Source: Populus alba (taxonomy: Eukaryota; Streptophyta; Magnoliopsida; Malpighiales; Salicaceae). Taken from it: DNA of 64,000 nucleotides. A program made the translations under genes and the position numbers. Below, in pieces: positions 1-64,000 of this stretch (its first letter is position 1; each line of letters opens with the position of its first letter). The stretch lies in contig NC_133301.1 in assembly GCF_005239225.2 (NCBI RefSeq), positions 7,031,157-7,095,156 of the forward strand, given 5' to 3'. Below the pieces are notes generated by a model that did no database searches, was not told the origin of the DNA, and worked only from the letters and a program-made list of their open reading frames with translations.

Positions 1-415
1 TTCTGCAAGACTTGTGAAAATTGTCAAAAGTTGGGATCTATTTCAAAACGTCACATGATGCCTTTAAATCCTATTCTTATCATTGAGATCTTTGACTGTT
101 GGGATATAGATTTCATGGGTCCATTTCCTCCATCATTTGGTTTCTTATACATATTAGTCGCAGTAGATTATGTTTCAAAATGGATAGAGACAACTCTGAG
201 TCGAAACAATGATCATAAAACAGTGATAAAGTTTTTGAAAGAAAACATTTTAAGTCGATTTGGAATCCTTCGAGCCATGATAAGTGATGGTGGAACACAT
301 TTCTGCAACAAGCCATTTGAGTCTTTAATGAAGAAATATGGAATCACACACAAATTTGTCACCCCTTATCACCCTCACACAAATTTGCCACCCCTTATCA
401 CCCCTTATATGAAGA
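1..415 (+). pseudogene. Athila-like integrase fragment (zinc finger end and catalytic core)
   Basis: The frame is open from the window edge and starts with CKTCENC, the cysteine half of the HHCC zinc finger. It continues through the core with WDIDFMGP (first catalytic Asp) and ISDGGTHF (second catalytic Asp). It reaches TPYHPHTN, just before the expected Glu region, and then runs into a short local duplication (accccttatcacc...) and a deletion. The catalytic Glu and the C-terminal domain are missing, so this is non-functional. The same protein is nearly complete at 40458-41474 on the minus strand. Confidence 0.85.
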
Positions 416-648
416 AATATATAAAGATTGATTCTTTTTTTTTTTCTCACATTGTTTTTATGTTTCTTTTTTTGTGTGACTTTTGTTTTGCTAGTCTCTC
501 ACCCTGGTCAAATGGCAGATAACGGTACTTTGTGACTCTTAAGTCGGTTCTTTCAGTTTCTCATGATAACTGATATTTGTGTATATATTTGTGCAATTCT
601 TTGCTCTTTCTCTTTTCTTTGCATCTTGTCTCAAATTCTCATTTGAAA

Positions 649-1198
649 ATGGACACCACTCTTGAAAAATTGAAAAAGTATTTTCCCACTCTGCCTCAAA
701 ATATGATTACAAAAATTTACCGTGCTAGATATGCAAGATTGAGGTTGTTGATGAATCATGGAATTTCTAAAGATATTCGCTGGCTGATTGAAGCAAAGGT
801 CTGATTATCAGGTGAGTCCTTCAATTCTTTCATTTCATACATGCCTAGAACAAGTAAAAAACACTTTTGCGAAGAAACGTCATGCAAAATGACTGAAAGT
901 CTGTTACAGATGTGCTAGATGGACTTGTAATGCCACATGTTGTTCTTTAGGAATGATATCTGTAAACCATGAAGATAAAATACAATTCATTAGGGATGGC
1001 CTGAGTAAGGGGTCTTTAGATAATCTTTTATTGACTCTTAAGACGCACCCTAGTGGAGATGTGCATCGTGCAATTCATGATTTATGGTCACAATTCCATA
1101 AAGAACATGCTCGACTTAGTCTTGGGAATCAAACTAAAAAAGACCCTGTTTGCCAGTTTTTAAGAAAACTGGATGGGAAGCCTATCCCCCACCCATAG
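649..1198 (+). pseudogene. Small basic cysteine-rich ORF, viral nucleic-acid-binding-like, broken (copy 1)
   Basis: The first 51 codons start at ATG 649 and end at a TGA at 802-804. The paralogue at 37252-37800 has CGA at this position and its frame runs on. A one-base insertion near 855 shifts the rest, and a further TGA follows near 889. The last 81 codons (953-1198) are open again. The intact portion of the family is a Lys/Arg-rich stretch directly followed by CxxC and CxxxC cysteines, then a conserved block around QFIKDGLSKGS. This layout resembles the cysteine-rich nucleic-acid-binding proteins of Betaflexiviridae (carla- and vitiviruses), some of which suppress RNA silencing. The match is by eye only. 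It lies between integrase and LOG. Confidence 0.45.
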
Positions 1199-1448
1199 AG
1201 GGCGTTTAAGTTGTTCTTGGACGTAAAACCAAAGAAAGACGTGAGCCACAATCACAACTACCTATACATACATATGCTTTTTCAAAATAAATAAATAAAT
1301 AAAAAGAGAGAGAGAGTGTGTGAGACTACAGCTGACCTACATATAGGTGGTATGATTGCATTTTTAATTTCTCATTTATAAATTCTTCTCTTCCTTCCCT
1401 TCATTTCTACTGAACCCATACATTCATCAAATATAGAAGTGTGTATAA
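1199..1448 (+). other. Spacer between the small ORF and LOG
   Basis: This is non-coding. It contains an A/T-rich run (aataaataaataaa) followed by a short GA microsatellite and a C/T-rich stretch just before the LOG start codon. The same spacer is found at 37801-38049, and its first part at 52391-52508, so it belongs to the element and moved with the cargo. It could be a leader or promoter for LOG, but no clear TATA box was identified. Confidence 0.6.
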
Positions 1449-2102
1449 ATGGCAAATTCCTCAAGTCATCACATAAGAAATTTTTGTGTTTTTGGTGGAT
1501 CCGGTCCTGGGAAAGAAAAAGAGTTTTTAGAATCAACAAATCATCTTGGTCTGGTACTAGGTGAGCGAAAGATTCATTTAGTGTATGGAGGAGGCAGCCT
1601 TGGGTTAATGGGGGGTGTGTCAATAACTGTATTTTTAGGAGGTAGTCAAGTTTCGGGGGTCATCCCCAAAGCTTTAGCAAAAGGGGACATTATTGAAAAA
1701 ACAATTGGAGAGGAATTACATGTCTCCACAATGTCCGATAGACTGAATGCAATGTTTAACCATGCTGATGCCTTCATTGCCTTACCAGGTGGTCTGGGCA
1801 CATTGGAAGAGATCTTTCATATTTTCTCTTGGGCCCAACTGCACATTCACCATAAACCCATAGGTTTGTTAAATGTTAATGGTTTTTATGATAAGTTGTT
1901 GTCTTTTCTTGATCATGCTGTGGAACAAGAATTTCTAATATCTTCAGCACGACAAATCATAATCTCTGCTGCTACTGCTGAACAATTGATTGACCAACTA
2001 CAATCTTTCATCCATGTAATTAATCCCTCAATGAGTCGCATAAATTGGTCAACTAAGAAAAGCCGTAAAAATCTTAGATTGGATTTGAGCCTTTGTTTGT
2101 AA
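1449..2102 (+). CDS. LOG-family cytokinin riboside 5'-monophosphate phosphoribohydrolase, element-borne
   Basis: The ORF has 217 aa with no internal stop or intron, about the usual length of plant LOG proteins. LOG enzymes release free cytokinin base from the nucleotide in the cytosol. Visible motifs are the nucleotide-binding GGGSLGLMG (residues 47-55), Arg98, and the signature PGGLGTLEE (113-121), followed by the conserved WAQLHIHHKPIGLLNVNGFYD region cut here at SWAQ and FYDKL. It most resembles the LOG10-like plant branch (tail WSTKKSRKNLRLDLSL). Differences from canonical LOGs are Gly16 where CVFCGS has Cys, and Leu99 where many LOGs have Lys after the active-site Arg. Plant LOG genes normally have several introns, so this is probably a reverse-transcribed copy. 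It sits between pol and the 3' end of an Athila-like element. Expression and activity are unknown. Confidence 0.8.
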   Translation: MANSSSHHIRNFCVFGGSGPGKEKEFLESTNHLGLVLGERKIHLVYGGGSLGLMGGVSITVFLGGSQVSGVIPKALAKGDIIEKTIGEELHVSTMSDRLNAMFNHADAFIALPGGLGTLEEIFHIFSWAQLHIHHKPIGLLNVNGFYDKLLSFLDHAVEQEFLISSARQIIISAATAEQLIDQLQSFIHVINPSMSRINWSTKKSRKNLRLDLSLCL

Positions 2103-2227
2103 AAACTTTATGTCTTTTGGTTTTATTATTGTGTTTTGTTGTTTCTTATTTTTGTTTAAATGTGTTTCAGGTTTGTCAGTGTTCGCTATTTCAGGTGATG
2201 TCTTCTATACTCTACCTTTCTACCTTA

Positions 2228-2269
2228 GGACATTGAGGACAATGTCTCATTTTGGTTGGGGGGAAAGGG
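2228..2269 (+). promoter_or_regulatory. Athila-type 3' segment and candidate polypurine tract
   Basis: The sequence ggacattgaggacaatgtct followed by ttttggttggggggaaaggg is the typical end of the internal region of Athila-like elements. The G/A-rich end (2254-2269) would prime plus-strand DNA synthesis. It supports placing LOG inside the element rather than next to it. A recognisable LTR does not start directly after it, so the element is truncated or rearranged here. Confidence 0.6.
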
Positions 2270-2429
2270 TAGTGGTTGATTTTTTTTTTTTTAAAAAAAA
2301 CTAACTATGTTTTCTATTTCATAAACTATTTGCAAAATTGTTGTTACTAGGATGACATAGTAAAGGAGATTTTTTTTGTTAAAGTGACTCTTGAGACGCA
2401 TCTTAGTAAAGATTTTTAACAAGGTCTAT

Positions 2430-2646
2430 CAGAATACATTAATCTTCCATCTCAAAGTTCTCATCAACTTCTTCTTCATCTTCATTATTATTATTATTAT
2501 TATTGTTGTTGTTGTTATTGTTATTATTATTGTTATTGTTATTGTTATTGTTATTGTTGTTGTTATTGTTGTTGTTGTTGTTGTATTATTGTTGTCTATA
2601 ATTTATACAATTAACCTCCTTGTGATTTAACCCCGGTCTTGCATGG
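2430..2646 (+). mobile_element. L1 LTR remnant (3' portion) with trinucleotide run
   Basis: It matches the region at about 39470-39800 of the + oriented L1 LTR: cttccatctcaaagttctca, a (TTR)n run, then tttatacaattaacctc and ccccggtcttgc. Both LTR ends are missing. It lies just beyond the LOG element tail and could be its decayed 3' LTR. Confidence 0.65.
2488..2590 (+). repeat. (TTA/TTG)n trinucleotide microsatellite within LTR
   Basis: About 100 bp of mixed ATT, TTG and ATTGTT units. The same position of every L1 LTR copy carries a related trinucleotide run of different length and composition. Confidence 0.9.
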
Positions 2647-4049
2647 TGATCCCTTTATTCGGGATCCTAACATACACTAAATGTATGCCAGTCCATGCCA
2701 ATTTCACCCATTAATATTATCATTCTTTGTTTGACCATAGTTATCATTACAAATTTTCATTTTGAACATGACTTGTTTCTTTTGGAAGCTAAGATATAAT
2801 ATCACATGTTCCCCGAAGGGAAAGGACCCAAATTTTCTCCCTTTAACGCGTCTAAATAGTCGCTTTAGCGACTTTCCGAATCTATCGATAGAGATCATAT
2901 TCCAACCTCTCCTTAGATTTATGAATATATCACCATCCAAAACTACAATTACTATGAAGGAATCCAATCCTAATTCCCTCATCTTCCTACTCAAATTCTC
3001 TTCAAAAGTCAAGAGACGAATCTGTTTAGATTCATCAACCTTTCCATTTACACACAACATCCATAATTCAACTTTTTCTCTTTTATCTCGACCCCTAGCC
3101 ATATCACATACCATATAAGAGTGTTAAAAAATATCTTTTTAAGAGTCAATTTATCATATTTATTTCAATCTTCCTTCTTAACATCAAAATAGAACATTCT
3201 CATCGAATTTTACAAACTTTCCGAACAATATTCTTCTTAACACAATCCTTGACATTTCAACATGCATTTTTTCCCCTTATTTTGACATAATTAAACACAT
3301 GTCATCAAGCTAAATATGTGAAATTAAACATCCTCCCCTTTTGATGCATAATTGATCGAAAGCATGGCCTTAAGGAACCAATAATTCCCTCATTCTTTTC
3401 ATGCTAATTTCATTCAATTCACACACACATTCACATAAAAAAACAACCTATTATAATAAATTCATTAAGGAAAACCACAATTTGCCTTTTTTCCTCTTTG
3501 CTCTTCATATGGTCAGCTAACTTTCCTTGCCCCCACTCATTTGGCTAGCTCTTTATATCAATCTAAGTTGTCCTTAGAAATGAGGATAACAAGCACAATA
3601 ATCTTATACAATTTTTTTTCATGGCAACACTCATGACACCAACCGTCATGTTTAATCTTGTTTCCATTATCAAATTTCTCATTCTTTACTATTGTAAATC
3701 AACATGTAGCATAAACAAATAAAATTTTAGAATATATTAAACTCTTCAAAATATAAAGAGGTGAGGTGGGAAACATGTACTTGTTCCTTTTAGTGGTCTC
3801 GTTCTGCTAGCTTGAGGTCCAAATCACTTTATATGAGACTCTAATTTCCTATAAGTTTTTGTTCTTGGAGCTGTCCAAATCAGCCTCTTAACACCCATTA
3901 GTAGGGCTGTCATAATAGCCTTGCTTTAGTTTCTTGGAAACATTTTTGATCCCTAACAACTCTACACTTAAAGCTGTCATTCCAGCCCTTTAAAAAAAAA
4001 AAAAGATTTGGAGAGGTATTTTAGCCCCACTTAAACATAGACTTTCAGG
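2647..4049. other. Unclassified old repeat sequence, no gene
   Basis: No convincing coding sequence. Overlapping ORFs on both strands at 2704-3118 show no known domain. The part at about 2930-3065 (ccaaaactacaatta ... cctttccatttaca) matches 49888-50010, so it belongs to a dispersed family, possibly an LTR in reverse orientation. The rest has no feature I can name. Confidence 0.5.
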
Positions 4050-4993
4050 CAAGGTTGTCAAAAACGTATTTTTGACACGGTGCAAAAAATGTAAAATAAA
4101 CTCGGATTGTAAAAACAGATCGTAAAATCACAAGGAATTTTTATATAAATATAGTTTAAGCATCTTAAAATACATGGTTCAAATAAAAATTAATACATAG
4201 TTCAAGTACCTTAAAATATATGATTCAAATAAAAATTCATACATGGTTCAAGCATAAAATAGACGGAGAGCATAATGAAAAAGAAATTAATTGCAGTCGT
4301 AACAAAAAAATAGGGAAGAAAGCTTACGTTTTATTTTGGGCCACTTTGCCCCCTGGTTTAGATGCTTTACGGTCAAATTCAAAATTTCAAATATGATCAG
4401 CAAGTTCTATATATGCCCTTGAAGATGTCAAGGAAGGAGTTCACTCTTTATGACAATTTGATCGAAGAGATAACCTGGAAACTACATAAAGAAATAAAGA
4501 AACAACTAAAATGAAAATAGCAATTGAAAAGATCCATTTGTTATTTGTTTATTTATTAACAAGTTAAAATAAATAATAGAACATGGAATATTAAAAGAAA
4601 AAAAACAATAAACATGAAATTATTGGTTGCATTTTAATCACCTGCAGGTCAACCCTAATTAATATATAGGGAGAGACTACTTTTTTCCATTATAATATCC
4701 TGAATGGATAATAATACGTAATTGTTGACATGTCAGCATATACAAGTACAATTTTCAACATTGAACTACTATATATTTTTGCAGATCTCGATATCAAAAA
4801 CAAAAGTGGCCTAAAATTTCTTCCTATGTTGAAATCGTAAAATTGGTATTAAAATCATGATTTCTTGTGATTTAGCTGATTTTACCAATTTTACCAATTT
4901 TTTGAGTTTTTAAGATGATTATGCACGTTAAGGATATATTAACTCGTAAAATTGTATGATTTTACAAGTTAAAACATGATTTTAACAACCTTG
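4050..4993. mobile_element. hAT-like non-autonomous DNA transposon (MITE-like)
   Basis: Terminal inverted repeats are caaggttgtcaaaa at the left and ttttaacaaccttg at the right (one mismatch). The flanking 8-bp sequences ctttcagg and attttagg match at 6 of 8 positions, fitting a decayed hAT target duplication. Subterminal gtaaaatcacaag and its inverse recur near both ends. At 944 bp with no ORF it needs a transposase in trans. Confidence 0.65.
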
Positions 4994-5259
4994 ATTTTAG
5001 GGCTATCACAACAACCCCAAAGTCACTTAAAAATTAATTCTCTCTATTGCTCCATTTCCTTTTAATTTTAAGGTTGTTTCAGCTCACACAAAACTAATTT
5101 TGACAACAGTTTCAATCAACCATAAATAACAAATGAATAATATTACAAGCAATCCATACGGTCAAGTTATAAATGCATTATTATAAGTATAACATATCCA
5201 AATATAAACACCATCCAATGATGAAATTTCTAGAAACCTTGGTCTAACCGAACTAACCT
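4994..5259. other. Continuation of the unclassified repeat beyond the MITE
   Basis: AT-rich, without ORFs. It continues the sequence interrupted by the MITE and ends where the 144-bp satellite begins. Nothing else recognised. Confidence 0.4.
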
Positions 5260-6901
5260 AAAACTTGTAGACTTGCAAGAAGCATGCTTTGAGCCGTTAT
5301 TCAGGTTTGATGTGACCAAACCTCTTCTTCAATGAGTAGCAATTCTATAGGTATTAAAAGGAAAACGACCTTCGAAAACTCCTATAAACATTTAAGCGTG
5401 ATCCAACGATCGGATCAAAATTTATGGCCTTTGTAATCCTTTCTTCTGACCTTGGTCCTCCAGACCTCTTAAACGAGTTGTGATTTCATAGTTGCCCCTA
5501 AAAAAATGACCACCAGAAACTCCTATAAACATTTGAGCGTGATCGAACAATCGATCAAAAGTTATGGCTGTTTTGAGTTGTTATTCCAGTTTGTCACGAC
5601 CAGACCTCCTCTTCAATGAGTAGCAATTCCAATGGTACTCTAAGGAAAACAGACTCCAAAAACTTCTATTAAAATTTGAGCGTTATCCAACAATCGAATC
5701 AAAGGTTATGAATATTTTGAGTTGTTCTTCTAGTCTGGAGTGACAAGACTTCATCTTCACCAAGCAGCAATTTATAGGTACTCCAAGGAAAACAACCATT
5801 GAAAACTCATGTAAAAATTTGAGTGTGTCCAACGATCAGATCAAAAGTTATGGCCCTTTTGATATGTTCTTCGGGTTTGGCTTGACTAGACTTCTTCTTC
5901 AACGAGTAGGGATCCCATATGAAATATAAGAAAAATAGCCTCTGGAAACTCAATATTTTGAGCGCGATCCAATGGCCTGATCAAAAGTTAAGGCCTTTTT
6001 GAGCCAGTATTCAGGTCTCACATTATCACACCTCCTTTACAACGAGTAGTGAATCTATAGGTAAGCCAAGGAAAACGCCCTCTAGAATTTCCTTTTAACA
6101 TTTGAATGTGATCCATCGATCGGATCAAAAGTTATGGCCCTTTTGAGTTGTTATTCTAGTCTAGTCCGACAAGACCACCTTTCCAACGATTAGTGATTCC
6201 ATAAGTACTCAAAGGAAAATAGCCTTTAGAAACTCTTGTAAAAATTTTGAGCATCATCCAACGATCAGACCTCGTTTTCACCAAGTACCCATTCCATAGC
6301 TGCTATAAGAAAAATGACCTCCCAAAATTACTGTAAAAATTTGAGATCAGTCCAACGATCAAATCAGAAGTTATTGGCCTTTTGAGTTTTTATTCCGGTC
6401 TGGTGTGACCAGACTTCCTCTTCAACGAATAGGGATTCCAAAGGCATTACAAGGAAAACGACCTTCGAAAACTACTGCAAAAATGTGAGTGCGATCCAAT
6501 AGTCGGATAAAAAATTATGGCCTTTTGAGCTGTTATTCCGGTTTGGCGCAACCAGACCTCCTCTTCAATGGATAGGCATTGCATAGGTACCCCAAGGAAA
6601 ATGATCTACGGAAACTCTTGTAAAAATTTAAGCACGATCCAACAGACGAATCAAAAGTTATTGCCCATTTGAGCCGTACTTCCGGTTTGGTGCAGCCACA
6701 CCTCCTTTTCAATGAGTAATGGTTCCATTACTACTCTAAGGAAAACAACCTCCACAAACTCCTTTAATAATTTGAGCACAATCCAACAATCACATTAAAA
6801 GTTATGGCCCTTTAAAGCTATTATTTTGGTCTAGTGCGACCAGACCTCCTCTTCACCAAGTAGTCATTCCATGGCTACTTCAAGGAAAACGACCTCTATA
6901 G
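5260..6901. repeat. 144-bp satellite, left edge block (edge subfamily)
   Basis: About 11 degenerate monomers. The spacing between successive gttatgg motifs is 144 bp (for example 5561 to 5705). Monomers share atcaaaagttatggcc, cgaccagacctcctcttca, attccatag and gaaaacgacctc. This subfamily has 'accagacctcctcttca' and 'gatccaacg'; the central blocks instead have 'gaccacccctcatcttca' and 'gatcaaacg'. Several monomers are truncated or mutated, as expected at an array edge. Confidence 0.85.
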
Positions 6902-7208
6902 GAAGTCACTTTTTCTCTTATTATACTATTGGATCTCCCAGAACTAGGCCTGAAAGTTTTTATTTGGGTTAATTTTGTTATTTTTCCTAAATCTTTTAGA
7001 TTTTATGATTTAATTCAGATTCATGTTTTATTCCAGTATGCTTTTAGATTTCTAGTTGTTTCTTAGTAGAGTTGGATTTTCTAGCCTATTTAAAGGTCTT
7101 GAAAACCTATTAAGAAGGAAATCATCATATATTTTATTTTCATAGTATAAAACCGTGAATTTAGAATTCACATCTGCAACCTTTTTCGTTAATTAAACCT
7201 TATGTGTT
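6902..7208. mobile_element. Unclassified ~300-bp insertion in the satellite
   Basis: Sequence unrelated to the satellite replaces part of one monomer, between gacctctata and aaaatttgag. It contains a TATA-like cctatttaaagg near 7079 and looks like a piece of a copia-type or TRIM LTR, but no termini or target duplication were found. Confidence 0.35.
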
Positions 7209-9456
7209 TTAAAATTTGAGGGTGATCAAATAGTAGTATCAATAGCTATGGCCTTTTTGAGCTGTAATTGTGACCTTGCATGGCGATCGATCATCTTCAC
7301 CATGTAATGATTCCATCGGTACTCTACGAAAAACGGCCTCCGAAAACTCTTGTAAAAATTTAAGCACTATCAAATGGTCGGATCAAAAGTTATGGCCCTT
7401 TTGAACTGTTCTTTTGCTTTTACGCGACCACCCCTCATCTTCACTAGTAATGATTTTATATGTACTCTATGGAAAAAACCCTTTGAAAACTCATGTAAAA
7501 ATTTGAGCTCCATCCAATGGTCAGATACAAAATTATGGCCCTTTTGAGGCGTTCTTCCTATCTTGCGCGACCACCCCTCATATTCACCAATTAGCGATTC
7601 CATATGTACTCAATGAAAATCATCCTCCGTAAACTCTTGTAAAACTTTGAGCGCGATCAAATGGTAGGATCAAAAGTTATTGCTCTTTTGAGCTGTTCTT
7701 CCAGTCTTGCGCGACCACCTTTCATATTCACCAATTAGCGATTCCATAGGTACTCCATAGAAAACGGCTTTGGGAACTCTTGTAAAAATTTGAGCGCGAT
7801 CAAATGGTTGGATAAAAACTTATGGCCCTTTTGAGCTATTGTTCTGGTCATACGCGACCACCCCTTATCTTTACCAAGTAGCGCTTCCATAGATACGCCG
7901 TTAAAAATATTTGAGCTCAATTGAGCAATCGGATCAAAAGTTATGACCATTTTGAGATGTTCTTCCTATCTTGTGTGACCACTCCTTATCTTTACCAAGT
8001 AACGATTCCATATGTACTCCATGGAAAATGGCCTCCAGAAACTCCTCTAAAACTTTGAGCGCGATCCGACGGTTGGATAAAAAGTTATGGCCCTTTTGAG
8101 ATATTCTTCTAGACTTGCACGACCACCACTCATCTACACCAATTTGCAATTCCATAGGTACTTCATGAAAAATAGCTTTCGGAAACTCTTGTAAAACTTT
8201 GAGCGTGATCTAACGGTAAGATCAAAAGTTATGGCCTTTTTTAGCTGTTCTTTTTGTATTGCACAACCACTCCTCATCTTCACCTTGTAACGATTCCATC
8301 GGTACTCTATGAAAAACGGCATCCAAAAAGTCTTATAAAAGTTTAAGTGCTATCAAATGGTTAGATCAACAGTTATGGCCTTTCTGAGCTGTTCTTCCGG
8401 TCTTGTGTTGTCACCCCTCATCTTCACCTTGTAATGATTACATAGGTACTTCATGGAAAACGGCCTCCGGAAACTATTGTAAAAATTTGAGCGCTATCAA
8501 ATACTCGGATCAAAAGTTATGGTGATTTGGAGTTGTTGTTCCGGTCTTGCACGACCATCCCTCATCTTCACCAAGTAGCGATTCCATATGTACTCCAAGT
8601 AAAACGGCCTCTGAAAACTACTATAAAACTTTGAGCGCCATCAAATGATCGAATAAAAAGTTATGGCCCTTTTGAGCTGTTATTCTGGTTTTACACGACC
8701 ACCCCTCATCTTCTCCAAGTAACGATTCCATAGGTACTCCAAGGAAATGGCCTTTGAAAACTCTTGTAAAACTTTAAGTGCGATCCAATGATCGGACCAA
8801 AGTTATGCCCCTTTTGAGCTGTTGTTCCGATGTTGGGTAACCACCTCTCATATTCAACAATTAGCGATTCCATAGGTACTCTATGAAAAACTACCTCCGA
8901 AAACTCATGTAAAAATTTAAGTGCAATCAAACGATCAGATAAAAAGTTATGACCCTTTTAAAGTTTTGTTCTTGTCTTGTGCGACCACCTCTCATCTTCA
9001 CCAAGTAGCAATTCAATCGGTACTCCATGAAAAACGACCTCCAGAAACTCCTGTAAAACTTTCAGCATGATCTAGAGGTCGGATAAAAAATTATGGCCCT
9101 TTTGAGCTGTAGTTCCAGTCTTGCACAACCACCCCTCATCATCACCAATTTGCGATTCCATAAGTGCTCTACAAAAAATGATCTTCGAAAACTACTATAA
9201 AACTTTAAGCACCATCTAGAGGTCGGATTAAAAGTAATGGCCCTTTTGAGTTGTTGTTTCAGTGTTGCGCGACCACCCCTCATCTTCACCATGAAGCGAT
9301 TCCATCGGTACTCCATGGAAAACGGCCTCCGAAAACTCCTGTAAAACTTTCAGCACTATCTAGAGGTCGAATTAAAAGTTATAGCCCTTTTGAGTTGTTC
9401 TTCTTCTTTTGCGCGACCACCCCTCATCTTCCCTAAGTAACGATTCCATAGGTACT
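7209..9456. repeat. 144-bp satellite, core subfamily block
   Basis: About 15-16 monomers. Because 144 is a multiple of three, two minus-strand frames stay open across monomer boundaries (for example 7370-7603, 7934-8155, 9062-9316). They read either as repeats of a MESLLGEDEGWSRKTG type or of a VKMRGGRAxxEEQLKRAITF type. These are probably by-products of the period, not genes. Confidence 0.9.
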
Positions 9457-11332
9457 TGACATGACCAAAAGATTGATGTCTTCTTCCAAGTGCAGGAGTG
9501 TCGAAGTAATAAATAACCTGACAAGACCGGGGTCGAACCACAAAGAGGTTAATTGTATAAATTATAAATAACAATACAACAACAACAACAACAACAACAA
9601 TCATAACAACAATCATAACAATAATAGTAATAGTAATAATAATATTAATAGTAATAATAATAATAATACTTAGTACGTGGCGTTGTTATACCTGAGAATG
9701 ATCTAAAAGATCGGGTCATAGATTTCCAGCCTATATACTAAGTTTATGAAAAGATCAAAGATAGATTTTTGATGCGAATGAACAAGGCAGGACCAATAAT
9801 GTCAGGATCCTTGATAAAACACAGAGCATACTTAACGCACATAAAATATAACAAGAATTTAAATAGTAGTAGTAGTAGTAGTAGTAGTAGTAATAAAAAG
9901 AGGAAGAAATTAATGAGAACCTTGAGATGAAAGATTACTGTAAGGATTAAACAATGATAAAAACAAATGTCAAGGTTAGAGGATCCACTAATGGTACTTC
10001 AAACAAGTATAGTATAAACTCTTATTACTCAATTTGGAAACCACACACGAAGGAGGTTCCAATCGGATGATTTGTCGTTAATAGCTCATTATAAATTGTT
10101 AACATGATCATATTAATTATCTTATTTACGTAACACCAAACTTTTAAATATTCCCAGGAATTCATGATGCTTACTTATGTTAACAACAAATCAAGTTCCT
10201 TTTATAGCACAGGTGTAGGTAATACCATACGGTTGGGCTATGAGAGTGCCAAGCATTTGTTGTACCAAGTGTTATACAACACAAATCTAGATTAACCAGT
10301 TAACAAGCAAGGTATTATGAATTATTAAGATAAAAAGATAAGACATGTTAATATTAAACATTAAGGTCCATGTTGAGTTTACACGATACTTATTCTTACA
10401 CCATTAGTGTAACCTTTTCACCTTGACATAATAAACTTAGCTAAACATAATGAAGAAGAGAAACATAAATAAACAAAACAAGAACATAAATAAGATACAA
10501 GTTAACTAGGAAAGGAAAGGAAATGAAAAGCATAAACAAGATATTAATGAAAGCAAAACTTAAGAATTACAAAAAATATATAAAGAGAGAAATAAAGAGC
10601 ATGAACTTGATCTGAATAACCAAGCCCCTAAATACATGGCAAATGCCTCCTTTTATAGGCCAAAATTCTGAATTATTGATTTGATGACTAATTGTTGAGT
10701 GGGTGGCCAACTCTTAACTTTGTGAAAATCCTTATCTTCTTGTCTGAATAAAACGAAATTACTAGCATCAGAACTGAGACTACTTGAAAACATGAAAGTT
10801 GTAGGAAATTGACTCAGCTTTCCAAGAAAAAAAAATGGAGGTCATTTGGACTTCTAGAACTCCAAATATGGGCTAAACACTAAACAATGTTTGGGCTGCA
10901 TGACAGATTTGGACTTCTCTGTTGTTGCTATAATTTGGACTTGCAAACGGCCTTCTTAGATCTTGGTGTCCACATGAAAGTTGTAGGCCTATGTCTTACT
11001 GAATTTGTGTAAAAATTTGAGATCATTTTGACATCTAGAACTCGAGATATAACCCAATTACCAAATAGTGTTCTAGTTTGGACTGCACCAACATCTCTTT
11101 TCTAAGTTTGGCCCTCTTCTTGTCCTTTCAATTTCCATACTTGAACTCGTCAATCAATCCTTTGATTTATTTGATAGGCTTGCATTTAAGATGAACATTT
11201 ACCATATATTAAGGCATTCTATAGTATTAGACTTGTTATTATAAACATGCTTTAGTTAAGGAGTTATTAATACTTTAAGTGCAAAATGATGATATAAAAT
11301 CTTGATAAATATGCACTTTTAAGTACTAATCA
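9457..11332 (-). mobile_element. Solo L1 LTR with 5-bp target duplication GTACT
   Basis: On the minus strand it runs from TGATTAGTACTTAAAAGTGC to CA; on the + strand it begins tgacatgaccaaaag. It is flanked by gtact at 9452-9456 and again at 11333-11337, an exact duplication. Both sides continue in phase as one satellite monomer. At 1876 bp it is the longest L1 LTR here. A TATA-type motif (complement of ccttttatagg) lies near 10650. No internal region is present, so it arose by LTR-LTR recombination. Confidence 0.93.
9577..9669. repeat. Trinucleotide microsatellite (AAC/AAT/AGT) in LTR
   Basis: Runs of caa, then ataata/agtaat units, in the LTR part next to the conserved tttatacaattaacctc block. 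A second (TAG)n run of about eight units lies at 9866-9891 in the same LTR. Confidence 0.9.
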
Positions 11333-13106
11333 GTACTCCATGGAAAACGGAAACTCTTGTAAAACTTTGAGCGCGATCCAGCAGTCAGATCAAATGTTAT
11401 GGCCCTTTTGAGTTGTTTTTTTGGTCTTGGGTGAGCACCTCCTATATTCACCAATTAGCGATTCCATAGGTACTCCACAGAAAACTGCCTTCGGAAACTC
11501 ATGTAAAAATTTAAGAATGATCAAACAATCATATAAAAAGTTATAACTCTTTAGAGCTTTTGTTCCTGTCTTGCGCGACCACCTCTCATCTTCACCAAGT
11601 AGTGATTCCATATGTACTCTATGAAAAAGGGCCTCCGTAAGCTCCTGTAAAACTTTAAGCGCCATCTTCACCAATTAGAAATTCCATAGGTACTCCATGG
11701 AAAATGGACTCGAGAAACTTTTGTGAAAATTTAAGCGCAGTCAAACAATCGGGTTAAAAGTTATGGCCCTTTTGAGTTATTCTTCAAGTCTTACGTGACC
11801 ACCCCTCGTATTCACCAATTAGCGATTCCAAAGGCACTTCACAGAAAACAGCCTATGGAAACTCTTATTAAATTTTTAGGGCAAACAAAAATGTTGGATC
11901 AAAAGTTATAACCCTTTTGAGCTATTCTTTCGGTCTTGCGTTACCACCCCTCATCTTTACCAAGTAGCAATTCCATAGGCACTCTGCGAAAAATGGCCTC
12001 TAGAAACTCCTCAAAAAATTTGAGCGTGATTGAGCAGTCGGATTAAAAGTTATGGCCCTTTTGAGCTGTTCTTCTTCTTTTGCGCGACCACCCCTTATCT
12101 TCCCCAAGTAACGATTCCATAGGCACTTCACGGAAAACAGCCTCCAGAAACTCCTCTAAAAATTTAAGCGCGATCAAACGATTGAATAAAAAGTTATGAC
12201 CCTTTTGAGCTATTGTTCCTGTCTTGCGCGACCACCTCTCATCTTCACCAAGAAGCGATTCCATTTGTACTACATGGAAAACAACCTCCATAAACTCCTG
12301 TAAAACTTTGAGCACGATCAAACGGTCAGATCAAAAGTTATGGCCCTTTTGAGCTCTTCTTCAAGTCTTGCGCGACCACCCCTCATATTCACCGATTAGA
12401 GATTCCAAAGGTACTCCACGGAAAATAGCTTTGAGAAACTCTTGTAAAAATTTAAGCACGATCAAAATTTATAGCCCTTTTGGGCTATTCTTTCGGTCTT
12501 ATGCGACCACCCCTCATCTTCTCCAAGTAGTGATTCCATAGGCACTCCGCGGAAAATAACCTCTGGAAACTCCTATAAAAATTTATGCATAATTGAGCGG
12601 CCAGATTAAAATTTATGACCCTTTTGAGTTGTTGTTCTTCTTTTGTGTGACCACCCCTCATCTTGCCCAAGTAATGATTCCATAGGTACTCCACGAAAAA
12701 CGACCTCTGGAAACTCCTGTAAAAATTTGAGCGCCATCTAGTGGTCGGATAAAATGTTATGGCCCTTTCGAGGTGTTCTTCCTGTCTTGCGTGACCACCC
12801 CTCATATTCACCAATTAGCGATTCCATATGTACTCAACGAAAATCATCATCCGTAAACTCTTGTAAAACTTTGAGCGTGATCAAATGGTCGGATCAAAAG
12901 TTATTGCCTTTTTGAGCTGTCGTTCCGGTCACGCGCGACCACCCCTCATATTCACCAATTAGCGATTCCATAGGTACTCCATGGAAAACTGTCTCCGAAA
13001 ACTCATGAAAACTTTGAGCGCAATCCAGTGGTGGGTGAAAAAGTTATGGCCTTTTTGAGGTGTTCTTCCAGTTTGCGCGACCACCCCTCATCTTCAACAA
13101 GTAGTG
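11333..13106. repeat. 144-bp satellite, core subfamily block
   Basis: About 12 monomers, directly continuing the block left of the solo LTR. Long minus-strand open stretches are at 11390-11674, 12043-12321 and 12485-12814. Confidence 0.9.
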
Positions 13107-14960
13107 ATTACATTAATTATCTTATTCGGGTAATACCAATACTTGTAAATATTATCAGGTATTCATGGTGATAACTTTTGTTAACGACAAATCAAGTTCC
13201 TTTAATACTAATACTAATAATAATAGTAGTAGTAGTAGTAGTAGTAGTAATAAAGAGGACTTTGAGATGTAAGATTAATGTGAGGATTAAACAATGATAA
13301 AAACAAATGTCAAGGTTAGAGGATTAACTAATGGTACTTCAAACAAGTATAGTATAAACTCTTATTACACAACTGGAAACCACACACAAAGAAGGTTCCA
13401 ATCAGATTATAAATTGTTAACATGATCACATTAGTTATCATATTCGACTAATACCAGTGCTTTTAAATATTATCAGGTATTCATAGTGACAACTTATGTT
13501 AACAACAAATCAAGTTCCTTTCATAGCATAGGTGTCGGTTATACTATACAGTTAGGCTATAAAAGTGCCAAGTATTTGTTGTACCAAGGGTTGTTCAACA
13601 CAAATCTAGATTAACCATTTAACAAGCAAGGTATTAAGAGTGAGAAAGATAATAAATATAAAACATGTTAATATCAAGCATTAAAGTCCATGTTAAGTTT
13701 ATAGTATACTTATTCTTACACCATTAGTGTAACCTTTTCACCTTGACATAATACATTTAGAAAAACATAATGAAAGAAAGAAACATAAATAAATAAGATA
13801 AGAACATAATTATGGAAAGGAAATGAAAAGCATAAACTAATATGATCCAGGCAAGGTCAAATTTGGATTTTGACGTAAAATATGCAACTATCCAATTTTA
13901 CAGCAATAGTCATAATTCTCAATTCTACCTTTGGATCGGGCTGAAATTTTATGTGGAGTCTCATGACATGTTGTCCTACCATGGGTTAAAATATCATGTT
14001 AATCGGAGTTCGGCAAGGCATCCAAACACAGGTCAAAAGAGGTTGTACGAGTTTTGTTGTTTACTTCCTTATGACTTGTGGACTTCCTATTTGGCTAGGG
14101 TTCTTTTCCTAAAAGGATGTGTCAGCTTATTTTGGAAATCTTCTAATTCTACAAAGATATTTAATAGGTTTCAACATAGTTTCCAAGTGTGGCAAGAATT
14201 CATAAATGTTTCAGAATCCTTTTCTTACAAGGATTCCTTATTCATCCTAGCTACAAAAAGGAAAGAAGATTTCAGAATTAATTCCACCTTCAGATTTGAT
14301 TCTCCTAAAGCATATGGGACTTCTAAAAGGCAACAACTCTGATCCTTTCATATTTAGGATATTAAATTCGGATTTATTTATTTTCTTATTAGTTTAAGGG
14401 TTTATTTATATTATTTAGGTTTAATTGTAAGTGGACATCATATAAGTCCACATAAAGGGTCCATTAGGTTTATTTTAGTTTGGAGTCACTATAAATAAGG
14501 GCATAACTAGACAAGTAAGATTAGACAATTCATATTAATAAAACTTCTTGTTTGCCGCACTTTGTGTGTGTGTGTGTGTTGGTGAGATAATCTCCCTTCC
14601 ATGGTTCTCTAAAGAATTGAAAAATAACTTATCGAAGAACAACTATCTTTGTGGCGTCATCCTTATCCTTCTCGTTCACGAATCAATATTCGTTGTGTGG
14701 GGGTCTCCATTTTCAATAGTGCTGGTGCCTAGGTACAAGTTATCTTTGTGTCACACTCTTATTAAACCTGATTTACTTGGCTTTCTAGGAATTGTTGTCT
14801 TTGCGTGTGGGTTGTGTGACCATGTGATCATGAGGTTCGCATCATAAACAAGAGATTAATATAACATAAAATAAAACTTGAACATTACAAAAATATAAAG
14901 AAAGAGAGCAAGAGCATGATCTTGATGTTAACACCAAGATGCCTAAATGCATGGCAAATG
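13107..14960 (-). mobile_element. Degenerate, rearranged L1 LTR
   Basis: 13107-13203 matches one LTR segment (attaattatcttattcggg ... aaatcaagttccttt), and the same segment occurs again in normal order at about 13420-13520, so the first piece is an out-of-order duplicate. 13204-13837 and 14845-14960 form the rest of the LTR on the minus strand, with a TAG/TAA microsatellite near 13215-13250. Both LTR termini are missing. It is split by the insertion at 13838-14844. Confidence 0.8.
13838..14844 (+). mobile_element. Candidate solo LTR of another family, nested in an L1 LTR
   Basis: The 1007-bp insertion is flanked by taaac on both sides (13833-13837 and 14845-14849). It ends in CA and starts TA, which could be a mutated TG. 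A TATA-type ctataaataagg lies near 14489, followed by a leader with aataaa and a GT microsatellite near 14563-14579. A 166-codon ORF at 13842-14342 has no domain I recognise and overlaps what would be U3, so I do not call it a gene. Confidence 0.5.
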
Positions 14961-15357
14961 TTGTAGTTCCAGTCTTGCGCGACCACCCCTCATCTTGACC
15001 AAGTAGCAATTCCATATGTACTCCACGGAAAACATCCTCCTGAAACTCCTGTAAAACTTTGAGCATGATCCAGTGGTGGGATAAAATGTTATGGCCCTTT
15101 TGAGGTGTTCTTCTAGTCTTGCATCACCACCCCTTATCTTTAATAAGTAGTGATTCCATAGGCATTATGCGGAAAACGATCTCTGGAAACTCTTGTAAAT
15201 ATCTGAGTGCGATCAAACGATCAGATCAAAAGTTATGGCCCTTTTGAGCTATTCTTCTGGTATTGCGCGACCATCCCTCATATTCACCAATTAGTGATTC
15301 CATAGGTACTCCATGGAAAACATCCTCCGACAATTCTTCTAAAAATGAGAGCGCGAT
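14961..15357. repeat. 144-bp satellite, short core block
   Basis: Just under three monomers between the degenerate LTR and LINE copy 1. The last one ends in the LINE target sequence aaaaatgagagcgcgat. Confidence 0.88.
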
Positions 15358-17982
15358 AGAATGAAGAAAGAGCTATCAGAAGAAAGAGCTCTTAGTAAGT
15401 AAGAGAGAGAAGCTCTCGGTTGTAGGTAGAGTCACGGTGCTACTGTTAGCATTTTTCTCCTCTCTTCCTGTGCAACATCTTCTTCTCTTACTCTCTGCAT
15501 TGTCATAGACTCTTCTTCTGGTCTCTTTGTGTTGTTTCTTCATGGCAAAATCTAAGAAAAAGTCATCAGTGTTGCGGTCTACCCAGCAAGACTATGATTA
15601 CTGTTCATCGTGACCCTCGTCATCGAATGCTTAGCGAGCCTTGAGCCGGAGTGTTTCTCTTGATATGCAGCACCCCTCCAGTTCCCCTCCACCTCCTAGT
15701 CCTCTGCGAGCAACAATAGCCCTTGATGATGTTGTTAATTTCCAATGCCATTCCAGGGTTTGAACTAAAAATCAAAATAGGGGTATACACCATACACCCT
15801 CTGCTACTCCTCAATTGTCTTCTCCTTGCTGCTGTGGGCTCACTACATCCTCCCCTGTCTCAACCCAACCTCGCTATGGTCCCCTTGGTGAACTTGTGTC
15901 CCCTAACCCATGGTTTGGTGTTGGAAACCCCAACCTTGAGGCGATGACTGGTGCCGCTGCTTCACCACCTCCTCATATGCTTAGTAAAGCTTCAACAGAA
16001 AGCCATAAGCCTTCCTCCCCAGTCTGCCCCATAGGTACTCCCATCGTTCCTCAATCCCCTCCCCTGGTGCATTTTTCTACTTACACGGCTACATCATCTT
16101 GCACATTTCTGGACACGGATTTGGGTACATACAAAGACCGGTGGAGGTTTGATCTAATTGGGTTCATTGCTGGCAAGTTTCCAGGTTACACTTCACTCTC
16201 TACTTTTGTCAATAATTCCTGGAAATGCAATGTTAATTTCTCCATGCATGATTCTGGTTGGTTAATCTTCAATTTTGATTCTGAAATGGATATGTTAGAA
16301 GTGCTAAATAGAGGCCCTTACTATGTACATGACCGGCTTTTGATATTGAAAATTATGCCTGAGCTCTTTGATTTTGATACCTCTGATATGGTTCAGATGC
16401 CAGTATGGATTAGATTTCCTAATTTACCTCTTTAGTACTAGTCCCTGCTTTGCCTCTCTAAACTAGCAAGTGTGATAGGGAAACCGCTCCACTTGGATAC
16501 CCCAACATCCTCTATGACTCGGTTATCATACGCCAGAGTGCTAGTTGAGACTGATTTGTTAGCTAAATTGCTTGAAATGATCAACATTTCCCTGCCTAAT
16601 GGTGTAACCATGACCTAGAAAGTGCTATATGAATCATTACCACAATTTTGCAAATAGTGCAAGACCTTGGGACACAACACCTCTTCCTGTGCCAACAATT
16701 CCAGCCATAAATGCAAAAAGCATGCTCAGACAACTCCTACTCCTTCTGGATGCTCTAACCCTTCAACAGACACTGAAGTTGTGGAGAAACAGCCTCTTTG
16801 GGATGAACCTCAAGGCGAGACGGAGTTTGATCCAATGTCTACTGAGGCCGCTGTGGCTAGGGAAGAGTGAGCAGGTATTTCTGATCGCAAGTGGGCCAAA
16901 TTGGCTACACCTACTGGTCCTCTAGGTGACCATCCTCCTGGCTCTCCTTCGGTTGTGCCTGTGTCTGAAGATGATACCACTGCTGAACTGCTGCCCAAGA
17001 GACAATATTTGACAAGGAGTAAAGTTGTTGCCACTTCTGACCGATCAGGGAAGGCCTCATGGAAGAGTCATCCTTCCAACAACTCCTCTTTGGCCGAGAC
17101 TCAACACAGCCTCTACTTCCTCACCCTCTTTATGATGTTCCTTGGTTTTGACTTAGGAACCTATTCCTTGTACCTGTTTTGGGTCTCTGCTTGTTTTAGT
17201 TTTGATGCTGCTGCCTTTGTTAGCTTGGCTATTGTTTGTTGCAGTATTCTTGCCTGTAGCTATTCTGTTTCTCCCAGTTAATTGGATTGGTGGCCTTTGG
17301 GTCTGCTGTTAGGATTTCCCTAGCTGTTCTACTGCTTTCTTATAGTTTGGTTGCTTGGGTTTCTCCTTGCTGGATTGCTGACTACCAGATATTTTGCTTG
17401 ATGTTTTCTGGATGTGGCCAACTGGTTGGCTTATTGGTTCTCCAGGGAGAGTCTCTCGTTGGTCTTGTGTTTGCTAGCTGCTGGCTGGGTGCTTTTTGGA
17501 ATTGTAGCAGATATACTGCTATCAACTGCAGTTTTGATTTGCAAGTAATGAGGTGCGGAGGTGCTTGGGTGTTGAGTTGTTGGTTGATGTGTTTATGGGA
17601 AGGCTTGCTGCCTATTTGCTAGGTTGAAACGGATCATGTTGGCTTGCTACCCATCTACTTCTGATGCGGCTGGTTTTTTAGGTTTCTAAGTAGATGCCTC
17701 TTGTTTGTTAGGTTAGACTGATGTATATATGTAATGCCGCTGGGTTTGTTCAAGGGAGTCTATTCCCTTTGCTGATGTATGTAATGTTCTGCTTGTCTCC
17801 AACCATTCCACAAGCTTGTCTTACTATTAGGTTGGTTTTATTTCATATGGATTTTGCTAGGGTTTGTTCAAGGGAGTCTATTCCCTTTTTCTGATGTATG
17901 TAATGTATTTTTGGTTTCCAACTTGTTCCGCAAGCTTGACTTGCTATTTTTGATCTATATAATTCTTACATTTGATAAAAAA
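15358..17982 (+). mobile_element. ORF1-only LINE ('half-LINE'), copy 1
   Basis: It is flanked by a 17-bp target duplication, aaaaatgagagcgcgat at 15341-15357 and aaaaatgagagtgcgat at 17983-17999 (one mismatch). It ends in cttacatttgat plus an A-run, as target-primed reverse transcription would leave. It holds a leader with gctctcggttgta, a DUF4283-type ORF1, then about 0.85 kb of G/T-rich 3' sequence. No endonuclease or reverse transcriptase is seen. Confidence 0.8.
15542..17130 (+). pseudogene. LINE ORF1 protein (DUF4283 plus CCHC zinc knuckle), broken, copy 1
   Basis: The start is probably ATG 15542 (MAKSKKKSS), with an early stop. The main open part is 15815-16435. The DUF4283 region shows LIGFIAGKFPGYTS, MHDSGWLIFNF and RLLILKIMPELFDF, followed by VWIRFPNLPL and then stops. 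Downstream are VIGKPLHLDTPTSSMTRLSY and a CKxCKTLGHNTSSC knuckle whose second position is a stop. A conserved KRQYLTRSK motif near 17000 marks the end of ORF1. This nucleic-acid-binding protein normally coats LINE RNA. Multiple stops make it non-functional. Confidence 0.75.
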
Positions 17983-17999
17983 AAAAATGAGAGTGCGAT

Positions 18000-20900
18000 T
18001 AAATAGTCGAATCAAAAGTTATGGCTTTTTTTAGCTGTTCTTCCGATCTTGCGTGAACACCCCTCATCTTCACCAAGTAACGATTCCATTGTCAAAAGTT
18101 ATGGCCCTTTAGAGGTGTTTGTCCTGTTTTGCATGACTATCTCTCAGCTTCACCCAGTAGCAATTCCATGTATACTCCTTGGAAAACTACCTTTGAATCT
18201 TGTAAAAATTTGAGCATGATCACATGTTCTGATCAAAAGTTATGGCCATTTCGAGCTATTGTTCTGGTTTTGAGCGACCACCCCTCATCTTGACCAAGTA
18301 GCGATTCCATATGTACTCCATGGAAAACAGCCTCTGAAAACTCCTGTAAAACTTTGAGCGCGTTCCAGAGGTTCGATAAAAAGTTATTGCCCTTTTAAGG
18401 TGTTCTTCCAATCTTGCGTGACCACCCCTCATCTTCTCTAAGTAGCGATTCCATAGGTACTACATGAAAAACATCCTTCAAAAACTCTTGTAAACATTTA
18501 AGCGCGATCAAATGGTCGGATCAAAAGTTATGGCCCTTTTGAGTTGTTGTTCTATTGTTGCATGACCACCCCTCATCTTCACCATATAGCGATTCCATAG
18601 GTACTCCTTAGAAAATGGCCTCCAGAAACTCCTGTAAAAATTTGAGCACGATCGAGCGGTCAAATCAAAAGTTATGGCCCTTTTGAGCTATTCTTCTGCT
18701 TTTACGCAACCACCCCTCATCTTCTCCAAGTAATGATTCCATATGTACTCCATAGAAAACGGCCTCCAAAAACTCCTGTAAAACTTTAGGTGCGATCTAG
18801 CAGTCGGATCAAAAGTTATGGCTCTTTTGAGCTATTTTTTCAATCTTGCACGACCATCCCTCATATTCACCAATTAGCGATTCCATAAGTACTCCACTAA
18901 AAACAACCTCTGGGAACTCTTGTAAAAATTTCAGCGCGATCAAATGGTGGGATCAAAACTTATTGCATTTTTTAGTTGATCTTCGGTCTTGCATAACCAC
19001 CCCTCATCTTCACCAAGTAACGATTCCATCAATACTCCATGGAAAATGGCCTCCAGAAACTCTTGTAAAAATTTGAGCTTGATCAAATGGTTGGATCAAA
19101 AGTTATGGCCATTTTGAATTGTTGTTCCAGTCTTGCGAGAGCACCACTCATCTTCAACAAGTAGCGATTCCATGTGTACTCCATGGAAAACAGCCTCTAA
19201 AATCTCCTGTAAAACTTTGAGCGCGATCCAGTGGTTGGATAAAAAGTTATGGCCCTTTTGAGGTGTTCTTCTGATCTTGCACGACCACCCATTATCTTCT
19301 CTAAGTAGCGATTCTATAGGTACTTCGTGGAAAATAGCCTCTGGAAACTCCTATAAAAATTTGAGTGCGATCAAACGATCAGATCAAAAGTTATAGCCCT
19401 TTTGAGCTGTTATTATAGTCTTGCGAGACCACCCCTCATATTCACTAAGTAGCGATTCCATAGGAACTCCACAGAAAATGGCCTCTAGGAACTATTGTAA
19501 AAATGTGAGTGCGATCAAACGGTTGGATCAAAATTTATGGCCTTTTTAAGCTGTACTTTCGATCTTGCGCAACTAGCCCTCTTCTTCACCAAGTAAAGAT
19601 TCCATCGGTACACTGTGGAAAACGGCCTCTGGAAACTCTTGTAAAAATTTGAGAGTGATCAAATGGTCCGATCAAAAGTTATAGCCATTTTGAGCTATTG
19701 TTCTAGTCTTACGCGACCACCGAAGATCTTCACCAAATAGCAATTCCATTTGTACTCTATAAAAAATGGCCTCTGAAAGCTCCTGTAAAACTTTGAGCAT
19801 GATATAGTGGTTGAATAAAAAGTTATGGCCCTATTGAGGTGTTATTCCAGTCATGCGTGACCACCCCTTATCTTCTCCAAGAAGCGATTCCATAGGTACT
19901 TCGCAGAAAACGGTCTTTGAAAACTTCTATAAAACTTTGAGCGCGATCAAATGGTCGGATCAAAAGTTATGGCCCTTTTGAGCTATTGTTCTGTTCTTGC
20001 ATGACCACCCCTCATATTCCCCAATTAGCGATTCCATAGGTACTCCACGGAAAACATCCTCCGGAAACTCCTGTAAAACTTTGAGTGCGTTCTAGAGGTT
20101 CGATAAAAAGTTATTGCCATTTTGAGGTGTTCTTCTAGTCTTGTGCGACCACCCCTCATCTTCTCCAAGTAGTGAATCCATAGGTACTCCATGAAAAACG
20201 TTCTTCGAAAACTCTTGTAAACATTTGAGCGCGATCAAATGGTCCAATCAAAAGTTATGGCCCTTTTGAGATGTTGTTCCATTCTTGCACAATCACCTCT
20301 TCTCTTTACCAAGTAGCGGTTCTATAGGTACTCCAAGGAAAACGGTCTCTAAAAACTCTTGTAAAAATTTGAGCGTGATCAAATGGTCCGATCAAAAGTT
20401 CTAGCTCTGTTTAGCTGTTTTCCGGTCTTGCACGTCCATCCCTCATCTTTACCAATTTGCAATTCCATAGGTACTCCACGAAAAACATCCTCTGGAAACT
20501 CTTGTAAACATTTGAGCGTGATCAAACGGTCGGATCAAAAGTTATGGCCCTTTTGAGATGTTCTTCTGCTTTTATCCGACCACCCCTTATGTTCTCCAAG
20601 TAATGATTCAATAGGTGCTCCACGGAAAATGGCCTCTGAAAACTACTATAAAAATTTAAACGCGATCGAACGTTTTGATCCAAAGTTATGGTTCTTTCAA
20701 GCTGTTGTTGCGATATTGCACGACCCCCTCTAATCTTCACCAAGTAGCGATTCCATAGGTACTCCACTTGAAACATCCTCTAGAAACTCTTTTAAAATAT
20801 GAGCGCGATCAAACGATAAGATCAAAAGTTATGGCCCTTTTGAGTGACCTCCTTTCATATTCACCAAGTAGCAATTCCATAAGTACTCCATGAAAAATGT

Positions 20901-21065
20901 CCTCCAGAAACTCTTGTTAAAATTTGAGCGCGATCAAATGGTCGAATCAAAAGTTATGTCCTAGTTGAGTTGTTATTCAGGTCTCGCTCGAAAAGACTTC
21001 CCCTTCAATGAGTAAGTATTCCATAGGTTCTCCAAAGAAAACAGCCTCCAAAAACTATTCTAAAA
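18000..21065. repeat. 144-bp satellite, longest uninterrupted core block
   Basis: About 21 monomers. Successive gttatgg motifs fall 144 bp apart (18532, 18676, 18820). A minus-strand open stretch at 20522-20776 again reads as the RGGRA...QLERTITLD type repeat. Confidence 0.92.
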
Positions 21066-22458
21066 GTGGCTTTCACTGACTTCGCTACCCCATCTAGTGG
21101 AGTTAGGGTTTCTTCTAAAAGCAGGAATAAAACCATGCAAAAAACTCATTCCTCTGCTTCTTGTGACAACAAAGGCATCTCCTCTAGTGGCTTTAGGGCT
21201 GGTTCCTCGACAAGCACTAAGAGGGCTGGGTCTACCCCTTCTGCGTCCAACCCTCCTAGTTCGCCTCTCCAGTCAACTACTACACCGAGAGGTACTTCTC
21301 CATAACCATCAATGTTTTTTCCAACCTCTGCTGATTCTACTTTTGGTTCTTCTCTGGATCGGCCCGCTAAACCACAAATGAATGCTAGACAAACTCACCT
21401 AGGTACTTCTTAGTCTCCTGGTCTCGTTCACTTTCCTGATTTTACATCAATTGCTTCATGTCAATTTAAGGATACGTTAATAGTCCTACTGATTTGTGGA
21501 AATTCTCTTTAATTGGGTTTGTTACCGAGAAGTTCACTGCTATGCTTCTTTGTCTCACTATATTGGTAAACATTGGAAATATCATGCTAACTTTAAAATG
21601 CATGATTCTGGTTGGTTGATATTTGCATTCCCTACTAAAAATACAATGCTGGAAGTTCTAGGTGGTGGACCATATTATGTTTTTGGCAGGCCACTAATTC
21701 TCAAGGTCATGCCTGATTTTTTTTACTTCAAGCCTCATGACATGACCAAGATACCAACCTGGGTGAGATTTCCCAACCTGCTTATTTGATGCTAGACTCC
21801 CCTCTTCTTATCAAAATTGGCTAGTGTGATTGGTAAGCCAATTCACTATGATGACCCCACTACCAACATGACAAGGCTCTCCTATGCTCGGGTTCTTATT
21901 GAGGTTGATTTGCTTGGAGATTTTCCCAATTCAGTCTATGTTGTTCTCCCCAATGGCTCACCCCTTGCTCAACAGGTTCTATATGAGTCACTCCCTCGTT
22001 TCTGTAAATTATGTCATGTCATGGGGCATAATGCTATTGCATGCCGCAAAGGCTCTATGTCAAAGCACAAGAAAAGGCCTTAAAACCTTCATGAAGGTTC
22101 TGGTAGTCCATCTGCAAACATGGTGGCAAATGAGAAACAACAACCGTATAGTCAGGGCCTTCATGTTGACACTCCTATTGATCCCATGTCCACTAAAGCA
22201 GCCATTTTTGAAATCAGGAGACACTCGTCCCCTGGGCATAAACAAACTAAACTTGTTGCATCTTCCATCCCTAAACAAGCCTCAAAACCTGCTCTTTGTC
22301 CTGAATATTGTGAGGATTTGCCTATCTTACCGGTTAAAAGGCAATATTTAACCAGGAGCAAAGCTAGCAATATGGTTACCCAACCTAGTTTAGGTAAACC
22401 GGGGACTACCAAGCGGCTTGTTACTGTACATTGCAGCTATGATGATTTAGCACCATAG
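21066..22458 (+). pseudogene. LINE ORF1 (DUF4283, CCHC), broken, copy 2
   Basis: The frame at 21496-21789, 21817-22083 and 22120-22458 is the same, interrupted only by stop codons. It contains MHDSGWLIFAFPT, RPLILKVMPDFFYF, WVRFPNLLI, VIGKPIHYDDPTTNMTRLSY and an intact CKLCHVMGHNAIAC knuckle (CX2CX4HX4C), then KRQYLTRSK near 22335. The N-terminal part (21066-21305) is in another frame. Non-functional. Confidence 0.75.
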
Positions 22459-23144
22459 TTGTCGATGTAGTTTGGTTAAGGGTTTGGTCCTCTGTTGGTT
22501 GTTGCTGTCTTCTGTTATCTGTATTATGTTTTGTGCGATTACTCTGCTGGTTGGCTTTTTGCTTGTTTGCTCCTATTTGTCAAGCTGATTCCTAGGGAAT
22601 GCAAGGTGTTTCCCCTATTTTGCTTGCTTGTTCTATGATATCCTTGTTGCTGGATCTAACTTGTTGGTTGTATTGTTGCTTGCTCTTCTCTACTCCTAAT
22701 TGTCAAATTGTTTCCTGGGGGTGCTTCCCCTGTCTTTTTGCTGGGTTTGTGCTTTGCTTGTTGCTGGCTGGGTCCATTCTAGAATGGTTGGCTATGGTCT
22801 CTTGGCTTTGCTGCTTTTTCTGCAGGTTGTTGTCAAGGTTTACTTCTCGTCTAATGTTGGTTTGCTCATGGGCTTTGTTTTGCTTTGGTTGTAGGAGCCT
22901 ATTCCCCTAGCCTCCTTTTGTTTTTGGGTGCCTGTTCCCTCTTTTCTTTGTTCTGCTTTGTTGATCCTTGCCTGTCGTCTTGGTTAGGTTGCTAGGTTTG
23001 CTGTATGTTTCTGGGGGTTTGTTCCCTATGTTTCTAGGGAGTCTATTCCCTATTTTTTTGTATATGCCTGTACAATTGACTTGCTGTCTCTAGCAATGTT
23101 CTATTTTTTATCTAAATATTTCTTACATTTGATATAAAAAAAAT
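21066..23144 (+). mobile_element. ORF1-only LINE, copy 2, 5'-truncated
   Basis: The 5' end is cut inside ORF1, directly after the satellite sequence attctaaaa. The 3' end is tcttacatttgatat plus an A-run, joining satellite attaagcgtgatc. It has the same ORF1, KRQYLTRSK end and G/T-rich tail as copies 1 and 3, and no endonuclease or reverse transcriptase. A 5' truncation is typical of LINE insertion. Confidence 0.78.
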
Positions 23145-23726
23145 TAAGCGTGATCAAACGGTCGGATCAAAAGTTATGGTCCTCTTGACCTTTTTTTCTC
23201 GTCTTGCACAACCACCCCTTATCTTCACCAAGTAGCGATTCCATAGGTACTCCATGAAAAACAGCCTCTAGAAACTTTTGTAAACATTTGAGCATGATTA
23301 AACGGTCGGATAAAAAGTTATGGCCCTTTCAAGTTGTTGTTCCAGTATTGTGCAACCACCCCTCATCTACACTAAGTAGCGATTCCATAGGTGCTCCACC
23401 AAAAACAACCTCCAGAAACTCTTGTAAAATTATAAGCGCGATCAAACGATCGGATCAAAAGTTATGGCCCTTTGAGTATTTGTTTCGGTCATTCGCAACC
23501 ACCTCTCATCTTCACCAAGTAGAGATTCCATATGTAATCCATGAAAAAAGTCCTCCGAAAACTCTTGTAAAAATTTAAGCGTGATCAAACAATTAGATCA
23601 AAAGTTATGACCCTTTTTGAACTGTTATTTAGGTCTAGCTCGAAAAGACTTCCCCTTCAACAAGTATTCCATAGGTTCTCTAAGGAAAAATTCCTCTTGA
23701 AAATCTTCTAAAAATTTGAATGCGAT
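23145..23726. repeat. 144-bp satellite between LINE copies 2 and 3
   Basis: About four monomers. The last ends in ttgaatgcgat, the target duplication of LINE copy 3, and carries the variant 'tctagctcgaaaagacttcccc' also seen near 28600 and 48990. Confidence 0.88.
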
Positions 23727-23896
23727 AAGAAAGAGCTCCAACGCTCCCAGTAGTACTAGTGAAAGGAGAGAGACGCTCTTGGTTGTAGTGAGAGAAGGTA
23801 TCACTGTGCTTCCACCATGCTCTCGGTTTCCTCTCATTGTGTATCGTTTTTCTTCTCCTATCCCACTGCTCATTGTAGCTTTCTCTTCAATTCATT

Positions 23897-25425
23897 ATGA
23901 AGAAATCAAAGAACAAATCTTTGCGTTTTAAGTCTGCCCAAGGTGATTTCAGCCTTCAAGCTCCTCATCGTGGGTCTGCCTTGCGAGTATCTAGGGCTTC
24001 GTCTAGAAGCTACTCTCTTGTCCAACAAAACCCCATGCCCTCCTCTCCAGTTTCTTCTCCCCCCAGAGCGAAGGCAGTCCTCGCTGATTTTGCTAGCCCT
24101 TCGCATGGTATTAGGGTTTGTTCAAATCACAGGAACAGACTCATGCAGAGGAATTGTTCTCCATGCTCTTCTTCTCCTGATCATGGTGATGACTGTTCCT
24201 CTGGCAGTTATAGACCCACCCTTTCTCCACCCTTTCTCCAAAGGCACATTTAGCTAGGTCTTATCGAAAGGATTCCAACCCGGGTTCAAATACTCCCACT
24301 CCCAGTCGAGCATTTAACCCTCCCTCCCATATAGCTTTTGGAAGTAGTCTTCATGCCTCTCCGCACAACCCTAACAGGTACTTCCACCTTTTCGCCTCCA
24401 CCTCTTGTGCATTTCCTTGATTATGTGTCCTTTGCTTCCTGCCAACTTCAGGACACCAACATTGATGACATTATTCCAATGTGGAAATTCTGCCTGATAA
24501 GCTATATTGCCGGGAAATTCCCAGGATATGCAGCTTTGTTCAATTTTATTGGGAAAAATTAGAAACACAAATCTAATTTTACAATGCATGACTCCGGCCA
24601 GTTGATATTTGCTTTTCATTTTGAATTGGAAATGTTAGACATTATAAGTAATGGTCCATACTTCATATTCGGTCGACCCCTAATCTTGAAGGTTATGCCT
24701 GGATTTTTTTATTTCCAACCCTCTGATATGGCTAGAATATCGACTTGGGTGAGATTCCCCAATCTCCTTCTTTGTTATTGGACCCCAATCTGCCTCTTTA
24801 AGATTACTAGTATGGTTGGAAAACCCATCCATTATAATGTGCCCACTACCAACATGACCAGACTTTTGTATGCCAGAATTTTGATTGAGGTCGACTTCCT
24901 TCAAGACCTACCAGTTGCTGTCAATGTGATTCTGCCGAATGGAACCCCCTTTTCCCAACAGATTACTTTTGAATCTCTTCCTTGTTTTTGCAAGAGATGT
25001 CAAGTTATTGGCCATTCTACTAATGCATGCAAGAGGGGTCCCTAGAAACAGCCTTATATAGCTCCTTCTGGCCCTGATTTTGGTAGCCCATCTGAAGAGA
25101 CTGTTGTTGTGGAGAAGCAACAACCATATAAAACAACCCCTCCTATGGATCCCATGTTCACAGAGGTTGTCATAGTTGGTGACATTCGATCTCAATCCCT
25201 TGACCGTAAGAGGTCTAAAACTATAGCCGTAATGCCCTTTGGATCCAAGCACTCTACTACTCCAAAAGGTAGTGCAACTTTCTAAAGATGGTGACCCTCC
25301 TACTGTGGAGCCTCCTAAAAGACAGTACTTGACTAGGAGCAGGCCAGCTGCATTGCCAAGACACCTGCTGTAGTTGCAAGGCCCCTAAGGAGTTCTGAGG
25401 ACATTGCTCCCTCATCCACCTTTTG
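23897..25425 (+). pseudogene. LINE ORF1 (DUF4283, CCHC), broken, copy 3
   Basis: The start MKKSKNKSLRF at 23897 is conserved with copy 1. There follow a Ser/Pro-rich N-terminus, the DUF4283 region (LISYIAGKFPGYAAL, MHDSGQLIFAF, RPLILKVMPGFFYF), WVRFPNLLL, VGKPIHYNVPTTNMTRLLY and an intact CKRCQVIGHSTNAC knuckle ending near 25030. The KRQYLTRSR end motif is near 25320. Stops or shifts break it at about 24253, 24562 and 25045. Confidence 0.75.
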
Positions 25426-25869
25426 ATTTATTTGTTTGTAATATGGATCTTTATTTGCTTATATCTATTGCTACTTTCATGTAGCTTGTTCTCCTAATTT
25501 GTGCAGGTTCCCTACTTGTTTTCATCTGTTGTGCATGGTAATTTGGTTGGCTTGCCTTTTAGGCTTGTTGCTGGTTTAGCTGGCTTGTTCAGATTTTCTA
25601 CTTCAAATTTGCTCTGCTGCTCTTTGCAGTCCTGTGGTCTGTACGGCTCTGCTATTTGGCTTTGTGTTGTTGCTGGTGTCTCTACATCAATGTAGGTTTT
25701 TTTCTTTCTAGGTTGCAGGCTTGTTCCACTGCTAGTGATATTGGTTGCTGGTTTTGTATTGGCTTTGTGGGAGTTTGTTCCCTTAGCCTTTTATTTTGGG
25801 AGGCTTTTCCCTTTCTTGGTTTTAGGCCACGATGGCTTTTTAGATTGTATATGTAAACACCCAAAAGAA

Positions 25870-27350
25870 TATATATATAATTGATGACTCCACCATCGTT
25901 CTCGATTTTTGAATCTGCAGCGATGCAATCTCGCTGCCTATTTCCTGAATCAACTATGACACAATTCTCACTATTGATTTCCTAAATCAACAACTATGCA
26001 GTTTTTTGCTATCAGAAATCGGTAGCAATGCAGTCTCGCTATCAATTTCCTGAATCGACAGCAACATAGTTCTCGCTGCCGATTTCTGAATCGGCAGTGA
26101 AACAATTTTTTAATTGTCTTAAGGAGTTGGGAGGGAGGGGTAAAACTGGTTTTGTAGAGACCACCAAACCAAGAATAAGAACACATTTAAACCAAACCCA
26201 AACACCCCATCTCATTTAATGGGGAGTATAAATACAAGGCGGAGAGATAAGGTGACCCTTCCTCTTCCCAAAGTTGTCTGCAGCAGCTGCATGTCCAGCT
26301 AGCTACATGTTGCTCTTCCTTTCCTCGTTCCCAACAGAAACCTAAACCAAACCAGCAGAGTGTGCCTTGTGAACGTGTGAGGGAGAGTTAAGACCTTGAG
26401 AGAAGATTGGACAGCTGCCTAGAGGGAAAGGAAAAAGGGGCCAGAAAATGTGAGAGGAAGAAGAAGGAGGAGAGCCAGCAGGAGAGGAGAAAGAATCCTG
26501 TCAAACCTTCCCCAAACTTAGTTAGATTCAAAAGGTATGGGTTATGAAACTCCCTTCCTCTTCTCCTTAAGACCCAGAACCGAAAATCAAGAAGAAGACC
26601 CTAAGAAAATTGACCTAAGACCTAAGCTAGCTGTGAAGGAAATTGAAATTAACTAAGAGGACAAGGAGACAAAAACTAAAAGAGGCCAATTCCCATAACA
26701 TCTAAAATGAATAAAATGGAAAGAACAAATCATGGTAGAGGGCAGGCCTTAACTATGGGGTTGGCCAGCATGCATGTGTGTGTTTTGCTAGAATTTGTTG
26801 AAAGATGATATGTTGTAATTGATGGTTTTCAATGTGTGTGTTCTGCTGGAACTTGTTGAAAGATTATATGCTGGAATTGATGGCTTCAATGTGTTAACAA
26901 AAGATTATATGTTGAACAGTTTTCACTGCTGATTTCTACAATAGGCCTTCTAAGCAGAAATGACTTAAATGCTAGTAACAATTTCATGGTATGATGGTGT
27001 AAAATGTGGAACCCTTGAAAGTGAACATATGAACTCTTGAAATAAGTGTGGTGACGAATGTGATTCAAAGATATAAATGTACTAATTTGTGACCATTGAT
27101 GTCTTAGATGGTGCGGTCGGGATTGGACCATTGTCAAGATAAGAACAACCCATAAGTGGAGCAGGTGAGTGACTTTCACCTTCCTTTTTCATATGTTGAA
27201 TTAAATACATTATCATGAATGTTACCATATTGTGTTAGAACATATATCAGATTGTCAAACATTTAGATGTTCACAAATGGTTGATTAGCTTTGGTTAATG
27301 ACATCCAAATGGATGACCAAAACAAATGAATGGCATCTGAGTAGGGTTTT
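25870..27350 (+). mobile_element. Unclassified LTR-like repeat nested in LINE copy 3 (family R)
   Basis: It contains several degenerate copies of 'ctcgctgccgatttctgaatc' (25910-26110), then a TATA-type gtataaatac near 26226 and a purine-rich transcribed-looking leader (26340-26520). Related sequence occurs at 58319-60030. The promoter-plus-leader layout looks like an LTR, but its ends were not resolved, so the boundaries are approximate. Confidence 0.4.
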
Positions 27351-27544
27351 TGGATTTCCTTTCCCTATGACTTGTTTGGCCCTAATTGTTAGGATTGCTT
27401 GATTCGAGGTCTATCCTTTTTTTCTAGGGAGTCTGGTCCCTCTTATTGTATTTACTTATATAGCTGACTTGCTGGTTTCCAACGATGTTTTATTTTGATC
27501 TATAATACATACTTACATTTGATCAAAAAACAATTGAATGCGAT

Positions 27545-29818
27545 CAAATGGTCAAATTAAATGTTATGGCCCTATTGAGCTATTTTTTTAGTCTTATGAG
27601 ACAACCCCTCATCTTCACCAAGCAGCGATTCCATAGGTACTCCATAAAAAATGGCCTCCGGGAACTTTTTTTTAAAATTTCATGAGATCAAACGGTCGGA
27701 TCAAAAGTTATGGGCTTTTTAAGCTGTTCTTCTAGTCTTGTGTGACCACCTCTCATCTTCACCAAGTAACGATTACCTCGGTACTACACGAAAAACGGCC
27801 TCCAAAAACTCTTGTTAAAATTTAAGCATAATCAAATGGTTGGATCAAAAGTTATGGCCATTTCGAGCTGATGTTCCGATATAGCGCTACCACCCCTCAT
27901 CTTCACGAAGTAGCGACTCTATAGGTACTCCACCAAAAACAGCCTCTAGAAACTCTTGTAAAATATGAGCGCGATCAAATGATCGGATAAAAAGTTATGG
28001 TTTTTTTGAGCTGTTGTTCCGGTCTTGCATGACCAACTCTCATATTCACCAAGTAGAGATTCCATAGGTACTCCGAAAAAAATCCTTCGAAAAGTCCTGT
28101 AAAAATTTGACCACGATCAAACGATTGGATCAAAAGTTATGGCTCAGTTTGAGCTATTATTTAGGTTTGGCTAAAAAAGACTTCCCCTTCAATAAGTATT
28201 CCCTGGGTTCTCCAAGGAAAAAGGCCTTTAGAAATTCTTTTAAAAATTTGAACGCGATCAAACGATCGGATTAAAAGTTATGACCCTTTTGAGCTTTTTT
28301 TCAAGTCTTGCGTGACCACCCCTCATCTTCACCAAATAGCGATTCCATAGGTACTGCACGGAAAATGGCATTCGGGAACTCTTGTAACACTTTGAGTGCG
28401 ATCAAACTGTCGGATTCAAAGTTATGGCCCTTTTGAGATGTTGTTCCGGTATTGCACAAACACCCCTTATCTTCACCAAGTAGTGATTCCATAGGCACTC
28501 CACCTAGAACGACCTCCAGAAACTCTTGTAAAATATGAGCACGATCAAACGGCTGGATCAAAAGTTATGGCCCTTTTTTAGCTGTTATTCAAGTCTAGCT
28601 TGAAAAGACTTCCCCTTCAATGGGTAATTATTCCATAGGTTTTCCAAAGAAAACAGCCTCTAGAAATTGTTCTAAAAATTTGAGCGTGATCAAACGGTCA
28701 AATCAAAAGTTATGATCCTCTTGAGCTTTTTTTCTAGTCTTGCGCCACCACCCTTCTTCTTCACCAACTAGCTATTACATAGGTACTCCACAGAAAACAA
28801 CCTCTAGGAACTCTTGTAAAAATTTGAGCACCATCAAACGGCTTGATAAAAAGTAATGGCCATTTCGAACTGTTGATCCGGTCTTGCATAACTGCCCCTC
28901 ATCTTCACCAAGTAGCGATTCCATAGGTACTCCATGGAAAACGACCTCCAGAAACTTTTGTAAACATTTCAACATGATCAAATGCTCAGATCAAAAGTTA
29001 TGGCCCTTTTGAGCTGTTGTTCAGGTCTTGCGCGACCACCTCTCATCTTTACCAAGTAGTGATTCTATATGTACTCCACGAAAAAGGCCTCTGGAAACTC
29101 CTGTAAAACTTGAAGCGCGATCCAGTGGTTAGATAAAAAGTTATGGCCCCTTTGAGGTGTTCTTCCAGTCTTGCGCGACCACCCCTCATCTTGACCAATT
29201 TTTAATTCCATAGCTACTTCGCGAAAAACAGCCTCTGGAAACTCTTGTAAACATTTGAGCGCGATCAAATGGTTAGATCAAAAGCGCTCAAATGGTTAGA
29301 TCAAAAGTTATGGCCCTCATGAGTTGTTTTTTCATTCTTGTAAGAGCACCTCTCATCTTCACCAACTAGCGGTTCCAAAGGCACTCCACGAAAAACAACC
29401 TTCGGAAACTCTTGTAAAACTTTGAGCGCGATCAAATGCTTGAATCAAAAGTTATGGTCCTTTTGGTTGTTTTTCCAATCTTGCAAGACCATGCCTCATC
29501 TTCACCAAGTAGCGATTCCATAGGCACTCCGCAGAAAGTGGCCTCCAGAAATTCCAGTAAAAATTTGAGCGTGATAAAACGGTCATATTAAAAATTATGG
29601 CCCTTTTGAGTTGTTCTTCTGATTTTGTGCGACCACCCCTCATATTCTCCAAGTAGCGATTCCATAGTTACTCCATGCTAAACAGCCTTCGGAAACTCTT
29701 GTAAAAAATTGAGCCTGATCAAACGCTCGGATCAAAAGTTATGGCCCTTTTGAACTGTTGTTTTGGTCTTGCGTGACCAGCCTCATCTTCATATTGGAGC
29801 GATTCCATAGGTACTCCA
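27545..29818. repeat. 144-bp satellite, core block
   Basis: About 16 monomers. A block at about 28575-28880 recurs near 48965-49255, including the unusual aagtctagcttgaaaagact and tcaccaactagctattacat variants. A local duplication of atggttagatcaaaag occurs at 29269-29308. Confidence 0.9.
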
Positions 29819-30034
29819 ATAAAAGAAAAGAAATATAAGAGAATGATAAAAATAAAATAAAATGCGAAAAATAAAAGATAAGGGAAAAAGAAAGGAAATC
29901 TATTTTTTTTTTCTTTTTATGATGGGTTGCCTCCCAGTAAGCACTTTTGTTTTATGTCATTAGCTCGACATGTTGCATGCTCATTATTAATAGATTGTTT
30001 CAGCTAACTTCGCAGAAGCGATGAGTTTTGTCAT

Positions 30035-30988
30035 CTAACCTTCATAGAAAGGTTTCAAATGATGCACATTGACCTTGAGTACTTTGTTGGTTTCTAAACT
30101 TGTAATTTCAACTGCACCATAAGAAAAAACAATAGAAACAACAAAGGGTCCAATCCAACGAGAGCACAACTTTTCAGGAAAAAGTTTCAAACCCGAATGA
30201 TAAAGAAGGACTTTGTCTCCAACATTAAACTCTTTTCTTGTAATCATTCAGTCATGAAGACTTTTGATCTTTTCTTTGTAAATCCTTGCATTCTCATAAG
30301 CATCATTTTGTATTTCTTCCAATGTAATTCCAATCTTTTTGGGCACCAAAAATATAGGCGCCACCCATTCACTATCCATGATGAGGTGAATGATTCCTAC
30401 ATCATGGGGAATAGTTTGTAAGGCTTGCAAAGCCAATGCTGATTCATGCACATTTTGGGGAGCACATATATGCCTCTTCATCTCTTCTACGCTTAATCCA
30501 TCCTCACTATTAAAATCACAAACTTGTTGCACACACTTATCAACTTGGTCATAACATGTGATAGAATAAACATTGCTATAAGGATATGTCATTGCATCAT
30601 GAAAATTAAATTCAATTTTTTCATCTCCTATATCTATAGACAAAGTATCCTTACCACAATCAATTTTTGTATTGGCAGTTTTCAACAATGGTCTGCCAAA
30701 TAATATAGGAGTGTTATTTGATGAATCATAAGAATCATGTTCCATATCAAGAATATAAAAGTCGCATGGAATGCCCAAACTATCAATCTTGACCGGGACA
30801 TCTTCTATCACACCAAGTGGGTAAACAAAACTACGATCCGCAAGTTGTATTACAATGCTAGTTTTATTCAAAGGCTTAAGACTAAGAAAATCATAAACAT
30901 GTTTAGGCATAACACTAATAGATGCACCTAAATCGCAAGGCCCTTTTGAAACTAGCATTACCAATAACACATGGGATAGTAAATGCAC
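30035..30988 (-). pseudogene. Athila protease joined by deletion to integrase C-terminus
   Basis: The frame 30988-30248 starts in the aspartic protease with DLGASISVMPKHVYDF (active-site DLGAS) and LFGRPLLKTANTKID. It goes on to the start of the RT region, EWVAPIFLVPKK, and then switches in frame to integrase C-terminal sequence IGITLEEIQNDAYENARIYK. After a stop at 30250-30248 the integrase tail continues to 30035 (FNVGDKVLLYHSGLKLFPEK, RWIGPFVV). The RT palm, RNase H and integrase core are absent. The join keeps the frame, which may be chance. Confidence 0.85.
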
Positions 30989-32560
30989 CTAGGTCATTTT
31001 GCTTCAAAGGCATATTCTTTTGAACAACAGCAGATACAACTTCACCCATACTTACCATTTCATGACCTTTCAGTTTAAAAGCTCTGTTGGTAGTACATAA
31101 CTCTTTCAAGAATTTGGCATACTTGGAAATTTGATTAATAGCATCAAGTAAAGGAATGTTGAGTTCTACTTTCTTGAAAACCTCTAAAATCTCTTTTTCT
31201 TTATCCTCTTTCTTTGACCTAGAAGAACTCATAGGAAAGGGTGGAATTGTTTTAAAACTGGAATTCATTAAGTGAGGAGTTACCTTTGGAGTGTTGGTTA
31301 ATGGTTTAGTTTGTGGAGGAGGAGGATGTTCCTTCTTTATACTCAATTCAATTTGTATCTCTTCTTCTTTCTCCATCTCAATTTGTTTTGACATTTTCTC
31401 TTCAAGTTCATTCCCACTTCGCAACATGATCGCACTAACATTCTCTATTAAATTCAATGCTTGGGAGGGCAATTTTCCATTCATTTGTGCTTCCAATTTC
31501 CCCACACTTGAAGCTACTTGCCCCATTTTCTTCTCCAAGTTGTGAATACTTGACCTTCTTTCCTGTTGGAAAGACATGATATTTTGCTGCAAGGTTATAG
31601 TGTTAGAGGCCAAAGTTTTCATCATCTCATGAAGATCATCAATGGATGACAAACCCATAACATTGGAGTTTGTGAATGGAGGGGGTTGTCTTGCTTGATA
31701 ATTCTGTTGGGGCTGAAATCCATAGGGATGGAATTGTCAGCCTTGATTGCCTTATTGAGGTTGGTTCCCATAACGTAGGTTGGGATGATCTCTCCATCCA
31801 AGATTGTACATGTGGGAAAAAGGATCATACTTACATTGAAGTTGTCCATTGAATCCTCCATCAACTGCATGAACTTGTTTAATGTAATCTTCTTGCATTG
31901 TTGGGCACATATCTGATGTATGTCCTCATAAAGAACATATGCTACAAACTTTCACCTGTTATACATTTCCACAAGCCAAAGAACGAACAAGAGAAGTAAG
32001 ATCATTAACTTTATTTTTAAGGTTAGAAATACTTACCTCATTTACTCATTTGTTTGTGAATTCTCCACATGTGCCAAATTGTTTCAAGTTGGCTACCATA
32101 TTTGAGATCAATTGGCGTGCATCCTTGGGTTTTGTATCTACCAATGCCCCTCCATTTGTAGCATCAATGATACTACGGTTAGTAGGCATAAGTCCTTCAT
32201 AAAAATATTGAATGAATAGTTAATCAGGTATCTGATGGTAAGGGCATTGAATGCACAATTGCTCAAATCTTTCCCAAAACTCGGAAAATGTCTCTCCATG
32301 TGATTGTCGAATTCCACATATTTATTTCCTTATGTTGGCAACTCGAGATGTTGGGAGATATTTTTCAAGGAAAATCTTCTTCATTGCATTTCACATTTCA
32401 ATGGAACCTGGGAGAATAAAGAAAAACCATGCCTTTGTTGCCCCTTTTAAAGAGAAAGGGAAAGCTTTCAACTTAACATGTTCTTCGTCAACTCCATCCG
32501 ATTTCATGCCAACGCAAACCATATGGAACTCCTTGAGATGAGTATGAGGATCTTCACCTG
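30915..32560 (-). pseudogene. Athila gag, broken
   Basis: The N-terminal retrotransposon-gag region (about 32560-32050) shows AFPFSLKGATKAW, FFFILPGSIEM, ICGIRQSHGETFSEFWERF and FYEGLMPTNRSIIDA, with several stops. The C-terminal part, 31658-30915, is open: a coiled-coil-like MSSIDDLHEMMKTLAS stretch beginning at MGLSSIDD, then a Pro-rich and Lys/Glu-rich region, then LDAINQISKYAKFLKELC, which precedes the protease. A frameshift near 30950 separates it from the protease frame. Confidence 0.82.
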
Positions 32561-33102
32561 CAAGACCATTGAATGTTGGTAGTAAATGTATAAAACCAGA
32601 TTTGAGCTTGAAGTTTACATTATTGTCGATGTTTATTCATAATGGTTGATTTTCAACGTTAGGAGCAGCAAGCTCCTAGAGTGTTTATTGTCATGCAATA
32701 GCCATGGTGTTGACACGAGCTTCCTTTCATAACCTACGTAAAGTGTTTTCTATTTTGAGATCCACCTATGCTTGACTCTGGTTAGTAGAACGAGTTACAA
32801 GCATAAATCGTCAAGAAAACTCAAAAGAAACCAACCACACAAGAGATTGAAAACAATGCAAATTGTACGAAAATCCTACGCTAGAAAACTAAACCTGCCT
32901 AAAAACCCTAGAAAACAATAGAATTTGGCCTCGATAGCATGGGGCTAGTGGTTTACCACTAGTCCTGTTTAGAACGTCATACCGTTGTCGTAATGAACAG
33001 TGCCGCATCTAACAAAAATTCTATTTCTTTTTTTTTTTCAGAAAAAGAAATAACAATCACAACAAATAAAAATAATAACATAAGAATCAACTAAAATTAC
33101 TT

Positions 33103-33119
33103 CCCCCGCAACGGCGTCA
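33103..33119 (-). promoter_or_regulatory. Primer binding site of the L2 element (tRNA-Asp type)
   Basis: The minus strand reads TGACGCCGTTGCGGGGG, 5 bp inside the LTR end. It differs slightly from the TGGCGCCGTTGCCGGGG expected for plant tRNA-Asp priming used by Athila elements. Confidence 0.75.
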
Positions 33120-33124
33120 AAATT

Positions 33125-34763
33125 TGTTGCGATGTCATGATCGCACAAATTAATTACCCTAGCTTTAAACACAACACACTCTTAGTATAGAGCAAGCAAG
33201 GGATTGATCCCACGAGGAAGGTTCAAGTCAGATTTTTATGCTAGATGATATGCAATTTGGGGGGGTTTGGAAGTTATCTATGTTGAAGCAAAAGAAAACA
33301 AAAAAACTATCAAACAAAATTTAATAAAATCAGAAAATTATCAAAACAACAAACTTTGGTTGCAAGCACACATCCACCTATAAAAATCAGAACTAATCAT
33401 GGAAATGAAACATCAATTTATATTCTGAATATTTATCTCTTCTTAACATTGGTTAGTTAATGGATATGCTGTATAACTAACCCTAACCCTAACCATCAAA
33501 CAATCACAGTATCCGCACTAGTAATTTAATTCAATGGCAACCTTAAGAACTAGATAAGTTTATTAATCAAGAAAACATAATTTTTCGCAGTCTATGTTTG
33601 ATTTGATTGAATGTTCTCCCTAAGATTAATAACGTAGATCCGCCACAATTATTAAACTCAGTTGCTTCACAAGTTCATATACCACAACTTTGGTTTTGAT
33701 ATCAAACTTAGCAATAGATTGTCTACAATAATAACTTAGAGTCCACTCTAGCAATTAAAATAAACAATCATAGAAAAAATAAGCATATGAGAACAAACAT
33801 ATTCATCATATAAATGAAAAGAATAGGTAAAATAAATCTCACAATTCTTGAAATCTGAAGGTTTTCATGTCCTTATAACCAAGAAAAAATGTTTAGCCTT
33901 GCATGTTTGTTGAACAACTAATCAAAAAGATGGAGGAATGCATGATTTTAAGTTTCTTAGAAGAGGGGGGGTGTTTTTCTCGTCATAGCCGGCTACCCTC
34001 ATTCTCTTCTCTTCTCTCATTCTTTTTATATCCTAGGAAACCTTAGTCTCTATTTTACAAAATAGTCCTCCTTTAAGTAGACAATTTACATTTAAGTACT
34101 TCAATAACTATTTTCCTCAAAAAAAAGAAGAAATAGCCTTGCATGAAATCTTCAAGCATTGACTTAGAGGAGGTAAATTGCTGAAATAAAAACTTGGATA
34201 TCGGTTTAGATGCTTGGAAATGTAATTTGGACTCGTTTCTTCACGAAACTTGTTTGCTAGCAGAATTTAGTTGTCATCTTTGAAAAATAATATCTCCCTC
34301 ATATGATATTGTTTTTGGCTGAAATTAGGAGCGTTGATAGACCTTTGCATCAGAAATCCAAAGAAATTGAGTTTGTATCAATTGGACTTCTGTAACTCTA
34401 GATATTCAAGTTGGAATGGACAAAGGTCAACATTGGTAGATTTCAAGATTTGAGTTTGAAGGCTACGATTTCCTTGCTCTTCCTTAATTTATTTTCTTGC
34501 CTTATATTTCCATAAAGGTATGGATGTTAGCTTTTTAATTCCATTAGAATTACTTCATTTCAACATTTAGAACTCACGCTCTGTACAAAACATCAACTGA
34601 AGGTCAAATCTGCCAATTACCTCCAATTTACTCCTTTCTGCATCTTTCATAAAAAAATGTCGTCAAGACATGAAACAAAGAAGATCAAGGCATTTTATAT
34701 ATAAAATATAGGCAAAACACTAGTTAAATGTGGGTGAAACTATCGAATAATATGATTGCATCA
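33125..34763 (-). repeat. 5' LTR of the L2 element (1639 bp)
   Basis: On the minus strand it starts TGATGCAATC and ends CATCGCAACA. It matches the solo LTR at 62197-63819 throughout. It includes the block 'tcgtgggatcgaccccttgc' type sequence (here tgatcccacgagga) and a dispersed aaccctaaccctaacc stretch. The flank beyond 34763 is satellite. Confidence 0.9.
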
Positions 34764-35705
34764 ACCACCCCTCATCTTCACATTGTAGCGATTCCATAGG
34801 TACTCCATGAAAAACAGCCTCCGGAACCTCTTGTCAAAATTTGACCGCGACCGAGCATTCAAATCAAAAGTTATGGTCCATTTGACCTGTTCTTTTGCTT
34901 TTGTGCAACCACCCCTCATCTTCTACAAGTAACGATTTCATATCTACTCCATGGAAAATGCCCTCTAAAAACTCCTGTAAAAATTCTAGCGTTATCAAAT
35001 AGTCGAATCGAGAGTTATGGCCCTTTTGAGTTATTGTTCCGGTTTTGCATGACCCCATCTCATCTTCACCAAGTAGTGATTCCATAGACACTCAATGGAA
35101 AACGGCCTCTCGAAACTCTTGTAAAAATTTGAGCACGGTCAAACAGTCAGATCAACAGTTATGGCCCTTTTGAGTTGTTATTCTGGTCTTACGCAACCAC
35201 CCTCATCTTCACAAAGTAGTTATTCCATTAATACTCCACGGGAAATGGCCTCTGGAAACTTTTGTGAAAATTAGAGTGCGATCAAACGGTCGGATAAAAT
35301 GTTATGGCTATTTTGAACTATTATTGAGGTTTGACACAACAAGACTTTCGATTCAATGAGTAAGTATTCCATAGGTTCTCCAAGGAAAACGGCCTCCAGA
35401 GACTCTTGTAAAAATTTAAGCGCGATTAAACAATTGAATCAAAAGTTATGGCCCTTTTAAGATGTTCTTCTGGTCTTACGGGACCATGCCTCATCTTCAC
35501 CAAGTAGCAATTCCATAGGCACTCCGCGGAAAATAGCCTCCAGAAACTCTAGTAAAAAATTGAGTGTGATCAAATGGTCGGATTAAAAGTTATAGCCCTA
35601 TTGAGTTGTTCTTCTAGTTTTGTGTGACCACCCCTCATCCTCTCCAAGTAGCGAGGTTTGACACGACAAGACTTCCGATTCAATGAGTAAGTATTCCATA
35701 GATAC
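34764..35705. repeat. 144-bp satellite, core block left of the L1 element
   Basis: About 6-7 monomers. The part 35086-35640 is nearly identical to 47601-48160 on the other side of the element. The last monomer carries a short internal duplication (gtttgacacgacaagacttc at about 35655, also at about 35330). Confidence 0.9.
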
Positions 35706-37004
35706 TGACACGACCAAAACCTTGATGTCTTCTCCCAAGTGCAGGAGTGTCGAAGTAATAAATAGCCCGGCAAGACCGGGGTCGAACCACAGAGAGGTTA
35801 ATTGTATAAATTATAAATAACAATACAACAACAATATCAATAATAATAACAATAATAGTAATGGTAATAATAATAATAATGACAATTAGTAGTAATACTA
35901 ATAATAATAGTAGTAGTAGTACTAATATTAATAATAGTAATAGTAATAATAAAGAGAGCTTTGAGATGTAAAATTGATGTAAGGATTAAACAATCATAAA
36001 AACAAATGTCAAGGTTAGAGAATCCACTAATAGTATCCAACGTTAAGGTCCATGTTAAGTTTATATTATACTTATTCTTACACCATTAGTGTACCCTTTT
36101 CACCTTGACATAATTAACTTAGCTAAACATAATGAAAGAAAGAAACCTAAATGAACAAGATAAGAACATGAATGAGAAAGAAGTTAACTAAGTAAAGAAA
36201 AGGAAATGAAGTGCATAAACTTGATATTAATGAAAGAAAAACATAAGAAATACAAAGAGAGAAAGCAAGAGCATGATCTTGATCTAGAAACCAAGATGCC
36301 TCAATACATGGTAAGTGCCTTCTTTTATAGGCCAAAATTTGAAACTATTGATTTGTTGACTAATTGATGAGTGGGTGGCCATATCTTGACTTGGTGACAA
36401 TCCTTATCTTCTTGTCTGAACATGACGTCATTGCTAACATCATAATTTGCATAGAATCCTTAAGAATGTTCTAGGAAATTGTCTTAGCTTTCCAACAAAA
36501 TAAAGATGAGGTCATTTGAACTTCTAGAACTCAAGATATGGGCTGAATACTAAATAGTATCTGGGCTGTAGGACAGCTTTGGACTTCTTCGTTGTTCCTT
36601 CAATTTGAAGTTTCAAATGGCCTTTTTAAATCTTGGGCTCCTCATGAAAGTTGTAGGCCTTTGTCTTACCTTTCCATCCATATAAAATGGACCTAAATCC
36701 GAGGTCTAGAGCTCCAGATATGATCCAATTACCGAGCAATGTTCCGGTTTGGACTGCACCAGCATCTCTTTTCTAAGTTTGGTCATCTCTTTGTCCTTTC
36801 ACTTTCAATACTTAAAATCATCAATCAATCCTTTCATTTATATGATAGGCCTGCATTTAAGATGAGCATTTACCATAAATTATGGTATCTTGTAGTATCA
36901 AACTTGTTATTATAAAACATGCTCTAGTTAAGGAGTTATTGATACTTCAAGTGCAAAATGATGATATAAAACCTTGATAAACATGCACTTTTAAATACTA
37001 ATCA
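35706..37004 (-). repeat. 3' LTR of the L1 element, with ~355-bp internal deletion
   Basis: It has TG...CA ends and is 1299 bp, against 1653 bp for the partner LTR. The missing part lies between two tagta motifs (at about 46278 and 46623 in the partner), so it was probably lost by slippage or recombination at a short repeat. The trinucleotide run is at 35822-35950. Confidence 0.9.
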
Positions 37005-37014
37005 CACTCCCCAA
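37005..37014 (-). promoter_or_regulatory. Polypurine tract of the L1 element
   Basis: The minus strand reads TTGGGGAGTG directly before the 3' LTR start TGATT, the position where plus-strand synthesis is primed. The next ~190 bp up to 37204 is the non-coding end of the internal region. Confidence 0.7.
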
Positions 37015-37251
37015 CCAGTGTATTACTAGTCCCTAGTAATCAAAAGCGTTAAAATAGAGAAATAATTTGCAAGTTCCACAAAGCAAGACATTTATCATTC
37101 AACTTTCATTAATCTATCTAGATAAACAAACTCTCATTAAAATTATATTCCTGTTTCATATTTCTTAAACAAGATATTAATTAACCTTCTTTTTATGTGC
37201 TCTTAGCTCTTTCTCTCTTCTTTGAATCTCTTCTCTAATTCTCTTTTGAAA

Positions 37252-37800
37252 ATGGACACCACTCTTGAAAAGTTAAAAAGGTATTTTCCCGCTCTGCCTC
37301 CAAATGCGATTACAAAAATTTACCGTGCTAGGTGTGCAAGATTGAGGTTGTTAATGAATCATGGAATTCCTGAAGATATTCATTAGCTAATTGAAGCAAA
37401 GGTCCGATTATCAGGTGAGTCCTCCAATTCTTTCATTTCACACATGCCTGGAACAGGTACAAGCATTTTTGCAAAGAAACGTCGTGCAAAACGACTGAAA
37501 GAGTGTCACAGATGTGCTAGATGGACTTGCAATGCAACATGTCGTTCTTTAGGAATGGTATCTGTAAACCGTGAAGATAAGATACAATTCATTAAGGATG
37601 GCCTGAGTAAGGGGTCTTTAGATAATCTTTTGTTGACCCTTGAGATGCATCCTAGTGGAGATGTGCATCGTGTAATTCATGATTTATGGCCACAATTTCA
37701 TAAAGAACATGATCGACTTGGTCCTGGGAATCTAACTAAAAAAGACCCTGTTTGCCAGTTTTTAAGAAAACTGGATGGGAAGCCTATCCCCGACCCATAA
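37252..37800 (+). pseudogene. Small basic cysteine-rich ORF, viral nucleic-acid-binding-like (best-preserved copy)
   Basis: ATG at 37252 and stop at 37798-37800, 183 codons in a single frame broken only by one in-frame TAG at 37384-37386. The second part (from ATG 37444) is open: a Lys/Arg-rich FAKKRRAKRLKE run, cysteines in CHRC and TCNATC, then DKIQFIKDGLSKGS and PSGDVHRVIHDLWPQFHKEH. The basic run followed directly by CxxC...CxxxC and then a FI/V-x-x-G element is the arrangement of Betaflexiviridae cysteine-rich nucleic-acid-binding proteins. This is read by eye and a chance resemblance is possible. It is oriented opposite to its host element and lies just before a broken LOG. Confidence 0.5.
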
Positions 37801-38776
37801 AGGGCGTTTAAGCCGTTTTTGGACGTAAAACCAAGGGAAGATGTGAGCCACAATCACAACTACCTGTACATACACATGCTTTTTCAAAATAAATAATTAA
37901 TAAAGAGAGAGAAAGAGTGTGTGAGACTACAGATGGCCTACATATAGGTGGTGTGATTGCATTTTCAATTTCTCATCTATAAATTCTTCTCTTCCTTCCC
38001 TTCATTTCTACTCATCCCATACATTCATCAAATATAGAAGTGTGTAGAAATGGCAGGTTCCTCAAGTCATCATATAAGAAATATTTGTGTTTTTGGTGGA
38101 TCCAGTCCTGGGAAAGAAAAATAGTTTTTAGAATCAGCAAATCATCTTGGTCAGGTACTAGCTGAGAGAAAGATTCATTTAGTATATGGGGGAGGTAGCT
38201 TTGGGTTAATGGGAGGTGAGTCAATGGGATTTATGGTAAATGTTCATCTTAAATGCAGGCCTATCACATAAATAAAAGGATTGAATGATGAGTTTAAGTA
38301 TTGAAAGTGAAAGGATAAAGAGATGGTCAAACTTAGAAAAGAGATGCTAGTGTAGTCCAAACCGGAACATTGCTCGGTAATTGGATCATATCTAGAGCTC
38401 TAGATCTCAGATTTAGGTCCATTTTATATGGATGGAAAGGTAAGACAAAGGCCTACAACTTTCATAGGAGCCCAAGATTTAAAAAGGTCATTTTGAAGTC
38501 CAAATTGAAGGAATAACGAAGAAGTCCGAAGCTGTCTTGCAGCCCAGACACTATTTAGCGTTCAGCCCATATCTTAAGTTCTAGAAGTCCAAATGACCTC
38601 ATCTTTTTTTTGTTGGAAAGCTGAGACAATTTCCTAGAACATTCTTGAGGATTTTGGGCAAATTATGATTTTAGAAATGATGTCTTGTTCAGACAAGAAA
38701 TAAGGATTGTCACCAAGTCAAGATGTGGCCACCCACTCATCAATTAGTCAACAAATCAATAGTTCCAAATTTTGGC

Positions 38777-38787
38777 CTATAAAAGGA
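38777..38787 (+). promoter_or_regulatory. TATA box of the L1 LTR
   Basis: cctataaaagg, conserved in the L1 LTRs (complement at about 46914-46926 and 36324-36334). It would direct element transcription. It overlaps the start of a conserved but spurious short ORF. Confidence 0.55.
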
Positions 38788-39512
38788 GGCACTTACCATG
38801 TATTGAGGCATCTTGGTTTCCAGATCAAGGTCATGCTCTTGCTTTCTCTCTTTGTATTGCTTATGTTTTGCTTTCATTAATATCAAGTTTATGCACTTCA
38901 TTTCCTTTCCTTTACTTAGTTAACTTCTTTCTCATTTATGTTCTTATCTTGTTCATTTATGTTTCTTTCTTTCATTACATTTAGCTAAGTTAGTTATGTC
39001 AAGGTGAAAAGGGTACACTAATGGTGTAAGAATAAGTATAATATAAACTTAACATGGACCTTAACGTTGGATACTAACATGTTTTATATTTGTTATCTTG
39101 TTCACTTTTAATACTTTGCTTGTTAAATGGTTAATCTACATTTATGTTGTATAACACTTGGTACAACAAATACTTGGCACTTTCATAGCCCATACTGTAT
39201 GCTATAACCGACACCTGAGCTATGAAAGAAACTTGATTTGTTGTTAACATAAGTTATAATCATGAATGCCTGCCAACATTTACAAGTATTAACTTTATTC
39301 GAATAAGATAACTAATGTAATCATGTTAATAATTTATAATCTGATTGGAACCTCCTTTATGTGTGGTTTCCAATTGAGTAATAAGAGTTTATATTATACT
39401 TGTTTGAAGTACCATTAGTGGATCCTCTAACCTTGACATCTATTTTTATCGTTATTTATTCCTTACATTAATCTTTCATCTCAAAGTTCTCATTAATTTC
39501 TTCTTCTTCTTC

Positions 39513-39546
<34 letters not shown>

Positions 39547-39666
39547 TGCATTCTGTTTATATTATATAATATATCTCTTTGATCTTTTCATAAACTCAGT
39601 ATATAGGCTGGAAACCTGTGACCCGATCTTTTAGATCATTCTCAGGTATAACAACGCCACGTACTG

Positions 39667-39667
<1 letters not shown>

Positions 39668-39720
<53 letters not shown>

Positions 39721-39741
39721 GTTATTATTGTTATTGTTGTT
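39668..39741 (+). repeat. (ATT)n microsatellite in LTR
   Basis: About 17 ATT units followed by GTTATT variants, the purest trinucleotide run in the window. Confidence 0.92.
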
Positions 39742-40099
39742 GTCTTGTTATTTATAATTTATACAATTAACCTCTCTGTGGTTCGACCCCGGTCTTGCCA
39801 GGTTATTTATTACTTCGACACTCCTGCACTTGGGAGAAGACATCAAGCTTTTGGTCGTGTCATCTTTTCTTGATCAAGCTGTGGAATAGGAATTTCTAAC
39901 ATCTTCAGCACGACAAATCCTAATCTCTGCTGCTATTGCTGAACAATTGATTGACCAACTACAATCTTTCATCCCTGTCATTGATCCCTGCATGAGTCGC
40001 CTAGATTGGTCAACTAAGGAAAGTCGTAAAAAGCTTAGATTAGATTTGAGCCTTCATCTGTGAAACCTTGTGTCTTTTGTTGGAGGACTCACTTGATAA

Positions 40100-40254
40100 T
40101 CAGACCTTTGCTTCAACCAGCCAATGAATATCTTCAGGAATTCCATGATTCATTAACAACCTCGATCTTGCACACCTAACACGATATATTTTTACAATCG
40201 CATTTTGAGGTAAAGTGGGAAAATATTTTTTAATTTTTCAAGAGTGGTGTCCAT
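40100..40254 (-). pseudogene. N-terminal fragment of the small cargo ORF, frameshifted
   Basis: It starts MDTTLEKLK on the minus strand at 40254. One base is lost compared with the + copies (aaaatatttt against aaaggtatttt at about codon 10), so the frame breaks. The sequence is followed by the gtgagtcctccaa junction, where the element switches to the inverted block at 40080. It lies in the correct orientation and position after integrase, showing that the cargo ORF is native to this element. Confidence 0.75.
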
Positions 40255-40457
40255 TTTCAAATGAGAATTGAATAAGAGATTCAAAGAAGGGAGAAAGAGC
40301 AAAGAATTACACAAATATATATAGATATTAGTTATTTGGGAAACTGAAAGAACCGACTTAAGTCACAGAGTACCGTTATCCGCCATTTGACCGGGGTGAA
40401 AGAGAGACTAGCAAAACAATAGATACAACAAAACATAAAACAATGTGAGAAAAAGAA

Positions 40458-41645
40458 TCAATCTTTATATACAGGATCACTCAATTCAATAGAGTCATTT
40501 TCAACCGAAAAATTATCAAAATAAACTTTCAAACGATGCCCATTTACCTTGAAAACATTGCCATTCTTTGGATTCTCAATATCACAGGCCCCATATGGAT
40601 ACACATGTTTCACAATAAAAGGACCACTCCATCTTGATCTTAGTTTTTCAGGAAATAAATGGAGTCGAGAATTATAAAGTAAGACTTTTTGACCAACATT
40701 GAATGTTTTTATCAGTATTTTCTTGTCATGAAACTCTTTAATTCTTGCTTTATGAATTTTTGAATTGTCATATGCATCATTTCTTATTTCCTCAAGCTCA
40801 TTTATTTGCAATTTTCGCAGCTGACTAGCATCATCAAGGTTTGAATTGAAAGCTTTAATAGCCCAATAAGCTTTATGTTCAATTTCCACAGGCAAGTGAC
40901 AAGGTTTTCCATAGACTAGTCTATAAGGTGACATACCAAATGATGTTTTATAAGCAGTTTGATAAGCCCAAAATGCATCATTAAGTCTTAAAGACCAGTC
41001 TTTCCTATTAGGGTTCACTGTTTTCTCCAAGATTTGTTTGATCTCCCTATTAGCAAGCTCTACTTGTCCACTTGTCTGAGGGTGATAAGGGGTGGCAACT
41101 TTGTGTGTGTTTCCATATTTCTTCATTAAAGAATCAAATGGCTTGTTGAAGAAATGTGTTCCACCATCACTTATCATGACTCGAGGGATTCCAAATCGAC
41201 TCAAGAAATTATCTTTCAAAAACTTTATCATTGTTTTGTGATCATTGTTTCGACTTGGAATTGCCTCTATCCATTTTGAAACATAATCTACTACAACTAA
41301 TATGTACACGAAACCAAATGATGGAAGAAATGGACCCATGAAATCTATACCCCAACAGTCAAAGATCTCAATGACAAGAATAGGATTTAAAGGCATCATG
41401 TGACGTTTTGAAATAGATCCCAATTTTTGACAATTTTCACAAGTCTTACAAAATGCATGTGAGTCCTTGAACATGGTGGGCTAGTAAAATCCACTTTGTA
41501 AGATTTTGGCAGTTGTTTTTTTCAACGAGAAATGACCCCCACATGCCTCAGAATGACAAAATTTAATGACACTACTTACCTCATTGTCAGGAATGCATCT
41601 TCGAAATATTTGATCAGGACAATATTTGAATAAATAAGGGTCATC
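40458..41645 (-). CDS. Integrase of the L1 Athila-like element
   Basis: 338 codons open from 41474. Sequence upstream to 41645 encodes the zinc-binding His part ([14 protein letters not shown]) with one stop before the ORF. The order is CKTCENC, core Asp in WGIDFMGP, second Asp in ISDGGTHF, Glu in [13 protein letters not shown], then [20 protein letters not shown] and a C-terminal domain with [20 protein letters not shown] and [18 protein letters not shown]. All three catalytic residues are present. It inserts element DNA into the chromosome. It is normally cleaved from a gag-pol polyprotein, so the separate start is only the limit of the open frame. Confidence 0.85.
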
Positions 41646-43465
41646 CTAATAAAAGTTCTTCACTTCGTTCAAGAATTTTCTTTTATCTTGGGTACTCCAA
41701 TGAGCTAGCAATTGTCCTGAAACAAGAAAATTAACAATATTACCAAACCAAGGCATCGTAAAAACGAAAAGTAAAGATTCATCGGGAAAGTAGTCATCGA
41801 TTGGTGTGATGTTAGATTTTGAATCTATTGTCAATCTTAACAAATGATATGCAACAAAATTTTCGGTGCCTTTCTTGTCTTTGATTGTGATATCAAATTC
41901 TTGAAGTAACAAAATCCACCGCACCAATCTAGCCTTAGAATCTTTCTTAGAAAGAAGATATTTCAATGTTGCATGATCACTAAAAACAACAACATGTGAG
42001 CCAACAAGATAAGACCTGAATTTATCACAAGCAAATACTACTGCAAGTAATTCTTTTTCAGTGGTGGTGTAATTATTTGAGCACTATTTAAAGTTTTACT
42101 TGCATAGTAAATCACATAAGGTTTCTTATCTTTTCTTTGTCCCAAGACAGCACCCATTTTTACTTGCATAGTAAATCACATAAGGTTTCTTATCTTTTCT
42201 TTGTCCCAAGACAGCACCCATGGCATAATCACTAGCGTCACACATTATTTCAAAAGGTAATGACCAATCAGGAGGTTGAATAACAGGAGCAGAAGTGAGC
42301 AAGTTTTTAAGTTTGACAAAGGCTTCTTCACAATGTTTAGTCCATTCAAAAATATTATCTTTTGTTAGAAGGTTACTCAAGGGCTTAGATATTACACTAA
42401 AATCTTTAATGAACCTTCTGTAAAAACCAACATGTCCTAAGAATAATCTAACATCTTTAACAGATTTTGGTGTTGGTAAGTTGGCAATTAACTCGATTTT
42501 AGATTTGTCAACCTCAATTCCTTTCGATGAAACAATGTGACCAAGTACAATGCCGTTTGTTACCATAAAGTGATATTTTTCCCAATTCAGTACAAGATTC
42601 TTCTCTTCACACCTACTCAAAACCTTTTCTAAGTTAGTCAAACAATCATCAAATGAATCACCAAAAACAAAAAAAATCATCCATAAAAATCTCAAGAGAA
42701 TGTTCAACCATATCACTGAATATGCTAAGCATGCATCTTTGAAACGTGATTGGTGCATTACATAATCCAAAAGGCATTCTTCGATATGCAAAAGTACCAA
42801 ATGGACATGTGAAAGTAGTCTTCTCTTGATCTTCCAATGCAATTTTAATTTGATTGTAACCTGAATAGCCATCTAGGAAACAATAAAATTCATGACCTGC
42901 AACTCTTTCTAGGATTTGATCCATGAAAGGTAAAGGGAAATGATCTTTTCTAGTCATAAAATTAAGTTTCCTATAGTCAATGCACATGCGCCAACGAGTA
43001 ACAGTCCTAGTTGGAATTAACTCATTTTTCTCATTTGTTATCACAATGACTCCAGACTTTTTGGGTACAACTTGTGTAGGACTTACCCATTTGAATAGGA
43101 TAAATGATTTCATTATCTAGAAGCTTAATGACTTCATTTTTCACTACTTCTTTCATATTAGGATTAAGCCTTCGTTGCATTTCTCTAGACGGTTTAGCAT
43201 TTTCCTCCAAATAAATCTTATGTGTGCAAATCAAAGGGCTAATTCCTTTTATGTCAGCTATGGTCCATCCTAATGCATTTTTGTGCATTTTCAGAGTTTG
43301 TAATAACTTACCTTCTTGATGTGCATTAAGTTTAGAAGAGATTATTACCGGAAAAGTTTCATTTTCTCCCAAAAATGAGTATATGAGATTAAATGGTAAT
43401 GGCTTCAATTCAGGTTTTGGTGGTTGAACACTTAAAGGTATGGACTCAATTGATCGTGGTGGCAA
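41646..43465 (-). pseudogene. Reverse transcriptase and RNase H of the L1 element, broken
   Basis: The open pieces are 43465-43031, 43113-42658, 42872-42126 and 41966-41646, in shifting frames. RT motifs include RWRMCIDYRKLN, DHFPLPFMDQIL, FYCFLDGYSGYNQI (catalytic Asp), RMPFGLCNAP and IFMDDFF, a form of the YxDD box. The next part has GFYRRFIKDFSVISKPL and RNase H CDASDYAMGAVLG. RNase H is then disrupted by a 64-bp tandem duplication (42097-42224), which shifts the frame. The last piece has [21 protein letters not shown]. The family copies element RNA into DNA; this copy cannot. Confidence 0.87.
42097..42224. repeat. 64-bp tandem duplication in RNase H
   Basis: Two adjacent copies of tacttgcatagtaaatcac...acagcacccat. 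The 64-bp length is not a multiple of three, so it breaks the reading frame. Confidence 0.9.
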
Positions 43466-43507
43466 TTCTTCAATCTGTGGTCTCCAATTGCATGCCTTTG
43501 ATTCTTC

Positions 43508-44191
43508 CTAAAAGTAGACCATTTGCAAATCATTAGATTCATCAATCTCAGTTTCATTGGAAGTGGTTTGAAATTGATCATGAACTAATTTTTCAATAAA
43601 GTCCACTTCCTGTAAATCATTATCATCTCCAGGTTGCTTGTAAATGTTGAAAATATTCATCTCTAATGTCATGTTTCCAAATGATAGCTTCATCAGTCCA
43701 TTCCTACAATTAATCAATGCATTAGAAGTGGCAAGAAATGGACGTCCTAAAATTACAGGAATTGAATTACATGCTTCAACAGGTTGTGTATCCAAGACAA
43801 TAAAATCTACAGGGTAAATGAATTTATCCACTTGTACTAACACATCCTAAACTATTCCTCTAGGCACTTTTACAGATCTATCAGCAAGTAAAAGAGTTAC
43901 AGAAGTTGGTTTTAACTCACCTAGATTGAGACTTTGAAAGACTGAATATGAAAGTAAATTCACACTAGCTCCAAGATCAAGTAGGGCTCTTTCAATTTTA
44001 TGTTCTCCAATAAAGCAAGAAATTGTAGGACAACCAGGGTCTTTATATTTCAAAGCATTATTGTTCTGAAGAATGGCACTTACTTGTTCGGCTAAAAAGG
44101 CTTTCTTTTTCACATTCAGTTTTCTCTTCACAGTGCACAGATCTTTCAAAAATTTAGCATAAGAAGGAACCTGTTTAATAGCATCCAACAA
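43508..44191 (-). pseudogene. Aspartic protease of the L1 element, interrupted by a stop
   Basis: 44191-43847 contains YAKFLKDLCTVKRKL and the active-site ALLDLGASVNLLSY, then LADRSVKVPRGIV and a stop. 43843-43508 continues with FIYPVDFIVLDT and PVILGRPFLATSNALINC. It would process the gag-pol polyprotein. Confidence 0.83.
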
Positions 44192-44797
44192 AGGTATATT
44201 GATCCTTACCTATTTAAAAGTTTCAAAGATTTCAGAGTTGTGATAGACTTTCCTTTGTTTGGTCATGGCATGAGGAAATGGAAATTCTAGCGGGGAATCA
44301 GTCTTTTCTTTGCAATGTTCAGGTTCAACCCCTTCCTTACCCTCAGAGATAGACTCATCATCTTTCTCACAAGGTTCAAGAATTGGTTTTTCAATAACCT
44401 TACCACTACGAAGAGTGATGACTGATTTGACTTGATTCATGTGTTGGCTTCCGGAACTACTTGCATTTGCATTGTATTGTCCCTTTGGATTTTGTTATGG
44501 TTGAGGTGGAAACTTACCTTTCTCTTGGAAACTGAGAGTAGATGTCAATTTTGCAAGAGCATGTTTAAAATCTGTCATGCTTTGAGCAAGTTGAGTGTTG
44601 ATTGTCTCCTGCTTTTCAATGAATGCATGCAATGTTTTCTCAAGATTTCTTCTAGGAGGTGGAGCATAAGGAGGTGCATATCCATGAGAATTTTGGAAAT
44701 TATGGTGTGCTTGAAACAGTGGCTGTGAAGTTTGTGTATTATTGCTATCACTCTTCCAATTGAAATTTGGGTGATTTCTCCAACCAGGGTTATACGT

Positions 44798-45705
44798 TTA
44801 TGAGTATGGGTTATGGTTGGGCCTTTGGAAACTATTTAGAGCATGGGTTTGTTCATGGAGGCATTCCCTAAAACAAGGCAAAGTTGGACAATCATTTGTT
44901 GAGTGTTCCTTGGTTTCACAGATTTGACACACAATGTCTTGAACAGATTTTAATTGACCACTCTTCTTCAATTCAAGTGCTTCGACTTTTTTAGCTAAAG
45001 ATGCAAACTTGGCTTGGAGGTCATGATCTTCCCTAAGGTTGTGCATACCTCCACTAGATGTATGAGGTTGAGTTTTACTTGGTGCCCCATAAGTACCTGT
45101 GGTGTCCCAATTTTGAGCATTTTCGGCTAACAAGTCCAGGTACTCCATTGCTTCATTAGGGTCTTTATCTTTGAAAGTTCAATTACACATCAATTCAACC
45201 ATTTGCCTATCTCTAGGTGTTAAACCTTTATAAAAATGTGAAACCAATCTCCATGTTTCAAAGCCATGATGAGGGCAACTGTTAAGCAAGTCTCGATACC
45301 TATCCCAACATTGGTAAAATGTTTCTCCTGGCTTTTGAGTGAAAGTGATGATTTGTCTTTTGAAAGAGTTTGTTCTGTGAGATGGAAAAAACTTCTTTAA
45401 AAATTGTTGTTGCATTTCATCCCAAGCACGAATAGATCCTGGTCTCAAATTTTGTAGCCATGTTTTAGCTTTATCTTTTAATGAAAAAGGAAAAAGCTTT
45501 AATCTAATGGTGCTCATGCTACAATTTGATTCATTATAGGTATTACAAACCTCCTTAAATTCCCTTAAATGCAAATATGGATTTTCTAGGTCTAAGCCAT
45601 GAAAAGAAGGTAAAAGTTGAATAATGTCTGGCTTAAAATTAAAATGAGATGCATCAGGAGGGAAAACTATGCATGAAGGTGCACTTGATTATCTTCTTCA
45701 GCCAT
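44798..45705 (-). pseudogene. Gag of the L1 element, broken
   Basis: The start is probably ATG 45705 (MAEEDNQVHLHA), followed by a stop and a frame change. 45574-45179 is the retrotransposon-gag domain (FPFSLKDKAKTWLQNL, FLKKFFPSHRTN, QKPGETFYQCWDRY, HFYKGLTPRDRQMVE). 45148-44798 carries a zinc knuckle CQICETKEHSTNDC (CX2CX4HX4C). A further open piece, 44440-44210, links to the protease. The protein would form the virus-like particle. Confidence 0.83.
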
Positions 45706-45921
45706 ATTTTCTGAAAATGATGAGGATACCCTACAAAGTCTACCACTTAATGTACATGACCAAACTCTCATGCACGTGTAAAAGGAGAATAAACGAAGAA
45801 AAGAAAAGAGAAGAAAAAGAAACAAAACAAAACAAAACAAAAGAAACAAGAGTTAGAAAAAATGAAAAGTGAAAAGAGAAAATGAAAATAAATATTATAA
45901 TTTATACAAGAATTTACCTCT

Positions 45922-45936
45922 CCGGCAACGGCGCCA
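45922..45936 (-). promoter_or_regulatory. Primer binding site of the L1 element (tRNA-Asp)
   Basis: The minus strand reads TGGCGCCGTTGCCGG, 6 bp inside the 5' LTR. It fits priming by tRNA-Asp, as in Athila-lineage elements. Confidence 0.88.
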
Positions 45937-45942
45937 AAAACT

Positions 45943-47595
45943 TGACACGACCAAAAGCTTGATGTCTTCTCCCAAGTGCAGGAGTGTCGAAGTAATAAAT
46001 AACCCGGCAAGATCAGGGTCGAACCATAGAGAGGTTAATTGTATAAATTATAAATAACAATACAACAACAATATCAACAATAATAACAATAATAGTAATG
46101 GTAATAATAATAATAATAACAATTAGTAGTAATACTAATAATAATTATAATAGTAATAATAATAGTAGTAGTAGTACTAATATTAATAATAGTAACAGTA
46201 ATAATAAAGAGAGCTTTGAGATGTAAAATTGATGTAAGGATTAAACAATGATGAAAATAAATGCCAAGGTTAGAGGATCCACTAATAGTACTTCAAACAA
46301 GTATAATATAAACTCTTATTACTCAATTGGAAACCACACATAAAGGAGGTTCCAATCAGATTATAAATTGTTAACATGATTACATTAGTTATCTTATTCG
46401 AATAAAGCTAATACTTGTAAATGTTGGCAGGCATTCATGATTATAACTTATGTTAACAACAAATCAAGTTCCTTTCATAGCTCAGGTGTCGGTTATAGCA
46501 TACATTATGGGCTATGAAAGTGCCAAGTATTTGTTGTACCAAGTGTTATACAACATAAATGTAGATTAACCATTTAACAAGCAAAGTATTAAAAGTGAAC
46601 AAGATAACAAATATAAAACATGTTAGTATCCAACGTTAAGGTCCATGTTAAGTTTATATTATACTTATTCTTACACCATTAGTGTACCCTTTTCACCTTG
46701 ACATAACTAACTTAGCTAAATGTAATGAAAAAAAGAAACATAAATGAACAAGATAAGAACATAAATGAGAAAGAAGTTAACTAAGTAAAGGAAAGGAAAT
46801 GAAGTGCATAAACTTGATATTAATGAAAGCAAAACATAAGCAATACAAAGAGAGAAAGCAAGAGCATGATCTTGATCTGGAAACCAAGATGCCTCAATAC
46901 ATGGTAAGTGCCTCCTTTTATAGGCCAAAATTTAGAACTATTGATTTGTTGACTAATTGATGAGTGGGTGGCCACATCTTGACTTGGTGACAATCCTTAT
47001 TTCTTGTCTGAACAAGACATCATTTCTAAAATCATAATTTGCCCAAAATCCTCAAGAATGTTCTAGGAAATTGTCTCAGCTTTCCAACAAAAAAAAGATG
47101 AGGTCATTTGGACTTCTAGAACTTAAGATATGGGCTGAACGCTAAATAGTGTCTGGGCTGCAAGACAGCTTCGGACTTCTTCGTTATTCCTTCAATTTGG
47201 ACTTCAAAATGACCTTTTTAAATTTGGGCTCCACATGAAAGTTGTAGGCCTTTGTCTTACCTTTCCATCCATATAAAATGGACCTAAATCCGAGATCTAG
47301 AGCTCTAGATATGATCCAATTACCGAGCAATGTTCCGGTTTGGACTGCACCAGCATCTCTTTTCTAAGTTTGACCATCTCTTTGTCCTTTCACTTTCAAT
47401 ACTTAAACTCATCATTCAATCCTTTTATTTATGTGATAGGCCTGCATTTAATATGAGCATTTACCATAAATTACGGTATCTTATAGTATCAAACTTGTTA
47501 TTATAAAACATGCTTTAGTTAAGGAGTTATTGATACTTCAAGTGCAAAATGATGATATAAAACCTTGATAAACATGCACTTTTAAGTACTAATCA
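45943..47595 (-). repeat. 5' LTR of the L1 element (1653 bp)
   Basis: It starts TGATTAGTACTTAAAAGTGC and ends GTCGTGTCA on the minus strand. It contains the TATA-type motif near 46920 and a long mixed AAT/AGT microsatellite at 46062-46208. Its partner at 35706 has a large deletion. Confidence 0.92.
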
Positions 47596-49438
47596 GATGC
47601 TCAATGGAAAACAGCCTCTTGAAACTCTTGTAAAAATTTGAGCACGGTCAAATAGTCAGATCAACAGTTATGGCCCTTTTGAGTTGCTATTCTGGTCTTA
47701 CGCGACCACCCTCATCTTCACAAAGTAGTTATTCGATTAATACTCCACGGGAAATGGCCTCTGGAAACTTTTGTGAAAATTAGAGTGCGATCAAACGGTC
47801 GGATAAAATGTTATGGCTATTTTGAACTGTTATTGAGGTTTGACACGACAAGACTTCTGATTCAATGAGTAAGTATTCCATAGGTTCTCCAAGGAAAACG
47901 TCCTCCAGAAACTCTTGTAAAAATTTGAGCGCGATGAAACAGTTGAATCAAAAGTTATGGCCCTTTTAAGATGTTCTTCTAGTCTTGCGAGACCATGCCT
48001 CATCTTCACCAAGTAGCAATTCCATAGGCACTCCGCGAAAAATAGCCTCTGGAAACTCTAGTAAAAATTTGAGTGTGATCAAACGGTCGGATTAAAAGTT
48101 ATAGCCCTTTTGAGTTGTTCTTCTAGTTTTGTGTGACCACCCCTCATCTTCTCCAAGTAGTGATTCCATAGGTACTCTATAGAAAACAGCCTTCGGAAAC
48201 TCCAGTAAAAATTGAAGCATGATCAAACGGTTGAATCAAAAGTTATGGCCCTTTTGAGCTGCTGATATAATCTTACATAATACCCCTAATCTTCACATTG
48301 TAGCAATTCCATAGGTACTCTATGAAAAACAGCATCCAGAACTTCCTGTAAAAATTTGAGCGCGATCGAGCAGTCGGATCATAAGTTATGGCCCATTTTA
48401 CCTGTTTTTCTGCTTTTGCGCAACCACCCCTTATCTTCTACCAAGTAACGATTCCGTAGCTACTCCATGGAAAACACCCATCTAGAAACTCATGAAAAAA
48501 TTCAAGTGTCATCAAACAATCGTATCGAGAGTTATGGCCCTTTTGAGTTGTTGTTCCAGTCTTGTATGACCACATCTCATCTTCACCAAGTAGTGATTCC
48601 ATAGATACTCCATGGAAAACATCCTCTCAAAACTCTTAAAAAAATTTGAGCGCGATCAAAAAGTCAGATCAATAGTTATGGCCCTTTTGATTTGTTATTC
48701 TAGTCTTATGCGACCACCCCTCATCTTCACAAAGTAGTTATTCCATTAATACTCCACGGGAAACGGCATCCAAAAACTTTTGTAAAAATTAGAGTGCGAT
48801 CAAACGGTCGGATAAAAAAGTTATGGCCTTTTGAATTGTTATTTAGGTCTGGCATGACAAGACTTTCGATTCAATGAGTAAGTATTATAGGTTCTACAAG
48901 GAAAACAGCCTCCGGAAAATATTCTAAAAATTTAAGCGCCATCAAACTACTTGATAAAAAGTAATGGCCCTTTTTTAGCTGTTATTCAAGTCTGGCTCGA
49001 AAAGACTTCCCCTTCAATGGCTAATTATTCCATAGGTTTTCTAAAGAAAACAGCCTCCAGAAACTGTTCTAAAAATTTAAGCGTGATCAAACGATCGGAT
49101 CAAAAGTTATGATCCTCTTGAGCCTTTTTTCTATTCTTACGCCACCACCCCTCATCTTCACCAACTAGCTATTACATAGGTACTCCACAGAAAACGGCCT
49201 CTGAGAACTCTTGTAAAAATTTGATCGCCATCAAACGACTTGATAAAAAGTAATCGCCATCATCCGGTCTTGCGCGACCACCCCTCATATTCACCAAGTA
49301 GCGATTCCATAGGTACTCCATGGAAAACGGCCTCCAAAAACTTTTGTAAACATTTGAGCTCGATCAAACGCTCGGATCCAAAGTTATGGCCCTTTTGAGC
49401 TGTTGTTCTGGTCTTGCATGACCACCCCTTATCTTCAT
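47596..49438. repeat. 144-bp satellite, core block right of the L1 element
   Basis: About 13 monomers, many belonging to duplicated blocks: 47601-48160 repeats 35086-35640; 48390-48840 resembles 34860-35280; 48965-49255 resembles 28575-28880. Confidence 0.9.
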
Positions 49439-50530
49439 TGTTATTGTCTCATTTTTTAACTGTTACTGCCTCGTTTTTAAAGTGTTACTGTCTAGACATT
49501 AAACTGTTACTGTCTCATTTTTGAACTGTTACTATCTCGTTTTTAAAGTGTTATTATCTAGACATTGAACTGTTAATGTCTCATTTTTTAACTTTACTAT
49601 CCAACTGTTACTCTCCGACCACTCCTCAGATTTTTAACTATATCTAGAGTTATAGAACTTCGATTCAAGCAAGATTAGTCTTGTTGGAAAACTAAGACAT
49701 GAGGCTACAAGTTCTCTGAAGAAAGGAGAACCTAGTTCTACCTCTAAGACAGTCCAAATTTCTCATCAACAAACTAGACCTACTACCCTATAAGGTCTGT
49801 CATGACCCAGTCTTGGTTGGTGACCCATAGTTAGAGTTCTATAACTCCCAATTGAGCAAGACCAATTTCATTACTTAGCCAACATCCAAAACTACAATTT
49901 TTATGAGGAACCTGATCCTAATTCCTTCATCCTCCTACCCGAAATCTCTCTGAAAGTCAAGACACGAAACTGTCCAGATTCCTCAACCTTTCCATTTACA
50001 TACAACACATGAAGTTCTTTAAATTTAGCAACTCATACTTTTTCCTCAATTCAAGTCTAAGAACTCAAATCTATAAATTAACGTACATGCATCAATTCAT
50101 AATTGACTTGAAATGACTCATAAGAGCAAGTTTAGAATACCTTACCGGGTACGAATCAAGGTTTTGATCCTTCCTTTTCTTTCTAATGACAGTCGGCCCT
50201 CCCCTCTTCTCTTCTTATTTAATTTTTCTTGTTAATCCCTTTTCCCACCAGTGTTTATTATACCTATAACCCTTAATCTTGGATGGGTTTTTGAAATTTT
50301 GGTGTTTCTCTCTTGATTTGTAAAAATGAATATAAAAACTCCCTTTTTTCTTTCTTTATGTTATCTGCAGATCTATTTTTGATGAGAAGAGGAGTACTTA
50401 TGCTCTATAATTATTTTTATTTGCATTTAGGCCCCATTTTCTTTAAGTGTATTCGTTTTACTCCCACTTCCTTTTAGTTTAGTTTATTTCCTTTAATTTA
50501 ATCCAGCCTTCATTTTTTTTTCTCGAGATT
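49439..50530. mobile_element. Unclassified LTR-like repeat with a 66-bp minisatellite
   Basis: 49441-49620 holds a little under three units of a 66-bp repeat built on ctgttactgtctcattttt (unit starts 49441, 49507, 49573). 49888-50010 matches 2930-3065. The purine/pyrimidine-biased remainder, including accttaccgggtacgaatca near 50140, looks like a reversed LTR of a chromovirus-type element, which I infer only from style. No coding sequence. Confidence 0.4.
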
Positions 50531-51779
50531 TACATGGTTTAACCAGACATCCACTTCAACGAGTAGTGATTTTATAAGTACTACAAGGAAAACGACCTCC
50601 GGAAATTCACGTAAAAATTTAAGCGCGATCCAAAAGTAGGATCAAAATTTATCGCCCTTTTGAGTTGTTCTTCCAGTCTGGTGCATCCACACCTCATCTT
50701 TACTAGTAGCAATTCCATCGTACTCCAAGGAAAACAGCCTCTGGAATTTCCTGTAAAAATTTCAGCACGATCCAACAGTCGTCTCAAAAAGTTATGGCCC
50801 TTTTGAGTTGTTATTCAGGTGTGGCGGGACCACACCTCCTCTTCAACGAGTAGGGATTTCATCAATCCTCCCAGGAAAATGACCTCCTAGAACTCCTATA
50901 AATATTTGAGCACGATCCAACGGTCGCATAAAAAGTTTTGGCCCTTCTGAGATGTTATTTCGGTCTTGGGTGACCACACCTCATCTTCACCAAGTAGTGA
51001 TTCCATAGCTGCTCCAAGGACAACAACCTCCAGAAACCCTGGAACAACTTGAGTGCGATCCAACGGTCGGATAAAAAAATTATGGCCCTTTTCATCCTTT
51101 ATTAAGGCTGGCGCAACCAATCCTCTTCTTCAACGAGTAGCGATTCCATAGGTCCCCCAACGAAAACAGCCTCTAGAAACTCCTCTAAAACTTTCAGCAG
51201 GATCCAATGGTTGGATCAAGAGTTATGGCCCTTTTAAGCTGTTATTCTGGTGTGGTGAAACCACACCTCCACTTCAAAGAGAAAGGATTATCTAAGTCCT
51301 CCAAGCAATCCAATGTTTGGATCAAAAGTTATGGCCTTTTGATTTGTTTTTCAGGTCTGGCATGACCAGATCTCCGGATCAACGAGTAGCAATTTCAATG
51401 GTACTACAAGGAAAATGACCCCCGGAAACTCCTGTAACAATTTGCGCATGATCCAACGATCAAATAAAAGGTTATGGCCCTTTTCAGTTGTTATTCAGGT
51501 CTGACGCGACCACACCTCCGCTTTAACGAGTATTGAATCTATTGCAACTCCAAGAAAACCAGGCTCTAAAACTCTTGTAAAAATTTGAAAGCTATCCAAT
51601 GGTCGTGTCAAAAGTTATGGCCATTTAAGTTGTTATTTCGATTTGGCGCAACCACGCCTCACCCTCTCCAAGAAGCAATTCCATAGCTCATCTAAGGAAA
51701 ACAACCTCCGGAAACTCTTGTAAAAATTTAAGCCCGATCTAACGGTTGGATCAAAATTTATGGCCCTTTTGAGCCATTA
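50531..51779. repeat. 144-bp satellite, edge subfamily block
   Basis: About 8-9 diverged monomers of the kind seen at 5260-6901 (ccacacctcctcttcaacga, gatccaacggtcg). This marks the transition from the core back to edge-type monomers. Confidence 0.87.
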
Positions 51780-52508
51780 TGCTCTTTCTCCCTTCTTTGA
51801 ATCTCTTCTCCAATTTTCATTTGAAAATGGACACAACTCTTGAAAATTTAAAAAAGTATTTTCTCGTTTTGCCTCCAAATGCGATTGCAAAAATTTACCG
51901 TGCTAGGTGTGCAAGATTGTAGGTGTGCAAGATTGAGGTTGTTGATGAATCATGGAATTCTTGAAGATATTCATTGGCTAATTGAAGTAAAGGTCTGATT
52001 ATCAGCTGAGTCCTCCAATTCTTTCATTTCACACATGCTTGGAACAGGTAAAAGCACTTTTGCAAAGAAATATCATGCAAAAAACTGAAAGTCTATCACA
52101 GATGTGCCAGATGGACTTGTAATGTGACATGTCATTCTTTAGAAATGCTATTTGTAAACCGTGAAGATAAAATACAATTCATTAAGGATGGCCTGAGTAA
52201 GGGGTCTTTAGATAATCTTCTGTTGACTCTTGAGATGCATCCTAGTGGAGATGTGCATCATGCAATTCATGATTTATGGCCATAATTCCATAAAGAACAT
52301 GCTCAAATTTTTCTTGGGGATCTGACTAAAAAAGACCATGCATGCCAGTTTTTTAGAAAACTGGATGAGAAGCTTATCCCTGACCCATAGAGGGCATTTA
52401 AGCCGTTCTTGGATGTAAAACCAAGGGAAAATGTGAGCCACAATCACAACTACCTGTACATACACATGCTTTTTCAAAATAAATAAATAAAAAGAGAGAG
52501 ATAGACTA
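51780..52508 (+). mobile_element. Third copy of the LOG-element tail (no LOG present)
   Basis: It starts directly after satellite at gctctttctcccttctttga, the same spacer that precedes the small ORF at 37205, and runs through the GA-repeat leader. It then changes abruptly into a Tat-like integrase sequence at about 52509, so the LOG part is missing. Confidence 0.8.
51827..52390 (+). pseudogene. Small cysteine-rich cargo ORF, decayed (copy 3)
   Basis: The start MDTT is kept. A 16-bp duplication (ggtgtgcaagattgta) near 51905 and several stops destroy it; the basic/cysteine region at 52050-52130 has lost key codons. It is the most diverged of the copies. Confidence 0.75.
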
Positions 52509-54710
52509 CAGTTAGGACCTCGACGGGGACTACCCCATATTCTCTGGTGTACGGTATGAACGCGGTGATGCCTTTGGAAGTGGAGATTCCATCATTAAGA
52601 GTATTGATGGATTCTGAATTAGAAGAGGCTGCGTGGGCCAAAGTGAGATATGAATGACTAAACCTGATCAGTGAAAAAAGGATAGCTGCAATATGTCATC
52701 ATCAACTTTACCATAAATGAATGGCTAAGGCATAAGATAAGAAGGTTAGACCACGTTTGTTTCAAGAAGGGGATATAGTGTTGAAGAAAATATTGTCTTT
52801 ACTAGGAGAAGATCAAAGCAAATGGGCACCAAATTATGAGGGTCCTTATGTAGTAAAGAGGACATTCTCAGGAGGAGCTCTTAAGTTGGCTAGAATGGAT
52901 GGAGGAGACCTAGCTAAATGACACAACCAACAGCTTGATGTCTTCTCCCAAGTGCAGGAGTGTCGAAGTAATAAATAACCAGGCAAGACCGGGGTCGAAC
53001 CACAGAGAGGTTAATTGTATAAATTATAAATAACAACGCAACAATAACAATAATAACGATAATAATAACAAAAGTAGTACTAGTAATAGTAATAATAATA
53101 ATAATACTCAGTACGTGGCGTTGTTATACCTGAGAATGATCTAAAAGATCGGGTCACAGGTTTCTAGCCTATATACTGAGTTTATGAACAGATTATAATA
53201 ATAATAATAATAACAACAACAACAATAATAATAAAGAAGAGAAGGAAGAAATTAATGAGAACTTTGAGTTGAAAGATTAATGTAAGGATTAAACAATAAA
53301 TGTCAAGGTTAGAGGATCCACTAATGGTACTTCAAACAAGTATAGTATAAACTCTTATTACTCAATTGGAAACCACACATAAAGGAGGTTCCAATCAGAT
53401 TATAAATTGTTAACATGATTACATTAGTTATCTTACTCGAATAAAGCTGATACTTGTAAATGTTGGCAGGCATTCATGATTATAACTTATGTTAACAACA
53501 AATCAAGTTCCTTTCATAGCTCAGGTGTCAGTTATACCATACAGTATGGGCTATGAAAGTGCCAAGTATTTGTTGTACCAAGTGTTATACAACATAAATC
53601 TAGATTAACCATTTAACAAGCAAAGTATTAAAAGTAAACAAGATAACAAATATAAAACATGTTAGTATCCAACGTTAAGGTCCATGTTAAGTTTATATTA
53701 TACTTATTCTTACACCATTAGTGTACCCTTTTCACCTTGACATAATTAACTTAGCTAAACATAATGAAAGAAAGAAACATAAATGAACAAGATAAGAACA
53801 TAAATCAGAAAGAAGTTAACTAAGTAAAGGAAAGGAAATGAAGTGCATAAACTTGATATTAATGAAAGCAAAATATAAGCAATACAAAGAGAGAAAGCAA
53901 GAGCATGATCTTGATCTAAAAACCAAGATGCCTCAATACATGGTAAGTGCCTCCTTTTATAGGCTAAAATTTGGAACTATTGATTTGTTAATTAATTGAT
54001 GAGTGGGTGGCCACATCTTGACTTGGTGACAATCCTTATCTTCTTGTATGAACAAGACATCATTGCTAACATCATAATTTGCCCAGAATCCTCAAGAATG
54101 TTCTAGGAAATTGTCTCAGCTTTCCAACAAAAAAAAAGATGAGGTCATTTGGACTTCTAGAACTCAAGATATGGGTTGAACACTAAATAGTGTCTGGGCT
54201 GCAGGACAGCTTCGGACTTCTTCGTTGTTCTTTCAGTTTGGACTTCAAAACAACCTTTTTAAATCTTGGGCTCCGCATGAAAGTTGTAGGCCTTTGTCTT
54301 ACCTTTCCATACATATAAAATGGACCTAAATCCGAGATCTAGAGCTCCAGATATGATCCAATTACCGAGCAATGTTCCGGTTTGGACTGCACCAGCATCT
54401 CTTTTCTAAGTTTGGCCATCTCTTTGTCCTTTCACTTTCAATACTTAAACTCATCAATAAATCCTTTTATTTATGTGATAGGCCTGCATTTAAGATGAGC
54501 ATTTACCATAAATTACGGTATCTTATAGTATCAAACTTGTTATTATAAAACATGCTTTAGTTAAGGAGTTATTGATACTTCAAGTGCAAAATGATGATAT
54601 AAAACTTTGATAAACATGCACTTTTAAGTATTAATCACTAAACCTGTGAATTTTGACTATGTATAGAGATATCACCAAATTATCATGCTTAATGTGAATT
54701 TCCAACCTAT
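52509..54710 (+). pseudogene. Tat-like Ty3/gypsy integrase C-terminus, split by a solo LTR
   Basis: 52509-52918 reads [49 protein letters not shown] and KWAPNYEGPYVVKRTFSGGA with at least three stops. After the solo LTR and its target duplication, the same frame resumes at 54643 with PVNFDYV and RYH. This is the integrase end of a different lineage (Tat/Retand type) from the Athila copies, joined to the L1 cargo tail by recombination. The end of the homology, somewhere before 54710, is uncertain. Confidence 0.82.
52919..54637 (-). mobile_element. Solo L1 LTR with target duplication CTAAA
   Basis: 1719 bp, TG...CA. ctaaa at 52914-52918 is repeated exactly at 54638-54642. It includes the block atactcagtacgtggcgttg, also in the LTRs at 9670 and 39650 but not in the 5' LTR at 45943-47595, so at least two LTR subtypes exist. 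No internal region. Confidence 0.94.
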
Positions 54711-55051
54711 CTTACCTTACCATCCATATAAAGCATACCTAAATCCAAGATCTACAACTCCAGATATGACCCAATTACCGAACAGTGTTTTAGTTTGGAC
54801 TACACCAACATCTCTTTTCAAAGTTTGGCCATCTCTTTGTCCTTTCAATTTCTGTACTTAAACTCATCAATCAATCCTTTCATGTATGTGATAGGATTGC
54901 ATTTAAGATGAACATTTACCATAAATCAAAGGCATCTTATATTATTAGGTATGTTATTATAAAACATGCTTTAGTTAAGGAGTTATTGATACTTCAAGTG
55001 CAAAATGATGATATAAAACCTTGATAAAAATACACTTTTAAGTACTAATCA
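54711..55051 (-). mobile_element. L1 LTR fragment (5' end portion)
   Basis: It matches the first ~340 bp of L1 LTRs, ending on the + strand with cacttttaagtactaatca. The rest of the LTR is missing. It joins the Tat-like remnant on the left and a satellite monomer on the right. Confidence 0.83.
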
Positions 55052-55314
55052 TGATTCCATAGCAAGTATAAGCAAAAATGGCCTCCGTAAACGCCTGTAA
55101 AAATTTGAGCATTGTCTAACAGTCGGATCAAAAGTTATGGCCCTTTTAAGTTGTTACTTTGACCTAGCGCGACCAGACCTCCCCTTCACCGATTTGCAAT
55201 TCCATAGCTACTGGAATTAAAATAGCCTCCAGAAACTCCTGTAAAAGTTTGATCGTGATCCAATAGTCGGATCAAAAGGTATAGACTTTTTAAGCTGTTC
55301 AGGTTTGGGGCAAC
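55052..55314. repeat. 144-bp satellite, edge subfamily, two monomers
   Basis: Just under two monomers between two LTR fragments, with accagacctccccttcacc of the edge type. Confidence 0.85.
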
Positions 55315-56142
55315 TGATTAGTACTCAAAAGTGCATTTTATCAAGGTTTTATATCATCATTTTGCACTTGAAGTATCAATAACTCCTTAACTAAAACATG
55401 TTTTATAATAACATACCTAATAATATTGCCTTTAATTTATGATAAATGTTCATCTTAAATGCAAGCCTATCACATTAATGAAAGGATTGATTGATGAGTT
55501 TAAGTATTGAAATTGAAAGGACAAAGAGAGGGCCAAACTTAGAAAAGAGATGTTGGTGTAGTCCAAATTGGAACACTGTTCGGTAATTGGGTCATATCTC
55601 GAGTTCTAGATGTCCAAATGATCTCAAATTTTAGGACAAATTTGGTAAGACATAGGCCTACAACTTTCATGTGGAGGCCAAGATCTAAGAAGGCCATTTT
55701 CAAGTCCAAATTATAGCAACAATAGAGAAGTCTGAATATGTCCTGCAGTCCAGACACTGTTCAGTGTTCAGCCTATATCTCGAGTTCTAGAAGTCCAAAT
55801 GACCTCAATTGTTTTTTTCTAGAAAGCTAAGAAAATTTCATAAGTACAGGTGGATCCAGTTCTGATGCTAAGAATGATGTTTTATTCAGACAAGAAGATA
55901 AGGATTTTCACCAAGTCAAGAGTTGGCCACCCACTCAACAATTAGTCATCAAATCAATAGTTCCAAATTTTGGCCTATAAAAAGAGGCATTTGTCATGCA
56001 TTTAGAGGCTTGGTTGTTCAAATCAAGATCATGCTCTTTATTTCTCTCTTTATATTTTTTTTTATAATTTTTAAGTTTTGCTTTCATTAATATCTTGTTT
56101 ATGCTTTTCATTTCCTTTCCTTTACTTAGTTAACTTGTATCT
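55315..56142 (+). mobile_element. Diverged L1 LTR, 5' half
   Basis: It starts tgattagtactcaaaagtgc and follows the L1 LTR past the TATA-type cctataaaaagagg near 55975, then stops at about gtatct, where satellite resumes. It is more diverged than the other copies and in the opposite orientation to most. Confidence 0.83.
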
Positions 56143-58318
56143 CTAAGGAAAACAACCTCTAGAAACTATTGTAAAACTTTTAACAGGATTCCACGATCAG
56201 ATCAAAAGTTATGGCCCATTTAAGTTGTTATTCAGGTTTAGGGCAACCAAACCTCATCTTCACTAAGTAGAAATTCCATAACTTATCTAAGTGAAACGAC
56301 CTTCAAAAACTCCTGTAAACATTTGAGCGTGATCCAATGGTTAGATCAAAAGTTATGGTTCTTTTAAGACGTTACTCTACCTGGCGCAACTAGACCTCCT
56401 CTTCACCAATTAACAATTCCATAGCTACTGCAATGAAAACAACCTCTAGAAACTCCTGTAAAAATTTGAGTGTGATCCAGCAGTCGGATAAAAAGTTATT
56501 GTCATTTTAAGCCATTACTCTGACGTGGGGCAACCAGACGACTTCTTTACAGATTTGCGAGTCCATAACAACTCCATGGAACCGGCCTCTAAAAACTCCT
56601 ATAAAAATTTAAGCGCAATCCCACTATGACTCAAAAGTTATGGCCCTTTTGAGTTGTTACTCTGACCTGGTGTGACCAGACCTCCTCTTCACTGATTAGC
56701 AATGCCATAGCTATTATAATGAAAACAGCCTTCAAAAACTCCTGTAAAAATTTGAGCACGATCCAACATTGGATCAAAGGTTATGGCCTTTTGAACCGTT
56801 ACTCTAACCTGGTGTGACAAGACCTCATTCATCAATTGACGATTCCATGGCTATTACAATGAAAATGGCCTCCGGAAACCCCTATAAACATTTGAGCGTG
56901 ATCCAACGACCGAATCAAAAGTTATGGCCCTTTTGAGTCGTTACTGTGACTTAGCGCAACCAGACCTCCTCTTCATAGAGTAGCGATTCTATAACTAGTC
57001 CAAGGAAATGGCCTCTAGAAACTACTCTAAAAATTTGAGCGTAATTCAACTATCAGATAAAAAGTTGTAGCTGTTTTGATTTCTTGTTAAGGTGTGGGGC
57101 AACCAGACCTCCTCTTTCACTATGTAGTGATTCCATATCTTTTCAAAGGGACATAGCCTCTGGAAACTCCTGTAAAAATTTAAGCCTGATCCAACGATAA
57201 GATCAAAAGTTATGGTCCTTTTGATTTGTTACTTTGACCTAGCTCAACCAGACCTCCTCTTCACCAATTAGCAATGCCATACCTACTGCAATGAAAACGG
57301 CCTCTTAAAACTCCTGTAAAAATTTAAGCGTGATCCAGCGTTGAAAAGGTTATGGCTTTTTTTAGCTGTTATTCTGGTCCGACGCTAGCAGACCTTCTTC
57401 TTACCAACTATAAAAATGAAAGCAGCCTCCAAAAACTCCTATAAGCATTTGAGCTCAGTCTAATGGTTGGATCAACAGTTCTGGCCCTTTTGAGTTGTTA
57501 CTCTGACCTGGGGTGACTACACCTCCTCTTCATTGTGTAGCGATTACATAGAAACTACAAGCAAAAATAGCCTCTAGAAACTCTTGTAAAAATTTGAGTG
57601 CAATCCAATTGTTGGATCAAAAGTTATGGCCCTTTTAAGCCGTTACTTTCACTTGGCGCGACCAGACCTCCTCTTCACCAATTAGCGATTCCATAGGTAC
57701 TGCAATGAAAATGGCCTACAAAAACTCCTGTAAAAAATTTAGCATGATCCAATTTTGAATAAAAGTTTATGACCCTTTTGAGCTATTATTCTGGTTCGGC
57801 GCTAATAAACCTCCTCTTCACCAAGTAACGAGTCCATTTTTGTTTCAATGAAAATAGCCTTCGGAACTCTTATAAAAATTTAAGTGTGATCCAACAGTTG
57901 AATCAAAAGTTGTGGCCTTTAAGATCTTACTCTAACCTGGCATGACCAAACCTCCTCTTCACAGATTAGCAAGTCCATAACAACTCCAAGGATAACAGCC
58001 TTCAGAAACTCCTATAAAAATTTAGGCACGATCAAACGGTCGAATCAAAAGTTATGGCTCTTTTGAGCTATAATTCCAGTCTGGCACGACCAGACCTCCT
58101 CGTCACTATTTAGAGATTCCATAGCTTCTTTAAGGAAATCAAACTCTAGTAACTCTTGTAAATATTTGATCGTGATCCAACTATCAGTTCAAAAGTTATG
58201 GCCCTTTTAAGCCATTACTCTGACCTAGCATGACCAAACCTCATCTTCACCAATAAGTGATTCCATAGCTACTACAATGAAAACGACCTTCAGAACTACT
58301 GTAAAAAATTGAGCGTGG
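56143..58318. repeat. 144-bp satellite, right edge block (edge subfamily)
   Basis: About 15 monomers with the signature accagacctcctcttcacc and frequent 'ctactgcaatgaaaacggcct' type variants (here ctactgcaatgaaaac). Several monomers are shortened. The array ends at about 58318. Confidence 0.87.
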
Positions 58319-60030
58319 TCCACCCTACCTCGTTTAAGAGGGGGTATAAATGCAAGAAGAGAGAGAGTTGCATGCTCTTGCCCCCTTTCCTCTTCCCAAA
58401 ACGAGCTACATGTTTTTGCCCCTTTCCTCCTTCCTAAAGAGAGCTCAACAAACCCTGTTGCACGTGCCTCCTTAGGTGTAAGAATGAGAATAGAGAGCTT
58501 GAGAGGAGGTTAAACAGTTGCAAACATGAAGGGATTAGAGGCCTAAAACTAGTGGGAAACTAAAGGAGAAGGAGAAACCTTAAAAGAGGAAGAGGAAGAA
58601 GCAAATTGAGAGCAGAAAAGGAGAAATATTGTCAAACCCTTCCCAAAACTACTACATCCATGAGGTATGAACCATGTCTTTCTCTACTTGTTCTTAAGGC
58701 CTTGAAACCAAAAGGAAGAAGAAACTATGGTTGCATGGCCCAGGAATTTTACATCAACTGTTAAGGAAATAACTAAGCTAAAAGGAGGGACAAAAATGGG
58801 GTTGAAAAGGGTGACCTCACTCCTGAAAATTCAATAAGGGAAATGGATGATTTTGAATATACAAACCTAGAAAGAGGACCAACCATAGTAAGGGCTGTAC
58901 AAATTATGAACTCAAGTGACAAAGTGCATAAATGATGATCATGTTAGAACTGTACAAACATACTTGAACCAAAAATAGAATACATACATGAGTTAATGAT
59001 GAAATTTATGTATATTGAGTCACTGAAATTATATGTAAATGTGTTGACTTAATGTTAAATATGAATTTGTGTTGTTAATAAACCTTGAGAGACGTGTTGT
59101 AGCTAAAATAAGAATTTCTCTAGTTAATTGATGTGTTGAATGGATATGTGTGGTTGTGAATCAAGAAATTGAGCATGTGTTTGTGAATTGTATTGGTACA
59201 TTGTCATAATGCAAGTGAGAATGCATGAATTTATGTAGTTGTTATGCTAAATACCAATATTGGAAGGAATGAGTTGGGAAAACCTTGTTAAATAAATTGC
59301 GTTGATGTTTGTGTTATTGATGATGAATGATGAAGGGAACATGATTCGGTAAGCCCTATATCCACCTCGGGTGAGAAGTATAAGTAGAGAGAAGCCTTGC
59401 ATAAGCCTTACGCTTGGCTAAAAGGAAGTAATGAAACCAGAAACGATTCCATCGTCTTTGCCGACTTTTGAATCGGTAATGACAGGAGTTGCGTTGATGA
59501 TTTTTTAGTCGGCAAAGACTCAATTTTCATCAACAATTTATGTGTCAGTCGAAAACCATATGCACTGCCAAATTATGGTGTTAACAACAAATCAGGTTTC
59601 AATGTCGAATTGTGTTTTCTATGGCAAATCTGTTTTGGCCACCGAATTGTGTTGTCTGCAGTGAATCGAGTTTGATTTTCAAATTATGGTGTCTACATCA
59701 AATTGGTTATCGTTGTTGAATTATGGTGTCTGTAGTGAATCGGGTTCTCGCTGTCGAATTATGGTGTCTGCAGCGAATCAGTTCTCACTACCGAATTGTG
59801 GTGTATGCGGTGAATCAGTTTTTCACTGCCGAATTTTGTTATCGCCAGCGATCAATTCATTGACAATTTTGTGTTTTAGTGAATCAATCCACTGATGAAT
59901 CTATGTCACTAACGAACCAACTTTCGCTAACTAACTTCTGCACCAGATTTGCGTATTTGAATGGATCTAATGATTGAAAATGATTGCATTATGTGGTTGT
60001 AATATGTGGAACACTTGAAAACAAAAGATG
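58319..60030 (+). mobile_element. Unclassified LTR-like repeat (family R, second copy)
   Basis: A TATA-type gggtataaatgc at about 58343 is followed by a purine-rich leader resembling 26220-26520. 59560-59850 contains short repeated units around 'ctgccgaattgtggtgt' and 'gtgaatcggtt'. No coding sequence accepted. The ends are not resolved. Confidence 0.4.
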
Positions 60031-62191
60031 ATAACTCACCTAATTCATCACCATTTCTTTTTGGAAGAACATTCCTTAAGACATCTAGAACTAAGATTGA
60101 TGTACATGCAATAACATTAACTACGGAGTTTGATTGTGAAATAGTTAAATTTAATACTTTCAATTCCATATGATTTCTTATGATGTATATTCTCCAATAT
60201 GCTTGTATTTTATAGATTATGTTATGCAACAAATATTTGATTTCAATAGTGATGATAAATTGAATAGGGCGATAAGCCAAAGTTTAGGCTCGACTTGTAC
60301 AAAAGAAGGGTTGGCTATTGATAATGATTTGGTTGATTCAGTTATGGCATTACAAGTTTTGCAAACCATTCCACTTATGTATAATGAGGTTTTTCATGAT
60401 TTACTTGTATACTGCATAAGACTTTTACCTTTTGTTTTGCAAGCACCCAAACTTCAATTGAAACCTTTACTTGATCACATAAAATATATCTATTTAGGTA
60501 ATAATGAGACTTTACCATAAAACTACAACTAGATGGACCTTGATTGATATTAAAGGAATTAACCCTTCCACTTGTATGCATTGTATATTTTTGGAAGAGA
60601 ACTTAAAGCCAACAAGGAAGATGCAAATGTGTTTGAAGCCACCTATGATGGAGGTGGTGAAGGTTGAAATTTAAAGTTTTTGAATTATGGACTAATCTAC
60701 CTTATTTTAGATAGCAAGTAGGTAAGTCCAATTCATGTAGTTAGTAAGAAGTTATGGATTATTGTCGTGCAAAATAAAAATGTCAAACTTGTCCCTACAC
60801 ACGTCAAATATAGGTGGAGAATGTGTGTTGATTACCGCAAGCTAAACTTAACAACATGTAAGGATCACTTTTCTTTACCTTTCATGGATCAAATGCTTGA
60901 GAAACTAAGGTAATTGTTGGTATTGCTTTCTTAATGGATATAATGGTTTGCACCTAAAGATCAAGAAGAGACCACTTTTACTTGTCTCTTTGGTACTTTC
61001 ACATATAGAATGCATTTTGGTCTATGCAATGCACTCGCTAATTTTTTAAGATACATGATCAATATATTCTTAGACTATATAGAAAGACTCATAAATTATT
61101 TGTAGATAAATTCACTGTTTATGGTAATTCTTTTGATGCGTGTCTTGAAAAATTGACTCTTATTTTGAAAATATACATGGAAACTAACCTTGTTCTGAGT
61201 TATGAAAATTGTCATTTTTATGGTTTAACAAGGGATAGTTTAAGGACATGTAGTTTTTTTAGAGGTTTGGAAGTTGATAAAGCTAAAATAGATATTATCT
61301 TGTCCTTGTCTTATCTCGCAAGTGTGCGAGAAGTTCATTCTTTTCTTACACATGCATGTTTATATCAAAGATTTATAATGGAATTTTTTAAAATAGCATT
61401 GCCCTATGCAAATTGTTAGCAAACAATGTGAATTTCATGTTTGATGATGCTTACAAGTATATGTTTAATGAGCTTAAGAAGGGACTAAATTTGACACCCA
61501 TTGTGTAGCCACTAAATTAGGATCTATCTTTTGAGATTATGTGTGATACAAGAGATTTTGCAGTTGGATTTGTGTTAGGCCAAAAATTTGATCAAAACTT
61601 ACATGTTATCTCTTATGGAATACATATATTTGATGACACTCAATGCAATTATCATACAACGAAGAAAGAACTCTTTGTTGTCATTTTTGCACTTGAAAAA
61701 GTTATGATCATACTTGATTGGAACTAAAGTTATTGTGTTTTCTGATCATGCAACTCTTAAATACCTTTTGCATAAAAAAGAAGTTAAGGTCTAGATTAAT
61801 AAGATGGATCTTGTTTTGGCAAGAATTTGATCTTGAAATCAAAGACAAGAAAAGAGTTGAGAACCAAGTTGCTAATCACTTAAGTAGGCTTTCATGTAAG
61901 AATGATGATGATGCCACACTTATAAAGGAGCATTTTTTTTTATTATTGAATGTTGAGTCCCATATTAATAATTATAATTTACATGTTATATCTTAAGTTT
62001 AAACAAGTTTATATAAAGATTGTCAACAAGCATAAAGAATTAAATGAAGAAGTAAATCAACAACTCCAAGATACAAAACAAGTGAAGACTTAGTTCTTAA
62101 GGATTCATTTTAGTGCTTATAATGTAAATTTTTATATCTTACTTGATATAACAAATTAAAATGAATTCACACATTTCACATCACATGTATT
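60031..62191 (+). pseudogene. Decayed Athila-like pol (protease end, RT, RNase H)
   Basis: In order: FGRTFLKTSRTKIDVH (protease end, about 60050), LQAPKLQLKPLLDHIKYIYL and GNNETLP (linker, 60440-60520), RWRMCVDYRKLNL and DHFSLPFMDQML (RT, about 60815-60900), FGLCNA (about 61015), EVDKAKIDIILSL (61270), RNase H MCDTRDFAVGFVLGQKFDQN (61539) and [20 protein letters not shown] (about 61790-61850). Many stops and shifts. The integrase is absent. Some of its linker (FNSDDKLN) resembles the L2 element near 30490, so it is closer to L2 than to L1. Confidence 0.83.
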
Positions 62192-62196
62192 ATAGG

Positions 62197-63819
62197 TGAT
62201 GCAACCATATTATTCGATAGTTTCACCCACATTTAACTAGTGTTTTGCCTATGTTTTATATATAAAATGCCTTGATATTCTTTGTTTTATGTTTTGAAGG
62301 CACTTTTGGATGAAAGATGCAAAAAGGAGTAAATTGAAGGTAATTTGCAGATTTGACGTTCAGTCGATATTTTGTGTAGAACGTGAGCTCTAAAAGTCGA
62401 AATGAAGTGATTCCAGTGGCATTAAAAATCTAACATCCATACCTTTCTGGACATCTAAGGCAAGACAATAAAATAAGGAAGAGCATGGAAATCGCAGCTT
62501 TCAAAGTCAAATCTCGCAATCTGCCAGTGTTGACCTTCGGTCAGTCCGACTTGAATATCTAGAGCTACAAAAGTCCAATTGATGCAAACTCAATTGTTTT
62601 GGATTCCTGACTCAAAGTTATATAAACGCTCCAAATTTCAGCCAAAAACGATGTCATATGAGGGAGATATGATTTTTCAAAGATGACAACTGAATTCTGC
62701 CAGCAAACAGGTTTCGTGAAGAAACGAGTCCAGATTATGTTCCGAAGCATCTAAACCGACATCCAAGTTTTTATTTCAGCAATGTAGCTCCTCTAAGTCA
62801 AAGCTTGAAGATTTCATGCAAAGTAATTTCTTCTTTTTTAGGAAAATAGTTATTGAACTACTTAAATGTAAATTGTCTACTTAAGGGAGGACTATTTTGT
62901 AAAATAGAGATTAGGGTTTCCTAGCGTATAAAAAGAATGAGAGAAGAGAAGGGGGGCAGCCACCCAAGAGGAGAAAAACGCCCCCCTACTCTAAAAAACC
63001 CTAAATCATGCATTCTTCCATCTTTTTGATTAGTTGTTCAATAAACATGCAAGGCTAAACTCATTTTCTTGGTTGCAAGGACACGGAAACCTTCGGATTT
63101 CAAGAACTGTGAGATCTATTTTACCTTTTCTTTTCAGTTTATATGATGAATATGTTTTGTTCTCCTATGCTTATTTTTCCTATGATTGTTTATTTTAATT
63201 GCTAGAGCGGACTCTAAGTTATTATTGTAGACAATTTATTGCTAAGTTTGATATCAAAACCGGAGTTGTGGTATATGAACTTGTGAAGCAACTGAGTTTA
63301 ATAATTGTAGCGGATCTATGTTATTAATCTTAGGGAGAACATTCGATCAAAGCAACATAAGCAGACAACTTGGTTGTGAAGATTAATGAATTTATCTAGA
63401 TCTTAAGGCTGCCATTGGATTAAATCATTAGTGCGGACATTGTGATTATTTGTTGGTTAGGGTTAGTTATACGGCGGATCCGTTAATTAACCAATGTTAA
63501 GAAAAGATAAAAATTCAGAATATAAACTGGAGTTTCATTTCAAGGATCAGTTCTGATTTCTATAGGTGGATGTGTGATTGCGACCAAGGTTTGTTCTCTT
63601 GATAATTTTCTGATCTTATTAAATTTTGTTTGATAGTTTTTTGTTTTATTTTTTTCTTTAGCCTATATAACATCCAACCCCCCTAAATTGCATAACGTAT
63701 AGCATAAAAATCTGAACTAAATCTTCCTCGTGGGATCGACCCCTTGCTTGCTCTATATTATCTTGTGTGTTGTGTTTGAAGCTAGGGTATTTAATTTGTG
63801 CGACCACGACATCGCAACA
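62197..63819 (+). mobile_element. Solo L2 LTR with target duplication ATAGG
   Basis: It runs from TGATGCAACC to CATCGCAACA, 1623 bp, flanked by atagg at 62192-62196 and 63820-63824 (exact). It is collinear with the LTR at 33125-34763 in reverse. The orientation matches the pol remnant upstream, but the duplication shows it as a separate solo LTR. Confidence 0.93.
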
Positions 63820-63824
63820 ATAGG

Positions 63825-64000
63825 ATTGATATGTATTTAGTTGGTTCATGATTCACCAAGTTTAAAACTAGATTTTAAGTTGAATCGATCGATCACTTGA
63901 CCATACCAAGTGAACTAGTTGATCGCTTGTTCATTAAGGATGAACACCTGAGAATCTATAAGAACTAGTTGATCCATTGGCTTGACCAATCTAAACTAGT
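63825..64000. other. Flanking sequence, nothing recognised
   Basis: AT-rich sequence with several actagttgatc-like repeats (63915, 63965). No gene or element end seen. Confidence 0.4.

Follow-up and report, generated by a model that had tools for sequence, protein, structure and literature searches.

A LOG gene as a probable passenger, next to an NABP-like ORF, in an Athila-like Gypsy family of Populus alba

The 64,000-nucleotide stretch of Populus alba DNA analysed here (the window; positions 7,031,157 to 7,095,156 of NC_133301.1) contains copies of an Athila-like Gypsy family that carries both an ORF resembling viral nucleic-acid-binding proteins (NABP-like) and a gene for LOG (cytokinin riboside 5'-monophosphate phosphoribohydrolase), the latter with good probability having been captured once and multiplied as a near-neutral passenger. 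In copy A, the integrase, the NABP-like ORF, a leader and LOG follow one another in this order, all reading in the same direction as pol. Copies B and C repeat the NABP-like ORF and the leader, and LOG is found in A and B (Table 1). This order, the recurrence of the ORF and the leader, and a large protein family support the original prediction that LOG is an element-borne, multiplied cargo, which had already been reported (PMC9289625). Counting against this explanation, LOG lies in sense with pol only in copy A, copy B is inverted within the element that surrounds it (element D), and copy C has no LOG. More surprising than the LOG cargo is its NABP-like neighbour, which offers the most interesting lead.

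Element copies and their LOG genes

The LOG ORF of copy A is intact and lies between an integrase remnant at its 5' side and a purine tract at its 3' side, all on one strand, as had been predicted from the letters of the sequence. In the Pfam scan, PF03641 (Lysine_decarbox) extends across it over the whole profile (1-131 of 131, 1.2e-38), and its best relative in the PDB is At2g37210 (2a33, 3.1e-54), which we take to be AtLOG3. Both the GGGSLGLMG and the PGGLGTLEE motifs are found. With the PGGxGTxxE motif, R98 and E121 retained, the latter two presumably being the Arg and Glu that are essential in LOG, the ORF belongs to the LOG proteins by domain and motif. Since the motif residues are still encoded, this LOG could be active if it were transcribed. 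As an element, copy A is dead, judging from its truncated integrase and its frameshifted NABP-like ORF. Its 5' end lies beyond the window, and it has no LTR pair within the window. When the window is compared with itself, positions 1-382 of copy A align to 41453-41072 (92%) and 418-824 to 40471-40080, which leaves the copy A integrase about 600 bp short, in its 3' part, of the integrase of element D. The leader between the NABP-like ORF and LOG resembles a promoter followed by a 5' UTR, as far as its TATA-like and CT-rich stretches suggest; it is shared in full by copy B, up to the equivalent of A 1315 by copy C, and up to 1378 by the contig protein P0173. Downstream of LOG, the combination of ACATTGAGGACAATGT and the purine tract GGTTGGGGGGAAAGGG is what we take to be a typical Athila/Tat 3' end, and no second exact copy of this motif is found within the window.

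Element D (35706-47595) shows the Gypsy order of gag, RT, RNase H and integrase between two LTRs and is flanked by a 5-bp target-site duplication with one mismatch (GCATC/GTATC). Its PBS-like TGGCGCCGTTGCCGG is presumably of the tRNA-Asp type, and one of its four ORFs scanned (43031-43465) has no Pfam match. Copy B is an inverted block within this element (37201-40079), with the NABP-like ORF, the leader and LOG on the plus strand. In its LOG, the stretch equivalent to A 1625-1901 has been exchanged for a 5'-truncated LTR. The second, broken LOG (38050-40063), which had been predicted to sit inside another copy of the element, is indeed located in the LTR-bounded element D, but its orientation does not agree, as it lies antisense to the gag-pol of D. 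Past the equivalent of A 1315, copy C runs into other sequence, pol-like by eye. The original prediction had overlooked both the ORF between integrase and LOG, present in copies A, B, C and D, and the LOG-less copy C. The starts of the plus-strand blocks B (37201) and C (51780) nearly coincide on the element (A 598 and 602, respectively; at CTCTTTCTC), as if the blocks shared a transcript start or a breakpoint.

Table 1. Features of the element copies in the window
Feature	Position	Strand	Evidence or remark
Integrase remnant, copy A	1..522 (ORF 31-522)	+	rve 3.2e-16; window edge cuts the element
NABP-like ORF, copy A	649..1195	+	frameshifted; tblastn with P0145: 649-888 (74%), 857-1195 in another frame (87%)
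LOG leader, copy A	1199..1448	+	TATA-like TATAAAT at 1377-1383, CT-rich stretch
LOG ORF, copy A	1449..2102	+	uninterrupted, 217 aa; Pfam and PDB matches
ACATTGAGGACAATGT (2230-2245) and purine tract GGTTGGGGGGAAAGGG (2254-2269)	2230..2269	+	precedes the partial LTR-like stretch
Partial LTR-like stretch	2435..2650	+	75-88% to 3' part of LTRs; partly simple repeat
3' LTR, element D	35706..37004	-	to 5' LTR: 94.5% over 974 columns, 91% over 348
NABP-like ORF, copy B	37252..37800	+	182 codons and stop; in-frame TAG at 37384; 91% to P0145
LOG 5' part, copy B	38050..38225	+	one in-frame stop
5'-truncated LTR replacing the middle of copy B LOG	38229..39862	+	matches 5' LTR of D from its position 125: 96.7% over 1319 columns, 91% over 196
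LOG 3' part, copy B	39863..40063	+	one in-frame stop ahead of the terminal stop
NABP-like ORF 5' part, element D	40080..40254	-	sequence match
Integrase, element D	40458..41474	-	rve 3.5e-14
gag, RT and RNase H pieces, element D	42126..45574	-	Retrotrans_gag 3.5e-22, RVT_1 1.3e-19, RT_RNaseH_2 3.8e-19
5' LTR, element D	45943..47595	-	TGATTAG...GTGTCA, then PBS-like TGGCGCCGTTGCCGG
Copy C	51780..52505	+	frame-broken NABP-like ORF (51827-52390) and leader to A 1315; no LOG

The family is called Athila-like here on account of its architecture and of PBS and 3'-end motifs that we take to be characteristic. None of the nine window ORFs scanned with Pfam contains the ATHILA ORF-1 domain PF03078, which is carried by 16% of Athila elements and absent in some members (PMC6317226). 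The additional 3' ORFs of Athila/Tat elements, env-like or ATHILA ORF-1 (PMC7264820, PMC6317226), occupy the same slot between integrase and 3' LTR as the two ORFs described here, in sense orientation in copy A, although they differ from the nine scanned window ORFs with regard to PF03078. A 2019 survey of such extra ORFs considered those of at least 250 codons (PMC6317226); both the LOG and the NABP-like ORFs are shorter and thus fall below its size limit.

The elements are surrounded by repeat families of 70-74 members, often with a spacing of 144 bp, arranged in many blocks between about 5500 and 58300 of the window. The Salicaceae satellites Palv148 and Sar145 are of similar length, and Athila elements have been described in Salicaceae centromeres (PMC12046899). 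As the window is rich in satellites, local duplication could have contributed copies. Two more ORFs on the minus strand at 30248-31658 look by eye like the gag-protease of another Gypsy element and have no Pfam match.

The NABP-like ORF

The ORF found after the integrase or ahead of the LOG leader is conserved, 182 aa long and present in four window copies, all of them partial or damaged. A protein search with positions 37387-37797 of copy B, which contain no stop, retrieved 706 proteins. Among the best 120 of these, 119 have a precomputed Pfam match to Carla_C4 and part of them also to Viral_NABP. The window piece itself scores 27.8 bits against Carla_C4 (cut-off 20.9) and 27.2 bits against Viral_NABP (cut-off 23). 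In our own scan of seven NABP-like proteins, six exceed the cut-off for Carla_C4 and five that for Viral_NABP, with P0147 exceeding neither; at E <= 0.001, Viral_NABP matches 33 and Carla_C4 30 of 42 relatives, and none of eight shuffled sequences matches the profiles at E <= 0.1. Among the 41 other proteins of the alignment, which include ones from Xanthoceras sorbifolium and Acer yangbiense, identity to P0145 is 64-97%; Populus is also a source of close relatives.

The likeness is to the NABPs or cysteine-rich proteins of betaflexiviruses (carlaviruses and vitiviruses) and consists of a basic stretch, AKKRRAKRL, followed by cysteines in the arrangement CxxC...C...C, with profile matches above the curated cut-offs in most of the relatives scanned. 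It covers about 30-90 of the 182 residues. In contrast to the betaflexivirus proteins, the window ORF has long conserved flanks of its own and lies inside an LTR retrotransposon. The AlphaFold2 model is weak (mean pLDDT 57, pTM 0.31), and the PDB contains no sequence relative of the protein (best E 0.49). Common descent with the viral NABPs appears likely from the sequence comparison, and it is not proven, because the profile match is short and the structure model poor.

The ORF also appears to be tied to the leader beyond the window. Among the best 120 of the 706 relatives, 88 extend to the RKLD region near the C-terminus and four continue for at least 8 residues past the end of the ORF. Three of these four tails match the window leader, P0173 up to 1378 (72%) and both P0182 and P0224 only up to 1261, and the fourth is too short for matching. 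These tails link leader and NABP-like ORF outside the window, most clearly in P0173.

With regard to related viral sequences in plants, a flexivirus replicase-like sequence has been described in cucumber and a rhabdovirus-like one in Populus (PMC3136472). A limited search of the open-access literature returned no report of a carlavirus-type NABP in LTR retrotransposons, and a scan of IMG/VR viral contigs with P0001, the LOG alignment and the NABP-like alignment revealed no related locus. A virus-like NABP as the neighbour of LOG in an element may be new. Carlavirus NABPs act in silencing suppression or nuclear regulation. By analogy, the virus-type NABP and the cytokinin-activating LOG might form a two-gene module that pushes host cells to divide and weakens silencing during transposition, an idea that we consider very doubtful.

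Relatives, selection and origin of LOG

Two LOG protein searches, taking the best 120 of 7905 and the best 120 of 7897 matches (E <= 0.001; 8000 scored), together yielded at least 143 distinct relatives. The named ones among the matches listed come from Populus alba, P. x canadensis, P. trichocarpa and P. nigra, with two from Xanthoceras in the second search; one P. x canadensis entry, P0051, represents 16 member sequences. The majority of the listed relatives come from metagenome sources. Metagenome genes are normally called without introns, so that the listed LOG proteins are either uninterrupted in the DNA or derived from transcripts. We infer that these metagenome proteins are linked to the element.

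A FastTree phylogeny of 145 tips was built from 142 LOG proteins, two Arabidopsis LOGs and L001, a LOG from a genome contig that is discussed below; P0136 and P0137 were left out. The window LOG falls into a clade of 112 of the 145 tips (support 0.97), where the supports on the path leading to it are low (0.42-0.87), and a separate clade comprises 29 tips (0.997). The clade of 112 holds the P. alba models and P0051, and the RefSeq LOGL10 genes lie outside it. This clade and the 143 listed relatives indicate that the LOG family is multi-copy. For Populus, 13 LOG genes have been described (PMC3866579). Each of the two Xanthoceras sorbifolium proteins omitted from the tree is a LOG model in which two LOG parts are joined, and both were considered as candidates for an element-borne LOG. 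The stretch between the two parts of P0136 looks gag-like by eye, and the Pfam scan found no gag family match there.

Variants were counted without P0136 and P0137, in a protein set biased toward open frames, at 74 sites identical in P. trichocarpa LOGL10, L001, AtLOG3 and AtLOG8 (conserved), 58 intermediate and 50 variable sites. In the 112-member clade, singletons reach 0.97, 1.07 and 1.04 per site in these three classes, and variants present in at least four sequences reach 0.64, 0.66 and 0.94. The corresponding values in the 29-member clade are 0.45, 0.34 and 0.50 for singletons and 0.12, 0.05 and 0.12 for shared variants. Copies A and B diverge by 0.076 in the leader, by 0.093 in the NABP-like ORF, and by 0.085 and 0.104 in the two parts of LOG, whose differences are distributed over codon positions 1, 2 and 3 as 7/3/4 and 8/6/7, small numbers without an excess at the third position. 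Because conserved sites vary almost like the others and LOG diverges like the noncoding leader, recent LOG copies look like near-neutral passengers in these comparisons. Shared variants are less frequent at conserved sites than at variable ones, which would be compatible with weak selection on LOG among the multiplied lineages. The suggestion made at the outset, that a working hormone-activating enzyme could be spread in this way, sits poorly with copies that seem to bear little sign of purifying selection.

The same data bear on whether LOG is a selected cargo, kept by selection at the level of the element because local cytokinin activation would favour dividing cells, where the element would transpose or gain access to the germ line. 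The full length of exactly 217 aa in 113 of 144 proteins (the window LOG counted in, the relatives taken from the best-120 lists) would be expected from such a process, and so would the retention, within the 112-member clade, of R98 in 105 and of E121 in 107 sequences, residues that we take to be essential, and the scarcity of shared variants at conserved sites. A protein database of open frames, however, favours intact copies in any case, and P113 of the PGG motif has been lost in 21 of the 112 sequences. Strong selection on the cargo was set aside given the nearly equal singleton counts at conserved and variable sites and the codon positions of the A-B differences, and selection for LOG in general is regarded as unlikely. 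Still less probable appears a mixed locus, in which the LOGs of A and B would be members of a host LOG family that multiplied through segmental duplications of satellite-rich DNA and would have acquired their surrounding elements by insertion. The abundance of satellites in the window would suit it, as would the rearrangement points that edge copy B and its antisense position in element D. It does not account well for the NABP-like ORF and leader standing ahead of LOG in both A and B, a pair that recurs in copy C and in P0173, nor for the similarity of A to the other copies, which ends at the block ends, and LOG has been found in Gypsy consensuses elsewhere (PMC9289625).

The favoured explanation, a single capture followed by near-neutral multiplication, would proceed as follows. 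LOG and the sequence upstream of it would have passed once from a host gene of the LOG10 type into an ancestor of the family; LOG would then have multiplied as a passenger through transposition of the element, with every new copy decaying nearly neutrally. How LOG entered is a separate matter of origin, and entry as a spliced and reverse-transcribed transcript, compatible with the passenger explanation, is a tentative possibility. The uninterrupted LOG of copy A would fit such an entry, as would the 3 to 7 exons into which the LOG genes of peanut are divided (PMC13257298). On the other hand, the sequence after the stop of the copy A LOG lacks a poly(A) run, and the leader would be promoter-like as well as 5' UTR-like. 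Of seven loci found by a scan of genome contigs, six belong to bacterial records and show 34-42% identity, and the seventh, L001, shows 61%. This contig, 4148 bp long and probably plant contamination of the Mycobacterium assembly under which it is filed, has an uninterrupted LOG ORF of 231 aa (1315-2010); over 217 residues the ORF shares 61% identity with P. trichocarpa LOGL10, and the two are alike at the C-terminal end. It suggests that intronless LOG10-type genes exist, although the L001 LOG could itself be a retrocopy. The donor gene may thus have been intronless, and the uninterrupted ORF, from which capture through reverse-transcribed LOG mRNA had been predicted, is no proof of that route.

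Known systems and significance

A LOG cargo in Gypsy elements is already known. A screen of 121 angiosperm genomes detected YgdH, the LOG domain, among the Gypsy consensus sequences of Citrus sinensis and C. clementina and, once a filter was dropped, also among those of P. trichocarpa (PMC9289625), so that the cargo as such is not new; the result is in line with Steinbauerova et al. 2011, cited in that article. The elements described there share with the present ones a LOG-type domain in a Gypsy element, Populus included, and differ in that section 12 of the article makes no mention of an NABP-like ORF. The same study reports orchid Gypsy elements with an AlkB m6A demethylase, likewise a cellular-type enzyme encoded as an extra ORF; AlkB was active when assayed in vitro (PMC9289625).

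Where Athila-like elements carry LOG, a gene that activates a hormone can be multiplied by a retrotransposon inside the genome of a tree. The 2011 work reportedly describes two Athila-like elements with a LOGL4-like ORF, and we know of no enzyme assay, comparable to that of AlkB, for the LOG found here. The many full-length LOG copies in databases could serve as a source of new LOG genes, and they are a trap for annotation, as element-borne genes may be found among the LOG models of Populus. Furthermore, if the likeness of the NABP-like ORF to viral NABPs reflects common descent, genes would have moved between RNA viruses and retrotransposons, in either direction, and a role of this ORF in the escape from silencing would become testable.
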